Below, piece after piece: positions 1 through 64,000 of a stretch of DNA of 64,000 bases (its first letter is position 1; each line of letters opens with the position of its first letter). The stretch is taken from contig NZ_CP093442.1 in assembly GCF_022814725.1 (NCBI RefSeq), positions 1,550,001 through 1,614,000 of the forward strand, read 5' to 3'. The notes under the pieces were generated by a model. It did not search any database. It saw only the letters and a program-made list of their open reading frames with translations, and had not been told where the DNA came from. The translations under genes were made by a program, and so were the position numbers. The stretch comes from Bdellovibrio reynosensis (GTDB taxonomy: Bacteria; Bdellovibrionota; Bdellovibrionia; Bdellovibrionales; Bdellovibrionaceae).

Positions 1-1122
1 GGTGGTCACGCGGAGTATTTCTTAAGAGTGTACAAATTAAACTCAGCGGGACATCTCAACTTAGCCCCGTTAGAAAATACCCCAGATGTGGAGTTGATAA
101 ATAAAAATCCCGCTTTAAAAGCAGAACTTCTGCAGTGGTTATCACAACCCCAACAAATTCAGGATTTAGATAAAGGCATCTTAAACATTCCCGAAAAATT
201 CCTAGCACGCAAAACTTCGTCCTTTGCCCTACACGGAATGAATCGCCTAGCAAACAGACCCTTTGATCAAATCTTCAAGAAAGATGATTTCAAAACCATC
301 GATTATAAAAACCTAGAATACGTCTATGGCCCGTCATCAATGCGCCGTCGCCTGAATGACTTAACCTGCGCCGGTTGCCATCAAGGTCGCACCATCGCGG
401 GCTTTCACTTCCTCGGAAAAGATTCAGAAAAAACGATCTTCGCAAATTCCATCTTTTCATCCCGCTCGCCACATCTAATCAGCGATATTGAACGCCGTAT
501 CACTTATTTCAACGATCTTCTGAACGACAAAAAACCAGATGCTGCTCGTCCCTTTTCAGAGCGAGATCCAAAAATCCTTGGCAAAGCCAACGAGCATTGC
601 GGATTCCCGAATTCCGAGTTTCAGTCCTGGAAGTGCGCACCGGGTTTAACCTGCACCAGCGTGATTTCACCAGCGACGTCTTCAGAGTTAGGCCTGTGCT
701 TACCAAATGAATCCTTAGCAGGTCTTCCTTGTGAAACAGGAACGATAAGCCAAACTGCCAATGACAAAAAAGACTCTTTAACAAAAGGGACTCCCCGTTC
801 TTGCGGCGCGGGTTACATCTGCCAAAACACCAGGGTCGGCTTCCCCGGCGGCATGTGTTCGAAGGGCTGCGCAAATTTAAAACCCGGCGAAACTTGCGGT
901 TCCATCGCAGTTCTTGCTGGTTTCAATGATTGCTTAGCTAGAAAAAAGCCGTTCGCAGAATGTCTTGCTAACAACACCCAACCGGGTGCTTTGCAAGCCT
1001 GCGATGAAACAACACCATGCCGTGAAGACTACATCTGCACCAAAACCAAAGAAGGCAAAGGCGCCTGCATTCCGCCGTACTTCTTATTTCAGCTTAGAGT
1101 CGACGGTCATCCAGAACCATAA
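1..1122 (+). CDS. Cys-rich protein with a CxxCH motif (5'-truncated)
   Basis: The reading frame is open from the first base of the window, so the true start lies upstream; the GTG at 28 is only an internal codon. The visible part carries one c-type-heme-like CAGCH motif around codon 126, followed by a Cys-rich C-terminal half with many CxxxxxC-type spacings that looks extracytoplasmic and disulphide-bonded. I do not recognise the family. One CxxCH suggests a monohaem cytochrome-like domain, but it could also be a chance part of the Cys-rich fold. The gene ends just before a strong bidirectional terminator shared with the convergent mltD-like gene. Confidence 0.8.
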   Translation, partial: GGHAEYFLRVYKLNSAGHLNLAPLENTPDVELINKNPALKAELLQWLSQPQQIQDLDKGILNIPEKFLARKTSSFALHGMNRLANRPFDQIFKKDDFKTIDYKNLEYVYGPSSMRRRLNDLTCAGCHQGRTIAGFHFLGKDSEKTIFANSIFSSRSPHLISDIERRITYFNDLLNDKKPDAARPFSERDPKILGKANEHCGFPNSEFQSWKCAPGLTCTSVISPATSSELGLCLPNESLAGLPCETGTISQTANDKKDSLTKGTPRSCGAGYICQNTRVGFPGGMCSKGCANLKPGETCGSIAVLAGFNDCLARKKPFAECLANNTQPGALQACDETTPCREDYICTKTKEGKGACIPPYFLFQLRVDGHPEP

Positions 1123-1149
1123 AAAAAGGGACCTTGAAGGTCCCTTTTT
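1121..1149. terminator. bidirectional intrinsic terminator
   Basis: A GGGACC/GGTCCC stem (1128-1133 with 1139-1144) with a 5-nt loop is flanked by seven A on the left and five T on the right. It can therefore stop transcription in both directions, between the convergent Cys-rich gene and the mltD-like gene. Confidence 0.85.
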
Positions 1150-1171
1150 AATTCCAAATTTTCAGATTTAA

Positions 1172-2728
1172 TTACTGATTCATTTCAGTCGGAATCGTGA
1201 TTCGTGATCCAACCACTAACGATGCTGGATTGCGGATTTTGTTCTTCTGCTTGATATCGCTTAATGAAACCTTGTATTTCGCAGCGATCTCAGACAGATT
1301 TTCGCCTCTTCTAACGACGTGAACTTTGCTTTTAGAAACCTCACGAGCAGAAGAGTTGTTATCCGGAGACGGAATCTTAATTTTCATTCCCACTTTCAAA
1401 GTACGACCGCGTTTGATGGCGTTCAAACGTTGAAGCTCAGATACACTTGTTGAATACTTACGAGCAATCGTGAACAAAGAGTCACCAGATTGAACGATGT
1501 AGTAACGACCATCAGAACTCACAGTCACAGCCGGAGCCGATTTCTTCGCTACCGTTGAAGTACGTAAAGAAGAACGCTCTTTAAGCGGCGTACGATCTGG
1601 AACGTAGATTCTCATACCCACGCGCAAAGCTTTACGACGAGAAATATCATTCAAATCACGAAGGTAAGCTACCGTCGTGCGGTAACGACGAGCTACCGTA
1701 CTTAAAGTGTCACCACGACGGATGCGATAAACTTGGGTGTCGCCAGAGTCAGCTACGAATTGAACATTATCAACGAAGCTTTCATTAGCAGCTACTAAAG
1801 CTGTCTCTGAAGTTCCCGGAGGAATACGCAGAACTAGTTCAGAGCCTTTCAAAGTAGCGATCTCACCCTTAAACTTAGGATTTAAGGCTTTAAAGTCTTC
1901 ATAGTTCAAATTCAATTTTTCAGACATCTGACGAAGGTTCACAGATTTAGCCACAGTGATGTGATCGAATTCGATCGGTGGTAAATAATCGATATCATCA
2001 AATCCGTATTTCGCTGGATCCTTACCGATCATCTTAGCCGCGATAAATTTTGGTACGTAATTGATTGTTTCTTTTGGAAGTCTCTTTTTACGAGCCAGTT
2101 CCCAGAAGTCGCGAGTATAGTGATTCATCACTTCACGCTTCACGCGGTTTTCACCCACGTTGTAAGAAGCCATTGCTAAGTACCAAGAACCAAACACGCT
2201 ATAAAGACCTTTGAAATATTCAGCAGCTGCTTGAGTTGCGAACACAGGGTCTCTTCTTTCATCCACGAAGGCACTGATTTCTAAACCATAGCGTTTACCC
2301 GTTCCGCGAATGAACTGCCAATAACCAACCGCTGATGCGTGGGAAGTCGCCTTTGAACTAAAACCCGATTCGATCAAAGCGATATAGAAAAGATCTTCAG
2401 GCAACCCGTTGTCGCGCAAAACTTTCTTCATCAACTTTTCATAGCGAGTCGAACGCGCCAAATATCTTTCCATATGAGGACGACCGCGTCCTTGGAAATA
2501 GGCAATCCATTTTTCAACCAGTGGGTTTACTTCTGTAGGAATAGACTCTAACTCTTGATCGACGACCTTAGGGCCTTCGGGATCTGACAAACGGAAGGAA
2601 CTGATATCTTTAAGTTCACCTTCCGAACCGGTACCTGCTGAATTTTTTGGCGCTGTGCCCACGTTACTATTATGCGCACATCCTGCCAAAAGGGCCAGGA
2701 CCACAAACAATGTAAAAAGTCTCCTCAT
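1172..2728 (-). CDS. mltD: membrane-bound lytic murein transglycosylase D-like lipoprotein
   Basis: Cleaves the glycan strands of peptidoglycan, giving 1,6-anhydro ends; expected on the inner face of the outer membrane. The first 17 residues form a lipoprotein signal with lipobox LAGC. A transglycosylase SLT domain follows at about residues 100-210, with the catalytic Glu in an ESGF motif near residue 122 and a conserved ASYNVGENRV stretch. Three LysM peptidoglycan-binding repeats occupy roughly residues 330-380, 408-455 and 468-515. The order and length match the MltD family. The gene sits just downstream of the slt-type gene on the same strand (64 nt gap), so both murein hydrolases may be co-expressed. 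Confidence 0.93.
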   Translation of the reverse strand: MRRLFTLFVVLALLAGCAHNSNVGTAPKNSAGTGSEGELKDISSFRLSDPEGPKVVDQELESIPTEVNPLVEKWIAYFQGRGRPHMERYLARSTRYEKLMKKVLRDNGLPEDLFYIALIESGFSSKATSHASAVGYWQFIRGTGKRYGLEISAFVDERRDPVFATQAAAEYFKGLYSVFGSWYLAMASYNVGENRVKREVMNHYTRDFWELARKKRLPKETINYVPKFIAAKMIGKDPAKYGFDDIDYLPPIEFDHITVAKSVNLRQMSEKLNLNYEDFKALNPKFKGEIATLKGSELVLRIPPGTSETALVAANESFVDNVQFVADSGDTQVYRIRRGDTLSTVARRYRTTVAYLRDLNDISRRKALRVGMRIYVPDRTPLKERSSLRTSTVAKKSAPAVTVSSDGRYYIVQSGDSLFTIARKYSTSVSELQRLNAIKRGRTLKVGMKIKIPSPDNNSSAREVSKSKVHVVRRGENLSEIAAKYKVSLSDIKQKNKIRNPASLVVGSRITIPTEMNQ

Positions 2729-2792
2729 GAGTCTTCCTCCGACAGGTTTCAGGCTACAAAATTAAAATTTTTTTTTCAATAAAACATCTCCC

Positions 2793-5039
2793 TTATTTTG
2801 CCTTTTTATACAGCAAATCCTGCCATAAGACGGGTTTTAAAGAGATTTCCCTATCCTCGACGAGACGATAGAGCAAAACGTTGCGGAGTATGGCTTTCAC
2901 ATAAAAGCTGGTCTCTGTCCATGGAAGTTCGTCAAACCACACCTCATCAAGCACTTCACCGCTGGGACGAGTGACAAGTTCGCTGATTTCACTTCTGCTA
3001 TTCATCCAAATTTTCAGACGATGGGGACCTGCATTATAAGCTGCGAGCGCAAACGGCACATTGTTCTGAAACTGGACCAACATCTGGGACACATAAGAAG
3101 AACCCATCGGAATATTGATCTCAGGCCTGAACATGTCTTCCGGAATTTCGATGCGCAGACTTAATTTGCGCGCGACTTCTTGCGCTGTCGAGGGAATCAT
3201 CTGCATTAATCCCAAGGCGTTCGAAGTTGAAACGGCCTGTAAATGAAAACCACTTTCCTGCCGAGTCAAACTGCGCAACAAAGAAGGATGAATTCCGTAG
3301 CGCTCCCCTTCTTTTTTATAAACGTCTTCAAATACTTTTGGATAGGCGAACTTAATAAATTGTTCTTGGCGCAGCAACGGGTCGGCTTCCAAAGCATCAT
3401 TGGTCCAACGAATCGCCGTAAAAAACTGCATGCGCTCTGCCATTTTCTCAGCCATTTTAATCTTTAACGTCGGATCTTTCACAAATGGCAGGTTAGGAAC
3501 TTCATAATGAGCCTCCACCACCCACCCTGCATCAGATAAAATGCTAAATCTTTTCCAAGTGTCTTTTTGTTTTCCCACCAAATAAAAACCCTCGGCCGTG
3601 TTTTTTGGTTTTTCTTTCACCTCGGGCCATTTTAGTTTTCCATTTTCAGACTCTGCGCGCAGACGCAAACCATAGTATGAAAAAGGATAGCGCTGCATAA
3701 GTTTTTCCGCGACTTCTTTAGCGCGTTCTGCCTTTAAAGCTTGTAAAGAGCGAACCAGCCAGTACTGCGCGTTCAGATCATATTTGTCTTTATCCTGCTG
3801 AAACAAGCGATCAAAGTGAGTACTTGCTGTCAGAAAATCCTTTTTACGATAATAAATCAACCCTGCTCGTAACAAAGCCTCTGAAGATTCATCTGAGCCA
3901 TTATGGAACGAGATCAACTTTTGAAAATGCTCTAATGCCAAATCATAGTTACCAACAAAATGCGCAGACCGACCGATAATCCAATGGGCACTTGTTGTCT
4001 TTTCTGCAGCGGGATTTTTTTCTAAATATTTAGAGGCAAAGTGCAAACTAGCACTGTAATCGCCACGGCGATGCAGGCTTTGCGCCCACTCTAACAGACG
4101 AACTGAATCCGCTTCGCCCATTTCTGCCAACGCTCGAGTTTTAAAATCATCTGATAATGTATTGTAAATCTCTAAAGGCTTATCCTTCACTCGTTTTGCT
4201 TGGGAACTGCCAGGAAATTGATTTAACAAGGTGACAGCAGATTTCACTGCCGCGGTCGGATCACCGCGCTTTAGATCTTGTTGGATTTTTAATTCAAGAT
4301 TGATCTCCGGATCAACAACAACGGTTTTAGGAACTGGCGGAAGCTCTGCAGAACTTTCAGTGACGGCATCGGCCTTCTTCTTTGTTCTTTCGATGAAATC
4401 CAAACGGTCTTCAATATACGAAGTGTCTTTATAACTTTGCGCTTCTTCAAAAAAGAACTGAGCTTGCGCCGTATCGGACTTATTAAGAGCCATATCTCCT
4501 AATAAAGAATAAACCTTGGACTTTTGATCTTTTGACAGCTCAAAGGGGCCAGCTAAAAGTTCTTCTAAATCAGAGGCTTTGCCCAATTTTCTTCCGACAA
4601 GATCATCTAAGTGCTCTAGCTTCAAAGCTAAATAGTTTCGCGCTAAATCTACTGACCACGGACCGTCTGTGAAAAGATGCTTATTCCCCTGCAAGGTGCC
4701 AAGGGCTCTTTCCAAGGCAGCGACGTCTTTTTTCTTTTTCTGCTGCTTTGATATACAATGCAACCACGTCAGCCCAATCCATCCGCGTAAAGAAGTATTG
4801 ATCGCAAAAACTGACGGTGCCAGGCTTGCACATTCAGACCAGCGTAGATGAATTTCATGGTCCTTTAAACGCGCCATAGGTTTTAGGTTTTTAGGCTCTT
4901 GGTTGGACATAATTTGATAAAGATCGACGATTTTCTTTGATGGGATATCTTTACTCACGTGAACCGTCTGCACTTGTGCTAAGACAGATGAAGCGGAAAG
5001 ACTGCAAAGTAGCAAACCAGAAATCATTTTTTTATTCAT
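2793..5039 (-). CDS. slt: soluble lytic murein transglycosylase (Slt type)
   Basis: A periplasmic lytic transglycosylase of 748 residues with a signal peptide (about residues 1-21). A long helical, TPR-like region fills most of the protein, as in the Slt70 superhelix. The C-terminal SLT domain has the catalytic Glu in RQESGF near residue 597, followed by ALGLMQMIPSTA and AAYNAGPHRL, the usual family motifs. It overlaps the stop of the upstream membrane glycosyltransferase gene by 8 nt, which suggests co-translation. In a predator such enzymes remodel self or prey murein, but that role is inference here. Confidence 0.92.
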   Translation of the reverse strand: MNKKMISGLLLCSLSASSVLAQVQTVHVSKDIPSKKIVDLYQIMSNQEPKNLKPMARLKDHEIHLRWSECASLAPSVFAINTSLRGWIGLTWLHCISKQQKKKKDVAALERALGTLQGNKHLFTDGPWSVDLARNYLALKLEHLDDLVGRKLGKASDLEELLAGPFELSKDQKSKVYSLLGDMALNKSDTAQAQFFFEEAQSYKDTSYIEDRLDFIERTKKKADAVTESSAELPPVPKTVVVDPEINLELKIQQDLKRGDPTAAVKSAVTLLNQFPGSSQAKRVKDKPLEIYNTLSDDFKTRALAEMGEADSVRLLEWAQSLHRRGDYSASLHFASKYLEKNPAAEKTTSAHWIIGRSAHFVGNYDLALEHFQKLISFHNGSDESSEALLRAGLIYYRKKDFLTASTHFDRLFQQDKDKYDLNAQYWLVRSLQALKAERAKEVAEKLMQRYPFSYYGLRLRAESENGKLKWPEVKEKPKNTAEGFYLVGKQKDTWKRFSILSDAGWVVEAHYEVPNLPFVKDPTLKIKMAEKMAERMQFFTAIRWTNDALEADPLLRQEQFIKFAYPKVFEDVYKKEGERYGIHPSLLRSLTRQESGFHLQAVSTSNALGLMQMIPSTAQEVARKLSLRIEIPEDMFRPEINIPMGSSYVSQMLVQFQNNVPFALAAYNAGPHRLKIWMNSRSEISELVTRPSGEVLDEVWFDELPWTETSFYVKAILRNVLLYRLVEDREISLKPVLWQDLLYKKAK

Positions 5040-6504
5040 TACTAATCCTTGGTTCCTCTTTAAAAAAAGTTTTCTTCAAATAGATGATAGAGTTCCCCCG
5101 CGCTTGGCGAATGGGAAGCTCTATCTTCCAGTAATCATCCCCGACAAATTCTTCTACCTTTGACATATCCGATTGCTCGCACATATAGATAGCTGCAGTC
5201 GCAATCAGATTTTTTCCACATAAATCATAACTAATCTTTGTGAAGTGACGCAAGGTCCACGGCCATGGCCATTGTTCTGCCATACCGATTTGCACTGGTT
5301 CTTCCAAAAGCAATGGATGTTGCTTTGCCGTTTCTAAGATTAAATTCTGCAAGTCTTGCGCAGCATATGTCGAATTTACGTAAAAGAAAGGATGGGAAAA
5401 CTGCAAAGGCTTGCGATAGGAAGAGTTAAAAGCACTAAGGATATTAAACAGGCTTAAAAATAAAGTAATGGCGATCAACAGATTTCTTAGCTTTACGCGC
5501 TTGATTTCAACGAACGTAAAGGCCAAGACAAAATAAAATCCCCAGACAAGACTTAGCAGGCACCAGATGGTTTTATAAGGAATGACTGAATAAACCACTA
5601 ACTGAACAAGTGAAAAAATGCTTACGGCTCGTAATGGTGCTGATCTGCTAAATATCGTGAAACAAGAAATGATCACGCCTAATAACGCGACAGGCTCTGC
5701 TTTTAATAAAACGCCGAGCCAAAACCAAAATTCTTTGTCATGCCCATGTCCATGAATGCCGGTTTTTGCCCATGGTAAAAACGAATTAATAAAATCAATC
5801 AGTCCGCGCGCATTTGTGAAAAAGCTTGTGTAAAACTGAGCGAAAAGAAACAAAAGAATAAGGGTTAACCATGTTAATTGCGTATTCCAAATCTTCGCGA
5901 TTTGTTTTGCTAAATCTTTCCACCACGCAAAACCTAAAGTGCAAAGGGCGATAAAAATAGAAAATAGCGTAATGACAAAGGTTTCTTTTAAAAGCGTTAT
6001 TCCCCAGATTCCAAAAAGCACCAGAACCAGCGCCTTGGTATCTTTTATCTCAAGCCATCTGATTACGCCCACCATCAGCAAAATTTGAAAAAATACAAAT
6101 GGCATTTCATGAATGCCCGATCTGCCAAAAAATATAAAGGCGGGACTTAGAATTAAGAAAAAAATCAGCCAATTTTGACTAGTTTGATTTCTTAACGGTC
6201 GGAAAGAAAAAAGCACGACACTTAGCACGCTGAACACTGCGGGTGCCGCGCGAAGAACTTCAAGACTCCGCCCCCACAGATTTTCAAAGCCTGCTAATAA
6301 ATAAAAATACAAAGGGCCGTGATAGTTATTAGGATCGTACTTATAAAGACCTTTAAAGATCTGCAAAGAAAACCATCCATTGATACTTTCATCAAAATGA
6401 ATGGGCTTTGCCGACAAATGAAAAAAGCGGGTCCACATCACCAAAAAAAGCAATGCGAGCCATAAAAAGGCGCGATGGTATTTCGTGACCTTAAAGTCTT
6501 TCAT
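5032..6504 (-). CDS. TIGR03663-type membrane glycosyltransferase (GT39/PMT-like)
   Basis: A polytopic membrane protein of 490 residues with about ten hydrophobic helices. The first periplasmic loop carries an FDE motif followed by a YHGP stretch (residues about 38-65), as in TIGR03663/dolichyl-phosphate-mannose mannosyltransferase-like proteins that use lipid-linked sugars. Its acceptor is unknown. The ATG at 6504 has no clear Shine-Dalgarno sequence. It lies only 17 nt from the ATG of the divergent GT2-like gene, so the promoter of each must lie inside its neighbour or the start must be elsewhere. The downstream slt gene overlaps it by 8 nt. Confidence 0.8.
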   Translation of the reverse strand: MKDFKVTKYHRAFLWLALLFLVMWTRFFHLSAKPIHFDESINGWFSLQIFKGLYKYDPNNYHGPLYFYLLAGFENLWGRSLEVLRAAPAVFSVLSVVLFSFRPLRNQTSQNWLIFFLILSPAFIFFGRSGIHEMPFVFFQILLMVGVIRWLEIKDTKALVLVLFGIWGITLLKETFVITLFSIFIALCTLGFAWWKDLAKQIAKIWNTQLTWLTLILLFLFAQFYTSFFTNARGLIDFINSFLPWAKTGIHGHGHDKEFWFWLGVLLKAEPVALLGVIISCFTIFSRSAPLRAVSIFSLVQLVVYSVIPYKTIWCLLSLVWGFYFVLAFTFVEIKRVKLRNLLIAITLFLSLFNILSAFNSSYRKPLQFSHPFFYVNSTYAAQDLQNLILETAKQHPLLLEEPVQIGMAEQWPWPWTLRHFTKISYDLCGKNLIATAAIYMCEQSDMSKVEEFVGDDYWKIELPIRQARGNSIIYLKKTFFKEEPRISNE

Positions 6505-6521
6505 TGGTATTTATCGTAAAG

Positions 6522-7247
6522 ATGGAATCTTCTGTGTCAACCCCGCATTGCTCTTTCATTGTTTACTTTGATAAAGACTCAAAGCCAGATCTTTTTATTT
6601 CTGACTTGCGCAGCTTTTTTCAAAAATTTCCTCTGCACTATGAACTTGTTGCGGTGTTTGAACCCCAGGCCCATGAAAAACTCTTAGAGTTTAAAGCGGC
6701 CTTGGGCGTTGCTAATGAAAAAGAAAAAATCAAACTGGTTGAAAACAAAAGCCGTCTGGGAAGAGCTGCGAGTTTGTATACAGGTCTTTCTAACGCAGAG
6801 GCTGAATACATGCTAACCCTTGATGCAAGCCTTGCAACCCCGTTCGGTGACCAATTTAAAATTTTGCAGAATCTTATGACAACTCCCGAAGTGGATATTT
6901 GCAGCGGCGAAAGAGTTTCCAAAAAACAAAGCCCGTTTCACGCTGCTGCAACTCCTCGTCACAAGCTAGAGCATCTTTTTAATCCCATTTTTAAAGAGAA
7001 GATGCAAAATTCTTTACAAGATCCACTTTGTGAATCCTTAGGTATTCGCAAAAAAGTCTTTCAAGAAATAAAAGAAGATCTGTCAGAAAAATCGCTTAAA
7101 GGGTGGTATTTAAATTTACCACTGCTAAAAGCGGCAAAAAAACTGAATATGAAAATCATCGAGGTTCCAGTCCATGATTCTGGGGCTGCCACCAATTTTC
7201 ATTTGTGGCGAGAACGATTCTATCTTTTAGCGAAGAGTATTTTCTAA
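6522..7247 (+). CDS. GT2-family glycosyltransferase-like protein
   Basis: A protein of about 241 residues resembling the catalytic fold of dolichol-phosphate-mannose synthase-like GT2 enzymes. It has an N-terminal beta strand (CSFIVYFDKD), a central NKSRLGRAASLYTGLSNAEA stretch typical of the nucleotide-sugar half, and LDASLATP where the DxD would be. The canonical DxD is therefore degenerate, and activity is uncertain. I place the start at the ATG at 6522 rather than the in-frame TTG at 6504. Head-to-head with the TIGR03663 gene, it could supply a lipid-linked sugar to that enzyme (inference). Its last 21 nt overlap the convergent hydrolase gene. Confidence 0.7.
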   Translation: MESSVSTPHCSFIVYFDKDSKPDLFISDLRSFFQKFPLHYELVAVFEPQAHEKLLEFKAALGVANEKEKIKLVENKSRLGRAASLYTGLSNAEAEYMLTLDASLATPFGDQFKILQNLMTTPEVDICSGERVSKKQSPFHAAATPRHKLEHLFNPIFKEKMQNSLQDPLCESLGIRKKVFQEIKEDLSEKSLKGWYLNLPLLKAAKKLNMKIIEVPVHDSGAATNFHLWRERFYLLAKSIF

Positions 7248-8204
7248 AGCCTTAAAAGCTTCGTGCAGATAATAGTCAAGCCAACGATTGGTCCCAAGCG
7301 GTGTTTTATCTGAATGGATGTAACCTAAGTGCCCGCCCCGCGCTTCGATATGCACCTGAACGCTTTTTGAAAATTGTGCATTCAAATAATCTTCGGCCAT
7401 AATAAACGGATCGTCCAAAGCTGAAAGCACATAGGTCGGCACATCAATATTTGAAATATAATTTATCGATGAACAAGTCTGGTAATAGTCTTCACGGTCT
7501 TTGAAGCCCCCCGCTGGGGCTGTATAAATCTGATCCATATCCCACACTGTCGACCACAGGGGAATATTATATTTTTTGTCGATAAGACCGTGGCGATGTT
7601 TTTTGTGAATATTTTTGCGCAGACGGTTTACGAATCTTAAATCATAAATTCTGTTAAACCCTTGCTTAAGATTTCTTGAACCGTTAGCTAAATTTAAAGG
7701 CGCATTCACCGTGATGGCTCCATCGGGCTTCACATGGCCTTTAAAACCACCTAACAGGCACAAAAGCATATTTCCACTCATGGAATAACCCACAGCAATT
7801 TGCTTTTTACCCGGGAACATTTCACGCAATTTGGCGAGTACAGCTGACACATCTTCAGCACGGCCTGAATGATAAGGATGACGAGCGTGGGCAAATCCAT
7901 GGCCAGCCCCGCGATGATTTACTAAAACAACCGAATGTCCGAGCTGTTCACACAATAAAGCCGTTCGTTGCATATAATCGGCATGCACGTCACCAGATAA
8001 ACCGTGAAACAAACTGATAACTAGATGACTTGTGCCTGGTTTATAAAAACAAAAAAGTCGATCCCCGTCAGGAAGATCGACTTCAAAATTTTTACCTAGG
8101 TATTCTAACTTTGGCGAACTTAAAAAATGCGCCCACAAAGTCTGACCGTGACCGCTGTCAGCCCAAAATGGTGCTTTTAATGGAATCAGTTCAAGTCTTT
8201 GCAA
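7227..8204 (-). CDS. YheT-family alpha/beta hydrolase
   Basis: A 325-residue serine hydrolase of the YheT/UPF0017 group. The N-terminal FWADSGHGQTLW segment is typical of the family. The nucleophile elbow is GYSMSGN near residue 140, an aspartate lies in SALDDPF near residue 261, and the His lies in ARGGHLGY near residue 290. A TTG start at 8204 is supported by an AGGAAC sequence about 8 nt upstream. The start overlaps the end of the upstream DUF3465 gene by 19 nt. Natural substrates of this family are poorly known; esters or acyl lipids are likely. Confidence 0.88.
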   Translation of the reverse strand: MQRLELIPLKAPFWADSGHGQTLWAHFLSSPKLEYLGKNFEVDLPDGDRLFCFYKPGTSHLVISLFHGLSGDVHADYMQRTALLCEQLGHSVVLVNHRGAGHGFAHARHPYHSGRAEDVSAVLAKLREMFPGKKQIAVGYSMSGNMLLCLLGGFKGHVKPDGAITVNAPLNLANGSRNLKQGFNRIYDLRFVNRLRKNIHKKHRHGLIDKKYNIPLWSTVWDMDQIYTAPAGGFKDREDYYQTCSSINYISNIDVPTYVLSALDDPFIMAEDYLNAQFSKSVQVHIEARGGHLGYIHSDKTPLGTNRWLDYYLHEAFKALENTLR

Positions 8205-8677
8205 TAGTAAGTTCCTTTTAGATAAACATATCCATCAGTTCTATTTCCGCGGGGATCACCATGCAGCCAATGAAGTAACGGGCCTTTATTAGTCCAGATA
8301 AACTCTCCGCCCATGGCGATCACATCACCTGCCTTGACGGGAACACGGGGACACATGTCTGAATTATACACTGCCTGCATTTCTTGACCATTAGAAAGGC
8401 GAACCACCCATTTTTGGTGCTCTCTTCCATTTCTGTCGTCAGGCAGAACTTTTACAACTGTCAGACTGCCGCCCTCTACGAAGTTCACACGGCGACGGTC
8501 GTTCACCGCTCTAACAATATCGGTATCGCTGGCAGTATCATCAACTAAAGAGATGTTTAAAGGTTCAGGAGCTGGCTCTTGGAATTTATTTTTTCTTTTA
8601 GCGTGAGCTTCGTTGAATGATGAAAATCCCACAAGGACAGTCAAGACATATAGCGATAGATGGCGTAGATTCGTCAT
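8186..8677 (-). CDS. exported DUF3465 protein
   Basis: A small secreted protein of 163 residues. I chose the ATG at 8677 because GGAGGGG lies 5 nt upstream; longer versions lack such a site. It begins with a signal peptide ending near EAHA. The core matches DUF3465: VKVLPDDRNGREHQKW, then VRLSNG, then a CPRVPVKAGD segment and a C-terminal LLHWLHGDPRGN. The fold is probably a small OB-like beta barrel with an HW..HxDP motif; its function is unknown. It is translationally close to the downstream YheT-like hydrolase (19-nt overlap). Confidence 0.85.
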   Translation of the reverse strand: MTNLRHLSLYVLTVLVGFSSFNEAHAKRKNKFQEPAPEPLNISLVDDTASDTDIVRAVNDRRRVNFVEGGSLTVVKVLPDDRNGREHQKWVVRLSNGQEMQAVYNSDMCPRVPVKAGDVIAMGGEFIWTNKGPLLHWLHGDPRGNRTDGYVYLKGTYYCKDLN

Positions 8678-8758
8678 GGTCCCCTCCATGCCTGAAAGTG
8701 TCCTAAAATCTGCGGACAAGTTCAACGACTAAGACCATGCTATGCAAGAACTTCAGAC

Positions 8759-9235
8759 CTATTTATATTCGATGTTTTCTATCGTGACGAATTCTTCCCC
8801 AGCGGGTTTTACAATTCGCACTTCTTCGCCCACTTTTTTGCCAAGCAGCGCTTTAGCGACAGGAGACTTCCAAGATATTTTGCCCCTCTTAGGGTCAAGC
8901 TCGTCTTCACCGACAATTTGATAAACTTGTTCTTCACCATCTTCATCCGACACAGTGACGGTGGCGCTAAAAAGAACCGTGCCGCCCTTCATAAGTTTCG
9001 GATCCACAACTTCCGCATCTTCTATTCTTTTTGTTAAGAAGTGAACGCGGCGATCAATCTCTCGCAAACGTCTTTTTCCATATTGATAATCGGCGTTTTC
9101 CGAGCGATCGCCATTGCTTGCCGCCCACGCCACTACTTCCACCACCTTGGGACGCTCAACGTGCATGAGCTGATGATATTCGTCCTTTAATTTCGTAAGA
9201 CCTTCGGGAGTGATATAGTTCTTGTTATTATCCAT
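8759..9235 (-). CDS. greB: transcription elongation factor GreB
   Basis: Stimulates transcript cleavage by backtracked RNA polymerase. The protein has the N-terminal coiled-coil domain with the acidic tip inside GDRSENADYQYGKRRLREID, which is very close to E. coli GreB and longer-spaced than GreA. The C-terminal FKBP-like domain follows, with SPVAKALLGKKVGEE and a PAGEE motif. The length of 158 residues is normal. I use the ATG at 9235; an in-frame TTG lies 6 nt upstream. It is monocistronic by spacing and divergent from the FecR operon. Confidence 0.94.
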   Translation of the reverse strand: MDNNKNYITPEGLTKLKDEYHQLMHVERPKVVEVVAWAASNGDRSENADYQYGKRRLREIDRRVHFLTKRIEDAEVVDPKLMKGGTVLFSATVTVSDEDGEEQVYQIVGEDELDPKRGKISWKSPVAKALLGKKVGEEVRIVKPAGEEFVTIENIEYK

Positions 9236-9353
9236 CCGCAAGATTCTAGACTAATTCACATACTTTGCACTAGCCTTTCGACTGTGAGTCAAAAAACTAT
9301 TTGGCATATTGAAGAAGGACCTGGACTTTTGCTCTATTAAACAAGCCGACATT

Positions 9354-9378
9354 TCCTCCGAAAAAAGATTGTGGAGGA
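9354..9378 (+). promoter_or_regulatory. hairpin that can mask the Shine-Dalgarno of the FecR operon
   Basis: TCCTCC at 9354-9359 is exactly complementary to GGAGGA at 9373-9378, the ribosome-binding site of the gene starting at 9382. The loop is 13 nt. Pairing would hide the site, so translation of the operon's first gene may be conditional. Only the complementarity is seen; function is inferred. Confidence 0.4.
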
Positions 9379-9381
9379 TTA

Positions 9382-11187
9382 ATGAAAAAACAGTGGAAAC
9401 GCTTGCTTGTCGCAGCATTAAGCTCGTCATCTGTGTTTGCTGTGACTTGGTATTGGTACCAGTCAACTGGCAATTCTAATTCCTCCTATGGCAATGAAAA
9501 GCCTTTGGCCTATGTTGGTAAAGTTGTTGAAGACATTCAACGTCGTCCTGCTTCCCGTCTTTTGTGGCAACTCGTAAACACAGGTGAGCCTCTTTATAAT
9601 GGTGAAGCGATCCGTACCAGTGAAAAAGGCGAAGTGCGCATTCAGTTCGTAGATTCAGATCGTTACTTGGATCTGGAACCAGAATCTTTGATCGTTATTA
9701 AAAGATCCCAAGGTGAAATCGCCCTTGATCTTATGGAAGGTAGTTTATTCGTTAATGCCAAAGCTGGTGGCGACAGTAAAGATGCTCCAGGCCTGGTGTT
9801 AAACTCTGCTAACGGTAAAGTTGATCTTTCCCAAGCGTCGGCCTCTTTATCTAAAGGTAAAGGTAACTCGGTTGATGTCCAAGTCTTAGAAGGTAAAGCG
9901 TCAATCAAAGGATCTGATGGTAAAAGCAAAGATTTAACTTCTGCGACAACAGAAATTAAAATCCTTGCCCCATTGCCACAAAAACCAATCGCCATGGATG
10001 CTGAAGCTCCACAGCCAGTGCAATTCCAGTGGAGTGGCTTTCCTGCAAATACTCAAGTTTCCTTGTGGGTAGGATCTAGCCGAAAGGAACTTAAAGAGGT
10101 TGCTAAATCTGATTTAAATCAGTCCCAGCTTTCTGCAAATTTACCTTTTGGCCGCCACTACTGGAAGTTAGTAGGAACAACACCCGACGGAAAAAATGTG
10201 GCTGAAAGTACGATTTATAAGTCGGAAGTTTTAGCTCGTTATGCTCCAACGGTGGTCTTCCCACTTTCAGATGCAGAAATCCCTGCAACGGCAACGCCGT
10301 TTGATGTGACATTTAAATGGCAAAAGGGTGATGACACTCGCCAAACGACTTTGGAAGTTTGGAAAGATGCCGCTTTAAAACAAAAACTGACTTCAAAATC
10401 TTTTGCTAGTGATGAAGCATTCACCCTGCCCGCTTTGGATGCCGGAACCTACTATTATAGAATGGGTGCTTACTTCACCGATTCCGATAAACCGATTTTA
10501 GGTAAAGTTCAAAAGTTCACTGTCAAACCAGCAGAACAAGTGAAAGTTCAAGCAGAGATTATTCCTGTTCAAGTGAACTTCACAATGCCAGAAGCTCAGT
10601 ATTCTCAATACTTCGTGCAAAATCCAAAAGTGGGTTTAAGTTGGAAGACTGATAAAAACGAGCACGTGAATAGTTACCGCGTAAAACTATTAGAAGAAAA
10701 TGCCGATCCATCTTCAGCAACTAGTCTTGAAGTGAAAGATCTTAATGTCCAGGCACCCGTGACTAAACCAGGTCGCTACATTGCTTCCGTTGAAGCTTTA
10801 AATAAAGACGGTCAAGTTCTTGGCACAACAACGTCACAACCTTTGACGCTTGCAGTGTTACCACTGTTGAAATCACCACAGCTTTTACCGGCTGAAGGAA
10901 ATCTTCAAGCGGCATCTGATGGAAAAACTCAGCTAGAATGGAACCCGGTTGAAGGTGCTAAAGAATACTGGTTAGTGATTCGCAAACAAGGAAAAGAGTT
11001 GAAGCGCTCTAAGTACACGAACACAACGACTTCATTAAAAAACCTTTTACCTGGTGAATACGATCTTGAATTAACGGCGATGGACACCCACGGTCGCTCA
11101 AGCGAAGTGGGGCCTATTAGAAAACTATTAGTGCCTGATAAATCAGGATTAAAAGCTCCGACTTTGAAAAAGATTAAGGTCAATTGA
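9382..11187 (+). CDS. FecR-domain protein with Fn3-like repeats, exported
   Basis: A 601-residue envelope protein. A single N-terminal hydrophobic segment (residues about 8-26) anchors or exports it. A FecR-type beta domain follows at about residues 45-185, recognisable from the LVNTGEPLYNGEAIRTSEKG and EVRIQF pattern and a DLMEGSLFVNA strand. The remainder consists of three or four Ig/Fn3-like sandwiches (for example VQFQWSGFP, VTFKWQKG, LEWNPVEGAKEYWLVI), as in periplasmic scaffold proteins. It begins the operon with two more genes; its stop overlaps the next start (TGATG). In this architecture FecR is unlikely to be an anti-sigma factor. A structural or sensory periplasmic role beside the cyclase is inferred. 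Confidence 0.88.
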   Translation: MKKQWKRLLVAALSSSSVFAVTWYWYQSTGNSNSSYGNEKPLAYVGKVVEDIQRRPASRLLWQLVNTGEPLYNGEAIRTSEKGEVRIQFVDSDRYLDLEPESLIVIKRSQGEIALDLMEGSLFVNAKAGGDSKDAPGLVLNSANGKVDLSQASASLSKGKGNSVDVQVLEGKASIKGSDGKSKDLTSATTEIKILAPLPQKPIAMDAEAPQPVQFQWSGFPANTQVSLWVGSSRKELKEVAKSDLNQSQLSANLPFGRHYWKLVGTTPDGKNVAESTIYKSEVLARYAPTVVFPLSDAEIPATATPFDVTFKWQKGDDTRQTTLEVWKDAALKQKLTSKSFASDEAFTLPALDAGTYYYRMGAYFTDSDKPILGKVQKFTVKPAEQVKVQAEIIPVQVNFTMPEAQYSQYFVQNPKVGLSWKTDKNEHVNSYRVKLLEENADPSSATSLEVKDLNVQAPVTKPGRYIASVEALNKDGQVLGTTTSQPLTLAVLPLLKSPQLLPAEGNLQAASDGKTQLEWNPVEGAKEYWLVIRKQGKELKRSKYTNTTTSLKNLLPGEYDLELTAMDTHGRSSEVGPIRKLLVPDKSGLKAPTLKKIKVN

Positions 11188-12794
11188 TGCGTTTAATGAC
11201 GAGCTTCCTTATTTTAATTTTCACTTTCTGGACTGCAGTGGTCTGGGCGGCACCGTATCGCCGTTTAGTGAACTTTGAGTGGGAAGAAATCGAAGGCGCA
11301 AAAACCTATGAAATCGAACTTCAACAGGCTAAGTCCGAAGGTGGCAAAACCTTTAATTTTAAAGTGAAGGAAGCGGCTTGGAACGGACAACTGACCCCTG
11401 GTAAATATATGATGAAACTGCGTGCCCGCGATTATCGAAATGTGCCGGGTGATTGGTCAGAACCAAGTGAATTCAACGTGGGATTAGAAACTGCAGTTTT
11501 GAAATACCCACCTGCCCGCGCGAAAATTGGCAGCAAAGAAACTGAAAAAGCAAAAATGGAATTTCAGTGGGCCCCAGTGGGCGGCGCTGATGAATACCAA
11601 TTTGTTTTAACTTCTGAAGATGGCAAAACCGAAGTTTCTAAAACTTTGACAGAGCCTAATTTCAAAATGGAATTACCCGTAGCCATGAATTACACCTGGA
11701 AAATTTCTGCTAACAACAAAGAAGGCATTCAAAGTGATGCCACATCTGTTGGCCAATTTTCTATCCTTGGTAAACCTTTAGAAAATCCAAAAATTGACAA
11801 GCCAGAAAGTGAATTCGTTCGTGAAGTGAAATGGAGCCGTCCTGATTACGCTTCGAAATACGACGTTTACGTTTTGAAATATGATACAGCAAACAAAAAA
11901 TGGGATAAATACAAAGTCTTTAATGATACGCAAGAAGACTCTATTCCTTTTGATGAAACTTGGCCTGGTGGTAAATATCAAATAGCGGTGCGAGCAAAAT
12001 CAGACATGCGCCCTAGTTCCGCCTTAGTAAAACAAGCCTTTAACGTTCGTCACGGGAATCGCTCTCCGGCTGCGGAATACACGGCTCTAGTAAGAAAATC
12101 CATTGATCGAGTCACTGGGTTTTACGCTATTGCAAGTTACCTTCTAACCGACATGAAATTTACGGGAATCAACCCAGAAAACAATTCATCTGTTGCTTAC
12201 AGTGCGATGGGTGGTACGGGTCGTATGGGTCTTGGTTGGTTTCATCCGGATACGCCTTGGGGATTTTTAAGCATTATCGATTTAAGTGGTTTTACATTTA
12301 ATGGCAAAACTCACACCTTTGCTTCTGCAGAAATAAACGGCGTTTATAAAAAATCAATGGGTGATCGTGGCGAGTTCAGATTCCAGGCAGGTCCTTATTA
12401 TAAAGAACTTCCAGAAACAGTGGGTGATCCATTTTCTGGACAATCGCAAGATTTGAAAATCGTTTCTGCGGGCCCTCATTTCGGCGGCGAGTATTGGTAT
12501 TCTTTAACTCCGAAATTAGGAATCCAAGTGAACATGCATATGTATCTTTCACTGATTAAAGTTGAAACCCCGAATGGTCAGCCACTGAGCCCCTCGGTAT
12601 CGACTCAATTTGGATTCTTAGGAAGTTACAGATTTAATTCGAAATTTACTGGCTTAATGGGCTATGCCCGACGCGAAGACAGAATGAAATACAAGGCAGT
12701 TCCTAGCGCCACCAACTTTGCCGTAGATGGTGACGTGAACGAATCAACTGTCGTTGGTAACTATATTAACTTTTTTGCCGAGTGGGCATTTTAG
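11187..12794 (+). CDS. Fn3-like and outer-membrane beta-barrel protein
   Basis: A 535-residue exported protein. The ATG at 11187 shares its A with the TGA of the preceding gene, so translation is coupled. A signal peptide (to about residue 22, VVWAA) is followed by three Fn3-like domains with the repeated pattern FEWEEIEGAKTYEIEL or FQWAPVGGADEYQFVL. From about residue 290 the sequence changes to alternating aromatic/polar strands typical of a small outer-membrane barrel and ends in EWAF. It may bind the Fn3 repeats of its partner and tie the FecR protein to the outer membrane (inference). I know no named family for the full arrangement. Confidence 0.82.
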   Translation: MRLMTSFLILIFTFWTAVVWAAPYRRLVNFEWEEIEGAKTYEIELQQAKSEGGKTFNFKVKEAAWNGQLTPGKYMMKLRARDYRNVPGDWSEPSEFNVGLETAVLKYPPARAKIGSKETEKAKMEFQWAPVGGADEYQFVLTSEDGKTEVSKTLTEPNFKMELPVAMNYTWKISANNKEGIQSDATSVGQFSILGKPLENPKIDKPESEFVREVKWSRPDYASKYDVYVLKYDTANKKWDKYKVFNDTQEDSIPFDETWPGGKYQIAVRAKSDMRPSSALVKQAFNVRHGNRSPAAEYTALVRKSIDRVTGFYAIASYLLTDMKFTGINPENNSSVAYSAMGGTGRMGLGWFHPDTPWGFLSIIDLSGFTFNGKTHTFASAEINGVYKKSMGDRGEFRFQAGPYYKELPETVGDPFSGQSQDLKIVSAGPHFGGEYWYSLTPKLGIQVNMHMYLSLIKVETPNGQPLSPSVSTQFGFLGSYRFNSKFTGLMGYARREDRMKYKAVPSATNFAVDGDVNESTVVGNYINFFAEWAF

Positions 12795-12802
12795 TTGTTC
12801 TT

Positions 12803-12820
12803 ACTCCGGCTAGCCGGAGT
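12803..12820. promoter_or_regulatory. 18-bp perfect palindrome before the adenylate cyclase gene
   Basis: ACTCCGGCTAGCCGGAGT is a perfect palindrome that ends 6 nt before the AGGAG ribosome-binding site of the cyclase. There is no T-run, so it is not a standard terminator. It could be an operator or an intercistronic hairpin. A related palindrome (ACTCCG...CGGAGT) stands before the gene at 32413. Confidence 0.55.
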
Positions 12821-12837
12821 GTAGACAGGAGATGGTA

Positions 12838-14664
12838 ATGAGAATACCTATTTCAACAAAACTAATCACCGTGACCATTTTAATTCTGGTCGCGGCTACT
12901 GGAACCATCACTTGGATTTCATCTTCGTACTTTGAGAAAAAAGCGTCAGAGCAAGTGGACATCGCAAACTTAGAATCAGCGGCGGCAAAAGCAAAAGAAA
13001 TTGAAAACATCGTGACTTCATTGGTGGATAAAACCCGTGTGACTGGCTCCCTATTAATGAAGGGCACTTCTGCGAATGCTGGAACTGGTGACGATTTTGA
13101 TTTCAACTTCACTAAAGATAAAACTTTTATCGCTTTAGAAATTCTTAAGATTGATGGCTCAAAAGTAGAAACTATTGCCCGTCGTGTAAAGGAAGATGCA
13201 TTGAAAGCCTATGGCTTAAACCCCACTTACATGATTCACGTAAGATCTTGGCAGAAATTTCCAATCAGAAGTGTGGCTACCGGAAGTGTTGAATTAAAAA
13301 ATGCTTCTTATCCGAAGGCTCCTGCGATGATCACGATTGGTATTCCTTTGGTGCGTGATGACCAAGGCAGAATCACTCATATCGCTTTAGCTGATGTAAC
13401 TTTAGCTCCATTTGAAAAACCATTCACGGATCCTTCAGAGCGTACTCAGTATTTAATTGATCGTGCCGGAGAGCTTTTAGCCCATAAAGACGAACAGAAA
13501 GCGATGGCTCGTTTAAGCATGGCGAAATACCCATTCGTGCAAAAGGCCATGACGACGAAATCACCACAATATCAAACTAAGTTTATAGATCCAGACACAG
13601 ATAAAAACTTCTTTGGTGCTTCGGTAAAAACCTCTTTTGGTGCGACCGTAATTTCGCAAACCTCTGAAGAAACAATCTTAGAGGTATCCCAAGAGGTTCG
13701 CCGACGAGCGATCTTCGTTGCCGGATCTGCGATCTCGATGGCGATTTTCTTTATCTTCCTCTTCTCTATGACCCTGACCTCCCCGATTGAAAAATTGGCA
13801 GAGATGATTAACTTAGTATCAAAGGGTAATTTCGATGTGAAAGCCCGCGCCGCTGTTCGTTCCCATGACGAAGTGGGTGACTTAGCGGAAGCCTTCGATC
13901 ACATGACTGATGGTCTTAAAGAACGTGATAAAGTAAAAAGCCTTTTTTCGAAGTTCCACGGATCTTCTGTAGCAGAGGATTTGATCAACAAGGACATCGG
14001 AGTTGGCGGTCAAAGTAAAGAGGTTGTGGTCTTCTTCTCGGATATCCGTGGTTTCACCGCATTTTCTGAAAAACGTCGTCCTGAAGAAGTCGTTGAAATG
14101 TTAAATGAATACTTTGGCGTAATGGTTAAAATCATCAACTCCCATGGTGGTGTCGTGGATAAATTTATCGGTGACGCGATCATGGCCGTTTGGGGTGCTC
14201 CTAAAAGTTCTGATCGCGATGCGCACATGGCGGTCCGCGCGTGTTTAGAAATGCGCCGTGCCCTTGAAGGTTTAAACGAAAGACGAATTGCCCGTGACCA
14301 ACCCCCGATCAACATCGGAATGGGTTTGCATGCCGGAAATGCAATTTCAGGAACCATCGGTTCTGATGAGCGTATGGAATATACGGTTATCGGTAACACG
14401 GTGAACACCGCTTCCCGTATCGAAGCTTCGACGAAAGCTTTCGGTGCTGACTTACTTATTAGTGATACTGTTATTGAAAGAATTGGCGAAGACTTTAAAT
14501 ATGAACTTGCTGGTGCTGCGGAAGTAAAAGGCCGCTCGGAAGCGCTTAAAATGTTCAAAGTCCGTGGCTATAAAGCAGAAGACGGAACAATGGTGGAAGT
14601 GAAAACTCCCTACTCTGATTACGAAGCGGAATCTGCAGATAAAGTGAAAGTTAAAGCTGCTTAG
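12838..14664 (+). CDS. membrane class III adenylate cyclase with sensor and HAMP domains
   Basis: Makes cAMP from ATP. There are two transmembrane helices (about residues 10-28 and 297-318) around a periplasmic Cache-like sensor, then a HAMP linker (about 320-372) and a cytoplasmic class III cyclase domain (about 385-560). Metal-binding aspartates are in FSDIRGFT and FIGDAIMAVWG. The purine-specifying residues are the Lys of VVDKFIGD and the Thr of EYTVIGNTVN, which indicate ATP rather than GTP. The Asn and Arg of NTVNTASRIE stabilise the transition state. The ATG at 12838 is preferred over 12832 for its spacing to AGGAG. It is probably the signalling output of the FecR/Fn3 operon. Confidence 0.92.
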   Translation: MRIPISTKLITVTILILVAATGTITWISSSYFEKKASEQVDIANLESAAAKAKEIENIVTSLVDKTRVTGSLLMKGTSANAGTGDDFDFNFTKDKTFIALEILKIDGSKVETIARRVKEDALKAYGLNPTYMIHVRSWQKFPIRSVATGSVELKNASYPKAPAMITIGIPLVRDDQGRITHIALADVTLAPFEKPFTDPSERTQYLIDRAGELLAHKDEQKAMARLSMAKYPFVQKAMTTKSPQYQTKFIDPDTDKNFFGASVKTSFGATVISQTSEETILEVSQEVRRRAIFVAGSAISMAIFFIFLFSMTLTSPIEKLAEMINLVSKGNFDVKARAAVRSHDEVGDLAEAFDHMTDGLKERDKVKSLFSKFHGSSVAEDLINKDIGVGGQSKEVVVFFSDIRGFTAFSEKRRPEEVVEMLNEYFGVMVKIINSHGGVVDKFIGDAIMAVWGAPKSSDRDAHMAVRACLEMRRALEGLNERRIARDQPPINIGMGLHAGNAISGTIGSDERMEYTVIGNTVNTASRIEASTKAFGADLLISDTVIERIGEDFKYELAGAAEVKGRSEALKMFKVRGYKAEDGTMVEVKTPYSDYEAESADKVKVKAA

Positions 14665-14686
14665 GTCTTGGGTCCTTGCGAGGGAT

Positions 14687-14838
14687 TTTTTCTTGGAGAG
14701 TGGGGTTGGTGCGCCTGCTCTACGAGAGGGACGCCGTCCGGGCTCAGTTGCCGCCGCAGCTTTGCTGCGGTTCGCGCATCCATGCGCCGGCAAAGCCCTC
14801 TGTTCAGCAGGCGCACCAAACCCACTCTCCAAGAAAAA
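14687..14838. repeat. 152-bp inverted-repeat element with nested hairpins
   Basis: The stretch 14665-14985 has no gene. Most of it is this element. Two 33-nt arms (14687-14719 and 14806-14838) are complementary at 32 of 33 positions. The 86-nt centre holds GAGGG/CCCTC and three internal stem-loops: GGACGCCGTCC, CCGCAGCTTTGCTGCGG and GCGCATCCATGCGC. It is much richer in G+C than the flanking DNA. It could be a non-autonomous mobile repeat, a processed structured RNA or a complex terminator region for the cyclase operon. Small open frames inside it are by-products of symmetry. Confidence 0.75.
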
Positions 14839-14927
14839 GTCTTGCTAGGTTTATGATTCAGGGTTTTTAAATTTAATTATTCAGATTTACTTGTAGGATC
14901 GAGGATTTTAATCCTAATTTTTTGGGC

Positions 14928-14957
14928 AAAAAAAACGGCGCTCTGGGCGCCGTTTTT
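14928..14957. terminator. bidirectional intrinsic terminator
   Basis: ACGGCGC (14935-14941) pairs with GCGCCGT (14947-14953) across a 5-nt loop. An A-run lies on the left and a T-run on the right. It serves both the cyclase operon and the convergent ABC permease operon. Confidence 0.85.
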
Positions 14958-14985
14958 ACATTGCTAAACTACCTACTAAATATTT

Positions 14986-16251
14986 TTACAATCTAACGCT
15001 CAGACCATCTTTAAGCGCTAGATTTTGTGCTCTTAGTGCCGGGATCAAACCAATCAAAGTTCCACCGATGAAGGTGATCCCAAGATACATTAGCTCTTTC
15101 CACATGAATATTGGGCCAGCAAGGTAAAGACCAAACTCCCCTTCAATCCACGGTCCAAGTACGAGTGCTAAGGTAAACGCTAATGCAGTACCAAGGACAA
15201 TTCCTAGCAACGTCAATAGCGCTGATTCAAACACCAACAAACCGACAATCTGACCTGACTTAGCGCCGATAGCTCTTAGGATCGCCATTTCTCTGCGGCG
15301 TTCATTTAGTGATGTTGTTAAAGCGATTAACATCGCCATGAAACCCACAGCGATTACCATCCACGAAATAATTTTTAGGACACCTTCAACAAAGCTTAGG
15401 CCCTGCCATAGTTCGCTAAGAACAACACCAGGAATAATCGCCAAAAGCGGCTCTCCTTTGTAGGTATTCAGTTCTCTTTGTAAACTTAAAGTTTCAATTC
15501 TTGATTTAGTCCCAACGAAGAACGCTGTGATGCTGTGAACGTGAAGTTTTTCTTTGCTCAACTGATGTGCCGGCACAATTTTATCTTTTGTCGGTGCTGC
15601 ACCCTCTTGCCAGTCGACGTGCAGCGCTTCCATGCCTTCTAGTTGCATATAGATAGCACGATCTAGTGGTGTACCCGTTGAAGCTAAAATTCCCGATACA
15701 ACAAAAGGCTTATCACCGTGATCTTGAATCCCCTCACCTTTTGTTACCCCGTGGGTAACTACGATTTTATCACCGATGCGGTAGTTTAATTTTCTTGCTA
15801 CTTCGGCACCCAATACCACATCAAACAGTTCTTTAAACTCAATCCCTTGGGCAACTTTAACTTTCTGCTGACCACGATAATGATAGTGCTTAAAGAAATC
15901 TTCAGTCGTTCCTACAACGCGGAACCCGCGATGACCATCACCTAAAGAATAGGGAATAGTCCATTCAATCGCCGGATGCTTTTTTAAAGTTTCATAGGTT
16001 TCATAGGAAATATTGTGGGTCGCATTTCCCATGTTAAACACTGTATACAAAATTAATTGCAGTGGTCCGCTGCGAGCGCCGACGATCAAATCAGTTTTAC
16101 TGATGGTTTGAGTGAACCCTTGTTCAGCCGCTCTTTTCGCTCTTTCGACACTTAATAAAAGCATCACGCTTAATGCAATAGAAATCACAGTTAAGATTGT
16201 AGCAAACGAGCGGTTCTTTAAAGACTTCAGGGCTAAACTTAGGAAAACCAT
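14986..16251 (-). CDS. FtsX/MacB-type ABC transporter permease (ZrgC-like)
   Basis: A 421-residue inner-membrane permease. One N-terminal helix is followed by a large periplasmic MacB-like domain (about residues 45-270). Three C-terminal helices belong to an FtsX domain carrying the typical LNERRREMAILRAIGA stretch. The start overlaps the ATPase stop by 1 nt (TAATG), so the two are coupled. With the upstream ATPase, DUF2796 and DUF3299 genes it resembles the zinc-regulated zrg cluster of Vibrio. A role in zinc-linked transport or envelope mechanics is by analogy. Confidence 0.88.
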   Translation of the reverse strand: MVFLSLALKSLKNRSFATILTVISIALSVMLLLSVERAKRAAEQGFTQTISKTDLIVGARSGPLQLILYTVFNMGNATHNISYETYETLKKHPAIEWTIPYSLGDGHRGFRVVGTTEDFFKHYHYRGQQKVKVAQGIEFKELFDVVLGAEVARKLNYRIGDKIVVTHGVTKGEGIQDHGDKPFVVSGILASTGTPLDRAIYMQLEGMEALHVDWQEGAAPTKDKIVPAHQLSKEKLHVHSITAFFVGTKSRIETLSLQRELNTYKGEPLLAIIPGVVLSELWQGLSFVEGVLKIISWMVIAVGFMAMLIALTTSLNERRREMAILRAIGAKSGQIVGLLVFESALLTLLGIVLGTALAFTLALVLGPWIEGEFGLYLAGPIFMWKELMYLGITFIGGTLIGLIPALRAQNLALKDGLSVRL

Positions 16252-16943
16252 TACACAACCTTATTAATTGAGTCTAACGAGATGGAGCGTGAAAAAAGTT
16301 TTTCAATGTTGCGGTCATGGGAAACAAAAACCACAGTCGTGCCGTACAGATCAGAGAGTTCAAACATCAACTTTAAGAACTTCTCTCTGTGATCAGTATC
16401 TAATGCTGAAGTTGGTTCGTCGGCCAATAACAAATCGGGCTTACCTAAAAGGGCACGGGCCACAGCCACACGTTGCTGCTGACCAACACTTAACTCCCCT
16501 ACTTTTTTTCCTAATAGGTCACCGATGCCTAAGTTTCCACATAGCGCTCGGATCACAAGTGCTGTATCCACGCTGCCTAATCTAGCTCTGCGTGCGGGGC
16601 TTAAGTGAATGGGAAGTTCGATATTTTCTTGAACAGTCAGATAATTAATCAAATTGAAATTCTGAAACACGTAACCCATGTGCTCAGCACGGAAGGCATC
16701 CCGTTCAGCATCGTTCATCTTTACGAAGTCACAACCTAGGATCTTAAGGCTGCCAGATGTGGGCTTTAAAACCCCGGAAAAAAGCTCAAGCAAAGTGGTC
16801 TTACCGGTTCCGCTGGGGCCGTATAAGAACAACTCCTCCCCACGGACTACGGAAAATTCTGGGATTCGCAATGTCGGGTTTTCTTGCCCGGGATAAGTGA
16901 ACTGTAAATCGCGAATCTCTACCAGAATATTACTTGAGCTCAA
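16251..16943 (-). CDS. ABC transporter ATP-binding protein (ZrgB/LolD-like)
   Basis: The energy subunit for the adjacent FtsX-type permease. It has Walker A GPSGTGKTT, Q-loop VFQNFN, signature LSVGQQQRVAVARALLG, Walker B LLLADEPTSALD and switch VVFVSHD. I start it at the TTG at 16943, where GGAGAAA lies about 4 nt upstream. This gives 230 residues, the usual size, and a 14-nt overlap with the DUF2796 gene. The frame is open further upstream, but that part lies inside the DUF2796 gene and is not family-like. Confidence 0.88.
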   Translation of the reverse strand: MSSSNILVEIRDLQFTYPGQENPTLRIPEFSVVRGEELFLYGPSGTGKTTLLELFSGVLKPTSGSLKILGCDFVKMNDAERDAFRAEHMGYVFQNFNLINYLTVQENIELPIHLSPARRARLGSVDTALVIRALCGNLGIGDLLGKKVGELSVGQQQRVAVARALLGKPDLLLADEPTSALDTDHREKFLKLMFELSDLYGTTVVFVSHDRNIEKLFSRSISLDSINKVV

Positions 16944-17451
16944 GACTTTCTCCGTTCTTAGTGATCTCTGCTGATTTTTGAACTGAATCAACGATCGCAT
17001 CCACCTGCACTGTTTTAATGCGTGGGAAGGCTTTTTGAAAATTAAATTCAACGCTGGTGCCCGCCACTGGTGCGGTGCAAGTGACTGAAAACTCTGCAAT
17101 CACTTCGGCGTGGGCGCGGCGTTCTTGATTCACTTCAAAAATTTCTTTTTTGATTTCGCAGTTCAAAGATTTATCAAAGACGATCATGTCCGCAATTTTT
17201 TCTTCAAGCTTTGCCAGGCCTTTTTCTTTGCGGGCTTTATCTTTCTTAGATTTAGCTTCGTGCTCAAAGCCATATATGGCTTCTGCATTCACGTGCAGTT
17301 CAATTTTTCCTTTTTTATCGTCAAAGCCCATCGTGGTTGTCGCCAAACCATGAAGATGCTTTTTCTGAACTGGAGCGCTTTCCGGTTCTGACTGCGCCGA
17401 ACTGACATTTGCTGCAAAAACAATAGCTGAAAAAAGAAGAACTTTAAACAC
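16930..17451 (-). CDS. exported DUF2796 protein (ZrgA-like)
   Basis: A 173-residue periplasmic protein with a signal peptide ending near SSAQS. The start of the mature protein has HLHGLATTTMGF, followed by ELHVNAEAIYGFEHEAK and a C-terminal EFNFQKAFPRIKTVQVDAI, all features of DUF2796. In Vibrio the DUF2796 protein ZrgA belongs to a Zur-controlled zinc system. This copy has fewer histidines, mainly HLH, ELH and FEHE. It overlaps the ATPase gene and follows the DUF3299 gene by 14 nt, forming a four-gene operon. Zinc binding is inference. Confidence 0.85.
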   Translation of the reverse strand: MFKVLLFSAIVFAANVSSAQSEPESAPVQKKHLHGLATTTMGFDDKKGKIELHVNAEAIYGFEHEAKSKKDKARKEKGLAKLEEKIADMIVFDKSLNCEIKKEIFEVNQERRAHAEVIAEFSVTCTAPVAGTSVEFNFQKAFPRIKTVQVDAIVDSVQKSAEITKNGESLELK

Positions 17452-17465
17452 AAGGACCTCCTCAG

Positions 17466-17915
17466 TTATTTGTACGGTTCAACAGCTTCCCCAACGAGCT
17501 CAAACGAGGCATCGCCGTACATTGATTTTTTAGTAACTAGATTCAAAGTACCATATACCCAAATCGGCCCTACGGCTACTTCCGTTCCGCGCTTCATTTT
17601 AACATACACCATTTGATTTGGTGGAGGCGCAGGAACGTGAATGCATGCCTGAGGACTTGGAACCAATAAAAACTCAATCACATCTTTTTGATCATCCTCT
17701 AATGGCACCATGAAGCCAGGGATTTTAACGGCCTTCCCGTTTAAAGAGGTCAGCTCTGAAGAACCTGTTCCTGAGATATAATCCATCTCGCCCAAAAGGC
17801 GCCAATCGACTTCCACCCCGTTTAAATTAGCAGAACCGCCACCAATGCCGTGATAAATCACTGCCCCCGTGACAACCGCTAATATAAAAATACCCGCTAA
17901 AACCCACTTTTTCAT
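17466..17915 (-). CDS. exported or anchored DUF3299 protein
   Basis: A 149-residue protein with one N-terminal hydrophobic helix (residues 4-22), which may be a signal anchor. The family signature GFMVPLEDD and FLLVPSPQACIHVPAPPPNQ is clear and places a conserved Cys and His together, a possible metal site. It is the first gene of the zrg-like operon and is divergent from hisS across about 100 nt. Its biochemical role is unknown; DUF3299 genes often accompany FtsX-type ABC transporters. Confidence 0.87.
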   Translation of the reverse strand: MKKWVLAGIFILAVVTGAVIYHGIGGGSANLNGVEVDWRLLGEMDYISGTGSSELTSLNGKAVKIPGFMVPLEDDQKDVIEFLLVPSPQACIHVPAPPPNQMVYVKMKRGTEVAVGPIWVYGTLNLVTKKSMYGDASFELVGEAVEPYK

Positions 17916-17958
17916 ATTCTATTATTAAAGACCATTCTGACCTAAATATGCAATAGCT

Positions 17959-17987
17959 TTGCGCCCCGTCGGCGCCTCTGATATAAG
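17959..17987 (+). promoter_or_regulatory. candidate sigma-70-type promoter of hisS
   Basis: TTGCGC (17959-17964) and TATAAG (17982-17987) are separated by 17 nt, about 30 nt before the hisS start. The -10 box is good; the -35 box is weak. A short GCGCC/GGCGC hairpin fills part of the spacer. Confidence 0.4.
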
Positions 17988-18017
17988 AGAATCCTTAGCG
18001 TAAATACGAGGCCTAAT

Positions 18018-19268
18018 ATGAGCAGCAAAATTCAAAGAGTTCGTGGCACCAGAGACCTTCTTCCCGAGGACAGTCTTGTTTTCCGTTTTGTCGAAGATTC
18101 AGCCTATGATGCCGCTTTGTTGTACGGTTTCGGCGAAATTGAAACTCCGATTTTTGAATTTTCTGAAGTATTTCACCGCACTCTTGGCGAAACCAGCGAT
18201 GTTGTCAGTAAAGAGACTTATGATTTTACAGATCGCAGCGGAGAGAAACTCACTTTGAGACCCGAAGGAACAGCGGGTGTCGCGCGCGCATTTATCTCTG
18301 AAGGCTTAAGTCAAAATCTGCCATTAAAATATTATTACTCTGGACCTATGTTTCGATATGAGCGACCACAAAAAGGACGATATCGTCAATTTTACCAATT
18401 GGGCGCAGAGTGTTTAGGTTATGACAGCCCCCTAGCTGACGTAGAATGCATTTCTTTAGCGTGGGATCTTTTAAAGAAAATCGGCATTTCTGCTGACTGC
18501 ACTTTAGAAATTAACACCCTTGGAGACGCTGAAAGCAGAGCTGCTTACAGAAATGCTTTAGTGCAGTACTTTACCGCACACCAGGATCAGCTTTCTGCTG
18601 ATAGCAAAACTAGATTAGAAAAAAATCCGCTAAGAATTTTAGATTCTAAAGATGAGGGCGATAAAAAGCTCAATGCCAACGCTCCGTCTTTACAAGATCA
18701 CTTGAATGAAAATTCCAAAAACTTTTTCGCCAAAGTTTTAGCAGGCATCGAAAAACTAGGAATCCCGTACAAAGTGAATGATCACTTGGTGCGTGGCCTA
18801 GATTACTACTGCCACACTGTTTTTGAATTCACGACAGCAAAACTAGGCGCGCAAGGCACAGTGCTAGCTGGCGGCCGTTACGACGGTTTGATCGAAATGA
18901 TGGGCGGACCAAAAACTCCAGGTGTTGGCTGGGCTGCGGGCATTGACCGCTTAGCTGACTTAACACCAAAAGAGTTAGCAATTAAAAATGAAGTGTTAGT
19001 TGCCATCATAGGCGCTGACGACGACGGCGAAGAAGAAAGCGTTAAGGTCGCCCACGAAATCCGTTCACGCGGAATCAAAGCCGAAAACTTCTTAAGCGGC
19101 AAAATGGGCAAAAAAATGCAAAAAGCCAACAAGATGAACGCAAACTACGCGCTAATCTTAGGCGGCAACGAAGTAAAAAACAAAACTGTCACAATTAAAA
19201 ACTTCGCAACCGGCGACCAATCCGAAATCACCCGCGAAGCATTGAAGTCTTTTGAATTTAAAAATTAA
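18018..19268 (+). CDS. hisS: histidyl-tRNA synthetase
   Basis: Charges tRNA-His. A class II synthetase of 416 residues, normal length. Motif 1 lies at the N-terminus, and motif 2 is in [19 protein letters not shown]. The histidine-specific LVRGLDYY segment is near residue 259, and motif 3 is in GWAAGIDRL. The C-terminal anticodon-binding domain runs from about residue 325. A GAGG sequence precedes the ATG at a suitable distance. It is monocistronic: upstream is the divergent zrg-like operon and downstream a terminator. Confidence 0.97.
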
Positions 19269-19285
19269 ATATCAACATATCTAAA

Positions 19286-19319
19286 ATAAAAAAACGCAGG
19301 CGAAGCTCTGCGTTTTTTT
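19286..19319. terminator. bidirectional intrinsic terminator after hisS
   Basis: CGCAG (19295-19299) pairs with CTGCG (19308-19312). The stem is bracketed by an A-run and a T-run. It can also serve lgt, whose transcript would reach it after the structured repeat copy A. Confidence 0.75.
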
Positions 19320-19339
19320 ATTCCCCCTACCGAGAACAA

Positions 19340-19466
19340 GGGTCGGTCAAAAGTAGTCAGATGCAAGGCGGAGGTAGTTTGCCGCAACGGAGGCGTACCC
19401 GTAGGGTACGTTGGAGTGAAGGCAGGCTGCCGACAACGCAGTCAGCTGGCTGCTTTTCACCGACCC
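19340..19466. repeat. structured intergenic repeat, copy A
   Basis: A 127-nt element. The outer helix starts GGGTCGGT and ends ACCGACCC; it continues after a C.C mismatch through AAAAG/CTTTT. The middle helix pairs GGTAGTTTGCC with GGCAGGCTGCC using G.U pairs. The tip is CGTACCC-GTA-GGGTACG. Conserved unpaired blocks are ATGCAAGGCGGA, AACGGAGG, TTGGAGTGAA and ACAACGCAGTCAG. It ends 3 nt from the stop codon of lgt. Shared sequence continues leftward (TACCGAGAACAAG), also seen before copy C. Confidence 0.88.
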
Positions 19467-19469
19467 GGA

Positions 19470-20528
19470 TTACTTGCGATTCAGCTTGATTGAATGACCA
19501 CGCCCCCATCCAGGAATAGTCAAAGACGAAGCTCTTGTCCAAACAACCATCAAGATAATGCCGATAACAAACATCGCTGCACTTAACCACTGACCACGTG
19601 TTAAGCCCAACCATTGGAAACCGATATGGGCATCGGGCATTCTGAACTCTTCATTAATCACACGCACTGTTGCGTATAAAATCACGAAGCAAGCCGCGAT
19701 AAATCCTGGCTTACGCGGTCTTCTCCAAAGGAAGAAAAGCACGATAAAGCAGAATAAACCTTCCAGCAAACCAGCAATCAATTGCGACGGATAACGGGCA
19801 ATCAACAATGGCGCGATGGCTTCTTTGGCTGCTGTATTTCCTTCTTGAATGCTTTCAACAATCTTATTTAAAACGCCGTAAACTTGATCCCGGGCTGCAG
19901 GATCAAAACGGAATTTATCCGTAAGTTCTAACCACTGTTCACGGGTGAATCCTACTTTTTCTACAACAGGAGCAAGTTCCGCTAATTTTTCCGCCCCCTG
20001 GCTTGGCCAAGAAAAAATATCTTGCGGAAACTTCACAGGGAACGGGAAATCTGCTGGAGCAGGACGACCCACAAGTTCACCGTTGATGAAGTTCGCGATA
20101 CGACCAAAGAAAACTCCCAAAGGTCCCACGGAAGCGACTAGGTCTAAAAGGTAAAGTGAATTTACAGAGTATTTACGGGCAAACAACAAGCAGGCAACAA
20201 CGATACCGATGATTCCACCGTGGCTCGCCATCCCGCCTTCGTTCACTGCTAACAAGCCCCAGAAAGGAAATTCTGATTTAAATTTTAAGAAAAGATCTGG
20301 TCCGTAGAAAAGCACATAACCTAAGCGGCCACCTACCAAAGTTCCGATCGCGCAGTAAGTGATAAAATCACCAACCATGTTCGGAGAAAGACCGGCTCTT
20401 TGTCGGCGCGCAAGCCATTTGATGATCAGATAAGCACAGATAAATCCCACCATGTAGGACAAACCATACCAACGAATACCAAAATTGCCGGAGATTCTTA
20501 GCGCAAACGGATCAAAATCATGAACCAC
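19470..20528 (-). CDS. lgt: prolipoprotein diacylglyceryl transferase
   Basis: Transfers diacylglycerol to the lipobox Cys of prolipoproteins at the inner membrane. The sequence has the usual multi-helix layout, with IRWYGLSYMVGF near the N-terminus, the essential His in ASHGGIIG, and the Lgt signature GRIANFINGELVGR. At 352 residues it is longer than many Lgt proteins because of an inserted hydrophilic stretch of about 60 residues (roughly 165-225). The GTG start at 20528 has GAAGGA upstream. The window encodes several lipoprotein substrates (mltD-like, M16, NHL, metalloprotease-like). Confidence 0.95.
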   Translation of the reverse strand: MVHDFDPFALRISGNFGIRWYGLSYMVGFICAYLIIKWLARRQRAGLSPNMVGDFITYCAIGTLVGGRLGYVLFYGPDLFLKFKSEFPFWGLLAVNEGGMASHGGIIGIVVACLLFARKYSVNSLYLLDLVASVGPLGVFFGRIANFINGELVGRPAPADFPFPVKFPQDIFSWPSQGAEKLAELAPVVEKVGFTREQWLELTDKFRFDPAARDQVYGVLNKIVESIQEGNTAAKEAIAPLLIARYPSQLIAGLLEGLFCFIVLFFLWRRPRKPGFIAACFVILYATVRVINEEFRMPDAHIGFQWLGLTRGQWLSAAMFVIGIILMVVWTRASSLTIPGWGRGHSIKLNRK

Positions 20529-20610
20529 AACGTATCCTTCTTTGAGACGTTAACTTGTATCAACGTGGGAATTCTTAGACCTTGCACAATAAAAGCGAGA
20601 AAATGGATAC

Positions 20611-21369
20611 ATGTCTAGGTTTTCATCTTTAGTTCTACTCTGCATTATGGTGTTTTCATCTCTGTCCTACGCGCAAAAAACTCGCCGCTGGGGCATCGAC
20701 TTGGATCTTACAAAACGCGCTGCTGACCGCGAAAAGGGCCGCTGGTCCCTCGGGGAATGGTTAGAAATGAAAGAGCGCAACCGCATGATGGACATGTGGC
20801 TGTCGATGAACTCGCCCTCCCCTTTTGAATTTTCAATTAGTGGGGCGTTAAAGAACTACAAATCCGAAGTCGAAGGCGGCGCCACGAGCGAATCCTATTC
20901 GACATTCTTTAGTGAGTTTTCTGCCTATGCCCAGTTCGTCGGGATCACGGCAGAATACGAAAATAACGGTGACGAGGGCTATAACGACGTCAACGGAATG
21001 CTAAATATCCGTTTACTTGGAGATTCAATCCAAAATACCGCCTTTACCATCCACTACGGCCAAAGAGCCCACGATAACGACACCAGCGGCCGCAGAACCC
21101 AACAATTCGGCCAAGTAAGCCTGCAAGTATATCTGACTAAATATTTCGGAATAGACGGCAAATACCGCCATTACCTACCAATAGACACTGAAAGCTTAGG
21201 AAACATAGAAGGAAGCCAAAGCGAAGCCGGAGTCTTCATCGACTTCAACGCCTTCAGAATTTTCGGAACGTGGTACAAAGAACAAGAAAAGACAAAACTA
21301 CCCGCAGCAACTGATACAACCACCACAGATAGAACCGGAATCAAAAGCGGCCTAAAAATTTTCTTCTAA
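20611..21369 (+). CDS. putative outer-membrane beta-barrel protein
   Basis: A 252-residue exported protein of no family I recognise. A signal peptide ends near SYAQ. A charged segment follows, then alternating strands (FEFSISGALKNYKSE, FSAYAQFVGITAEY, LQVYLTKYFGIDGKY) with a terminal LKIFF, which fits an outer-membrane barrel. It is divergent from lgt. Downstream lies a 324-nt non-coding region with a terminator and repeat copy B. Confidence 0.75.
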   Translation: MSRFSSLVLLCIMVFSSLSYAQKTRRWGIDLDLTKRAADREKGRWSLGEWLEMKERNRMMDMWLSMNSPSPFEFSISGALKNYKSEVEGGATSESYSTFFSEFSAYAQFVGITAEYENNGDEGYNDVNGMLNIRLLGDSIQNTAFTIHYGQRAHDNDTSGRRTQQFGQVSLQVYLTKYFGIDGKYRHYLPIDTESLGNIEGSQSEAGVFIDFNAFRIFGTWYKEQEKTKLPAATDTTTTDRTGIKSGLKIFF

Positions 21370-21505
21370 CACCACCGCATCGGTAACGCGCCGTAGACCC
21401 AAAAAAGCAAAAAATGCCAGGAAGGCATTTTTTCGCGTCAGCCCGAAGGGCAAGGGCACGAGCCCGCCGCAAGCAGGCACTTCCGAGGCGGCAAAGCCGA
21501 CGAGC

Positions 21506-21543
21506 AAAAAAAAAAGGATCGACTCAATGTCGATCCTTTTTTT
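21506..21543. terminator. bidirectional intrinsic terminator
   Basis: In the gene-free stretch 21370-21693, GGATCGAC (21516-21523) pairs with GTCGATCC (21529-21536). The stem is flanked by ten A and seven T. The preceding 21414-21500 is richer in G+C and holds short GC-rich hairpins, but I see no gene there. Confidence 0.88.
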
Positions 21544-21564
21544 ATCCCCGAGCCTGGCAAAACA

Positions 21565-21689
21565 GGAGCTGTCAAAAAGGTCCCGATGCAAGGCGGAGGT
21601 TTTTTTCCGAAACGGAGGCGTGGCAGCGCCACGTCGGAGAGAAGAAAAAAGGCCGACAACGCAGTCAGCGGGGCCTTTTTCACAGCTCC
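21565..21689. repeat. structured intergenic repeat, copy B
   Basis: A 125-nt member of the copy A family. The outer helix starts GGAGCTGT and ends ACAGCTCC, with the same C.C mismatch at position 9. It is then extended by AAAAAGGTCCCG against CGGGGCCTTTTT. The middle helix is a T-run against an A-run. The tip is CGTGGC-AGC-GCCACG. The unpaired blocks ATGCAAGGCGGA, AACGGAGG, TCGGAGAGAA and ACAACGCAGTCAG are kept. It ends 4 nt from the stop of the 21694 gene. Confidence 0.88.
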
Positions 21690-21693
21690 CAGC

Positions 21694-22437
21694 TTATTGA
21701 AGTTGTTTTAGTGAGTTGTCGCCACTTACGAAGTAGGACTCTGTAGATTGCTCATGAGCAACTGCAGAAGTTACTTTCCATTCCATGTTCATAACCATAC
21801 CAGCTACAGGATCTTTTTTAGAACCTGTGTTGAATACAGATGGAATTTCAGCTTTAGCATCAAACGTGAAGCCCCAAGCTACAGATACGTTCGCTGGAAG
21901 GAAAGTTGCGTTTGTGATGTATTTACCAACACCGTCAGCTGAACCGCCTGCAGTGTAAATAACACGGTAAGAGTAATCTACAACAGACATACCGAAACCG
22001 TTTTCGTATACCACGTTGTAAACTTTAGAATTTGGAACGTTCCAACCAGAAAGATCAGACCAGCAAGTCAAACCTTTTGGAAGTGCGTTTGCAGAATCTA
22101 ATTTCAAGTTAACAACCGGGCGACCCGCTTGGATCACAGCGAAGATTTTTTTACCGATATTGATGATTTGATCTACGATCAATTCAACAACGTTCAACGG
22201 ATTTGCAGCATCAAGAACAGAAGTTTCAGAAGATGTTCTAGCTACGAAATCAGCTCCTGTGTTGCAATCTTCGTTAAGACCATTAACAGAGTTTGTCGTC
22301 GCTTTGAATTGTTGAGCGTATTGCTCAGTAACGTCAGTCACAGTTACTTTTTTAATTTCGAAATATGCCTTATCAACCGCGAAAGCTGAAGATGCCATTC
22401 CTAGTGTCAATGCCATTGCCATTAGAGAACGAATCAT
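21694..22437 (-). CDS. secreted protein of unknown function
   Basis: A 247-residue protein with a clear signal peptide (MIRSLMAMALTLGMASSAFA). GGGGG lies 6 nt before the ATG. The mature part is beta-rich with two cysteines (DCNTG and LTCWSDL) that could form a disulphide, and it ends SGDNSLKQLQ. I recognise no family. The transcript would run straight into repeat copy B, which starts 4 nt after the stop. Confidence 0.75.
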   Translation of the reverse strand: MIRSLMAMALTLGMASSAFAVDKAYFEIKKVTVTDVTEQYAQQFKATTNSVNGLNEDCNTGADFVARTSSETSVLDAANPLNVVELIVDQIINIGKKIFAVIQAGRPVVNLKLDSANALPKGLTCWSDLSGWNVPNSKVYNVVYENGFGMSVVDYSYRVIYTAGGSADGVGKYITNATFLPANVSVAWGFTFDAKAEIPSVFNTGSKKDPVAGMVMNMEWKVTSAVAHEQSTESYFVSGDNSLKQLQ

Positions 22438-22536
22438 TATGGACCCCCTTATTTGTTGCGGAGTTTTCTATCAGCCGGAATTTCGTGTTTCAAATAAAAA
22501 AGCGAGGTTGCTAATATCTTTAGCGATTAACGCAGA

Positions 22537-23085
22537 CTACCAAGATTTAGAAACAGTAATCATTGGGAAAATCCACGTTTTTGAGTTCGAAGTTGTGGAT
22601 TCTGTGCTTGAAACGACCTTTTTTGTATATGTGGCCATGTAATAATTGAAAGAGGCCCCAACGCGAAGATCATCTTTGATTTCAGGAGCCACACCAAACT
22701 GAAGCCATAGACTTGTGCCTGACCAAGTTTCGTTCGTAGTCCCATCACTGTAGGTGGCAGAGCTTTTTAAATTATATACTCCCGCCAAATTGAAAACATT
22801 GTTTTTGCCGAACGTCCATTTCAAGTAAGGACCGGTATCCAATGTCGTAAATGTATCAGTTGAAGTTCCCGTCGCAGTTGTCGAGATGCCAGAGAAATTC
22901 CAACCGCCCCACACGTTTTTGTTATAGGTGAAAAGCACACCTAAATTCCAAAAATATCCCGAAGACGCCGTTGATGTCGGAGTTTTCAAACTGTCAGACA
23001 AATAGGTAGCACCCACCTCAAGCAACATTCCTGCTTGGGCTTTCACGCTAAACAAAATAAGAACTAAAGCGACTACCTTCTTCAC
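22537..23085 (-). CDS. small outer-membrane beta-barrel protein
   Basis: A 182-residue protein with a signal peptide ending at KAQA. The rest consists of alternating amphipathic strands rich in Gly, Ser, Thr and aromatic residues (for example GYFWNLGVLFTYNKN, TSLWLQFGVAPEI) and ends in a Trp, as in OmpW/OmpX-size barrels. Family and ligand are unknown. It lies between a secreted protein gene and an RNA methyltransferase gene on the same strand. Confidence 0.75.
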   Translation of the reverse strand: MKKVVALVLILFSVKAQAGMLLEVGATYLSDSLKTPTSTASSGYFWNLGVLFTYNKNVWGGWNFSGISTTATGTSTDTFTTLDTGPYLKWTFGKNNVFNLAGVYNLKSSATYSDGTTNETWSGTSLWLQFGVAPEIKDDLRVGASFNYYMATYTKKVVSSTESTTSNSKTWIFPMITVSKSW

Positions 23086-23141
23086 ACTTTTCCTATCGGA
23101 AGAAGGTCACAAAGATTGCAGGTCTTGCTCTGGGATTTAGA

Positions 23142-24329
23142 CTAACGTCGTTCTAAAAGGGCTGCGTAAAAACCGTCAAAGCCTTCTTTATCTGGACGAA
23201 GGTGAACCTGTTTTAACAAAGTCCAGTTGGCTCCGTGTTCAGCTAGGAATCTTTCAACCTGTTTTTCATTCTCGCTTGGAAGCAAGCTGCAAGTTGCATA
23301 AACCAAGCGCCCGCCCTTTTTAGTCATCGTGCAATAGCTAGTCAGAATTTCGTACTGCAACTGATGCAGACGAGAAATTTCATCGTTAGTCAGCTTCCAT
23401 TTTGTATCTGGATTACGACGAAGAACGCCCATTCCAGAACAAGGCACGTCTAACAACACGCGGTCCGCTGTTTCTTCTAAACGCTTAATCACTTTGGTAT
23501 TATCAATCACGCGGGTTTCGATCACATCGACACCGTCACGGGCTGCTCTGGTTTTTAATTCTTTTAATTTCCACTCGTGAATATCCAAAGAAATAATTTT
23601 TCCTTTGTTCTTCATAAGCGAAGCCATGTGCAAACTTTTACCACCAGCACCAGCGCACGCATCAATCACACGATGGCCTGGTTCAACACCCAATAGCGGC
23701 GCCACCACTTGTGAAGCCGCATCTTGAACTTCAAACCAACCTTTTTTGAAAGGCTCTGTGATAAATACGTTTTTACGAACCGTCAGTTTTAAAGCGTCAG
23801 GTAAATCTGCAGAAACTTTTGTTGCTTGGATTTCTTCTTTGGCCAAGGCCTTGATCAACTCATCAGGAGTCGTTTTTAAAGTATTCGTGCGCAAAAAAAC
23901 TTCCGCGGGCTTATTTAACGCACGAACGATCTCTTTAAAATCTTCGCCAAGTTCTTGAATGCCACGTTCGTACATCCAATCAGGAATGGATTGCGCGACC
24001 GCGAAAGAAGGAAGATCTTTGGCGCGGGCTTGAACTGATTTTTCAGACAACCCTTCTAACTCTTCCCAGTCAGGAAGTTCGTTACCTTGACGAAGCCAGT
24101 AAGCTCCCCAAATTTTCCAGAAGTCGTTGTCGTCAGCAAGGTGAGCAAGAAGCCTTTCCCAGCGCACAATTTCGTAAACAGTTTCAGCAAAGAATTTGCG
24201 GTCCCTAGCGCCCCAACGACGGTTGGCTTTCATGTGACGTTCAATCACCTTGTCGGAGTACTGCCCTTGTTCAAAAATTTCATCAAGAGCCTGAATAATC
24301 TGTTCTACGATATGTCTATGTATTTTCAA
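23142..24329 (-). CDS. RsmB/NSUN-family RNA cytosine-5 methyltransferase
   Basis: A SAM-dependent RNA m5C methyltransferase of 395 residues; 16S rRNA is the likely substrate. A short NusB-like helical region is N-terminal, then a PUA-like/RNA-binding linker. The Rossmann domain has motif I VIDACAGAGGKSLHMA. Motif IV is DVPCSGMG with a conserved Cys, and motif VI is YATCSLLPSEN with the catalytic Cys. The start overlaps the upstream barrel gene by 4 nt. The RsmB (Sun) subfamily is the best guess, but RsmF-type specificity cannot be excluded. Confidence 0.9.
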   Translation of the reverse strand: MKIHRHIVEQIIQALDEIFEQGQYSDKVIERHMKANRRWGARDRKFFAETVYEIVRWERLLAHLADDNDFWKIWGAYWLRQGNELPDWEELEGLSEKSVQARAKDLPSFAVAQSIPDWMYERGIQELGEDFKEIVRALNKPAEVFLRTNTLKTTPDELIKALAKEEIQATKVSADLPDALKLTVRKNVFITEPFKKGWFEVQDAASQVVAPLLGVEPGHRVIDACAGAGGKSLHMASLMKNKGKIISLDIHEWKLKELKTRAARDGVDVIETRVIDNTKVIKRLEETADRVLLDVPCSGMGVLRRNPDTKWKLTNDEISRLHQLQYEILTSYCTMTKKGGRLVYATCSLLPSENEKQVERFLAEHGANWTLLKQVHLRPDKEGFDGFYAALLERR

Positions 24330-24949
24330 AATGTAAATACCAAGCCAAAGGCTAAGAAGGTTCCGTTAAGCTGCCCCGAAGAAAGCAGCAAAAGGTGGTT
24401 TTTTAAACCAGCTTCAATGAAGAAGCCAGTGTTTTCAAAGATATTGAAAAAGCGTGCACCCGCAATCAACTGATAGTCCAACGACAAAGAAGATTTGCCA
24501 GAGACTTGTTTAAAAAACACACCCGGCCCAATGCCTGCGCCGAAATAAAGAGGAAAACGTGAGGAAGCATCTGGGAAAGTAATCATCGGTACAAATGAAA
24601 TCTTACTGCTGTTTTCATCACCCACTTCAAATTCCGCATAATCAATACGCAGATTTAAATCCATCGAGTTGTACCATTCACCGATGCGGTACGTGACGCC
24701 GAAATTATTTCCTCCGACATCATCTTCCTGCCCGTTTTTACCCCACTCATAAGATTGCGAAGACATGTATTTTCCAAAGTGCAAAGCTAGGTAATGATCC
24801 GCAGACGCACCACCAAATGGGGATTGCGCCACATCACGTTTTTGAAAATAGCGAGCAGCTGCATCACGTCCTACGGTTTGGGCAGAAACAACGGAGCTAA
24901 TAAAGAAGGGCAAAACAACAGCTAGAAAAGTCTTCACAACGCACCTCAA
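24326..24949 (-). CDS. outer-membrane beta-barrel protein
   Basis: A 207-residue exported protein with a signal peptide ending near VSAQ. The mature part has alternating strands (YLALHFGKYMSSQSYEW, FGVTYRIGEWYNSMDLNLRI, PLYFGAGIGPGVFF) and ends FGLVFTF, the typical C-terminal outer-membrane sorting signal. It overlaps the methyltransferase start by 4 nt. Function is unknown. Confidence 0.78.
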   Translation of the reverse strand: MRCVVKTFLAVVLPFFISSVVSAQTVGRDAAARYFQKRDVAQSPFGGASADHYLALHFGKYMSSQSYEWGKNGQEDDVGGNNFGVTYRIGEWYNSMDLNLRIDYAEFEVGDENSSKISFVPMITFPDASSRFPLYFGAGIGPGVFFKQVSGKSSLSLDYQLIAGARFFNIFENTGFFIEAGLKNHLLLLSSGQLNGTFLAFGLVFTF

Positions 24950-25085
24950 TTCTTCCTTCTATTCTTCCAGCTTTTAGTTAAGGAAGTAAGCCTATGACGC
25001 ATATTGCTATTTACCTTGACATAAGTTGACTGCGAATCGACTGCTCCCTAATCTCCGGACAGCTTTTAAGACGGGACCAAAGACT

Positions 25086-25670
25086 ATGAAATGCCCCTTT
25101 TGTGGACATGCAGATGATCGAGTTCTAGATACTCGAGTGCAGAAAGATGGTAGCATCCGCCGCCGCCGTGAATGCCTTGAGTGTAAAGCCCGTTTTTCGA
25201 CAGTGGAAACCATCATGTTGGCCTTCCCTTTCATCATCAAGAAAGACGGCCGTCGCGAACCCTTCAGCAAAGAAAAAATCCTTAAAGGACTTCAAGCGGC
25301 CTGCCAAAAAAGACCGGTCAGCTTGGGACAAATTGATGCCGTAGTGGAAAGAATTTCAGCTTGGGTCATTAATCGTGGCGAAAGCGAAATTTCATCTCGT
25401 CTTATTGGCAAAAAAGTCATGGCAGAACTAAAACAGCTAGATGATGTAGCCTACATCCGTTTTGCCAGTGTATACCGTACCTTTAAAGATGTTCAGGAGT
25501 TCGTTGAAACTCTTGAAGACGCTGAACTGCTTGATTTTGTGGATGCAAGTAATCCACAATTAAGCCTTACAGCGATGACCTTTGTTGAAAGCGAGAAAAA
25601 GCCTAACCATGAAACTGACAGCAAGACGACAAGCCCGCGAGCTCGCACTCCAAATCTTATTTCAAACTGA
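25086..25670 (+). CDS. nrdR: transcriptional repressor NrdR
   Basis: Represses ribonucleotide reductase genes in response to ATP/dATP. The ATG at 25086 gives the family N-terminus MKCPFCGHADDRVLDTR. A zinc ribbon follows (CPFC and ECLECKARF), with RRRRECLEC as the DNA-binding turn. The ATP-cone domain starts at about residue 47 (IKKDGRREPFSKEKIL). At 194 residues it is about 35 longer than usual. The extra tail is encoded in DNA shared with nusB, which starts 62 nt before nrdR ends, so the tail may be an overlap by-product. Confidence 0.94.
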   Translation: MKCPFCGHADDRVLDTRVQKDGSIRRRRECLECKARFSTVETIMLAFPFIIKKDGRREPFSKEKILKGLQAACQKRPVSLGQIDAVVERISAWVINRGESEISSRLIGKKVMAELKQLDDVAYIRFASVYRTFKDVQEFVETLEDAELLDFVDASNPQLSLTAMTFVESEKKPNHETDSKTTSPRARTPNLISN

Positions 25671-26016
25671 GTTCGCCCCGCAAATCAGCTTTAAAACTTT
25701 CCTAGAAGTCTTTGAACAAAGTCTGGATGCTGAAGTAACCAGCTATGCAGAAACCTTGGTTCAAGGCGTGCAAAGCAATAAAGAAAAAGTCGACGCTAAA
25801 ATCCAAGCTTCAAGTGCCCACTGGAAAGTGGAGCGCATGGCGACCATCGATCGCAATATTTTGCGTATCGCAGTTTATGAAATGAAATTCGCTTCTGAAC
25901 CTATCAAAGAAAACATCGCTATCAACGAAGCTGTTGAGATCGCGAAAAAATACGGCACTACTGATTCAGCAAGTTTTGTTAACGGACTTTTGGATCAGGT
26001 GGGTAAGGCTTACTAA
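25609..26016 (+). CDS. nusB: transcription antitermination factor NusB
   Basis: Part of the rRNA antitermination complex with NusE. The helical protein starts MKLTARRQARELALQILFQ, the typical family N-terminus, and has the C-terminal IAINEAVEIAKKYG and SFVNGLLDQV motifs. I start at the ATG at 25609, giving 135 residues. It overlaps nrdR by 62 nt in another frame, and its TAA shares an A with the next ATG. Confidence 0.94.
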   Translation: MKLTARRQARELALQILFQTEFAPQISFKTFLEVFEQSLDAEVTSYAETLVQGVQSNKEKVDAKIQASSAHWKVERMATIDRNILRIAVYEMKFASEPIKENIAINEAVEIAKKYGTTDSASFVNGLLDQVGKAY

Positions 26017-26468
26017 TGGCCATTAGCGTACTATCCCAAGCCAGCGCATTAAATCCCGGTTCTGACCTGTGGATCGTGCCTGACTTGGAAAAGTCGCAGT
26101 GGACCGCCCGCCTTGACTGGTACCTGAATTTTCAAATCTGCAAATCTGCGCGGCATAAATCGGCTGTGATCCCTGAATTTTTAAATAAGGTTATTACCGA
26201 AACCGAAATTGAAACTTCAGCGGTAGGCGCAAAGACTTCAGCACCGTTGATGATTTCAAGTGAACAACTGCTACCGAATAAGTGGGTTGTTATTTTGCCT
26301 TGGCAAGGTGATATGAACACTTGGACCAATCAGGCATTAGAAATTTGGCAAAAATTAAAATCACCAAGCCTGCGTATTTTCCTGCCACCTGGACAAAGTA
26401 CCGGGAACATTCCAAAAGTTTTCGAAGGCCAACAGAGTCCCTCTGACCTAACCGTCGTGCTTGATTAA
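26016..26468 (+). CDS. unknown protein coupled to nusB
   Basis: A 150-residue cytoplasmic protein with no signal peptide and no family I recognise. It starts inside the stop of nusB (TAATG), so translation is coupled. Visible features are Trp-rich strands (SDLWIVPDLEKSQW, KWVVILPWQGDMNTW) and an FLPPGQSTGNIP stretch. It may be an enzyme-like alpha/beta protein; nothing more can be said. Confidence 0.8.
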   Translation: MAISVLSQASALNPGSDLWIVPDLEKSQWTARLDWYLNFQICKSARHKSAVIPEFLNKVITETEIETSAVGAKTSAPLMISSEQLLPNKWVVILPWQGDMNTWTNQALEIWQKLKSPSLRIFLPPGQSTGNIPKVFEGQQSPSDLTVVLD

Positions 26469-26542
26469 CTCCGCGTTCCTCGGGACAATAAATAAAGAAC
26501 TTTGCAGGAAGCAGAGTCTGTTACGTTGTCGGAGCGTTAATC

Positions 26543-27100
26543 ATGGAAAAGATATCTGAATCGTTCATTTCAAAAATCACAATGTTACAAAAGCGTTTTG
26601 AGTCGTTCTTAGAAAATGACTTTGATAACAAGGTCGAAGAAAAAGAGCGCGATCAAACCCCATTTGAATCTTCCCGTGATGTATCTTTGGTCCGTGGTAT
26701 TTCACAAGGCCTGCCTGAAGATCACATTGATCGCGCTATCATCGTTTTTTCAAGATTAGCGATGCTTTTTGATGGCGGAGTTTTATTAGAAAACAACGAC
26801 GGCTTATGGAAAGCCCAAGCCTACTTTCATAAAGGTGTCAGTCACCTAATTAAAACCAACACCAAACCTACTTTGAAACTTCCAGAAATGAATTTAATGG
26901 CTGTTTTAAAAACGGACTCTAAAGCGATGTTAGCCCGCCTTCAGCTGCTGCAATTGGATCCAAACCAGCGTGCTGAATGTTTACTAATCAAAGTAAGTCC
27001 TGATTTTGCATTTATCCTATTTTCTGAAATGGCCGACTTGTGGTTAAAAGAACATATCGAAAACGTGCGTCGCGCTTTAATAAATGGATTTGCTGACTAA
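26543..27100 (+). CDS. unknown protein upstream of a PPSR-type gene
   Basis: A 185-residue soluble protein. GGAG lies before the ATG, and its stop overlaps the next start by 1 nt. The N-terminus is acidic and helical (VEEKERDQTPFESS); the C-terminal part is mixed alpha/beta (AECLLIKVSPDFAFILFSE). A short segment, RLAMLFDGGVLLEN, resembles GAF-type folds only loosely. I do not recognise the family. Its coupling to the PPSR gene suggests a shared regulatory role, but this is inference. Confidence 0.78.
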   Translation: MEKISESFISKITMLQKRFESFLENDFDNKVEEKERDQTPFESSRDVSLVRGISQGLPEDHIDRAIIVFSRLAMLFDGGVLLENNDGLWKAQAYFHKGVSHLIKTNTKPTLKLPEMNLMAVLKTDSKAMLARLQLLQLDPNQRAECLLIKVSPDFAFILFSEMADLWLKEHIENVRRALINGFAD

Positions 27101-27948
27101 TGACTGACGGTGAAAATAAAACCTACACGATTTATATAGTTTCAGATTCCACCGGGGAAACCGCAGCGACGATGATTCGTGCGGCCCTTGTGCAGTACTC
27201 TACGAAAGAAATTAATATCATTCGTTGTAAAAACGTGCGCACAGAAGCCCAGGCAGAAGCCGTGATCGAAGAATGCTTCGAACGCCGCGGTATGCTTGCC
27301 TACACGGTTGCCAGCTCGCAGTTAAGAAATAAAATCAGAGAGATAGCATCAGGCAAAGGCATTCCCTATTTCGACTTACTGGGACCTTTATTAAACACTT
27401 TAGATACTTTCTTTGGTGAACATTCTGAAGCCCATGTCGGGGCTTTGCGTGCTGTGGATGAAAGATACTTTAAACGCATTGAAGCTATCGAATACACAGT
27501 TAAACACGACGACGGAAAAACTTTTGCAGAGCTAGATAAAGCAGACATCGTTTTAGTAGGAATTTCTAGAACCAGCAAAACTCCTCTTTCGATTTTCTTA
27601 AGTCATAAAGGCTGGAAAGTCGCCAACGTGCCGATGGTGCTTGATACTCCACTGCCCGAAGAATTATTCAAAATCGATCAGCGCCGCATTGTGGGATTGA
27701 TTATTGATATGGATTCTTTGCAGCGCATTCGCAAAAGCCGATTAGAAAAATTCGGACAGGATCCTGGTGGTGAATATGCCTCTATGGCCCACATCGCGAA
27801 AGAAATTGAATACGCCGAAAAGATCTTTAAGCAGAACCGCCGCTGGCCCGTATTTAACGTCACCGAACGTGCTCTAGAGGAAAACGCTTCAGAAATCGTG
27901 CGCATCATCGCCGCCCGATTGGGTCTTCCCGACTCTGTTATCTTTTAA
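27100..27948 (+). CDS. pyruvate phosphate dikinase/PEP synthase regulatory protein (PPSR)
   Basis: A bifunctional ADP-dependent kinase and phosphorylase that switches PEP synthase or pyruvate phosphate dikinase off and on. Family landmarks are the N-terminal YIVSDSTGETA, the P-loop-like GISRTSKTPLSIFLSHKGWK near residue 150, and the C-terminal NVTERALEENASEI. The length of 282 is normal. Whether the target is PpsA or PpdK cannot be told from here. It is the last gene of the nrdR-nusB-unknown-unknown run. Confidence 0.93.
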   Translation: MTDGENKTYTIYIVSDSTGETAATMIRAALVQYSTKEINIIRCKNVRTEAQAEAVIEECFERRGMLAYTVASSQLRNKIREIASGKGIPYFDLLGPLLNTLDTFFGEHSEAHVGALRAVDERYFKRIEAIEYTVKHDDGKTFAELDKADIVLVGISRTSKTPLSIFLSHKGWKVANVPMVLDTPLPEELFKIDQRRIVGLIIDMDSLQRIRKSRLEKFGQDPGGEYASMAHIAKEIEYAEKIFKQNRRWPVFNVTERALEENASEIVRIIAARLGLPDSVIF

Positions 27949-27982
27949 TAAAACCATCCATTTTCTTAGAATCAAATCCTTA

Positions 27983-28014
27983 ATATAAGAGCCCCATGAC
28001 CGGAGCTCTTATAT
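27983..28014. other. inverted repeat (hairpin) after the PPSR gene
   Basis: ATATAAGAGC (27983-27992) is exactly complementary to GCTCTTATAT (28005-28014) with a 12-nt loop. No T-run follows, so it is a weak terminator at best. It could also be an operator for the gene at 28082. Confidence 0.5.
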
Positions 28015-28081
28015 ATTGGCCGCCAGCCGGTTTTAAACTTGGCTTCGCCCTTGCTTTGTCCTTTCAGTAGCAGGAGGAACC

Positions 28082-28591
28082 ATGAAATTAACCGTGATCT
28101 TTTTCACCCTTGTGATTTGTTTTTCAATGCGCACGCAAGCGGCTCAGGTCGTTGGTGTCGAAAGTTGTGACAGTGTAAGCTCGGCCCACCTAGAAATGAT
28201 GGCTGAAAACTTAGATGAAAACACACTGGCCTTGGCTGTTTCTTATGCGCGCGATCAGGAAATAAACGAAAATCAATGGGCCCTTTCCCCAAGAGCTTGC
28301 GAATTTTTCGAGGTCACTGATCAACTTTTACAAGTCACTGAATATTCAACGGAAACAATTGCTATCTGTATGGCTTTAGCGCCGGAACCTGTCTTCACTA
28401 AAACAACCGCTGTCGCTTTGGTTTTAGGTAAGCTTGGATTAAGAACTTTAAAAATGGTCGTGCAACATCACAAATCGGAATGTGATGAGATTCGCCAAAG
28501 TACCCGCAACTCTGCAGAGATTAAGGTTGAGGTTGAACGCCGGGTTCAAGAAGCTATCCAACAATATATTTCAGAAAAGAAAAAGAAATAA
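28082..28591 (+). CDS. secreted protein of unknown function
   Basis: A 169-residue exported protein with a signal peptide ending near TQAAQ and AGGAGG before the ATG. It carries a few cysteines (ESCDSV, RACEFF, AICMAL, SECDEI) that may pair. The C-terminal half is a charged helix, probably a coiled coil (KVEVERRVQEAIQQYISEKK). I recognise no family. It is followed after 9 nt by a small membrane protein gene. Confidence 0.75.
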   Translation: MKLTVIFFTLVICFSMRTQAAQVVGVESCDSVSSAHLEMMAENLDENTLALAVSYARDQEINENQWALSPRACEFFEVTDQLLQVTEYSTETIAICMALAPEPVFTKTTAVALVLGKLGLRTLKMVVQHHKSECDEIRQSTRNSAEIKVEVERRVQEAIQQYISEKKKK

Positions 28592-28600
28592 GGAGTCAAT

Positions 28601-28906
28601 ATGGGTTCACTTACCGGTCTTCTTAGCGTCGTTGCTTTTCAAATCATCGTGACGTTAATTATCACATTCTATCTATGGAGATTTTGGAAAAACGCCAATA
28701 CAGTCCTGGCGATTCGATTGTTGGCGTTTGAATTTGTTCTTTATAAGCTCGCTGTGGCCTTTGAGCGATGGCTCAATACCCTGTCCCCCTATGCTTCTAT
28801 CTACGTCACAGAGATCATGGTTTTTGCACTGTTTATTACCGGAGCCTCTGTCGTGTTTCGCTGGCAACAAGAAAGAAAAGAGCATGAAGAAACGGCCAAA
28901 AGTTAA
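28601..28906 (+). CDS. small three-helix membrane protein
   Basis: A 101-residue protein with AGGAGT 5 nt before the ATG. Three hydrophobic helices lie at about residues 5-25, 37-57 and 66-86, and a basic/acidic tail (RWQQERKEHEE) follows. The family is unknown. Tight spacing to the preceding secreted protein gene suggests an operon. Confidence 0.75.
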   Translation: MGSLTGLLSVVAFQIIVTLIITFYLWRFWKNANTVLAIRLLAFEFVLYKLAVAFERWLNTLSPYASIYVTEIMVFALFITGASVVFRWQQERKEHEETAKS

Positions 28907-28948
28907 ATACTTGTGAAAAAACTACCGCGCCATTAAGGCCTATTTTTC

Positions 28949-28973
28949 GAGGGACTGACAAAGTCCCTCTTTT
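28949..28973 (+). terminator. intrinsic terminator
   Basis: GAGGGACT (28949-28956) pairs with AGTCCCTC (28962-28969), followed by TTTT. It ends the two-gene unit 28082-28906. Confidence 0.7.
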
Positions 28974-28989
28974 CGTTTAAAACCTTCCA

Positions 28990-29487
28990 ATGCTTCGTCT
29001 AATTCTTCTTTTTAGCTTTTTCATTTCAAGCTTTTCCTATGGGAATACCTGCGAACCCAGTTCCCGCTCTTGTGGGTTTTATAAATGCATGGAACAAAAG
29101 CAACCCTGCGGTAAAGATGGCTACTGGCTTCATTTCGGCGACCATTACTGCAATAAGTTTTTAGACGACCAGGCGGCATTCCCCCAAAAGACCCAAGTAT
29201 GGCTGAAAGATGTGCGCGAATGCCTGCAAACACGGGCAGAAGAATTATCCAGACAGATTTCCTGTGAACGCATGCAGGAAGAAGCTCTGGACAGCCACGT
29301 GGGCTGCTATATTGATACAGGTTTTTGTGATTTAAATTTATATGAAAGAATGAAAGTCTATTGGTACCTAAGACGGACCATGATGACATCGCATGCGTGG
29401 AAGGAAGCAGCGGCCATTCATAACCTTTGCTTCCTACGACCGGTTCAACCCAACCGCTATACTACGCAGCCTTCGTCGAAGTTTTAA
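28990..29487 (+). CDS. small exported Cys-rich protein
   Basis: A 165-residue protein with a signal peptide ending near SYGN. The mature part has ten cysteines, enough for five disulphides, starting [17 protein letters not shown]. It has no haem or zinc motif and no known family. There is no clear ribosome-binding site, and the ATG stands close to the upstream terminator. The last 26 nt overlap the end of the convergent chemoreceptor gene. Confidence 0.7.
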
Positions 29488-31351
29488 ATCCTCTGTTAAG
29501 GGGTACGACTTCGGCTTGTTGCCGTTGGACAGCATCGCCATACACCACAAGGTTCAATTCTTCCACGACACCGTTCATAATCTTAGCTTGGCTGTTAATT
29601 TCTTCTGCCGTCCCAGCAATCTCTTCTGACGAAGCCGCATTAGATTGCACCGCTTGATCTAACTGATTCATAGCCTTGCTGATTTGAGCAATACCAGTGC
29701 TTTGCTCTTCGCTGGCCATTGAAATCTCGTTATTAAGCTCTGAAACCTTTTTCACTGATTTAACGATCTCTTTAAGCATGTCACCAGATTTTGCAGATTT
29801 TTTAGCGCCATCTTCAATCTTCTCTACAGAATCCGTGATTAAGGTTGAAATGTCCTTCGCGGCAGAAGCGGACCTGTGCGCTAAAGAACGTACTGCTTCA
29901 GCGACTACAGCAAAGCCCTTTCCGTGGTCTCCGGCTCTTGCTGCTTCGACGGAAGCATTCAAAGCAAGAAGATTTGTTTGGAAAGCGATATCATCGATTA
30001 CGTTAATGATCTCTTCAATCTGCTTAGATGTATTGCTGATAACATTCATTGAACTAATAAGTGATTCCATCTCTTTTTCGCCATTCACCGCTAGTTCTGA
30101 AGAACTTAACGACAAAGTCGCCGCTTGCTTAGCGTTGTCAGAATTCAACTTAACCATCGAACTCATTTCTTCAAGACTTGCCACAGTTTCTTCCAAAGCA
30201 GCCGCAGATTCACTTGAAGAAGATGAAAGGGACTGTCCAGCAATGGTCAGCTGGTTGATGGCAGAGCTTACTTGTTCGCTTGAAGAATTTAATTGCGCCG
30301 ACAAAGAACTGACTGATTTAGAAATGTACTTGGCGATCAGCACAACTGCTGCGAATAAAATTAAAATCCCCGTGATGGCAATGATGATTTGAGTCCACAA
30401 CATTTCTGTTGCAGCTGCTAAAACCGTTTTAGTTGGTGTTTTAACGATCAATGCCCAAGGTTGCTCTGTATCACCCAACATCATTGGCGAAACAACATAA
30501 AGATATTCAGCGCCATCAGCGGGATCCACTCCAGAAATAACAACTTCTTTACCCGTGGAAATAGCATCTTTGAATTTCCCTGCTTCAAACGGAAAGTCCG
30601 CAGGTTTTGTGATGAGTTTTTCTTCCGGATGAGAAACGTAGTTCCCACTTGTCGTCACTAAATAGGCTTGTGACGTTTTATAAGGACGAATAGCCCCTAC
30701 TTTTTTTTGAATTTCTTTTAACGGTAAATCAACCCCCGCTGCACCCACGAACTTACCGTTCATCATTATAGGTACTGCAGCTGAAGTCATAAGAACCTGT
30801 ACTCCATCGATCGGATACAGATAAGGTTCCACCATCGTTTCTTTTAAACGCGTTTTCGGAACTAGATAGTAATCACCTTCACCTGGATTGGTGTATCCAA
30901 TTAAAGGTGTCACAGAGGCCTTGCCGCCTTCCCAGTTTGCGTAAGGAACAAATCTTCCCGTAGCATCGTGGCCGGATGAATTTGCGAATTCACCATCTTT
31001 ACCATCCCAGGCGTTTTGTTCCCAACCAGTCCATGTTCCCACTAAAAATTTATTTTTTATTAAGCTATCGCGGATAGATTCAGCCACGTGCTGACGGTTG
31101 GTGTGGCCTGATTCTTTTAAGGACTCTACTGTGTGCGCAATATTTCTGGCTACAGAAAGGCCTTTTTCAACTTCAAGACGAAGCTCGTTTGAAGATCCTC
31201 GTGCCATCGCCACTAATTTTTCAGTGGCATCATTCGTCGCCATTTGATTGCTTTGCTTGGCCATGAAGAAAGTCATGGATCCTAAGACAATCACTGCTAT
31301 GAAGATGATGGGGGTCGCAAGTTTGACCTGAATAGAATGATTTTTGCGCAT
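29462..31351 (-). CDS. methyl-accepting chemotaxis protein with dCache sensor
   Basis: A transmembrane chemoreceptor of 629 residues. I start at the ATG at 31351 because GGGA lies 8 nt upstream. One helix (about residues 10-32) is followed by a periplasmic dCache domain (about 38-275), recognisable from the [11 protein letters not shown] and [12 protein letters not shown] segments. A second helix and a short linker without an obvious HAMP come next. The signalling domain carries the conserved hairpin tip around [20 protein letters not shown]. Small-ligand binding of amino-acid or organic-acid type is likely but not shown. A LysR regulator gene lies just upstream on the same strand. Confidence 0.94.
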
Positions 31352-31410
31352 GATGAGTTCCCTTTGTCGAGCACTCATCGGAATTTCCTTTTTAGGAATT
31401 AACTGAACTT

Positions 31411-32316
31411 TTAGCCTTTCTCTTGTTGAGCCATCGTTTGATAGAAGACTTCAAGTAAAGCTCGGTTTTCAGAATTCTTTTTATAATAAAACATGAGGTC
31501 GATTTCGTAATGAAGGTCTTTGACGTAAACACGGTTTAAGCGTCCCGACCTTACTTGCTTCTTAATTGAATGGGCTGGAAGAAAACCCCAACCCAGTCCA
31601 GCTTCGATCACTCTTTTCAGCGTTCCCACATTGGCTGATTCGAAAATGGATGGGACGTTCACGCCTAAAGAATCAAGTTTTGAATTCACAGCATTGTTGA
31701 ATCCAGGGAACTCGTCAGTAAAGTTCACTAAAGAAAATGATCCAATATCCTTAAGGCTGATTTGCTGGGGCATTTTTTCTTCTTTTGATGACCCCACTAG
31801 CCACATTTCTTCTTTTACTAGAAATTTTGATTCGCAATTTTCAAGCTCAGATGCAAACTCTACTTTTACATCCGGAAGAATCAAGATGTCGTAATGACCT
31901 TTTTTGAAACTCTTGATCAGTTCATCACCACGGTCATAATCGATCTTCAACATCAAATCAGGATTGTGCCTCATAAGACGGCCCACGATGGGACTCATTA
32001 AGTGCAATCCTAAAGAGTTCAGTGTCCCAATTCGCAACTGACCTTTCATTTGATGCCCAATGGACTTAATGGCGATTTCCGCTTGTTGAGTCAAATTGAT
32101 AATTTTTTTTGCGTACTCATAAAGAACCTCCCCTTGAGGAGTCGCTTTAATCTGGCGTACGCCGCGCACTAAGAGTTCGACTCCTAGATCTTCCTCTAGA
32201 TTACGAATCTGCTGAGACACCGCAGGCTGCGTAAGATAAAGCTTATCTGCCGCTGCAGTCATACTGCCTTCGCTGATGACTGTAACAAAAGTGGTCAGCT
32301 GATAGAGGTTCTTCAC
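31411..32316 (-). CDS. LysR-family transcriptional regulator
   Basis: A 301-residue regulator. The winged helix-turn-helix is at residues about 1-60 ([19 protein letters not shown]), followed by the linker helix and a periplasmic-binding-protein-like effector domain from about residue 90. It is divergent from the exported protein gene at 32413 (97 nt apart) and upstream of the chemoreceptor; either may be a target. The effector is unknown. Confidence 0.93.
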
Positions 32317-32381
32317 GGAAAATCTCCTTTGCGCTTAGTGGAGTGCTCTAATATACTTAAATGCATTAACAACTTGTTTAC

Positions 32382-32408
32382 ACTCCGACGTCGTCGGAGT
32401 AGCGGAGT
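32382..32408 (+). promoter_or_regulatory. hairpin overlapping the ribosome-binding site
   Basis: ACTCCGACGTCGTCGGAGT (32382-32400) is a perfect hairpin. A second CGGAGT copy at 32403-32408 contains the ribosome-binding site of the gene at 32413. The left arm ACTCCG can pair with either copy, so two exclusive folds are possible, one hiding the ribosome-binding site. A related palindrome precedes the cyclase gene. Confidence 0.5.
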
Positions 32409-32412
32409 CTGC

Positions 32413-33138
32413 ATGAAGTATCGTTTGTTCGCATCACTCGCCGTTATTCTACTCAGTTTTAGCGCTCAAGCAAAAGTCTTTCGTAATGCCTATATCGCTT
32501 TTGAAATGCCAGAGTCCTGGAAATGTAATCTTGAACAGACCGAATGGGTTTGTCGTAGTGAACAAACTAAAGAATCTAAAGAAGCGATCATTATCTTAAC
32601 AGCCAAAGAAGTGGGCCCTACAGACACGTTTGCCCTTTATGAATCCCATTTAAACGCGCCAATCTCTGTGAATTTACGCGGCGGTGGGATGACCGAATCG
32701 AAAATCGTTTATAAAGCGAAAAGCGTGCAAATCAATGATCAGCCGTGGGTAGATTCATTGCACTTAGGCTCAGAAGTTCCTAACTACTTCACTCGTTACC
32801 TAGCAACCATCAAAGATAAAATTGCAATCCTTGTCACCTTTAGCGCCCACAAACAGTACTACACGAAATACAGCCAAGACTTTTTTAAAGCTGTGATGAG
32901 TCTAAGAGTCATCGCTTCTAAAAACCTTTACACCAAACCAGACCTTGGTCCTATCCGCCCCGGCTCTGAAACATTAGGAGCACCGATCAGCTCTGCAATG
33001 CCTGCGGATATGATGCAGGGTGAAGGCATGGAAGAAGGAAGCGGTAATAAAAATAAAACCATGTTGTTAATGGGTGCTTTGATCCTTGCTGCTTTAGGCG
33101 CGATCATTTATTTACGCGCTCGTAAAAAACGCAAGTAG
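32413..33138 (+). CDS. exported protein with C-terminal membrane anchor
   Basis: A 241-residue protein. The ATG at 32413 follows GGAGT and begins a signal peptide ending at SAQA. A globular domain fills residues about 20-170 (IAFEMPESWKC and KIAILVTFSAHKQYY). A low-complexity linker rich in Gly, Met and Glu (MQGEGMEEGSGNK) comes next. The protein ends with one helix (LLMGALILAALGAIIYL) and a basic tail RARKKRK. This three-part end resembles exosortase- or rhombosortase-type sorting signals. I do not recognise the globular domain. Confidence 0.82.
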   Translation: MKYRLFASLAVILLSFSAQAKVFRNAYIAFEMPESWKCNLEQTEWVCRSEQTKESKEAIIILTAKEVGPTDTFALYESHLNAPISVNLRGGGMTESKIVYKAKSVQINDQPWVDSLHLGSEVPNYFTRYLATIKDKIAILVTFSAHKQYYTKYSQDFFKAVMSLRVIASKNLYTKPDLGPIRPGSETLGAPISSAMPADMMQGEGMEEGSGNKNKTMLLMGALILAALGAIIYLRARKKRK

Positions 33139-33157
33139 ATTTCTAATAAACTAAAAA

Positions 33158-33188
33158 AGCCGTCTCTAGTTGAGACGGCTTTCTTTTT
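33158..33188. terminator. intrinsic terminator
   Basis: AGCCGTCTC (33158-33166) pairs with GAGACGGCT (33172-33180) with a 5-nt loop, followed by a T-rich run and preceded by an A-run. Confidence 0.85.
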
Positions 33189-33248
33189 GCCTTAAATTTT
33201 TACTAAGGCTTGTTCAAGACCGCCTGTGGTCATTCCGAAAAGTATGGC

Positions 33249-34064
33249 ATGGAAAAAAGACTTCGAGCCCTTCTGTCGGCATTATTTTTAGGCGCTTGTT
33301 TATTGTTGTTTCAAAACTGCAGTCAGAACAACGTAGGTTCTAATCCCAACCAGAATTTCCCAGAGTCCACGGCACTGAACTATTTTAAAACCACTCAGAA
33401 AATTGTCGTTGATGTTTATTACGAACCTGGGGCTGAACCTTTTGCCGACACCACGCTTGCAGGAATGCCTTACTGGCAAATTCTTGAAGACAATTTACAA
33501 GCCATCTTTCAGTACCGTAGCTCAATACCCGTCCTTGTAGTTCCAAAACAAATTAACGAAATGAACACGCTGCCAGCACAAAATAAAACCGACTGGCTAG
33601 GAACGGAAATCTTAGATCTTCACAGCAGAACCAACCAAGAAAGATCCACCGCCGCAGAGGCCCACTTTTCAGTATACTTTCTGAAAGGCTATTTTAATTC
33701 TGGCAGCGGACCTTCAAATGCCGTCTTAGGCGTCAGTCTTTCCGGGACACCGGTATTAGCCATTTTTAAAGATGTGATTAATTCTTCTTCTAGCTCTGCT
33801 GTCGTAAAAAAATATGTCGAGCAAAGTACACTAGTACATGAAATGGGTCACGCGTTGGGCTTTGTGAATAACGGAGTGCCTATGGCGACACATCACCAAG
33901 ACACGGCCCATGGGGCCCACACAACGAATTCTGATTGTGTGATGTATTGGATGAATGAAGGTGCAGGTGACTTAAGAAACTTCGTTCAAAAATACATCAC
34001 CTCTGGTTCCACCGTGATGTGGGGGCCAGAGGTGCTTTTAGACGCTAAAAATTATAGCGAGTGA
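33249..34064 (+). CDS. metzincin-like lipoprotein, putative zinc metalloprotease
   Basis: A 271-residue lipoprotein. I start at the ATG at 33249, giving the signal LLLFQNC with the lipid-bearing Cys; the N at -1 is atypical of general lipoboxes. Near residue 198 it has HEMGHALGFVNNG, an HExxHxxG zinc motif. The expected third ligand position holds Asn, not His or Asp. The nearby THHQDTAHGAH could supply the third ligand. A later VMYWMNEG could act as the Met-turn. Its stop touches the end of the convergent M16 gene. Peptidase activity is likely but unproven. Confidence 0.82.
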   Translation: MEKRLRALLSALFLGACLLLFQNCSQNNVGSNPNQNFPESTALNYFKTTQKIVVDVYYEPGAEPFADTTLAGMPYWQILEDNLQAIFQYRSSIPVLVVPKQINEMNTLPAQNKTDWLGTEILDLHSRTNQERSTAAEAHFSVYFLKGYFNSGSGPSNAVLGVSLSGTPVLAIFKDVINSSSSSAVVKKYVEQSTLVHEMGHALGFVNNGVPMATHHQDTAHGAHTTNSDCVMYWMNEGAGDLRNFVQKYITSGSTVMWGPEVLLDAKNYSE

Positions 34065-35483
34065 TTACTTCATTCTTTCGATTTCTGGTTTAAACTTTTC
34101 AAACTGCGCGATGATGCTTTCATCGCCATAAACTAGAACCTTTAATTTTTCTGGGTTCAAAGTTTGTTTTAAAGCGGCGTTAGATTCCTTATTCGAAATG
34201 CTGTTCACCGTTTTATTAAAGTTCAGAAGGTAATCTACGGAAATACCATAGAAATCCAAAGCTAAAAGATTATAAGCAAGTCTATCCGCTGTTTCGATGG
34301 CTCTTGGGAACTGACCGACAAGTTGATTCTTAGACGCATCCACTTCTTTATCATCCGCACCTTTTTCAACGTAATTTCTAATAACAGCCAACGCTTCTTC
34401 TAAAGTCTTTCCAGCTGTTTCATTTTTAGTGAACGTGGAAACTTCAAAACTTCCTGGCTCTTTTTTCACGTCAAAGTAGGAATAAATTGAATAAGTCAAA
34501 CCTAGATCATCCCTTACCTTTTGATTTAGGCGGCTAGCAAAGCTGCCCCCTAAAACTTCGTTTGCTAAACGCAACGTTAGGTATTCTTTATCAACTCTGG
34601 AAATCCCTATTTGACCGATACGGATTTGCGTTTGTTGCAAACCTTTTTTTACAACCAATTTAACTTTCAAACCATCGATTACCGGAGGAGCTTCAGCTTT
34701 GATAATTGGAATACTTCGTTTACCCCATTTGCTGAATTGTTCCTGCACGCGTTTTTCAAAATCCTCTTTAAAGTTTCCGACTACGGCTAAAGAAGCATTA
34801 TTCGGTCTATAGAAAGTAAGATAGTGCTTAATGATATCTTGCTTCGTGATACCTTTTAAGCCTTCAATCGTACCGTTTTCATCGCGACCATAGGGATGGT
34901 TACCAAAAAGGTATTGATCCATTTTCAAATTTGCAAAAGCAGAAGGATTATCTACTTTCTTTTGCAACGCCGCTACCATCTGTGCACGGATACGGTTGAT
35001 CTCGCCTTCTTTAAAGGCAGGATTCATAGTGACGTCAGCAAACAGATCTAAAAGAAAATCCGAAGACACATTTAAAGAATCTGCATATACAGTCGTGATG
35101 TCAGCTCCGGCACTGATATCAATGGAAGATCCTAATTGACCAAAATCATCGGCGATCTTCATGGCATCGCGACTTTGCGATCCTTGTTCTAAAAGATAAG
35201 CGGTTAATGCATTAAGGCCCGCCTGTTGAGCTGGCTCTTGCATCGTCCCAGTCTTAAGCATCATGGTTAAACTGATGCGCGGAAGACTTGTATCGCGAAT
35301 AAAAACGATTTTTAAACCGTTGTCCAAGGTCACAGTTTTATAAGGCTGTAACGTGAACGACCCGTTACCTTTAGTCACATAACCAGCTGGCGCCTTAGCC
35401 GAGTCTTTGGATCCAGTGCTAGAACAGGCCACCATGACAGAGCAGATCAGAGGAAGTGTCAGAGCTAATGATGATGCTTTCAT
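34065..35483 (-). CDS. M16-family peptidase-like lipoprotein, non-catalytic partner
   Basis: A 472-residue M16 (insulinase/pitrilysin) family protein with a lipoprotein signal (MVACSSTG). The N- and C-terminal M16 domains are recognisable (NGLKIVFIRDTSLPRISLTM and RPNNASLAVVGNF), but the HxxEH zinc motif is absent: the corresponding stretch is AGLNALTAYLLEQG. It lies 3 nt downstream of a catalytic M16 gene, the normal arrangement for a heterodimer of active and inactive subunits. Confidence 0.9.
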   Translation of the reverse strand: MKASSLALTLPLICSVMVACSSTGSKDSAKAPAGYVTKGNGSFTLQPYKTVTLDNGLKIVFIRDTSLPRISLTMMLKTGTMQEPAQQAGLNALTAYLLEQGSQSRDAMKIADDFGQLGSSIDISAGADITTVYADSLNVSSDFLLDLFADVTMNPAFKEGEINRIRAQMVAALQKKVDNPSAFANLKMDQYLFGNHPYGRDENGTIEGLKGITKQDIIKHYLTFYRPNNASLAVVGNFKEDFEKRVQEQFSKWGKRSIPIIKAEAPPVIDGLKVKLVVKKGLQQTQIRIGQIGISRVDKEYLTLRLANEVLGGSFASRLNQKVRDDLGLTYSIYSYFDVKKEPGSFEVSTFTKNETAGKTLEEALAVIRNYVEKGADDKEVDASKNQLVGQFPRAIETADRLAYNLLALDFYGISVDYLLNFNKTVNSISNKESNAALKQTLNPEKLKVLVYGDESIIAQFEKFKPEIERMK

Positions 35484-35486
35484 GGA

Positions 35487-36893
35487 TTATTCCTTTTTCG
35501 CCTTAGGTTCTAAACTAATAATAGAGCGTTGAGTTTGTTGCATATATTTTTCAGCAACACGTTTGATGTCTTCAGCAGTGACCGCCTGATATCTTTCTAA
35601 ATCCGTGAACAGGCTTTGATAACTTCCAGTCACGATTTCATTCACCGCTAAGGAGCGAGCTTTTCCGTCCATGGTTCTTAAACCATCAACTAGGTCCTTC
35701 ATCACTTGAGTTTTAGCTTTTTCAAGTTCGCTTTCAGAAACCTTTTGATTTCTTAGTTTATAAATTTCGTTATAAACCACGTCCAAAGCTTCTTGAATGC
35801 CCATACCTGGCTTAACTGCCGCACCCACACCCATCACACCTGAATCTTGAAGGGCGCGGTTATAAGCATAAGCAGAAGTGGCGATTTGTTTTTGGTATAC
35901 CAAGCGTTTGTGCAGACGGCTTGAGCTGCCATAACCTAAGATATTCATCGCTAAATCCAAAGCATACATATCTGGATCACTTTGTTTTGGACTGCGGAAA
36001 GCGACGATGAAGGAACTATTTTGCACGTCCTTTTTCAACGTCGCATTCAGTTGAACCTTCTGCGCTGGTTCTTCGGGATATTTTCTTTCCGGCAAAGGAC
36101 GTGAAGGCAACTGGCCATAATACTTTTCAATCAGGCTTTTTACTTTCGAAGTTTTGAAGTCACCAACCAAAACTAGAACAGCATTATTCGGTACGTAGTA
36201 CGTGTTATAAAAAAAGCGCAACTTTTCAGAATCATAAGCTGCGATGTCTTTCATGTACCCGATCACTGGCCACTTATAAGAATGAACTTTGAACAATGTT
36301 CCCATCATTAATTCATTCATTAGACCCATTGGATTGTTATCAACTCTCCAGCGCCGCTCCTCTGCCACGACTTCTTTTTCACTTTTAAGATCATCCGGGC
36401 TGATAAGAAGCGAACTCATACGGTCCACTTCCATATCCATCACCAATTCTAACTTCGAACTTGGAAGATCTTCGTAAAAACCTGTGTAGTCATTGGATGT
36501 GAAGGCATTGTTAGTTATACCGTTTTCATGGAAAATACGGTCAAAGGATTTACCGTCGTACTTCTTGGCACCCTTAAACATCATATGTTCAAGCATGTGC
36601 GCCGCCCCCGTCACACCAGGATATTCATCACGGGAACCCACACGGTACCAAGTGTGATAGCTCACCATCGGGACAGAGTGGTCTTCTAACAAAATCACCG
36701 TCAGTCCGTTTGGCAAAACAAACTTTGTAACTGGAAGAGAAATCTTAAGATCGTCTTTAGAGCTCCATCCTTTAATGGCACCGATAACATCAGCTTTCTT
36801 GCTATCTTTAACTGCAGACGGAGTAGGTTCGACGGCGTAAGCAGAAGCAGCAATGCTTAAGCCTACAAATAAAATTGAAAAACGTGTCTTCAT
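35487..36893 (-). CDS. M16-family zinc peptidase, catalytic subunit
   Basis: A 468-residue exported peptidase with a signal peptide ending near SAYA. The inverted zinc motif HMLEH is present near residue 102, in the usual GAAHMLEHMMFKG setting. The distal Glu ligand lies in VVAEERRWR. The second M16 domain has the typical YYVPNNAVLVLVGDF. It is paired with the inactive M16 gene immediately downstream. The substrates are probably periplasmic peptides. Confidence 0.93.
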   Translation of the reverse strand: MKTRFSILFVGLSIAASAYAVEPTPSAVKDSKKADVIGAIKGWSSKDDLKISLPVTKFVLPNGLTVILLEDHSVPMVSYHTWYRVGSRDEYPGVTGAAHMLEHMMFKGAKKYDGKSFDRIFHENGITNNAFTSNDYTGFYEDLPSSKLELVMDMEVDRMSSLLISPDDLKSEKEVVAEERRWRVDNNPMGLMNELMMGTLFKVHSYKWPVIGYMKDIAAYDSEKLRFFYNTYYVPNNAVLVLVGDFKTSKVKSLIEKYYGQLPSRPLPERKYPEEPAQKVQLNATLKKDVQNSSFIVAFRSPKQSDPDMYALDLAMNILGYGSSSRLHKRLVYQKQIATSAYAYNRALQDSGVMGVGAAVKPGMGIQEALDVVYNEIYKLRNQKVSESELEKAKTQVMKDLVDGLRTMDGKARSLAVNEIVTGSYQSLFTDLERYQAVTAEDIKRVAEKYMQQTQRSIISLEPKAKKE

Positions 36894-37019
36894 GCTAGAA
36901 CTTCTTTCGTTGAAAAATCCGACCTTCCTAGTGTGAAACTCTGGGAAGCGGAGATCAACGAAATGCGGCTAGTTAAGACTTTTGGCAGAGCTTGGATATA
37001 AGAAATTACCGAGAGACAA

Positions 37020-37146
37020 GGGTTGACGAGAAGTGGGCATATGCAAGGCGGAAGGGATTTCGCGAAATGGAGGCGTACCTGTAAGGTACGCCGGAGAGAA
37101 GCGAAAGCCCTGACAACGCAGTCAGATGCTCGCTTATCGTCGACCC
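37020..37146. repeat. structured intergenic repeat, copy C
   Basis: A 127-nt member of the same family. The outer helix runs from GGGTTGACGAGAAGTGGGCAT to ATGCTCGCTTATCGTCGACCC and pairs at 20 of 21 positions. The middle helix is AGGGATTTCGC with GCGAAAGCCCT (10 of 11). The tip is GCGTACC-TGTAA-GGTACGC. The unpaired blocks ATGCAAGGCGGA, CGGAGAGAA and ACAACGCAGTCAG are kept. It ends 1 nt from the fliL-type stop codon. The left flank TACCGAGAGACAAG matches that of copy A. I see no other feature in 36894-37019. Confidence 0.88.
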
Positions 37147-37147
37147 G

Positions 37148-37657
37148 TTACTGAACCACGAAGTCAGAGAAGAATACATCCTTTACAACACCCTGTTTCA
37201 GGATGCCATTCACTTCACCGGCAATTTTATCTTTCAGGAAAAGTTTGCCTTGAATGCTGTCTAAATCAGCAAAAGCTTTTTCATTTAAAAGACGTACGAT
37301 ACGGTCACGGGCCTTAGCGCGGTTTTCAGGCTCCATCACCTCTTCAAAACCATCTTGCCCCAACATTTGTAAATTCACTTCAAGTCGGATCGTGCGCTTT
37401 GGTTCGCCACCCAAGTTCACGGTGAATTTTTCCATCGTGTAAATAAGAGGTCCCGCGCCTTCAGTGCTTTCAACTGAAGCAAGTTCGCGGTCGGCTTGCT
37501 CTTCGCTGATAGATGGATTTTCCCATCCCATCGTCGAGGCATAGACCATGTACCCGCCCGCTCCCATCATCGCAAGATTCAAGACGGCAAACGCCACCTG
37601 TAAGAGCTTTCCCAAGTTCTTTGGTTTTGCTGCTGCTTGTTCTTGTTTTTCTGCCAT
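37148..37657 (-). CDS. fliL: FliL-type flagellar basal-body protein
   Basis: A 169-residue single-pass inner-membrane protein near the flagellar stator. A short cytoplasmic tail is followed by a helix (about residues 17-38), a linker, and the periplasmic FliL domain: YTMEKFTVNLGGEPKRTIRL, an RDRIVRLLNEK stretch and C-terminal VVKDVFFSDFVVQ, the usual ending. It is not in a flagellar operon here. The repeat copy C follows its stop by one nucleotide. Confidence 0.9.
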   Translation of the reverse strand: MAEKQEQAAAKPKNLGKLLQVAFAVLNLAMMGAGGYMVYASTMGWENPSISEEQADRELASVESTEGAGPLIYTMEKFTVNLGGEPKRTIRLEVNLQMLGQDGFEEVMEPENRAKARDRIVRLLNEKAFADLDSIQGKLFLKDKIAGEVNGILKQGVVKDVFFSDFVVQ

Positions 37658-37790
37658 GTAAACCTCTTGTCATAGAAACTATCGGTGAAACAGGCGAAGG
37701 TCTTAAGATGTAAGACCACAATTCTGGACAATTTTTAATGGATGAATGTCTATGAAAATGACTAAGCATTGGACACAAAGACCCTAACAC

Positions 37791-37821
37791 TTGACAAGAA
37801 TGCACTGTATTGAAGCATAAT
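37791..37821 (+). promoter_or_regulatory. candidate promoter of the L,D-transpeptidase gene
   Basis: TTGACA (37791-37796) and CATAAT (37816-37821) are 19 nt apart, slightly long. The ATG at 37829 lies only 7 nt after the -10 box and has no Shine-Dalgarno, so the mRNA may be leaderless. Confidence 0.45.
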
Positions 37822-37828
37822 AAAGACT

Positions 37829-38821
37829 ATGAGGTTTAGGTTCTCAGGCGTTGCTTTATTGTTTTTTACTCTTCCGCTTTTTGCTGAAGAGCCTTCTCGC
37901 ATTGAGACACCTGAACTTCTTCCTGCACCGCTTTTACAAATCTCTGAAACAGAAGCTTTTTCCCGCTACGTTTTTCTAGTTGATAAAGAGCAACGTAAGC
38001 TCACCGTGTTTGAACGTAATGGTGAAAAGATCAAAAAGGTTGAAGAATACCCAGCTGACATCGGTAAAAAAGGTGGCAACAAAACCAAACGTGACGACCA
38101 CAAAACTCCAGAGGGCATTTACTTCTTAGAGAAGAAATTAACTCAACCGAAAATTCCGTTCAGTCTTTATGGAGCTTTGGCGTTTACTACGAACTATCCA
38201 AATCTTTTTGATCAGCGCGAGCATAAAACGGGCTCTGGCATTTGGCTTCACGCCATCCCTGACACAGTTCCGTTAACTCGTGGATCCCGCGGTTGCGTGG
38301 TTGTTAGAAATGAAGTGATCAAAAAGTTAGAAGATTATATTAAGCTGGGTGAAACGCCGATCTTGATCTTTGATCAAGTGAGCTATGTTACTAAAGATCA
38401 GCATGAACAGCGCCGTGTTCAAATGAACTCTTTTATTGAAGGCTGGCGCAATGCTTGAGAAAACCAAGACATCGAAAAGTACATGAGCTTTTACGATCAA
38501 GACTTCAAAGCTCCAGGTTTTAATTTCACTAGCTGGAAAGCCCACAAAGCTAACTTAAAGACTAAGTACGAATTTATCAAAGTACGTTTGTCACAACCTT
38601 ATATCGTAGCTCACAATGATCAGTTGCTAGTTAAGACGTTACAGCGCTATGAATCTGACCAGCACGTGGATTATGGAGTTAAGACTATTTACGCTTTAAA
38701 ATCAGGCGACACTTATAAAATCATCCGTGAAGAGTGGACTCCATTTAGTCAGCAAGAAGTCAGCGCTGCGATCGCTCGAGGCGATTCAATTACTGCGCAA
38801 GCTAATCAATCTCAGCAGTAG
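37829..38821 (+). pseudogene. L,D-transpeptidase with NTF2-like tail, interrupted by in-frame TGA
   Basis: One frame of 331 codons broken by a TGA at 38456-38458. The first part (209 residues) has a signal peptide and a YkuD L,D-transpeptidase domain with the catalytic His (WLHAIP) and Cys in SRGCVVV. After the TGA the same frame continues without a gap as ENQDIEKYMSFYDQDF, an NTF2-like C-terminal domain found fused to such enzymes. The flanking GWRNA-stop-ENQDIEKYM suggests TGA replaced a Trp TGG. The first product alone keeps the whole catalytic domain, so it may still work. A mutation, sequencing error or readthrough are all possible. I saw no selenocysteine signal. Confidence 0.75.
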
Positions 38822-38860
38822 TCCCTAGTAAAATAATACGGAATAGTTATCACATAAAAC

Positions 38861-38877
38861 CGTCTCAGACTGAGACG
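38861..38877. other. hairpin after the transpeptidase frame
   Basis: CGTCTCAG (38861-38868) pairs with CTGAGACG (38870-38877). No T-run follows. Two similar direct repeats, (G/C)GAATAGTTAT, flank it at 38840 and near 38917. Confidence 0.45.
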
Positions 38878-38932
38878 AACCTGGACTTTATTATTTAGCA
38901 AAGCTCATTAAAAGCCGAATAGTTATATACAA

Positions 38933-40771
38933 ATGGCACTTTTGAACGTCGGCTTTTTCCATTTTGTTATCGCACTTATGTTCGTGATCCTGACCACGGG
39001 ATGCACGATGGACGCTATCGTTGCTAATTTAACCAGCGAACCCCCCGCCGACCTTACTGAACCCTCTGAAGACATCCCGGTAGAACCTAAAGGCACCTTC
39101 CCTATCGGCAAAACAAAATATCCGTTTGTACAGCCAGCTAGTATGCTCTTTACGCCCGAAGGACATCTCCTTGTCGCATCTGCAGGTGAAGGCGCATTTA
39201 CGGTGCAAAAATATAATGTCAGTGATGACACACTGATCATGGGATTTGGGCCTTCTGGCTATACCGATGCGGAAATATCTACACCAGAAAAAATCGGCTT
39301 AGATCCAAGCGGAAACATTTACGTTCTAGAGGTAGGACAAAATCAATTCAAAGTCTTTAGTTCCACTGGGACTTTCATTCGCAAAGTGGGAAGCTCGGGC
39401 GCAGCTGCAGGACAATTTAACGGCGCTGTCGATTTATCTATCGATAAAAACGGATTGATTTACGTCGCAGAATGTACAAACGACCGAATCCAAGTTTTAA
39501 ATGCGAATGGCACCTTTAATAAGTATATTGGAACTGCAGGAACCGGGAACGGACAATTGGATTGTCCAACCAGTGTATTTATCGATGAAAACCTAAATGT
39601 TTTCGTTGGTGATCATAATAACAGACGCATTCAGAAATTTGATTCATCTGGTGCGTATGTTTTGAAGTTTGGTTCGAATGGCAATGGCCCGGGGCAATTC
39701 AATTCTGTCACAAGAGTGCGAGTGAATTCGTTAGGTGAAATTTTTGTCTTAGATAGAACTCTTAAAAAAATAAATAAATTTTCTGGTACTGGTACCTTTA
39801 TCTCGTCCTTCACCGGCGATCCCGCAAACCCTATCACCTATCCCTGGGATATTTATGTTGATAGCAGTGATAACGTTTACGTAAGTGATGCTTTAAAAGT
39901 TCTGATTACTATGATGGATAAAGACGGCGTTTTTATTAAAAACTATGCCGACTACACTGCTACGGAAAAAGATATCGGTAAACCGACGGGACTATTCGTC
40001 GACTCGGAAGATAATATTTTTGTCACTCAAGGTGTCGACACATCTACTCCGCAAAGAGTTCTAAAATTCGATAAATACGGAGTCAAACAAGGAAGTTTCG
40101 GAACGAACGGAACCAACGATGGTGAATTTACTTACGCTTTTGCCAGTGCTACTGACAGTCAAGGTCGTATCTATACAACTGACGCTGCACTTTACCGCGT
40201 GGTAAAACGCGAAGCTGATGGAACCTTTATCTCTCACTTTGGTTCCAACGGTATGGGTCAGGGTGAATTTTTAGCTCCAGGCGCAATCTTCATCGACAAG
40301 TTCGATAAGGTGTATGTTGCGGATGCCAACAATCCGCGCATTCAAATCTTTGACACTGCCGGTACTTATCTAACTGAATTCGGCAGTTCGGGACCAGGTC
40401 AACTCGGTGGTCCTTCTGCCATGTTCATAGATAAAGATGGATATATTTTCGTCGCAGACTTGTCAGGTTTCGTCTTTAAATTTAATTCTGCAGGTACTTT
40501 TCAATTTAAATTCGCAGCTCCGCAATCCTACGGCATTGTTGTCGATGCCGCCGGTAACATCTATGTTTCTGATTTCTTCACTAACTCTATTAAGAAGTAC
40601 GATAGTGGCGGAAATTTAGTCTTAATTATCGGCGGCCCTGGACAAGTGGTTGGAAAACTTTCCGCTCCGACAGGATTGGGCATCGACTCTAAAGGCAACA
40701 TTTTTGTTACAGAACTTTACAACCGCCGCGTCCAGAAGTTCAGTCCGCTCGGAATACCACTTCTTGAGTAA
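38933..40771 (+). CDS. NHL-repeat beta-propeller lipoprotein
   Basis: A 612-residue lipoprotein (lipobox LTTGC, Cys about residue 24). From residue about 55 it is built of ten or so NHL repeats, each with the pattern G-x-G-Q-(F/L) followed by P..., then IYV(A/S)(D/E) and (R/N)RIQ(K/V)F. This gives one or two beta-propellers, probably for protein or carbohydrate contact at the cell surface or in the periplasm. There is no Shine-Dalgarno at the ATG; a later start at 38978 would also keep the lipobox. Function is unknown. Confidence 0.88.
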   Translation: MALLNVGFFHFVIALMFVILTTGCTMDAIVANLTSEPPADLTEPSEDIPVEPKGTFPIGKTKYPFVQPASMLFTPEGHLLVASAGEGAFTVQKYNVSDDTLIMGFGPSGYTDAEISTPEKIGLDPSGNIYVLEVGQNQFKVFSSTGTFIRKVGSSGAAAGQFNGAVDLSIDKNGLIYVAECTNDRIQVLNANGTFNKYIGTAGTGNGQLDCPTSVFIDENLNVFVGDHNNRRIQKFDSSGAYVLKFGSNGNGPGQFNSVTRVRVNSLGEIFVLDRTLKKINKFSGTGTFISSFTGDPANPITYPWDIYVDSSDNVYVSDALKVLITMMDKDGVFIKNYADYTATEKDIGKPTGLFVDSEDNIFVTQGVDTSTPQRVLKFDKYGVKQGSFGTNGTNDGEFTYAFASATDSQGRIYTTDAALYRVVKREADGTFISHFGSNGMGQGEFLAPGAIFIDKFDKVYVADANNPRIQIFDTAGTYLTEFGSSGPGQLGGPSAMFIDKDGYIFVADLSGFVFKFNSAGTFQFKFAAPQSYGIVVDAAGNIYVSDFFTNSIKKYDSGGNLVLIIGGPGQVVGKLSAPTGLGIDSKGNIFVTELYNRRVQKFSPLGIPLLE

Positions 40772-40910
40772 CATATTGCCGCCGAATAAACATTATTTAC
40801 CATAACCCTTGTCTCCCAAAATCTCACTCTGGGTAATGTTGTAGTTCATAGGGGCCGATGAATTCAGAGGACCATTTGTTAAGCCGATAAACTATGAGCA
40901 TAACAAATAA

Positions 40911-40945
40911 AAAAGCCTGCTCTTTGAAAGCAGGCTTTTTTTATT
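40911..40945. terminator. bidirectional intrinsic terminator
   Basis: GCCTGCT (40915-40921) pairs with AGCAGGC (40929-40935), with an A-run before and seven T after. An additional ATTTGTTA/TAACAAAT stem lies just upstream (40874-40908). Confidence 0.85.
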
Positions 40946-40967
40946 TTTGAATTTCACTATGTTGAAA

Positions 40968-41159
40968 CTAGTGAGATTCGTCAGATGAAGAAGAAGCGTT
41001 CTTTCCATCAATAGTGAACTTCTCAACGTTGTGAGCAAGATCTGGAAGAGACTCTAGGTGCTTTTGCAATTCTTCTTTAGACATCTCACCAACAGTTACG
41101 TTTCTTTCAGTAAGACGTTTATCAAACTTCAAATTTTTATTAGCTTGAGCTAAAGACAC
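40968..41159 (-). CDS. small soluble protein of unknown function
   Basis: A 63-residue protein. AGGAG stands about 8 nt before the GTG start, and a terminator follows the stop, so the frame is credible. It is hydrophilic, helical in the middle (KEELQKHLESLPDLAHNVEKF) and ends with a Ser/Asp-rich tail (SSSSDESH). It has no signal peptide and no known family. Confidence 0.68.
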   Translation of the reverse strand: MSLAQANKNLKFDKRLTERNVTVGEMSKEELQKHLESLPDLAHNVEKFTIDGKNASSSSDESH

Positions 41160-41269
41160 AGTAATCTCCTTGTAGATAGGCTAATTTTATAGCCGAATTA
41201 AAAGGCAAAGACAAGAATTCAGATGGGGCTAAAAAGCCCCTGAAACCCCGGTAAAATCGCTATTAAGGC

Positions 41270-42025
41270 CTAATTCCAGTATTTTGGCGGCTTGTCCTTG
41301 GATGATTTCTCGTTATCCACGACAAGGCGAAGGTTTCGACCTTTAGATTTGGTGCGACGATTCTGATTATTGCGGTCGATCCAAGATTTAGATTTTAAGC
41401 AGATATATCCTGAAACCAAGCCACCAAGATGGGCCAAGTAAGCCACTTCCCCGCCGGAAACCGAAGAAGTCATCATCGAAGCCAGTTGGACAAGGCCCAT
41501 AAGAGCCACAAAATAACGGGTCTTCATTGGGAACAGCATAAAGAAGTAAACAATTCTTTCGCCGAACAAAATCCCTTGGGCCAATAGCAATCCAAAGATC
41601 GCACCTGAGGCACCGATCACTGGAACGATTAAGCCTGTTTGCGACCCCGTAGCCAAGGCCCATCCCCACACGCCCAAGCAGTAAAGAATCGCAGCACCAA
41701 CACCAGAAACAAAATAATAGATTAAGAAAAATCTCGTGCCCCAACGCTGTTCAAGCTCAGCTCCGAAGAACCACAGCATTAACATGTTGAACAAGATGTG
41801 AGTCACCTGCATCGAGTGCAGGAACATGTAGGTAAAGATCTGCCAGATATTAAAATCAAAAAGAACTTTGCCAGGGTAAAGGCCAAAGATCGACGTAAAA
41901 GGAATTTTTAAAAATCCTTCCACAATGACTTGAATAACAAACCATACCGCTACATTGATGATCAGCAACCACTTCACTGCAGGAGTCATGGGAGCTGTTT
42001 GAAAAGTTACGCCGCCTCTATTCAT
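41270..42025 (-). CDS. rhomboid-family intramembrane serine protease
   Basis: A 251-residue inner-membrane protease with six predicted helices. The catalytic Ser is in GASGAIFG and the catalytic His in YLAHLGGLVSGY. A WQIFTYMFLHS segment and a helix ending MLWFFGAELEQRWG are also typical. The start overlaps the end of the HIT gene by 8 nt. Rhombosortase-type processing of tail-anchored proteins, such as the one at 32413, is one possibility but is only inference. Confidence 0.93.
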   Translation of the reverse strand: MNRGGVTFQTAPMTPAVKWLLIINVAVWFVIQVIVEGFLKIPFTSIFGLYPGKVLFDFNIWQIFTYMFLHSMQVTHILFNMLMLWFFGAELEQRWGTRFFLIYYFVSGVGAAILYCLGVWGWALATGSQTGLIVPVIGASGAIFGLLLAQGILFGERIVYFFMLFPMKTRYFVALMGLVQLASMMTSSVSGGEVAYLAHLGGLVSGYICLKSKSWIDRNNQNRRTKSKGRNLRLVVDNEKSSKDKPPKYWN

Positions 42026-42629
42026 ATTTTTTTAAAATACTCCAAAGCTTATCGTAGGTCTGCTCAAGACTTTCAACCAAGACCTTAGTCTCTGCTATCA
42101 GCGGAAAGAAATTAAGGTCCCCCGCCCATCTCGGAATCAAATGGTAATGCAAATGTTCTGGAATGCCAGCACCAGCAACAGCACCATGATTCAAACCTAA
42201 GTTAATGCCACCAGGCTGGTAGGCTTCATGTAAAGCTGCCATCACAAAACGAATGGTATTTTGCAAATCCGTGTATTCTTCATCGCTAAGTTTTAACAAG
42301 TCCCCACAGTGACGTTGTGGCAGAACCAAAACATGTCCACTGTTATAAGGAAATTTGTTAAGTACCACCATTGAATGTTTTGATTTAAAAACACAAAGAG
42401 TATCGAAAGAAGCTTCACTGCCAGCAGCTTTACAGAATACGCAACCCTCGGGTTTAATCAGTTTACGCACATATTTCATGCGATCTGGCCTAAAAAGAAC
42501 GTCTCTTTCTAAAGGCCAAACTTCACTGTTGATTTTAATCTGGGCAGCCGAAGAAGCTGGTGCTGGCTTCTTGGTTTTTTTTGTAGCTATTTTTTTCTTA
42601 GCTGTTATCGGCTTCTTCTTTTTTGCCAT
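42018..42629 (-). CDS. HIT-family nucleotide hydrolase or phosphorylase with Lys-rich tail
   Basis: A 203-residue protein. A basic N-terminal tail of about 28 residues (AKKK, ATKKTKKPAP) looks like a nucleic-acid-binding histone-H1-type extension. The HIT domain has the zinc-like CVFC pair, then the signature EHLHYHLIPRW, where the middle His acts as nucleophile. Ap4A phosphorylase-like or Ap4A hydrolase-like activity is probable. It is coupled to rhomboid (8-nt overlap) and lies 8 nt downstream of sppA. Confidence 0.9.
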   Translation of the reverse strand: MAKKKKPITAKKKIATKKTKKPAPASSAAQIKINSEVWPLERDVLFRPDRMKYVRKLIKPEGCVFCKAAGSEASFDTLCVFKSKHSMVVLNKFPYNSGHVLVLPQRHCGDLLKLSDEEYTDLQNTIRFVMAALHEAYQPGGINLGLNHGAVAGAGIPEHLHYHLIPRWAGDLNFFPLIAETKVLVESLEQTYDKLWSILKKYE

Positions 42630-42637
42630 GAACTGAA

Positions 42638-43606
42638 TTACTCCCAGTAGCCTGGCATAAGCATTAGCGGTTGGTTTAAGAATTTAGATCTTAAAACAAA
42701 CTTAAATGCGCCTTCGATATTGGCACCGAAGTTTTGGCTTTTTAAAATATCGCTATAGTCAGCTAGCGAATTCACATCATCATCCATGTCGGAATTACCG
42801 AAATCAAAGATGCTCATGCGTTTTTTTGGAATTTCGAAAACGTCGTAGTCGTCACCCAATTTTGCTGTTTCCGCTGCAAGCTTTACAGCGTCTTCGTAAA
42901 AACCTTCTTGATCAGCAAAACCCATTTTTACCGCGGTAGCCCCAGTGAAGACACGGCCGTCAGCGTATTCAGCAACGACTTCTTCTTTTAATTTTCTTTC
43001 AGTCATCACTGTTGTTTTAAATTGAGCATAAACTTCGTCGATCATGCTTTGGAACAAGGCTTTTTCATCGTCACGCATAGATCTGTACTCTGCTCCAGAA
43101 TCCTTGAATCGGCCTGAAGTGATTGAATAACGAGAGATCTTAGCCCACTCATAAAGTTTTTCGATGTTCGCAAATTCCATGATCACACCGATGGACCCAA
43201 CGAGTGCTCCTGGTGCTACGACGATCTTATCGCAGCCTACAGCTGAATAATAAGCGCCCGAAGCCATGACTCCGGTGCTTACACAGATCACCGGTTTTTT
43301 AAGCTCTTCACGAACACGCTTGATGGAAGCAAAGATTTCTTGGGAAGGACCCACCGCCCCGCCCGGAGAGTTAATCACGATCAATATCGCTTTTACTTTA
43401 TCTTCGTCCTTATACTTATCTAAGTTCTTAAGAAATTTTTTGCCGTTAAGAATAACGCCATTCAATTCAAGCTGAAGAATCGAGTTACGGGAAGTCAGGC
43501 GCTTTTCCGGTTCACCAAAGAAATCACCGCTTAATTTTAGCAAAGCGCCGATACCAACAAAGATAAGAAAAATAACGATGAGTTTTTTTAAGAAACTGCC
43601 CTTCAT
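42638..43606 (-). CDS. sppA: signal peptide peptidase SppA, short form
   Basis: A 322-residue S49 peptidase that degrades membrane-bound signal peptides. One N-terminal helix (about residues 7-25) anchors it. The core has INSPGGAVGPSQEI, the nucleophile Ser in GVMASGAYYSA, and the general-base Lys region near SGRFKDSGAEYR. It is the single-domain type. It is the first gene of sppA-HIT-rhomboid, downstream of rpsA but separated from it by a terminator. Confidence 0.93.
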   Translation of the reverse strand: MKGSFLKKLIVIFLIFVGIGALLKLSGDFFGEPEKRLTSRNSILQLELNGVILNGKKFLKNLDKYKDEDKVKAILIVINSPGGAVGPSQEIFASIKRVREELKKPVICVSTGVMASGAYYSAVGCDKIVVAPGALVGSIGVIMEFANIEKLYEWAKISRYSITSGRFKDSGAEYRSMRDDEKALFQSMIDEVYAQFKTTVMTERKLKEEVVAEYADGRVFTGATAVKMGFADQEGFYEDAVKLAAETAKLGDDYDVFEIPKKRMSIFDFGNSDMDDDVNSLADYSDILKSQNFGANIEGAFKFVLRSKFLNQPLMLMPGYWE

Positions 43607-43678
43607 AGCTGCACCCTCGAAACGTACTTGTTTGAAAATAGAAGTCCGCTTTTTAAATGCGCCAAATTTCAGGCATAA

Positions 43679-43709
43679 AAAAAGGGACCTTTTAAAGGGT
43701 CCCTTTTTA
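43679..43709. terminator. intrinsic terminator between rpsA and sppA
   Basis: GGGACC (43684-43689) pairs with GGTCCC (43698-43703), with flanking A- and T-runs. It is the last of three hairpins met by the rpsA transcript. Confidence 0.8.
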
Positions 43710-43723
43710 TGAGTTCTCAGTCA

Positions 43724-43781
43724 ACGAGTCCTCGATGAGAGGACTCGTCACGCCGTAGTTGCGCGTAGCGCAACGAAGGCG
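43724..43781 (-). other. two hairpins in the rpsA 3' region
   Basis: ACGAGTCCTC (43724-43733) pairs with GAGGACTCGT (43739-43748). GTTGCGC (43758-43764) pairs with GCGCAAC (43768-43774), extended by CGCC/GGCG. Read on the rpsA strand they follow a TCCTCCTTCC stretch right after the stop codon, which resembles the anti-Shine-Dalgarno sequence. Confidence 0.6.
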
Positions 43782-43790
43782 GAAGGAGGA

Positions 43791-45587
43791 CTACTGCTTA
43801 GTATCTGTCTTTACGTTTTTCAATTGATCAGCAAACAAGTCACCGAAAGTAGACTTAGAAGTTGCAGTCGCTTTTTTAACGTAATCGTCAACATCAGCTT
43901 TAGTTTCGCGAAGTTTAACTAGCTTAGAAGACAAACCGATTTTACGAGCGTCTTTGTCGATAGAGATAACTTCAGCTTTAACAGATTGACCTGGTTTCAC
44001 GAAGTCTTCAACAGTGTTGATTTTGTCTGTTGTAAGTTCAGAAATGTGGATCAAACCTTCGATATCAGATTCAAGTTCAACGAAAGCACCAAAATCAGCT
44101 GTTTTAGTTACTTTAACGTCGTGTTGAGTGCCGATAGCGTATTTAGATTCGATGTTTGACCAAGGGTCAGACTCAAGTTGTTTGATACCCAAAGAGAATC
44201 TTTCGTTCTCGATGTCTACGCCCAATACAACCGCGCGAACTTTTGTTCCTTTAGTGAACATTTCGCTTGGGTGATTAACACGTTTAGTCCAAGAGAAGTC
44301 AGAAATGTGAACTAGACCGTCGATGCCTTCTTCGATGCCGATGAAGATACCGAAATCAGTTACTGATTTCACTTCGCCTTCGATGATTGTACCTGGAGCG
44401 TATGATTCCTTCATTTCAACCCATGGGTTTGTTTGAAGTTGCTTCATACCCAAGCTGATGCGGCGGTTCTCAGTGTCTACTTCAAGAACTACTACTTCAA
44501 CTTCTTGGTCTACAGTTACTACTTGAGAAGGGTGTTTTACACGTTTTGTCCAAGACATTTCAGAAACGTGGATCAAACCTTCAATGCCTTCACCAAGCTC
44601 AACGAATGCACCGTATTCAGCCAAAGATACAACTTTGCCTTTTAGTTTAGTGCCTGGAGGATAAGAAGCTTTTACTGATTCCCAAGGATCAGAAGAAAGT
44701 TGTTTCATGCCCAAAGATACACGTTCTTTTTCTTTATCATACTTAAGAACTTTAACTTGGATTTCGTCGCCAACATTCAACATTTCTGAAGGATGTTTTA
44801 CGCGGCCCCAAGACATATCTGTGATGTGTAACAATCCGTCCATGCCACCAAGGTCGATGAATGCTCCGTAGTCAGTGATGTTTTTAACAACACCAGTAAC
44901 GATTGAACCTTCAGCCATAGTGTCCAAAGTTTGTGAACGAAGACTGTCACGTTCTTCTTCAAGAAGCGCACGGCGAGAAAGAACGATGTTGCCACGCTTT
45001 TTGTTGAATTTGATAACTTTGAATTTGAATTTTTTGCCCAAGTAAACGTCCATGTTGCGAACCGGACGTAGATCGATTTGAGAACCAGGCAAGAATGCTT
45101 TAACGCCGATATCAACGCTCAAGCCACCTTTAACTTTAGCAACAACAGTACCTTCGATAACTTCTTCGTTCTCAGCTGCTTTAGAGATATCAGTCCATGC
45201 ACGTAGCATGTCAGCTTTATCTTTAGATAGAACGATCATTCCGTTTTCGTTTTCGATACGGTCGATCAAAACTTCTACTTTGTCTCCAGCTTTAACTTCG
45301 CGAACACCGTCAACGATACGGAATTCATTGATCGCGATCAAACCTTCAGACTTGTAGTTAATATCAACAAGAACATAGTCAGATTGAACTTCTACTACTG
45401 TACCTGTGACAACGTCGCCGACTTTGAAGTCTTGTTCTTTCATGGATGCTTCAAATAATTTATTGAAGTCACCTTCAGCTTTGGCAGTCAAAATGCCAGG
45501 ATTCGCTGGAACCTTTGCGTCTTCCGCATCCAAGAAAGCTAGAACTTTCTGTTTTTCAAGCTCGGCTTTGTTTAATTGTTTTGTCAT
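43791..45587 (-). CDS. rpsA: 30S ribosomal protein S1
   Basis: Binds mRNA on the small ribosomal subunit. The 598-residue protein has six S1 OB-fold repeats from about residue 55 to 570. Repeats 3-6 are very regular (GxxVxxVxxxGxFVxLxxxxxGLxHxS, with SWTKRVKHPS spacers). The length and repeat number match full-size S1. It has a leader of at least 50 nt. As in many bacteria, cmk lies nearby but not adjacent. A single rpsA unit ended by the hairpin series is likely. Confidence 0.97.
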   Translation of the reverse strand: MTKQLNKAELEKQKVLAFLDAEDAKVPANPGILTAKAEGDFNKLFEASMKEQDFKVGDVVTGTVVEVQSDYVLVDINYKSEGLIAINEFRIVDGVREVKAGDKVEVLIDRIENENGMIVLSKDKADMLRAWTDISKAAENEEVIEGTVVAKVKGGLSVDIGVKAFLPGSQIDLRPVRNMDVYLGKKFKFKVIKFNKKRGNIVLSRRALLEEERDSLRSQTLDTMAEGSIVTGVVKNITDYGAFIDLGGMDGLLHITDMSWGRVKHPSEMLNVGDEIQVKVLKYDKEKERVSLGMKQLSSDPWESVKASYPPGTKLKGKVVSLAEYGAFVELGEGIEGLIHVSEMSWTKRVKHPSQVVTVDQEVEVVVLEVDTENRRISLGMKQLQTNPWVEMKESYAPGTIIEGEVKSVTDFGIFIGIEEGIDGLVHISDFSWTKRVNHPSEMFTKGTKVRAVVLGVDIENERFSLGIKQLESDPWSNIESKYAIGTQHDVKVTKTADFGAFVELESDIEGLIHISELTTDKINTVEDFVKPGQSVKAEVISIDKDARKIGLSSKLVKLRETKADVDDYVKKATATSKSTFGDLFADQLKNVKTDTKQ

Positions 45588-45669
45588 ATTGTTTTTTGGA
45601 ACCTCCCACGTAGTAAGACCTCTTGGATCCTACCCGTAACCTTTCTTCGCCTCTCTGGGCGAGTCACTG

Positions 45670-45698
45670 GTTTAGCTAGCTAAGACCCTGGAAGTCAA
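45670..45698 (-). promoter_or_regulatory. weak candidate promoter of rpsA
   Basis: On the minus strand, TTGACT (45693-45698) and CTAAAC (45670-45675) are 17 nt apart. The -10 box is poor. The leader would be about 80 nt. Confidence 0.25.
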
Positions 45699-45838
45699 AG
45701 GTTTTGCGCATTCCGGCAGGGATTTCAGCGGTCCTGTGTCGAGAGCGGATTTTGGGTCCAACTTGTATACTTGCAGACTTGGAATCTTGATCCTGACAGA
45801 TGGCCCCAACTCTAACATATTTGAGCTGGAGGACTGAT

Positions 45839-47158
45839 ATGATGAAAATTCTGGGGGCTTTCCTAGTTTCACTTCTGTCTTTACCCTTTGGGAGTTATGC
45901 AGCAGGTCGCTATGATTCCCTGATTAATTCCTCTTTAGACTTTCTAGCTGCCTACCAAACTGAAGGGACCGGCGATGGCTATTTCCCCGGCCATTGGAAA
46001 TCCAAGGTCACTTCCTATGCACCAAGTGCGATTGGCATTGGTAAATTTGCGGTTCCCTACGATGACCCCTCGATCTTTACAGCGGCAATAGTCGCTAATA
46101 CTTTGGCGGAAATATATTTCCAGAATCCCCGCTTTAAAAAAATTCCTGCGCTGGTAGAGAAAACTAAAAACGGCATTTATCCGTTTCGTTTGAACTCTTA
46201 CCTTTTTAGTTTTTATCCAGAAAAATATTATCGCGGAACCAAGGTCGTTGGGCCTAAGCACATGTACTTAGCGCGCGCTTGGTGGGGATTTGCCAATGTC
46301 CCTCCGGACGCTGATACCAATTCAGCCACTTATACTTATCAGTATTATTTGAATAAATTAAATCCGCGATGGTTGCCACCTGGCCATAGCTCTCCAGTGC
46401 CCGCTGTCTTTACAAAAAAACTTGCAAACACGCGGGATTTAAACCGCCATCCCCATGGATACAATTTAGCGCAAGGACACATCAATACAGGAGCATTCAT
46501 GACTTACCTCATGGATGAAAACAGTGCCGATATGCCGCGATTTTTATTTGCGCCGCCAGATAAAGGACCGCGAATTCCCTTTGCAAAAAACGATGTCGAT
46601 TGTGTCGTGAATGCCAATATTTTAAATCTGCTATCCCTCGCGAATAAAGAAGACACCCCAGGATATAAATCCACCTGCAATCATCTGCGCCGGGTCGTAA
46701 AGTGGAAGCAGTATTTTTTCTGCGGAATGTATTATCCAAGTCTCTATGCCCTTCCCTATTCCATGGCTAACGCTATGGAAAACGGGGCTGAATGCCTTGA
46801 ACCAACCCGCGATGATTTATTAAGTTACCTGATTCAAAAACAAAATAAAGACGGCTCTTGGCGCAACAGTGTTTTAGCAAGACCTGACTTTATTCAGTCA
46901 TCGGCATGGGCATTAAATGCATTTTTAATGCTGGGAGATCCAGAAAACAAAGTGCATCGTTATCACGCGCAGAAAGGCTTAAAGTATCTGCTATCACAAA
47001 AAATGAAAGACTCTGGCGGCCGAAGTTATTGGAAAGGCGAAGTTTATTTCGCAGCACTGTTTACCGCACGCTTTAATGTCGTGTGGAGATCAACGGCCTA
47101 CACCACAGCTTTGACAGCGAAAGCGTTCGCATTGGCGGATTCAAAATGGAATTTATAA
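45839..47158 (+). CDS. exported alpha/alpha-toroid-like protein
   Basis: A protein of about 439 residues. GGAGG precedes two adjacent ATG codons (45839, 45842); either is usable. A signal peptide ends near SYAA. The C-terminal half has an NKDGSW block and helical repeats (SSAWALNAFLMLGD, TTALTAKAFALAD) like the QW/DGSW repeats of prenyltransferase, squalene cyclase and related toroids. I see no DxDD or other cyclase acid motif, so terpene cyclisation is not supported. A carbohydrate- or protein-acting toroid is as likely. Confidence 0.72.
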   Translation: MMKILGAFLVSLLSLPFGSYAAGRYDSLINSSLDFLAAYQTEGTGDGYFPGHWKSKVTSYAPSAIGIGKFAVPYDDPSIFTAAIVANTLAEIYFQNPRFKKIPALVEKTKNGIYPFRLNSYLFSFYPEKYYRGTKVVGPKHMYLARAWWGFANVPPDADTNSATYTYQYYLNKLNPRWLPPGHSSPVPAVFTKKLANTRDLNRHPHGYNLAQGHINTGAFMTYLMDENSADMPRFLFAPPDKGPRIPFAKNDVDCVVNANILNLLSLANKEDTPGYKSTCNHLRRVVKWKQYFFCGMYYPSLYALPYSMANAMENGAECLEPTRDDLLSYLIQKQNKDGSWRNSVLARPDFIQSSAWALNAFLMLGDPENKVHRYHAQKGLKYLLSQKMKDSGGRSYWKGEVYFAALFTARFNVVWRSTAYTTALTAKAFALADSKWNL

Positions 47159-47652
47159 ATGAGTTTGATGATCTTAAAAAACGTCAGCTTGAATTAAAAA
47201 AAATCTATCAGGCAAATCCTGAAAAAGCTTTTTTGACATTAAAAGCGGAAGGTATTTTAGGCGAAAATGTTTCCTGCAAAATTGCCTCTGGCAAGCCCCA
47301 TAAAACAGCAGGCCTTCATCCCTATACTGGCGGGGACGGCAGCTTAGCTTGCTCCAGTGATATGTTGTTAGAATCCTTAGTCGCCTGCGCCGGCGTCACT
47401 TTAAATTCCATCGCTTTTCATTTCGGCGTGACCTTGAAAAATACGAAAATAATCGCGGAGGGGGATTTGGATTTTCGTGGCACACTGGGTGTTGATCGAA
47501 CTGCGCCGGTGGGGTTCACCAAGATCCGTTTGCGCTTTGAAATTGATTCTGAAGTCAGTCCTGACATGCAAAAAAAGATGATCGATCTGACGGAACGATA
47601 TTGCGTGGTTTATCAGACTTTGATCAATCGCCCCGAGATATCCCTGGTTTAG
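47146..47652 (+). CDS. OsmC-family protein
   Basis: A 168-residue OsmC/Ohr-like protein. The ATG at 47146 is inside the previous gene (13-nt overlap). The C-terminal OsmC core contains SSDMLLESLVACAGVTLNSI, with a conserved Cys that acts in thiol peroxidases, and a paired ERYCVV Cys. Organic peroxide reduction is likely, but a second reactive Cys at the classical place cannot be confirmed by eye. The end overlaps the convergent binding-protein gene by 29 nt. Confidence 0.85.
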   Translation: MEFINEFDDLKKRQLELKKIYQANPEKAFLTLKAEGILGENVSCKIASGKPHKTAGLHPYTGGDGSLACSSDMLLESLVACAGVTLNSIAFHFGVTLKNTKIIAEGDLDFRGTLGVDRTAPVGFTKIRLRFEIDSEVSPDMQKKMIDLTERYCVVYQTLINRPEISLV

Positions 47653-48523
47653 TTTTTTCGCTTTCACGGTGAAGCTCTAAATACTCTTTTCGCTCTGATT
47701 CAGGCAGCATTGCAAGAACATGTTTTAAAGAGATGTCTTTAAATTTTTTCTCGCGCACGACAGGGTTAATATCTTTAAGTCGACTGATCCCCCATGGCGT
47801 TTTCACACAAGACACTTTTAAGATGATTGCTTCTTTTGACTGTTTGATTGGTATAAATTTAAACTTCGCTTTTTGGTCCTGCCCAACACCTATGGATGAT
47901 TTTTCCAGATAATAAGCTAGTACCCCATCAATTCGGCCTGCATCCAACATCTGAAAAAGCCCGCCGACGGCTTGATCGGTCATAAGGCGAAAAGACACTT
48001 GATTGCGTTGTAATATCTCATCAACTTCAGGGGAATAAGAGCGGCCCGCCACGACGCCCAAACGGAAACTTCCTAATTGCAGGGTTTTGGCTAGATCCAC
48101 TTTCCCACCGTCCACTGCATATTTCACCCGAGCGCCTGACTTAACCACTAATCCTGCAGGGATGGTTCTGCCAATTTCTTCACCGAATTGAAGATACTGG
48201 GCGCGTTCTGGGGTTTCCTGAAATAGCAAAGAGCAGAAAGGTTTTTTTCCTTCGATAATCTTTTGCATACGTACAAACGGCACACGCAAAAACTTATGCT
48301 TATACTGCGGTAAACCACCTTCTAAAATGCGATACCCTTCAGCCAAAGGCCCTTTGGCTTTACCCATATCCACATCGGTATTTTTTGAATTTAAAATCAA
48401 GTACGGTGGGAAATCGTTCACGATCCACTGAATGGTTTTTTCATCGTCCGAGGGAACGACAGGAACCTGTGGTGCATCCACAGCGGCCCAGGCAATTGTG
48501 AGTCCCAAAATTAAAGAAACCAT
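47624..48523 (-). CDS. periplasmic substrate-binding-like protein (TIGR02285 type)
   Basis: A 299-residue exported protein of the SBP family 3-like group. The signal peptide is short and ends near IAWAA. The mature N-terminus IQWIVNDFPPYLIL is the classic first strand and ligand loop. FRLGVVAGRSYSPEVDEIL and LDAGRIDGVLAYYLEK mark the second domain. GAGGTGAGAA precedes the ATG. No transporter genes adjoin, so it may serve as a sensor or enzyme-like orphan, as may the two related genes at 53988 and 54972. Confidence 0.87.
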   Translation of the reverse strand: MVSLILGLTIAWAAVDAPQVPVVPSDDEKTIQWIVNDFPPYLILNSKNTDVDMGKAKGPLAEGYRILEGGLPQYKHKFLRVPFVRMQKIIEGKKPFCSLLFQETPERAQYLQFGEEIGRTIPAGLVVKSGARVKYAVDGGKVDLAKTLQLGSFRLGVVAGRSYSPEVDEILQRNQVSFRLMTDQAVGGLFQMLDAGRIDGVLAYYLEKSSIGVGQDQKAKFKFIPIKQSKEAIILKVSCVKTPWGISRLKDINPVVREKKFKDISLKHVLAMLPESERKEYLELHRESEKTKPGISRGD

Positions 48524-48617
48524 TTCTCACCTCAAGACTTAAGATTAACAGTCCTTGAGGTTCATTCGAAGAAACACTTCTTTTATTTGCAATCCTACAA
48601 TGGGTATTGCGAGAAAA

Positions 48618-49271
48618 TTAGATTTTCGCTTTTACGTAGGTAACGACTTTTTCAACAACTTGTTCTAAGTTCAAAGTCGTCGTATCGACGACAAAGGCAT
48701 CTTCAGGAACGGCCATAGGCGCTACTTTGCGAGTAGAATCCTGATGATCACGTTGTTTTTGAGCTCTTACCATGTCTTCTTGATCAAGCCCCAACTCAGC
48801 AGCTCTGCGAGCGGCGCGGTGTTCACTGTGGGCTGTTAAGTAAACCTTCGCTTGTGCTTGTGGGAATACAACGGTTCCGCAGTCACGACCTTCAGCCACA
48901 AGGCCTTGAGGTCCGTTGCTGCAGTTTCTTTGCGCCTCTAAAAGGGCTTTACGAACTTCTGGGTAATGACTGACTTTGCTGGCAAAGTTACCAACGTCTT
49001 CATGGGCAATAAGATCAGTGACGTCTTCACCGTCGAAATAAACACGGGTGCGATCGTCTTCCATCGTCACTTTCCATACTGGATTGTGAGTCAGATCAGC
49101 CAAAGCTTTGACGTCATCAAGGTCGATTTGCAATTGCAAAGCAGCAAATGCCAATCCACGATAGAAAGCGCCTGTTGAAACCCAGTTCCAGCCAAGACGA
49201 CGAGCCAACTCACGACTGACTGAAGATTTTCCTGAGGCCGCGGGGCCATCTATCGTAACAACCATTCCCAT
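48618..49271 (-). CDS. cmk: cytidylate kinase
   Basis: Phosphorylates CMP and dCMP. I start at the ATG at 49271, where GGAG lies 5 nt upstream. The protein has the P-loop VTIDGPAASGKSS, followed by the CMP-binding STGAFYRGLA and the GRDCGTVVFP motif. The length of 217 residues is normal. It lies 31 nt downstream of hisC on the same strand, probably co-transcribed. Confidence 0.96.
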   Translation of the reverse strand: MGMVVTIDGPAASGKSSVSRELARRLGWNWVSTGAFYRGLAFAALQLQIDLDDVKALADLTHNPVWKVTMEDDRTRVYFDGEDVTDLIAHEDVGNFASKVSHYPEVRKALLEAQRNCSNGPQGLVAEGRDCGTVVFPQAQAKVYLTAHSEHRAARRAAELGLDQEDMVRAQKQRDHQDSTRKVAPMAVPEDAFVVDTTTLNLEQVVEKVVTYVKAKI

Positions 49272-49302
49272 TCTTTCTCCAACTGATAAGTCCATACCGT
49301 TG

Positions 49303-50424
49303 CTATGACAGCGCTGGTACTTCTTTTAGCACTTCAGCCAAAGCTTTAATTGCCGCTTCGTTTTCATGCTCTAGCCCTACACTCAATCGTAAATGGGTTT
49401 TGAATCCATAGTTCAAAAGAGGTCTCATGATGATCCCGCGACGCAACAACGCTTCATTCACCTTGGCGGCTTCACGAAGGGTGTCAAACATGACGAAATT
49501 TCCCTGAGATGGAATGTATGGCAGGCCTAATTCTTCTAACTTCTTATAAAAGTAATCAAGCCCTTTCCAACAAGTCTGCTGCGAACGCTCAATAAATTCC
49601 TTATCTTGCAGAGCTGCATTTGCTGCAACTTGCGCCAAATCGTTGACATTAAAAGGTTTGCGCACTCGGTTAAAAACCTCAATCGTGGCTTCAGGAGCGA
49701 TCATGGCGCCCAAACGGAAACCCGCTAGCCCATAGATTTTTGAAAACGTACGAAGCACGATAAGGTTGTTGTATTTACCCATGTAATTCTGCGCAGATGC
49801 ATAATCAGAAGCTCTGACAAATTCATTGTAAGCTTCGTCAAAAATAATCATCACATCATCACGATTGCCTACTTTTTCAAGGAAGCTTTCGACTTCTGCT
49901 TTAGTCGCATAAGTACCTGTGGGATTATTTGGATTAGATACAAAAATCAGACGGATGTTTTTTTCTGGATGCGCTAAGAAATGTTCGGCAATCGCTGGTA
50001 AATCGAAGCGATAACCTTCTTTCATTGGAATTTTGTGAATCACCGCGCGATTAGCAGGCGCACTGACTTCATAAGCATTAAAAGCCGCTACAGAGGTCAA
50101 AACCCCGTCTTTTGGTTCACAATAAATGCGCGTCAACAAGTCAATCAGCTCATCACTTCCATTGCCAATCGCCAATTGTTTAGTAGAAAAACCCCACTCT
50201 TTCGACAATGTGTTCAGTAATTCATAGTGAGATGGATCTGGATATAGATGCTGATGATCCAAAGCCTGCTTCACTGCAGCCATCGCTTTTGGGCTAGGAC
50301 CTAAAGGATTCTCGTTACTTGCAAGCTTATAGACTGTGCTTAAACCATATTCACGCTGAGTTTCTGAAATAGGTTTACCAGGTTTGTAGGGCACCAGGTT
50401 CAGAATTTCGGGAGAAATCTTCAC
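49303..50424 (-). CDS. hisC: histidinol-phosphate aminotransferase
   Basis: A PLP enzyme of 373 residues (class I/II aminotransferase, HisC type). The N-terminal LASNENPLGPSPKA is typical of the family, and VSNPNNPTG forms the central substrate and cofactor loop. The PLP lysine is in RTFSKIYGLAGFRLG. No other his biosynthesis genes are nearby, so it might act on a related substrate such as an aromatic amino acid. It is the first gene of a hisC-cmk unit. Confidence 0.93.
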   Translation of the reverse strand: MKISPEILNLVPYKPGKPISETQREYGLSTVYKLASNENPLGPSPKAMAAVKQALDHQHLYPDPSHYELLNTLSKEWGFSTKQLAIGNGSDELIDLLTRIYCEPKDGVLTSVAAFNAYEVSAPANRAVIHKIPMKEGYRFDLPAIAEHFLAHPEKNIRLIFVSNPNNPTGTYATKAEVESFLEKVGNRDDVMIIFDEAYNEFVRASDYASAQNYMGKYNNLIVLRTFSKIYGLAGFRLGAMIAPEATIEVFNRVRKPFNVNDLAQVAANAALQDKEFIERSQQTCWKGLDYFYKKLEELGLPYIPSQGNFVMFDTLREAAKVNEALLRRGIIMRPLLNYGFKTHLRLSVGLEHENEAAIKALAEVLKEVPALS

Positions 50425-50520
50425 GTTAGAATCCTTTTCTTAGAACAATTATTTTGCTATATCTGACCCCCTAGCTTTAACAACATTCTAAAGCAAATTC
50501 AATATAGAGAGCGTTTAAAA

Positions 50521-51873
50521 ATGCAAAACCGTTTCGTGTTAGGCGTGAGTGTCGGAGAATCCTTCGCTGAGTACTCACTGTTGTCAGGTGAAGAGGCTTT
50601 AGTTCAAAAAAGAGTTTATCTTTCTAGAGAAAACTTAAAACAATCACTGTCGCAGTTTATTGCTGAGCAAAAAGAAAAACCTGAACACGTCTTCGTTAGT
50701 TTGCGTTTGCCAAAAAAACTTTTAGATTACCGTTTCGGCGGAGCCGTTGCGCATCTGACCACTGAGGGGTTTGAAAACTGGTTGGATGTCTGCGGCAGCA
50801 AACACGCGGCTTTGACTAACAAAGATCTTATTTTTTCCATCACCGAACGTGTGCTAGCTAGCGGTACAATTGAGACGCCTTTAAAAATTGAAGACCTTGA
50901 AGCGATCAGCGCAAAACTAAGCCTGGTTGATTGCAAAAAAATCTGTTTGCACTTCTTGCATTCAAATAAAAATCCATCGCATTTGATTCAAGCCCAACAC
51001 TTCTTTACTGAAAAGGGTCTGGAAGTTTTTGTTCCTGATAATGCTGATGGCGCCGAAACAGAGCGCTGGAATAAAAATGCACTGAACGCCACAATGAGCA
51101 GCCTTTTTGAAGAGCGCAAAAAAGAAGTGCTTGAAGCTTGCGAAGGCATTCCTGCAGATAAAATTTATTTCCTAAGTTCTTCAGGCAAACTTATCAATTC
51201 AAAGAACGAAGCGCTTGAAAGTCTTTTTGCGGCATCTACAGCCATGGGTATGGTTTTTGGTGCTGATAAGAATACCGATGTTCTTTACTTGGGATTAGAA
51301 AATTTCTGGCTGATCTCAGGCCAACAATGGAAAGATTCGTGGAACAGCGCCTGGGGGGATGTCGCTTTAAAGCACGTCCAATTTGATGAGTTGGGCATCC
51401 AGCCGACTTTAGGTATCAGCTTAAATAGCTTCAACCGTTTTGATTTCAACACGACTCAAGAAGGTTGGGAGCCCGGCCCGATGTTTTTAGGCCGTGGTCA
51501 GAAATCTTGCCTTTTAGATTTATGGGCTGAAAATGCCAAGCTTGCAAAGACCGCGGGCCTTGAAGATCGTTTGGCTCCGCAAGGAATCACGCGTTTCAAA
51601 AACAGCCTTTTTGCATTATCTAAAATCAGTAAAATCCGTGATAACGAAGTAACGACGATCACAAAAGAACTGCAAAGTTTGTCTATGCATCGTTTAGCGA
51701 TGGAAGCTTACTTAAAAAGAAAATCCAAAAAACTTTTAGTGACAGGTCCCTTAGCCAATGTGTTTGCCAACGTCTTTAAGAAAGATGCTCAGACCACTGT
51801 TGATGTTAAAGACTTTGCTGAATCCACTGCCACAGCAGTCTTCGGAATGAAAACCCTCGAGGCTTCTTTATGA
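50521..51873 (+). CDS. divergent hydantoinase A/oxoprolinase-like protein
   Basis: A 450-residue protein that follows the HyuA fold order but is much shorter than the usual length of about 680. The N-terminal LGVSVGESFAEYSLL replaces the expected DVGGTFTD motif. The later GADKNTDVLYLGLENFWLI replaces the DMGGTSTD motif that binds ATP or substrate. The middle AETERWNKNALNAT matches the HyuA ERxxxxxxNA region. The 4-nt overlap with a HyuB-like gene supports the assignment. It has no ribosome-binding site. Loss of the glycine-rich motifs suggests a changed or absent catalytic activity. Confidence 0.78.
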   Translation: MQNRFVLGVSVGESFAEYSLLSGEEALVQKRVYLSRENLKQSLSQFIAEQKEKPEHVFVSLRLPKKLLDYRFGGAVAHLTTEGFENWLDVCGSKHAALTNKDLIFSITERVLASGTIETPLKIEDLEAISAKLSLVDCKKICLHFLHSNKNPSHLIQAQHFFTEKGLEVFVPDNADGAETERWNKNALNATMSSLFEERKKEVLEACEGIPADKIYFLSSSGKLINSKNEALESLFAASTAMGMVFGADKNTDVLYLGLENFWLISGQQWKDSWNSAWGDVALKHVQFDELGIQPTLGISLNSFNRFDFNTTQEGWEPGPMFLGRGQKSCLLDLWAENAKLAKTAGLEDRLAPQGITRFKNSLFALSKISKIRDNEVTTITKELQSLSMHRLAMEAYLKRKSKKLLVTGPLANVFANVFKKDAQTTVDVKDFAESTATAVFGMKTLEASL

Positions 51874-53267
51874 ATTATCAAGTAGAACTGTTCCATGCAT
51901 TACTGAACGACTTCCTTAAGGGTGAATCTGCATTAGTCACGTTAGAAGGTGAAGTGTTAGCGGTTCGTGGTGAAAAGCCTGTTACTTTCGGCACATTAAC
52001 GACAGCGGCAGCAACTGCTAGCAAATATTTAAAATTACTTGAAGGCGATATCGTTCTTTTAAATGATCCTTATAGCGGCGGCAGCTTGCTTTCAGAAATG
52101 ACTTTTGTTGTCGCAGTGTCAGAGGATCTTTTATGGGTCACTCGTCGCAGTATTGAAAGCTCACTAAAACTTGCAAAGTCCGTTGAAGAAGAAGGCTTAA
52201 GAATTCCGCCAACGCCGATTCTGCAAAAAAACCAACTTAACGAAATGATCTTGCAGGCCATGGCTTCCCATCCCGCTTGCCCCCCTCGTTTTGTTGAATG
52301 GTTGAAAGAACAGGTCCGTGATCTAACTTTGCAAACCAAAAAATTGCATGAGGCCTTAGAGCTAACAGGCTTCACTGTGACTTCCGAGCTTATCGAAGAA
52401 TACATCGAGCTTTCTAAGCAAACTGCAGTCCAAAAAATCAGCGAGTTATCATCAGGTGAAGCACGCATTGATGTGGTTTTAGATAGCGGTGAGCTTTTAC
52501 GTGTGAACATGGATATTCACGACGGCCGGATTGCCCTAGATTTCGGTGGTACTAGTGGCGCAAAAACAGTGTCACTGACTGAATCAGCGACCTATGGTGT
52601 TTGCTTTTATGTGATCAGTTCTTTTTATGGCTTTAATAATATTTCTAATTCTGGATCGTTTTCTATTTTGCAGATTACAAAACCCGCAGGCTGCTGGTTG
52701 GTAGGGAAATACCCTGCACCAACTCACAAAGGCATGACTTGTGGTGTGGCGGCTTTGCAGACGGCTTTGGAATTAGCCTTAGCGCAAATTCATCAGAAAA
52801 AAGAAAAGTCAGTAACCAGTCATTGTCCAATCTATTTTGACCTTCACCATAACGACAATCATGCTCTGTTCACTTTATCCGGTGGCCAAGGAGCTGATGG
52901 CAACTGTGACGGTGTTTCCGCCCATGCTAATAGCTTTTCAATTGAAAAATTAGAATCGCAATTCCCAGTGAAAGTTCAACGCATTGATCAGCGCAACTCT
53001 GTGGGCGGTAAAGGCAAGTTCAGTGGCGGTCGCGGTGTGATCATGAAGTTTGAAGTCACTGAGGACGTGCAAGGCACATGGCTTACGGATTTGACTTTGC
53101 ACCGTCCCCGTCTGCCGAAAAATTGTAGCCATGGGGACCCATGCGCTATTTCCTTAGAACAGCAGGGCCAACAAAAAACCTTACCGGTCCTTGGTCAACA
53201 GCGCTTTACTCGTGGTGATATTATCACGGTGTGTTCTGGCTCTGGCGGCGGTTTCGGAAAAGAGTAA
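51870..53267 (+). CDS. divergent hydantoinase B/oxoprolinase-like protein
   Basis: A 465-residue HyuB-like protein. The N-terminal LLNDPYSGGSLLSEMTFV corresponds to the family NDPYxGGTHLPD block, but the metal-binding His and Asp of that block are replaced. The middle NSGSFSILQITKPAGCWL and KYPAP stretch matches the family's NxGxxRPxxIxxPxG region. The C-terminal GGKGKFSGGRGVIMKFEV is the usual GGxGxxRGGxG motif. It partners the preceding HyuA-like gene through a 4-nt overlap. The paired loss of key residues in both proteins is notable. Confidence 0.82.
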   Translation: MNYQVELFHALLNDFLKGESALVTLEGEVLAVRGEKPVTFGTLTTAAATASKYLKLLEGDIVLLNDPYSGGSLLSEMTFVVAVSEDLLWVTRRSIESSLKLAKSVEEEGLRIPPTPILQKNQLNEMILQAMASHPACPPRFVEWLKEQVRDLTLQTKKLHEALELTGFTVTSELIEEYIELSKQTAVQKISELSSGEARIDVVLDSGELLRVNMDIHDGRIALDFGGTSGAKTVSLTESATYGVCFYVISSFYGFNNISNSGSFSILQITKPAGCWLVGKYPAPTHKGMTCGVAALQTALELALAQIHQKKEKSVTSHCPIYFDLHHNDNHALFTLSGGQGADGNCDGVSAHANSFSIEKLESQFPVKVQRIDQRNSVGGKGKFSGGRGVIMKFEVTEDVQGTWLTDLTLHRPRLPKNCSHGDPCAISLEQQGQQKTLPVLGQQRFTRGDIITVCSGSGGGFGKE

Positions 53268-53324
53268 ATTCACTTTAGTTTCAGACCGCTTGCAGATACT
53301 TTGAATGGGTGTATGCTTTGAGAT

Positions 53325-53912
53325 ATGAAATATCTCTTTAAGATACTGCCTCTTTTGATTTGTCTTATAGCTTCAACAGCTTTTGCAAAGAAAGCAGTGA
53401 AAGGGTCACGCATGGAATCTTCGGAAGTCGCTTACTTAGCCGGTGGTTGTTTTTGGGGTATGGAAGACCTTATCCGTAAGGAACCCGGCGTACTTGAAAC
53501 TCAAGTTGGCTACATGGGTGGAGACACTGCTAACGCCACTTACATTCAAGTGAAGACAGGCACGACGAACCATGCAGAGACGGTGAAAGTTGTATTTGAT
53601 CCCAATAAGTTAAAATTTGAAGACTTGCTTTTGTTCTTCTTTAAGATCCATGATCCAACAACAAGCAATCGCCAAGGCAACGATATTGGAACCCAATACC
53701 GCAGCGCTATCTTTTACACTTCAGACAAACAAAAAGAAGCCGCAGAAAAGATTAAAGAGAAAGTTGATAAATCTGGAGCCTGGGGAAAACCCGCCACTAC
53801 TCAGATCGTCAAAGCCGGTGAATTTTGGAATGCCGAAGATTATCACCAAGATTATTTGGTGAAAAATCCAGGCGGCTATACCTGCCACTTTGAAAGAAAA
53901 CTGCAGTTCTAG
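53325..53912 (+). CDS. msrA: peptide methionine sulfoxide reductase A, exported
   Basis: Reduces methionine-S-sulfoxide in proteins. The catalytic motif is GGCFWGMED near residue 42, with the conserved YMGG and HAETVKV and HDPTT segments and the terminal NPGGYTCHF providing a resolving Cys. A signal peptide (about residues 1-21, STAFA) shows it acts in the periplasm, where it would protect envelope proteins against oxidants. The length of the mature domain is normal. Confidence 0.95.
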   Translation: MKYLFKILPLLICLIASTAFAKKAVKGSRMESSEVAYLAGGCFWGMEDLIRKEPGVLETQVGYMGGDTANATYIQVKTGTTNHAETVKVVFDPNKLKFEDLLLFFFKIHDPTTSNRQGNDIGTQYRSAIFYTSDKQKEAAEKIKEKVDKSGAWGKPATTQIVKAGEFWNAEDYHQDYLVKNPGGYTCHFERKLQF

Positions 53913-53987
53913 GTTCTAGATTACAATAGCAGAAGCACTGATTCTTTTTCGTGCAATATCGAAATAGAACCAGTATTCGGGGGCAAT

Positions 53988-54797
53988 ATGAACGTCGCCG
54001 GACGAATTATTTTTTTAATTATTTTTGTTTTCTGTTCTTTTGTTAGTGCGAAGGAAATTAAAGCGCATGTACCAGAGAAGCTTCTGTTAACGACGAACTA
54101 TTGGTGTCCGTATGTTTGCGATCCAACTTCAGAACGTCCTGGATATGTGATTGAAGTTTTGCGCCTTATCTATTCTAAAAAAGACATTCAGCCAGAGTTC
54201 TTAGTTACAAGCTGGGCCAGGGCGATGGCTGAAGTAAAAGAAAACCGAATTGCCGTTCTTGTTGCTGCAACTGCAAAGAGTTCACAAAAGCTCATTCGAT
54301 CACGACACGCTATAGGGATTCAGCGTATGGGTTTTTATACTCTTGCTGATTCCAACTGGCTTTTTCGGGGCATAAAATCCCTTGAACATAAAAAAGTCGG
54401 CATCATCAACGGGTATAGCTACGGTGAAGCCCTTGATATGTTTATCGAATACAAAAATAAATCATTGATTCCGATCTCGGGCGAGAAACCTATTGAACAG
54501 ATTTTAAAAATGGTTGAATCACGCAGACTTGATGCCGTCGTAGAAGAAACATTAGTTCTTAAAGATACGATGGATAAACTCGGCTTTCCTTCAACGAAAC
54601 TTCGCTTTGCTGGATGGGTGGATACGACAAATCCAATGCTGTATCTAGCATTCTCACCAGACAATCCAGAGTCTGCTCGTTATTTAGAAATTTTTGAAAC
54701 AGGCATCAGCGAATTACGCCGTACAGGAGAGCTTCAACGTATTTTGAAAAAGTACGGAACTGAAGATTGGGAAAAAATTAAATTCAAAAGTCTTTAA
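53988..54797 (+). CDS. periplasmic substrate-binding-like protein, tandem copy 1
   Basis: A 269-residue exported SBP family 3-like protein. GGGGG precedes the ATG. The mature part starts LLTTNYWCPYVCDP with an unusual Cys pair and continues with RPGYVIEVLR and VGIINGYSYGEALD. It ends RTGELQRILKKYGTEDWEK. It is a clear paralogue of the next gene. No transporter genes adjoin. Confidence 0.87.
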   Translation: MNVAGRIIFLIIFVFCSFVSAKEIKAHVPEKLLLTTNYWCPYVCDPTSERPGYVIEVLRLIYSKKDIQPEFLVTSWARAMAEVKENRIAVLVAATAKSSQKLIRSRHAIGIQRMGFYTLADSNWLFRGIKSLEHKKVGIINGYSYGEALDMFIEYKNKSLIPISGEKPIEQILKMVESRRLDAVVEETLVLKDTMDKLGFPSTKLRFAGWVDTTNPMLYLAFSPDNPESARYLEIFETGISELRRTGELQRILKKYGTEDWEKIKFKSL

Positions 54798-54971
54798 ATT
54801 TTATTACCGTGGACAAAATCCGTTACATCTTTTCGCCGGTTTTTTTATAACTTAAGATCGTAATTTGTTTGCCTAAAATTACATGTCCGAAATGACGCTG
54901 ATTTTTGCGTGCAACATGCTAAACAGCAAAGTATTTCAATGAAGTAAGTTAATAAGGAGAGGGGAAACCTT

Positions 54972-55859
54972 ATGAAGCTAACATCACTGATATTCTTTGT
55001 TGTTGCCATTATAGCTCTATTAAATGACTTCGCATTTGCGCAAAACACTGCGGAAGTACGCGAAACTCTTTCAATTAAATCGGATTATTGGTGCCCATAT
55101 GTCTGCGATCCAAATTCGGACCGCCCTGGCTACATGGTGGAAGTCGCTCGTCACATTTTTGATAAACACAATATCTCTGCTGACGTTTCTTTGACGAACT
55201 GGATTCGTGCAATCAAGGACACCCGTGTAAATAGAGCCCAAGGACTTATCGGTTCTGCCAAAACGGATGCCCCAGATTTTGTATTTCATAACAAAGCTCT
55301 TGGCGTTTCTCGCTCGGCTTTTTTCACACGAAAAGATTCTACCTGGGTCTATAAAGGACGCAAATCCCTGCAGAACATGCGTATTGGAATTATCAATGGC
55401 TATTCCTATGGAACAAGCATTGATAAAATGATCTCTGCCCGTCACAAATCTTTTATTCCTTTTTCTGGCGATAGACCCTTGGATCAAGTGCTGAAAATGA
55501 TTAAAAGCGGTCGCCTGGACGCCTTTATTGAAAATCCAATCGTCTTACATAGTGTCGTGAAAGAAAGAAAAATGAATGTTGATAGCCTGAAGGCCGCGGG
55601 CTGGGTGAAAAGCGATCAGCCATTCTTGTATTTAGCTTTGTCACCAGCCAATCCCAATGCAAATCAATATGCAGAAATGATGGATCGAGGCATTGAAGAA
55701 ATGCGCCGAAGCGGAGAGCTTCAACGCATTTTAGATAAATATGGATTGGAAGATTGGGAAAAATCGAAGATGTCCCTAGGAGCTGTGAATAATCTTAGCA
55801 CCGGTTTGCTCAAGAGCCCGCTTGATCTTTTCAACATGTTCTATACTGGAAGTCTCTAA
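54972..55859 (+). CDS. periplasmic substrate-binding-like protein, tandem copy 2
   Basis: A 295-residue paralogue of the preceding gene with the same hallmarks (YWCPYVCDP, RPGYMVEVAR, GIINGYSYGTS, SGELQRILDKYG and EDWEK). A strong GGAGAGGGG lies before the ATG. After EDWEK it carries an extra tail of about 27 residues, encoded antisense to the 3' end of ilvA over 84 nt. The sister protein stops soon after EDWEK, so the tail was probably gained by loss of an earlier stop. Confidence 0.87.
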   Translation: MKLTSLIFFVVAIIALLNDFAFAQNTAEVRETLSIKSDYWCPYVCDPNSDRPGYMVEVARHIFDKHNISADVSLTNWIRAIKDTRVNRAQGLIGSAKTDAPDFVFHNKALGVSRSAFFTRKDSTWVYKGRKSLQNMRIGIINGYSYGTSIDKMISARHKSFIPFSGDRPLDQVLKMIKSGRLDAFIENPIVLHSVVKERKMNVDSLKAAGWVKSDQPFLYLALSPANPNANQYAEMMDRGIEEMRRSGELQRILDKYGLEDWEKSKMSLGAVNNLSTGLLKSPLDLFNMFYTGSL

Positions 55860-56987
55860 AACAAAATCAATACGCGTTTCACGTAAAGAAAGACCTTTAG
55901 AAACGCGGTCGTGGCGGACTTCTAAGATATTAGCCTTTTCATTGGCAATGGCTTGAGTCAGGCGACTTAAATTTCCCGGAAGATCATCCACAATCACTGA
56001 CATCTCATAAAGACGCCCGCGTAATATCTGACCGCGGTCGATGATTTTAGAAACGATATTCAAGTCAATATTACCACCGCTGATAATCACGCAGCACTGT
56101 TTGCCTAAATTCAAATTTCTGGACATTGCAGCGGCCATGGCTGCGGCCCCTGAACCTTCAGCCACCGTTTTTGCTCTTTCCATCAAGAACACGATCGCTT
56201 CTGCAATCTCGTCATCGCTGACTGTCACGACTTCATCTACGTAGTTAGAGATGAAGCTATCGTACATAATTTGCGATGGATTTTTAATCGCGATACCGTC
56301 AGCAATCGTAGGTGATCTTTTCACATTGGTGAGCGGTTCTTTTTTAAATAAGTGAGCCATTCCCGGGGAACGATCACTTTGCACGCCAATGATGCGAACT
56401 TTCGGATTCAGCGTCTTAGCTGCTAGGGCAATACCGCTGATCAATCCGCCACCACCGATTGGAATAATGATGGTATCTAGATTTGGAAGTCTTTCCATGA
56501 TCTCAATACCGATGGTCCCCTGCCCTGCGATCACGTGGGGATCTTGATAGGGATGAACGAACGTATAACCGTTTTCTGATTCTAATTTTTTAGCGTATTC
56601 AAAAGCTTCATCGTAAATCTCGCCCTTAAGGACTACGTTTGCACCGTAAGCACGCGTCGCTGAAGCCTTACTGATAGAAGCATTTTCAGGCATGACGATT
56701 GTCGATTTAACACCAGCAAGGCTTGCTGAAAGCGCGACACCTTGGGCATGGTTACCGGCAGAACTTGCCACGACCCCGCGGGCCTTTTCTTCTGGAGTTA
56801 GATTGCTGATTTTATTAAACGCTCCACGGAATTTAAAACTTCCAGTGCGCTGAGTGTTTTCAAATTTAAAATAGACTTCAGAGTTAAGTAATTTGCTGGC
56901 GCTGGTAGAATGGCTAAGTTCTGTATTGTTAATGACGTCTTTTAGAAGCTCGCGTGCTTTCTCGATATCTGCGAAGGTAACTTTCAT
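55776..56987 (-). CDS. ilvA: threonine ammonia-lyase with C-terminal ACT domain
   Basis: A PLP enzyme that deaminates threonine to 2-oxobutanoate. The cofactor lysine is in GSFKFRGAFNKI near residue 53. The glycine loop is IPIGGGGLISG. The C-terminal part (about 325-400) is an ACT domain (EMSVIVDDLPGNLSRLTQAI). At 403 residues it has a single ACT domain, as in the shorter biosynthetic or degradative types; which cannot be told here. The 3' end overlaps copy 2 of the binding proteins by 84 nt. Confidence 0.93.
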   Translation of the reverse strand: MKVTFADIEKARELLKDVINNTELSHSTSASKLLNSEVYFKFENTQRTGSFKFRGAFNKISNLTPEEKARGVVASSAGNHAQGVALSASLAGVKSTIVMPENASISKASATRAYGANVVLKGEIYDEAFEYAKKLESENGYTFVHPYQDPHVIAGQGTIGIEIMERLPNLDTIIIPIGGGGLISGIALAAKTLNPKVRIIGVQSDRSPGMAHLFKKEPLTNVKRSPTIADGIAIKNPSQIMYDSFISNYVDEVVTVSDDEIAEAIVFLMERAKTVAEGSGAAAMAAAMSRNLNLGKQCCVIISGGNIDLNIVSKIIDRGQILRGRLYEMSVIVDDLPGNLSRLTQAIANEKANILEVRHDRVSKGLSLRETRIDFVLETSSIEHVEKIKRALEQTGAKIIHSS

Positions 56988-56994
56988 GGCTAAA

Positions 56995-57243
56995 CTAAGA
57001 CTCCCAGTACACCGTTAATCCCACAATCGGGGGATACTCTTTCAATGGAAGTTTCGACTCCGTCGCCGCTTTCACGCTAGAGTAAAGATCTGTGGTTTGC
57101 AGACCCAAGGCCTTACTTTCGTCGAAAAAATAAAAGGGTGCAAGATGCTTTCCGCAACATTCACAGGTGGTCACAAGCTGAGATTCAGCGCTATTCACCG
57201 TGTGACATCTATGACAAACACGATAGTGTGTAGATGTGGCCAT
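56995..57243 (-). CDS. small zinc-ribbon protein
   Basis: An 82-residue protein with two Cys pairs (VCHRCHT and CECCG) spaced as in zinc ribbons. AGGGAGG precedes the start. The rest is hydrophilic with no known family. It lies 7 nt upstream of ilvA, suggesting co-transcription. Confidence 0.75.
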   Translation of the reverse strand: MATSTHYRVCHRCHTVNSAESQLVTTCECCGKHLAPFYFFDESKALGLQTTDLYSSVKAATESKLPLKEYPPIVGLTVYWES

Positions 57244-57353
57244 TAGGGCCTCCCTCTTTCTAATATTTTAAGATTTCGAAAGGGACGTAGCAAGGCCCAG
57301 TCTCAAAGCGAGTCACATATCCACATTGACTCCGCGCGTCTTTTCGGAAGAGA

Positions 57354-57480
57354 GCGATGGATCAAAAGGGTCCATATGCAAGGCGGAAGACTCTTCCCGC
57401 AGCGCAGGCGTAGCAGCGCTACGTCGGAGAGAGGACAAGAGGATTCCAACGCAGTCAGATGGGCCCTTTTCATCCATCGC
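57354..57480. repeat. structured intergenic repeat, copy D
   Basis: A 127-nt member of the same family. The outer helix is GCGATGGAT and ATCCATCGC with the C.C mismatch at position 10, extended by AAAAGGGTCCAT against ATGGGCCCTTTT. The tip is CGTAGC-AGC-GCTACG. The blocks ATGCAAGGCGGA, TCGGAGAGA and CAACGCAGTCAG are kept, but the middle helix is less regular. Unlike the others it does not follow a stop codon; it lies 43 nt upstream of the asnS start. Nothing else is visible in 57244-57353. Confidence 0.85.
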
Positions 57481-57522
57481 GGTATAAGGTAGTTTAGTGA
57501 CTTGCTGAAAGGGATTCACTTA

Positions 57523-58914
57523 ATGGAAACTACGCAGGTTAAGACGCTATTTAGAGAGACTGATAAGTATATCGATAAAGTTGTTCACATGTCGGGTTGG
57601 GTTCGTAAGATCCGCGACCAAAAAAACTTCGGTTTTATTGAGCTCAATGACGGTACTTTCTTTAAAGGCGTGCAGGTAGTTTTCGACACCAATCTTTCAA
57701 ACTTTGAAGATGTAGCAAAACTAACAATCGCATCTTCCATAATTGTCACTGGTAAAGTTGTAAAATCCCAAGGTGGCGGTCAGTCTTTTGAAGTGTTAGC
57801 AAGCGAAGTTAAAGTCGTGCAAAAAGCGGATGCTGCTTATCCTTTGCAAAACAAAAGACACAGCTATGAGTTCTTGCGTGAAATTGCTCACTTAAGATCT
57901 CGCACGAATACTTTCTCTGCAGTTTTCCGTGTGCGCTCTGTGCTTTCTTATGCGATTCACAAATTCTTCCAAGATCAAGGTTTCGTGTACGTGCACACGC
58001 CAATCATTACTGGCTCTGATGCTGAGGGTGCTGGTGAAATGTTCCGTGTGACAACTTTGAAGTTGGATAAACCACCACGCAAAGAAGATGGCACTATTGA
58101 TGCTTCCCAAGACTTCTTTGGTAAAGAAACAAACTTAACCGTAAGTGGCCAGCTGAATGGTGAAACATTCTGCGCGGCTTTCCGTAACATCTATACTTTC
58201 GGTCCTACATTCCGTGCGGAAAATTCAAATACTTCACGTCATGCTGCTGAGTTCTGGATGATCGAGCCAGAGATCGCATTTGCGGATCTTTCTGCTGATA
58301 TGGAGTTAGGCGAAGCGATGATCAAGTACATCATCCGCTATGTGATGGAACAATGCCCAGAGGAAATGGAATTCTTTAGCCAGTTCGTTGAAAAAGGTCT
58401 GTTTGATAAATTAAACAACGTTCTAAACAGCGAATTCGGTCGTGTGACTTACACTGAGGCTGTCGATATCTTGCAAAAATGCGGTAAGAAATTCGAATAC
58501 CCAGTTCAGTGGGGTATCGACTTGCAGTCAGAGCACGAAAGATACCTAGCTGAAGAACACTTTAAAAAACCTGTGTTCGTAACTGACTATCCAAAAGACA
58601 TTAAAGCTTTCTACATGAAGTTAAACGAAGATGGTAAAACCGTTCGTGCGATGGACTTGTTAGCCCCAGGCATCGGTGAAATCATTGGTGGATCTCAACG
58701 TGAAGACAACCTAGAGCTTCTTGAAAAACGCATGAAGGAAGTGGGCTTGCATCCAGAAGAATATTCTTTCTATTTGGATCTGCGCCGTTATGGAAGCTTC
58801 CCGCACGCGGGCTTCGGTTTGGGCTTTGAGCGTATGTTGATGTACGTAACTGGTATGACAAATATCCGTGACGTTATTCCGTTCCCAAGAACACCAAAGA
58901 ACGCTTTGTTCTAG
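57523..58914 (+). CDS. asnS: asparaginyl-tRNA synthetase
   Basis: Charges tRNA-Asn. A class II synthetase of 463 residues. The N-terminal OB-fold anticodon domain has [20 protein letters not shown]. Motif 2 is [17 protein letters not shown] and motif 3 is [11 protein letters not shown] start at the ATG at 57523 because GGGA lies upstream at a workable distance. Its leader may contain the repeat copy D. Confidence 0.96.
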
Positions 58915-58949
58915 AAGTGCCTGCTTCTTTTTACGGTTGCGCCGCAACA

Positions 58950-58978
58950 AAAAAGCCGGGTTCTCCCCGGCTTTTTTT
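58950..58978. terminator. bidirectional intrinsic terminator
   Basis: GCCGGG (58955-58960) pairs with CCCGGC (58966-58971) with flanking A- and T-runs. It separates asnS from the convergent S74 protein gene. Confidence 0.87.
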
Positions 58979-61900
58979 ATTTTGAACTTAGTTTTTTTCT
59001 GATCTCTTCAAGTTGCTTTTCGTGATTATCTAAGCGGGCTTTCAGTGCTTCATTTTCCGCTTTTACTTTTTGATTTTCTAACTCTAAAGCTTTTAATCTA
59101 TGGTCATCGCCTTGTTGGCCTTTAATCACTAGTGCGTAAAGTTCTTTGATGGACTTCACGATCGGTGCGATCAGCTCAGAATAGTTAACTCCATAGTATT
59201 CAGATTCTTTTACTATCGCCGCAGGTTTTTCAGATGCTGTTGTACGCTTGATCTTTTGTTCTAAGTCTTGCGCGATGAAACCCCAGTGAGTTTTTGCATC
59301 CGCATTGTCTTTTTCTTTTTTCCATTTATACGAAACAGGCTCAAGACTTGTGATGAAGTTTAAGCCTTGTGGAATTTCTTTGATCTCTGTTTTTAAGCGA
59401 CCGTCAGAAGTTTGAATTGTACCATTAGAAGAATAGACTGCGCTCCAACGGTGGGTTGAATCCCCTAGCGAAAATGTCCCATCCGTTTCAGGTCTTAACA
59501 TGGACCCTGTCATCACTCCACCGGTGAAATCATTACCATAATTGATTATCAATATATTCCCAGCATTCTTAACTAACGCCCTTGAAGTACCCGAGTTACC
59601 GCGGCTGGTTTGATCATTATTGCCTAAAATAAAATCGAAGGAACCATTGATGAGTGTAGTACCGCGAATCGTTCCAGCTACATCTAAGTGGTAACTTGGT
59701 GTCGAGTCATTAATCCCAACATATCCCGACGAAGCAATTCTTACTCTTTCAGCTAAAGTAGTTCCGTTATTGGTTTCAAAACGTATGTGTGCAGGTGTTG
59801 CTCCCACCGACCATGCGGCAGTGGGGTCGGTATAAGCACGAATCGTAGCCCCGGATACAAGACCCGATCCGTTATGACCACTCAGAATAAGACCACCGAT
59901 ATTATCGCTTGCCTGAATGGCTGTTGGGGCAGTTAGAGTTCCACGCGCGCGCTTAAATAAGACCGCTGGAGTTGCAGATGCCGAGAAAGTACGGATGTTA
60001 ATATCATCGTAAAGATCGCCAGCGTTATTATTCACGATATCAAGTGCCACGATCGGATCATTAGTATTAAGACCTAAAAAGCCTTCTGAAGATAAACGCA
60101 TTTTTTCAGAAGTGGAAGTGAGAGTTCCAGTTCCAGAATTAGTTCGGAAAACTAAATCGCCAGGAGCTGAAGTTCCTGTCCAAGTCGCTGCTGGCACAGA
60201 GGTAATAATAGCAGCTGTTCCCACATCAGTGGTCGTTGCATAACCACTAAAGATAACATTACCTAAATAATCTTCTGCCGCAGCAGCTGTTTTACTTGCC
60301 GTCGTGCCACGGGATTTTAGAAATTGTAAGCCTGCCGCATTAGTGCTTTCTTCGTTACGTTCAAACAAAGCTGAAGAATCATTATAGGTTTCTCCCTGAA
60401 CATTGAATCTGACTGAAGGTGATGTAGTACCTAAACCGAAAAATCCAGATCCATCCACTGTCATTCTTGCAGTGTTGTTGGTCTTTAGTGTGAAGGTATT
60501 ATTATCATTCGTGCCAAGCACAGCTGCTACACCGAAGCTGTTCCCACCATTGATGAAAGCGCCATCGGCACCCGTTTTTGGAAGATCAGCTGAAGCTAAA
60601 GCGCGGAACGTCGGTGCGCCCGAAGATCCGTTTGGTGAAGCAAAAAACGAATTCGCAGCCGGAGTACCAAAGCTGACAGCCGAACTAGAAACCGCAATAT
60701 TTGTACAAGTATAACTGTCAGTGCCCGACACCCACGTCAAAGTTTGGGCGGCAGTACAGTTGGTTGGGAAAAATTGCGCATTCCCCGCAGCTGTAGAGCG
60801 AATATCAGTGATGTTAATATATCCTGGCGCCCAATTTGTTCCGTTATATTTGAAGAAATTATTAGTGGCAGTCGGCGCTGTTGCAACAACGCCGGTATTT
60901 TGAATTTTTCCAACCAACGTAGCGCCCGTATTAGAGATCGTAACGTCTCCTGCAGGAGTTACTGCCGTGGCCACATTTGAAGCATTACCAATCCGAATCT
61001 GCCCGTTATTCAAAGCTGTAGTCTGACCATTGATAGAAGACAATGTTGTCCACGATAAATTCCCAGAGCCATCATTGATCAAAAACTGATTTGCAGAGCC
61101 TTGTGCTGTCGGAAATTTGACGGCGTAGCTTGTTGAAACTGTGGTTGGCGCTTGCAGGGTTACAGTGTTTGAACCCGAATCTCTAAGAACCGTACTGCTT
61201 AATGAAGCAGTACCCGCAACGAAATTTCCGGAAGCATCACGTTTTACAATCGCTGAAGCTGTATTTGCGTTGGTCGCAGCATTCGCTAGAACAGTTGCTG
61301 CATTGATATTGGCAGCTGTAGAGCCACCAACAGAATTTACGGTCGCAGCCACCGAACCGGTTCCTGAAGCTGACACATCGCCTGTCAAAGAATTGATGGC
61401 AACACCCGTGCTGCTGACCCATGAAAGATTTCCAGAAGTATCACCAGAAAGAATTTGTCCATTCGCTGCAGGCAAAGCTTGTGGAAGTTTTAGGGTATAA
61501 CTTGCACCAATCGCAGTTGTCGGGCCTGTGATTTTAATTGTGTTTGTAGGTGATCCTGTTGGACTGCGAATATAAACGCTGTCTGAGTAAACATCAGTAC
61601 CATTCAAAGTCGAAGCGGTCACTGAGGCCACCGTCAAAGCGGCCGTATTTTTAATTCCACTTCCATCAAGTGAAATCGCAGTACAAATAAATCCACCTGC
61701 TGGCGAAACGAACGTCAAAGTTTCATCAGCATCGCAGATAGCAAATTGACTGTAGGTTGGAACATTTGACAGCGACGTCGATAAGCCTGTGATATCTGCA
61801 GTCACAAGTTTAGCCGGAACCCATTCACTAGCAGTTGCATCATAGCGTAAGGTTTGACCCGTCCCCGACGGTCCCGTTGATGAAACTGTAGCTCCGCGAA

Positions 61901-62744
61901 TTTTTGCAACACTAGGATTTGGATATGTTCCGGATAAGTCACCACCCGCTGCACCAGTCGGTGCACGAGCATCAGTGAAACGCGCATCATTACCTGCTGC
62001 CACTGTGTTTGCTGCAGTCCCTACGTTTAAAGTAACTACGGGCGCTGTTGTGGTATTCACTACCGAGATATATGCATTCGCTGAAGTGACTGAAGTCACT
62101 GTACCGCCATTAGCTCCACTCACACCGGTACAAGATAGCATCGATCCATCCCAGCTTAGAAAAGTTCCTGCAACACATGTTGGTAAGCCCACTTTCAAAA
62201 GAAAGTCACTTGCGGTGTATGTTCCAAGTTTAGCAGCCGAACTAGCAAAACCCGCAAAAGGAACAGAGCGAATGACAGAGTCTGGAGAAATTTGTTTCCA
62301 ACCTATTCCATCCCAAAACTGAACTCTAAGCACTCGGCCTTGATCCGCAACCGGTACATAGCAGTTCGGATTGTTTGAACCTTTGCAGTAGTAAGGAGTT
62401 GAATTATTAAAAGCACTTAGCAAATTGAAATTTAAAACGTAGGCAGCATCCAATACTTGTATGTTGGCGTCTGGAAAAACTTTGGTGCCGTTACCGATTG
62501 GTACATCAAACACACCTTTTGAACCTGACATATCGACAAAGCCAGAAAGTTCTTCATAGATCACGTATTGCCCTGTCGGATCCATAATCTTGAAGGCAAA
62601 TTGCACTTGCGAATATTCAAGTGGGCTTCCATCAGCTTTTATAATGCGACCTTGATAAGTGAGAGATTGAGGAGAAGCGTTTGCATTAGTAAGAGCTACT
62701 AAAAACACAATAAGAAATAACGTGCTTTGAAATATGTTTTTCAT
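58977..62744 (-). CDS. giant surface protein with C-terminal S74 chaperone domain
   Basis: A 1255-residue exported protein. A signal peptide ends near ANASP, followed by a globular N-terminal domain (about 24-165: SLTYQGRIIKADGSPLEYSQ). A long Ala/Thr/Gly/Ser-rich region with tail-fibre-like beta repeats follows (for example GAAGGDLSGTYPNP and ALNNGQIRIGNASN). The C-terminus has the endosialidase-type intramolecular chaperone (S74): SDGRLKTEIKEI, WGFIAQDLEQ and VNYSELIAP, then a coiled coil (about 1205-1255). Such domains trimerise and self-cleave in phage tail spikes. Here it is an exported, probably trimeric adhesin-like fibre; any prey contact is inference. Confidence 0.9.
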   Translation of the reverse strand: MKNIFQSTLFLIVFLVALTNANASPQSLTYQGRIIKADGSPLEYSQVQFAFKIMDPTGQYVIYEELSGFVDMSGSKGVFDVPIGNGTKVFPDANIQVLDAAYVLNFNLLSAFNNSTPYYCKGSNNPNCYVPVADQGRVLRVQFWDGIGWKQISPDSVIRSVPFAGFASSAAKLGTYTASDFLLKVGLPTCVAGTFLSWDGSMLSCTGVSGANGGTVTSVTSANAYISVVNTTTAPVVTLNVGTAANTVAAGNDARFTDARAPTGAAGGDLSGTYPNPSVAKIRGATVSSTGPSGTGQTLRYDATASEWVPAKLVTADITGLSTSLSNVPTYSQFAICDADETLTFVSPAGGFICTAISLDGSGIKNTAALTVASVTASTLNGTDVYSDSVYIRSPTGSPTNTIKITGPTTAIGASYTLKLPQALPAANGQILSGDTSGNLSWVSSTGVAINSLTGDVSASGTGSVAATVNSVGGSTAANINAATVLANAATNANTASAIVKRDASGNFVAGTASLSSTVLRDSGSNTVTLQAPTTVSTSYAVKFPTAQGSANQFLINDGSGNLSWTTLSSINGQTTALNNGQIRIGNASNVATAVTPAGDVTISNTGATLVGKIQNTGVVATAPTATNNFFKYNGTNWAPGYINITDIRSTAAGNAQFFPTNCTAAQTLTWVSGTDSYTCTNIAVSSSAVSFGTPAANSFFASPNGSSGAPTFRALASADLPKTGADGAFINGGNSFGVAAVLGTNDNNTFTLKTNNTARMTVDGSGFFGLGTTSPSVRFNVQGETYNDSSALFERNEESTNAAGLQFLKSRGTTASKTAAAAEDYLGNVIFSGYATTTDVGTAAIITSVPAATWTGTSAPGDLVFRTNSGTGTLTSTSEKMRLSSEGFLGLNTNDPIVALDIVNNNAGDLYDDINIRTFSASATPAVLFKRARGTLTAPTAIQASDNIGGLILSGHNGSGLVSGATIRAYTDPTAAWSVGATPAHIRFETNNGTTLAERVRIASSGYVGINDSTPSYHLDVAGTIRGTTLINGSFDFILGNNDQTSRGNSGTSRALVKNAGNILIINYGNDFTGGVMTGSMLRPETDGTFSLGDSTHRWSAVYSSNGTIQTSDGRLKTEIKEIPQGLNFITSLEPVSYKWKKEKDNADAKTHWGFIAQDLEQKIKRTTASEKPAAIVKESEYYGVNYSELIAPIVKSIKELYALVIKGQQGDDHRLKALELENQKVKAENEALKARLDNHEKQLEEIRKKLSSK

Positions 62745-62994
62745 ACCTAACTTATCGGAAAATATGGGTAATTATTTAATTAAATCGAAAAAAAGTTTCA
62801 TGCTTTTTCATTCCCAAATTTCTTCTTAAGAGAGGTTTTTCTCATTCTGAACCATTTCTATTTAACTTCTGTGGGATAACTCTTTAAAAAATGTATGTAA
62901 CAGTAATGTGCCCCCATAAAAGACGATTCGGAAGTCCGGAGAGGGAACAGGAAAAACGTCTAGATTCTTTTGGTTTTCTCATAGATTGAACTAA

Positions 62995-64000
62995 ATGCTC
63001 CGACAAGAAATTGTAGGGGTAACTATTTTGAGTTTATTCAGCCGTTGCTTACACATCTTTTTAGCTGTTTTGATTTTTTCTAGTTCCGCTTTCGGGGCCT
63101 GGGAAGAACTGCAAGACCTTGTCGTTACAGGTGATCTGAACGGTCGCTCCTCTTTGGATTTCCGCAAGAAAGCTCGCAATGTGCAATTCTTAGTGCCACA
63201 AGGTTCTGAAGGAACTGTTGTTGAAACAAGAAAACTAGCGAAAACGGGTTCGTACGGAATCAAAGTACGTCTTACTAAAGTTGGCGAAAGCAAAGCGAAA
63301 AACCTTCCTAAAGTCGGCGACGAAACTTGGGTTTACTTTTCGCAAAAAGATCCATGGTTAACTTTAAAAGATAAAGAGGGCGCTGAAGTTCAAGACCCTG
63401 AAGTGGCTTTAACTTCTAAAGCTATCAAAGATGGCGAAGGTCTACCAGCGGAAGGGACAGTGACTCCGCACCTTCCAACAAAAGATGAAGTTCTGCGCGA
63501 ACAAAAGCCAGAACCAGCTCCAGTTTCTGAAGATCCTAATTTAGCGAAAAATTCTGATCCAACTAAAACGGAAGGGTCTTTCTGTGCGGAGTGTTCAACC
63601 ACTCAGCCAGGAACCACAGAACAAAATCGCAAGGACATCGGCGAAGTGGCAAAGGAAGTTGATAGCACTCCCCGACCACAGCCTCGTCCGCAGGTCGCAG
63701 ATATTCCTTCAGAAAAATGGAAAAACTTTCCGTCGGTGGCTCGTTATTCAACTAGCAGATCGGTTGAAAAATCCATCAAATACGGAATGCGCAACAAAGA
63801 AGCGCGCTCTAAAAAACTTTGTTACCGCTACGTGAAGCGCGCGATCTTAGGTGGTGACTTGGTAAATGACTATTTACCAGGAGCAAAAGCCGTTAATGCT
63901 GTCGGTGATTTAAAACGCCGTGGCTTCATCAATATGATGGAAGATCCAAGATATAAGAAACTTATCAAAAATCCCCAGGACGCTCCGAAAGGTGCTATCC
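62995..64000 (+). CDS. exported protein of unknown function, 3'-truncated
   Basis: An open frame runs to the end of the window and must continue. The first ATG is at 62995, but a TTG at 63028 with AGGGG 8 nt upstream may be the true start. The N-terminus is a signal peptide (to about SSAFGAW). A beta domain follows (TVVETRKLAKTGSYGIKVRL) that could be SH3-like, with GDETWVYFSQKDPWLTL. A Pro/Glu-rich linker leads to a conserved C-terminal start (VEKSIKYGMRNKEARSKKLC). The upstream 62745-62994 shows no clear gene or structure. Confidence 0.75.
   Translation, partial: MLRQEIVGVTILSLFSRCLHIFLAVLIFSSSAFGAWEELQDLVVTGDLNGRSSLDFRKKARNVQFLVPQGSEGTVVETRKLAKTGSYGIKVRLTKVGESKAKNLPKVGDETWVYFSQKDPWLTLKDKEGAEVQDPEVALTSKAIKDGEGLPAEGTVTPHLPTKDEVLREQKPEPAPVSEDPNLAKNSDPTKTEGSFCAECSTTQPGTTEQNRKDIGEVAKEVDSTPRPQPRPQVADIPSEKWKNFPSVARYSTSRSVEKSIKYGMRNKEARSKKLCYRYVKRAILGGDLVNDYLPGAKAVNAVGDLKRRGFINMMEDPRYKKLIKNPQDAPKGAI

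Follow-up and report, generated by a model that had tools for sequence, protein, structure and literature searches.

The bd1075 gene of Bdellovibrio reynosensis, whose orthologue in B. bacteriovorus HD100 gives the cell its curvature, is interrupted by an in-frame TGA at codon 210. Our analysis indicates that the stop probably arose by a recent nonsense mutation, from TGG to TGA, which deprives the encoded enzyme of its targeting domain, and predicts that the strain grows as straight cells. Bd1075 is a periplasmic LD-carboxypeptidase that generates the vibrioid shape of Bdellovibrio (Banks et al, 2022; PMC8938487). The protein is directed to the convex cell face by its NTF2 domain (aa 196-304), deletion of bd1075 in HD100 yields straight cells, and a version truncated at E302 loses targeting and fails to restore curvature (PMC8938487). 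The only natural bd1075 loss described in that study is in the non-vibrioid strain 109J, which carries an inactivating 57-residue deletion (PMC8938487).

An interrupted orthologue of bd1075

We analyzed a window of 64,000 nucleotides (positions 1,550,001 to 1,614,000 of contig NZ_CP093442.1), to which all coordinates below refer. The gene occupies positions 37829-38821 on the plus strand and would span 330 codons plus a stop if read through. In the assembly sequence, the TGA at 38456-38458 shares its frame with the ATG at 37829 and is followed by 120 sense codons before the next stop at 38819-38821; an earlier note on this DNA had described the same unbroken frame, with a count of 121 codons that includes the terminal stop. 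The truncated frame (37829-38458, plus strand) encodes 209 amino acids comprising an apparent signal peptide, a complete YkuD domain (PF03734, residues 47-180, E 1e-18), and the first ~14 residues of the NTF2-like domain. In the read-through protein, this second domain matches Cds6_C (PF24125) over residues 199-302 with an E-value of 2e-18. The part past the stop (38459-38821, plus strand) matches Cds6_C on its own with an E-value of 2.4e-13, which identifies the continuation as homologous coding sequence rather than a chance open frame and bears out the NTF2-like assignment in the earlier note. Placed against the NTF2 domain limits given in PMC8938487, the stop lies ~14 residues inside this domain, not between the two domains as first proposed. 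These data confirm that the TGA is real in this assembly and that the gene is otherwise intact.

A phmmer search against the PDB returned B. bacteriovorus Bd1075 (7O21; E 2.4e-173) as the closest solved structure, followed by Csd6 of Helicobacter pylori and then Pgp2 of Campylobacter jejuni. The B. reynosensis gene and HD100 bd1075 encode proteins of ~80% identity and nearly equal length (330 and 329 aa), with identical numbering of the catalytic and pocket residues. By sequence, the gene is an orthologue of HD100 bd1075, so its product is assigned as an LD-carboxypeptidase in place of the L,D-transpeptidase named earlier. The truncated frame retains H141, A142, and C156 (HD100 numbering), including the His and catalytic Cys of the YkuD family within an HA...RGC motif, in agreement with the earlier view that the catalytic part is whole in sequence. 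Past the stop, the equivalents of the pocket residues Y274 and W303 (same numbering) are also preserved. Unlike in HD100, the frame here is cut at codon 210 and nearly the whole NTF2 domain is gone: Cds6_C is encoded but ends after ~14 residues in the translated protein, and the product would contain the domain only in the event of a sequencing error or of readthrough. H. pylori Csd6 (4XZZ) and C. jejuni Pgp2 (6XJ6), LD-carboxypeptidases that set helical shape, share the YkuD and NTF2 architecture of this gene, but they are dimeric, full length, and distant in sequence (E 1.6e-30 and 1.9e-21).

A domain search of the whole genome found bd1075 in single copy, with its Cds6_C domain the only one encoded. 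No paralogue with that domain can therefore substitute for the interrupted gene, and we rejected compensation by another Cds6_C protein.

Elsewhere in the window, two adjacent and apparently paralogous genes for periplasmic solute-binding proteins (SBP_bac_3) lie at 53988-55859 on the plus strand. The chromosomal gene at positions 58977-62744 encodes a protein of 1255 aa that has a signal-like stretch at its N terminus and, at its C terminus, a Peptidase_S74 (chaperone of endosialidase) domain reminiscent of tail fibres.

A stop codon restricted to one genome

In a comparison set with one genome per species, the gene was matched in 61 of 66 family genomes, and only B. reynosensis, 1 of these 61, has a stop in the conserved region. 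The TAA codons of one distant genome (G053) were rejected as a second case because they are located after that gene's natural end. At the level of the order, Cds6_C was found in 112 of 141 genomes, again with an internal stop only in the B. reynosensis match. The residue at position 210 is tryptophan in all 33 other aligned orthologues; the codon is TGG in the 32 that we read, and the remaining one (L038) also shows tryptophan. H. pylori Csd6 also has tryptophan at the equivalent position in the phmmer alignment. The suggestion of the earlier note that a tryptophan codon was lost (TGG to TGA) is thus upheld, and the comparison with related genomes that it called for revealed neither the same stop nor a split gene in any relative. 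No near-identical stretch turned up among viral contigs.

Two further observations concern the distribution of the gene. A bd1075 homologue in another genus (L127; G058:C144:30300-32600, minus strand, in an assembly of 150 contigs) stops short within the NTF2 domain, after ...GYTKKRWKMERS, with no obvious frame carrying the domain further; a further natural truncation or a joint in the assembly may account for this end. Five family genomes (G029, G049, G052, G055, and G057) have neither a bd1075 match nor a Cds6_C domain, and one of them, G029, is rated 100% complete.

Age of the stop and competing explanations

We gauged the age of the stop from pairwise pN values and from counts of changes at invariant sites. 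In pairwise comparisons with 23 congeners, the ratio of pN after the stop to pN before it is 0.87 for B. reynosensis, as against 0.77-1.14 for the other taxa. Amino-acid-changing differences are no commoner past the stop than before it and fall within the range of relatives with intact genes. None of 56 genus-invariant sites past the stop has changed, which, on the assumption of free drift after the stop arose, limits neutral change to at most ~0.022 per site (95%). Synonymous sites are near saturation relative to the nearest species. The lack of decay past the stop means that the stop is very young, that it is an error, or that it does not prevent translation.

The main rival to a nonsense mutation is a single-base sequencing or consensus error, in which case the true gene would read TGG and be intact. 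We consider this unlikely, at a level that still warrants serious attention. The tryptophan is invariant across all aligned relatives, conservation past the stop equals that of intact relatives, and a second lesion is absent, all as an error would have it. The assembly itself speaks against this account: it is a single contig of 3,582,323 bases rated 100% complete, and when we set the surrounding 400 kb against the matching region of one other genome (G021), this gene was the sole genuine interruption among 131 near-full orthologue pairs. We traced the other flagged interruptions in this comparison, two apparent frameshifts among them, to misjudged ORF starts or overlapping-frame artefacts. 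The assembly is thus not generally poor, and a rare one-base substitution error is still compatible with this result. An erroneous stop would call for correction of the public record.

If the stop does not prevent translation, UGA might be decoded at some rate to give a short and a long form of the protein. UGA is subject to basal misreading by tRNA-Trp, and the frame past the stop is intact and conserved, as such decoding would predict. Yet the stop occurs in no relative, which leaves no conserved readthrough programme, and the decoding apparatus appears ordinary: the sole Trp tRNA has the anticodon CCA, TCA is absent from the anticodons of all 33 tRNA hits, RF2 is intact, and TGA terminates 35 of the 250 ORFs of at least 200 aa in the 400-kb stretch. 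Overall, we regard readthrough as very improbable. Among specific forms of recoding, we rejected selenocysteine insertion because SelA was not found in the genome, and UGA reassignment or a suppressor tRNA because of the single tRNA-Trp with CCA, the intact RF2, and the use of TGA as an ordinary stop. Programmed readthrough was rejected as well: all aligned relatives have tryptophan, RNA structure around and after the stop is not significantly stable (z -1.2 to +0.4), and a search of Rfam families gave no match.

Separate translation of the second part, by reinitiation at the first in-frame ATG past the stop (38483-38485, plus strand), is the least probable of the explanations and barely credible. 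This ATG lies 24 bases past the stop. It is not a credible start, however, as its Shine-Dalgarno pairing is weak (duplex -0.7 kcal/mol, at background level), with 69% of all ATGs in the window pairing as well or better. Bd1075 acts in the periplasm (PMC8938487), but a product starting at 38483 would have no signal peptide and would be missing most of the first NTF2 helix. The gene is split in no relative. Of the four options raised in the earlier note, a nonsense change, which we favor, and a sequencing error survive. Programmed readthrough and two natural forms find no support, since no relative has the stop, recoding machinery or signals are missing, and the second part has neither a ribosome site nor a signal peptide.

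Predicted loss of curvature

With a nonsense mutation as the preferred explanation, a single-base change of TGG to TGA at codon 210 would end the protein ~14 residues into the NTF2 domain. We predict that the 209-residue product, with its catalytic domain, is synthesized and exported but lacks most of the NTF2 domain, including Y274 and W303. Without its targeting domain, the product would not reach the convex side wall, and localized wall trimming would not occur; the truncated product may also be unstable. Barring a sequencing error or readthrough at the stop, we predict that the cells are straight rods and enter prey more slowly. This loss of targeting and curvature is extrapolated from experiments in HD100, in which the truncation at E302 is much milder than the codon-210 stop here. 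The mutation is probably real and recent, and perhaps arose during culture. Two papers that cite the species do not mention its cell shape.

The gene, its domain, and the idea of natural loss were known before. To judge from the literature examined, the new element is that another species carries a second natural lesion of this shape gene, different from the first. Like the 109J allele, the B. reynosensis allele carries a natural, apparently inactivating lesion of this gene in a cultured Bdellovibrio. The lesion in 109J is an in-frame N-terminal deletion of 57 residues that abolishes catalysis, whereas the nonsense change here spares the catalytic sequence and eliminates the targeting domain. 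It is possible, and we propose it tentatively, that cultured Bdellovibrio repeatedly lose Bd1075, with B. reynosensis representing a second, independent, and mechanistically different inactivation in which targeting is lost and the catalytic domain is kept.

A second loss would make the shape of this strain (probably the B. reynosensis type strain) clearly predictable from its genotype, would matter to those who use it as a reference for shape or predation, and would bear on whether Bdellovibrio loses its vibrioid form in culture. If the proposal is true, the strain offers a natural means of asking whether an LD-carboxypeptidase that is not targeted can still bend the cell. The proposal would also suggest that curvature is selected against or left unprotected in laboratory passage.
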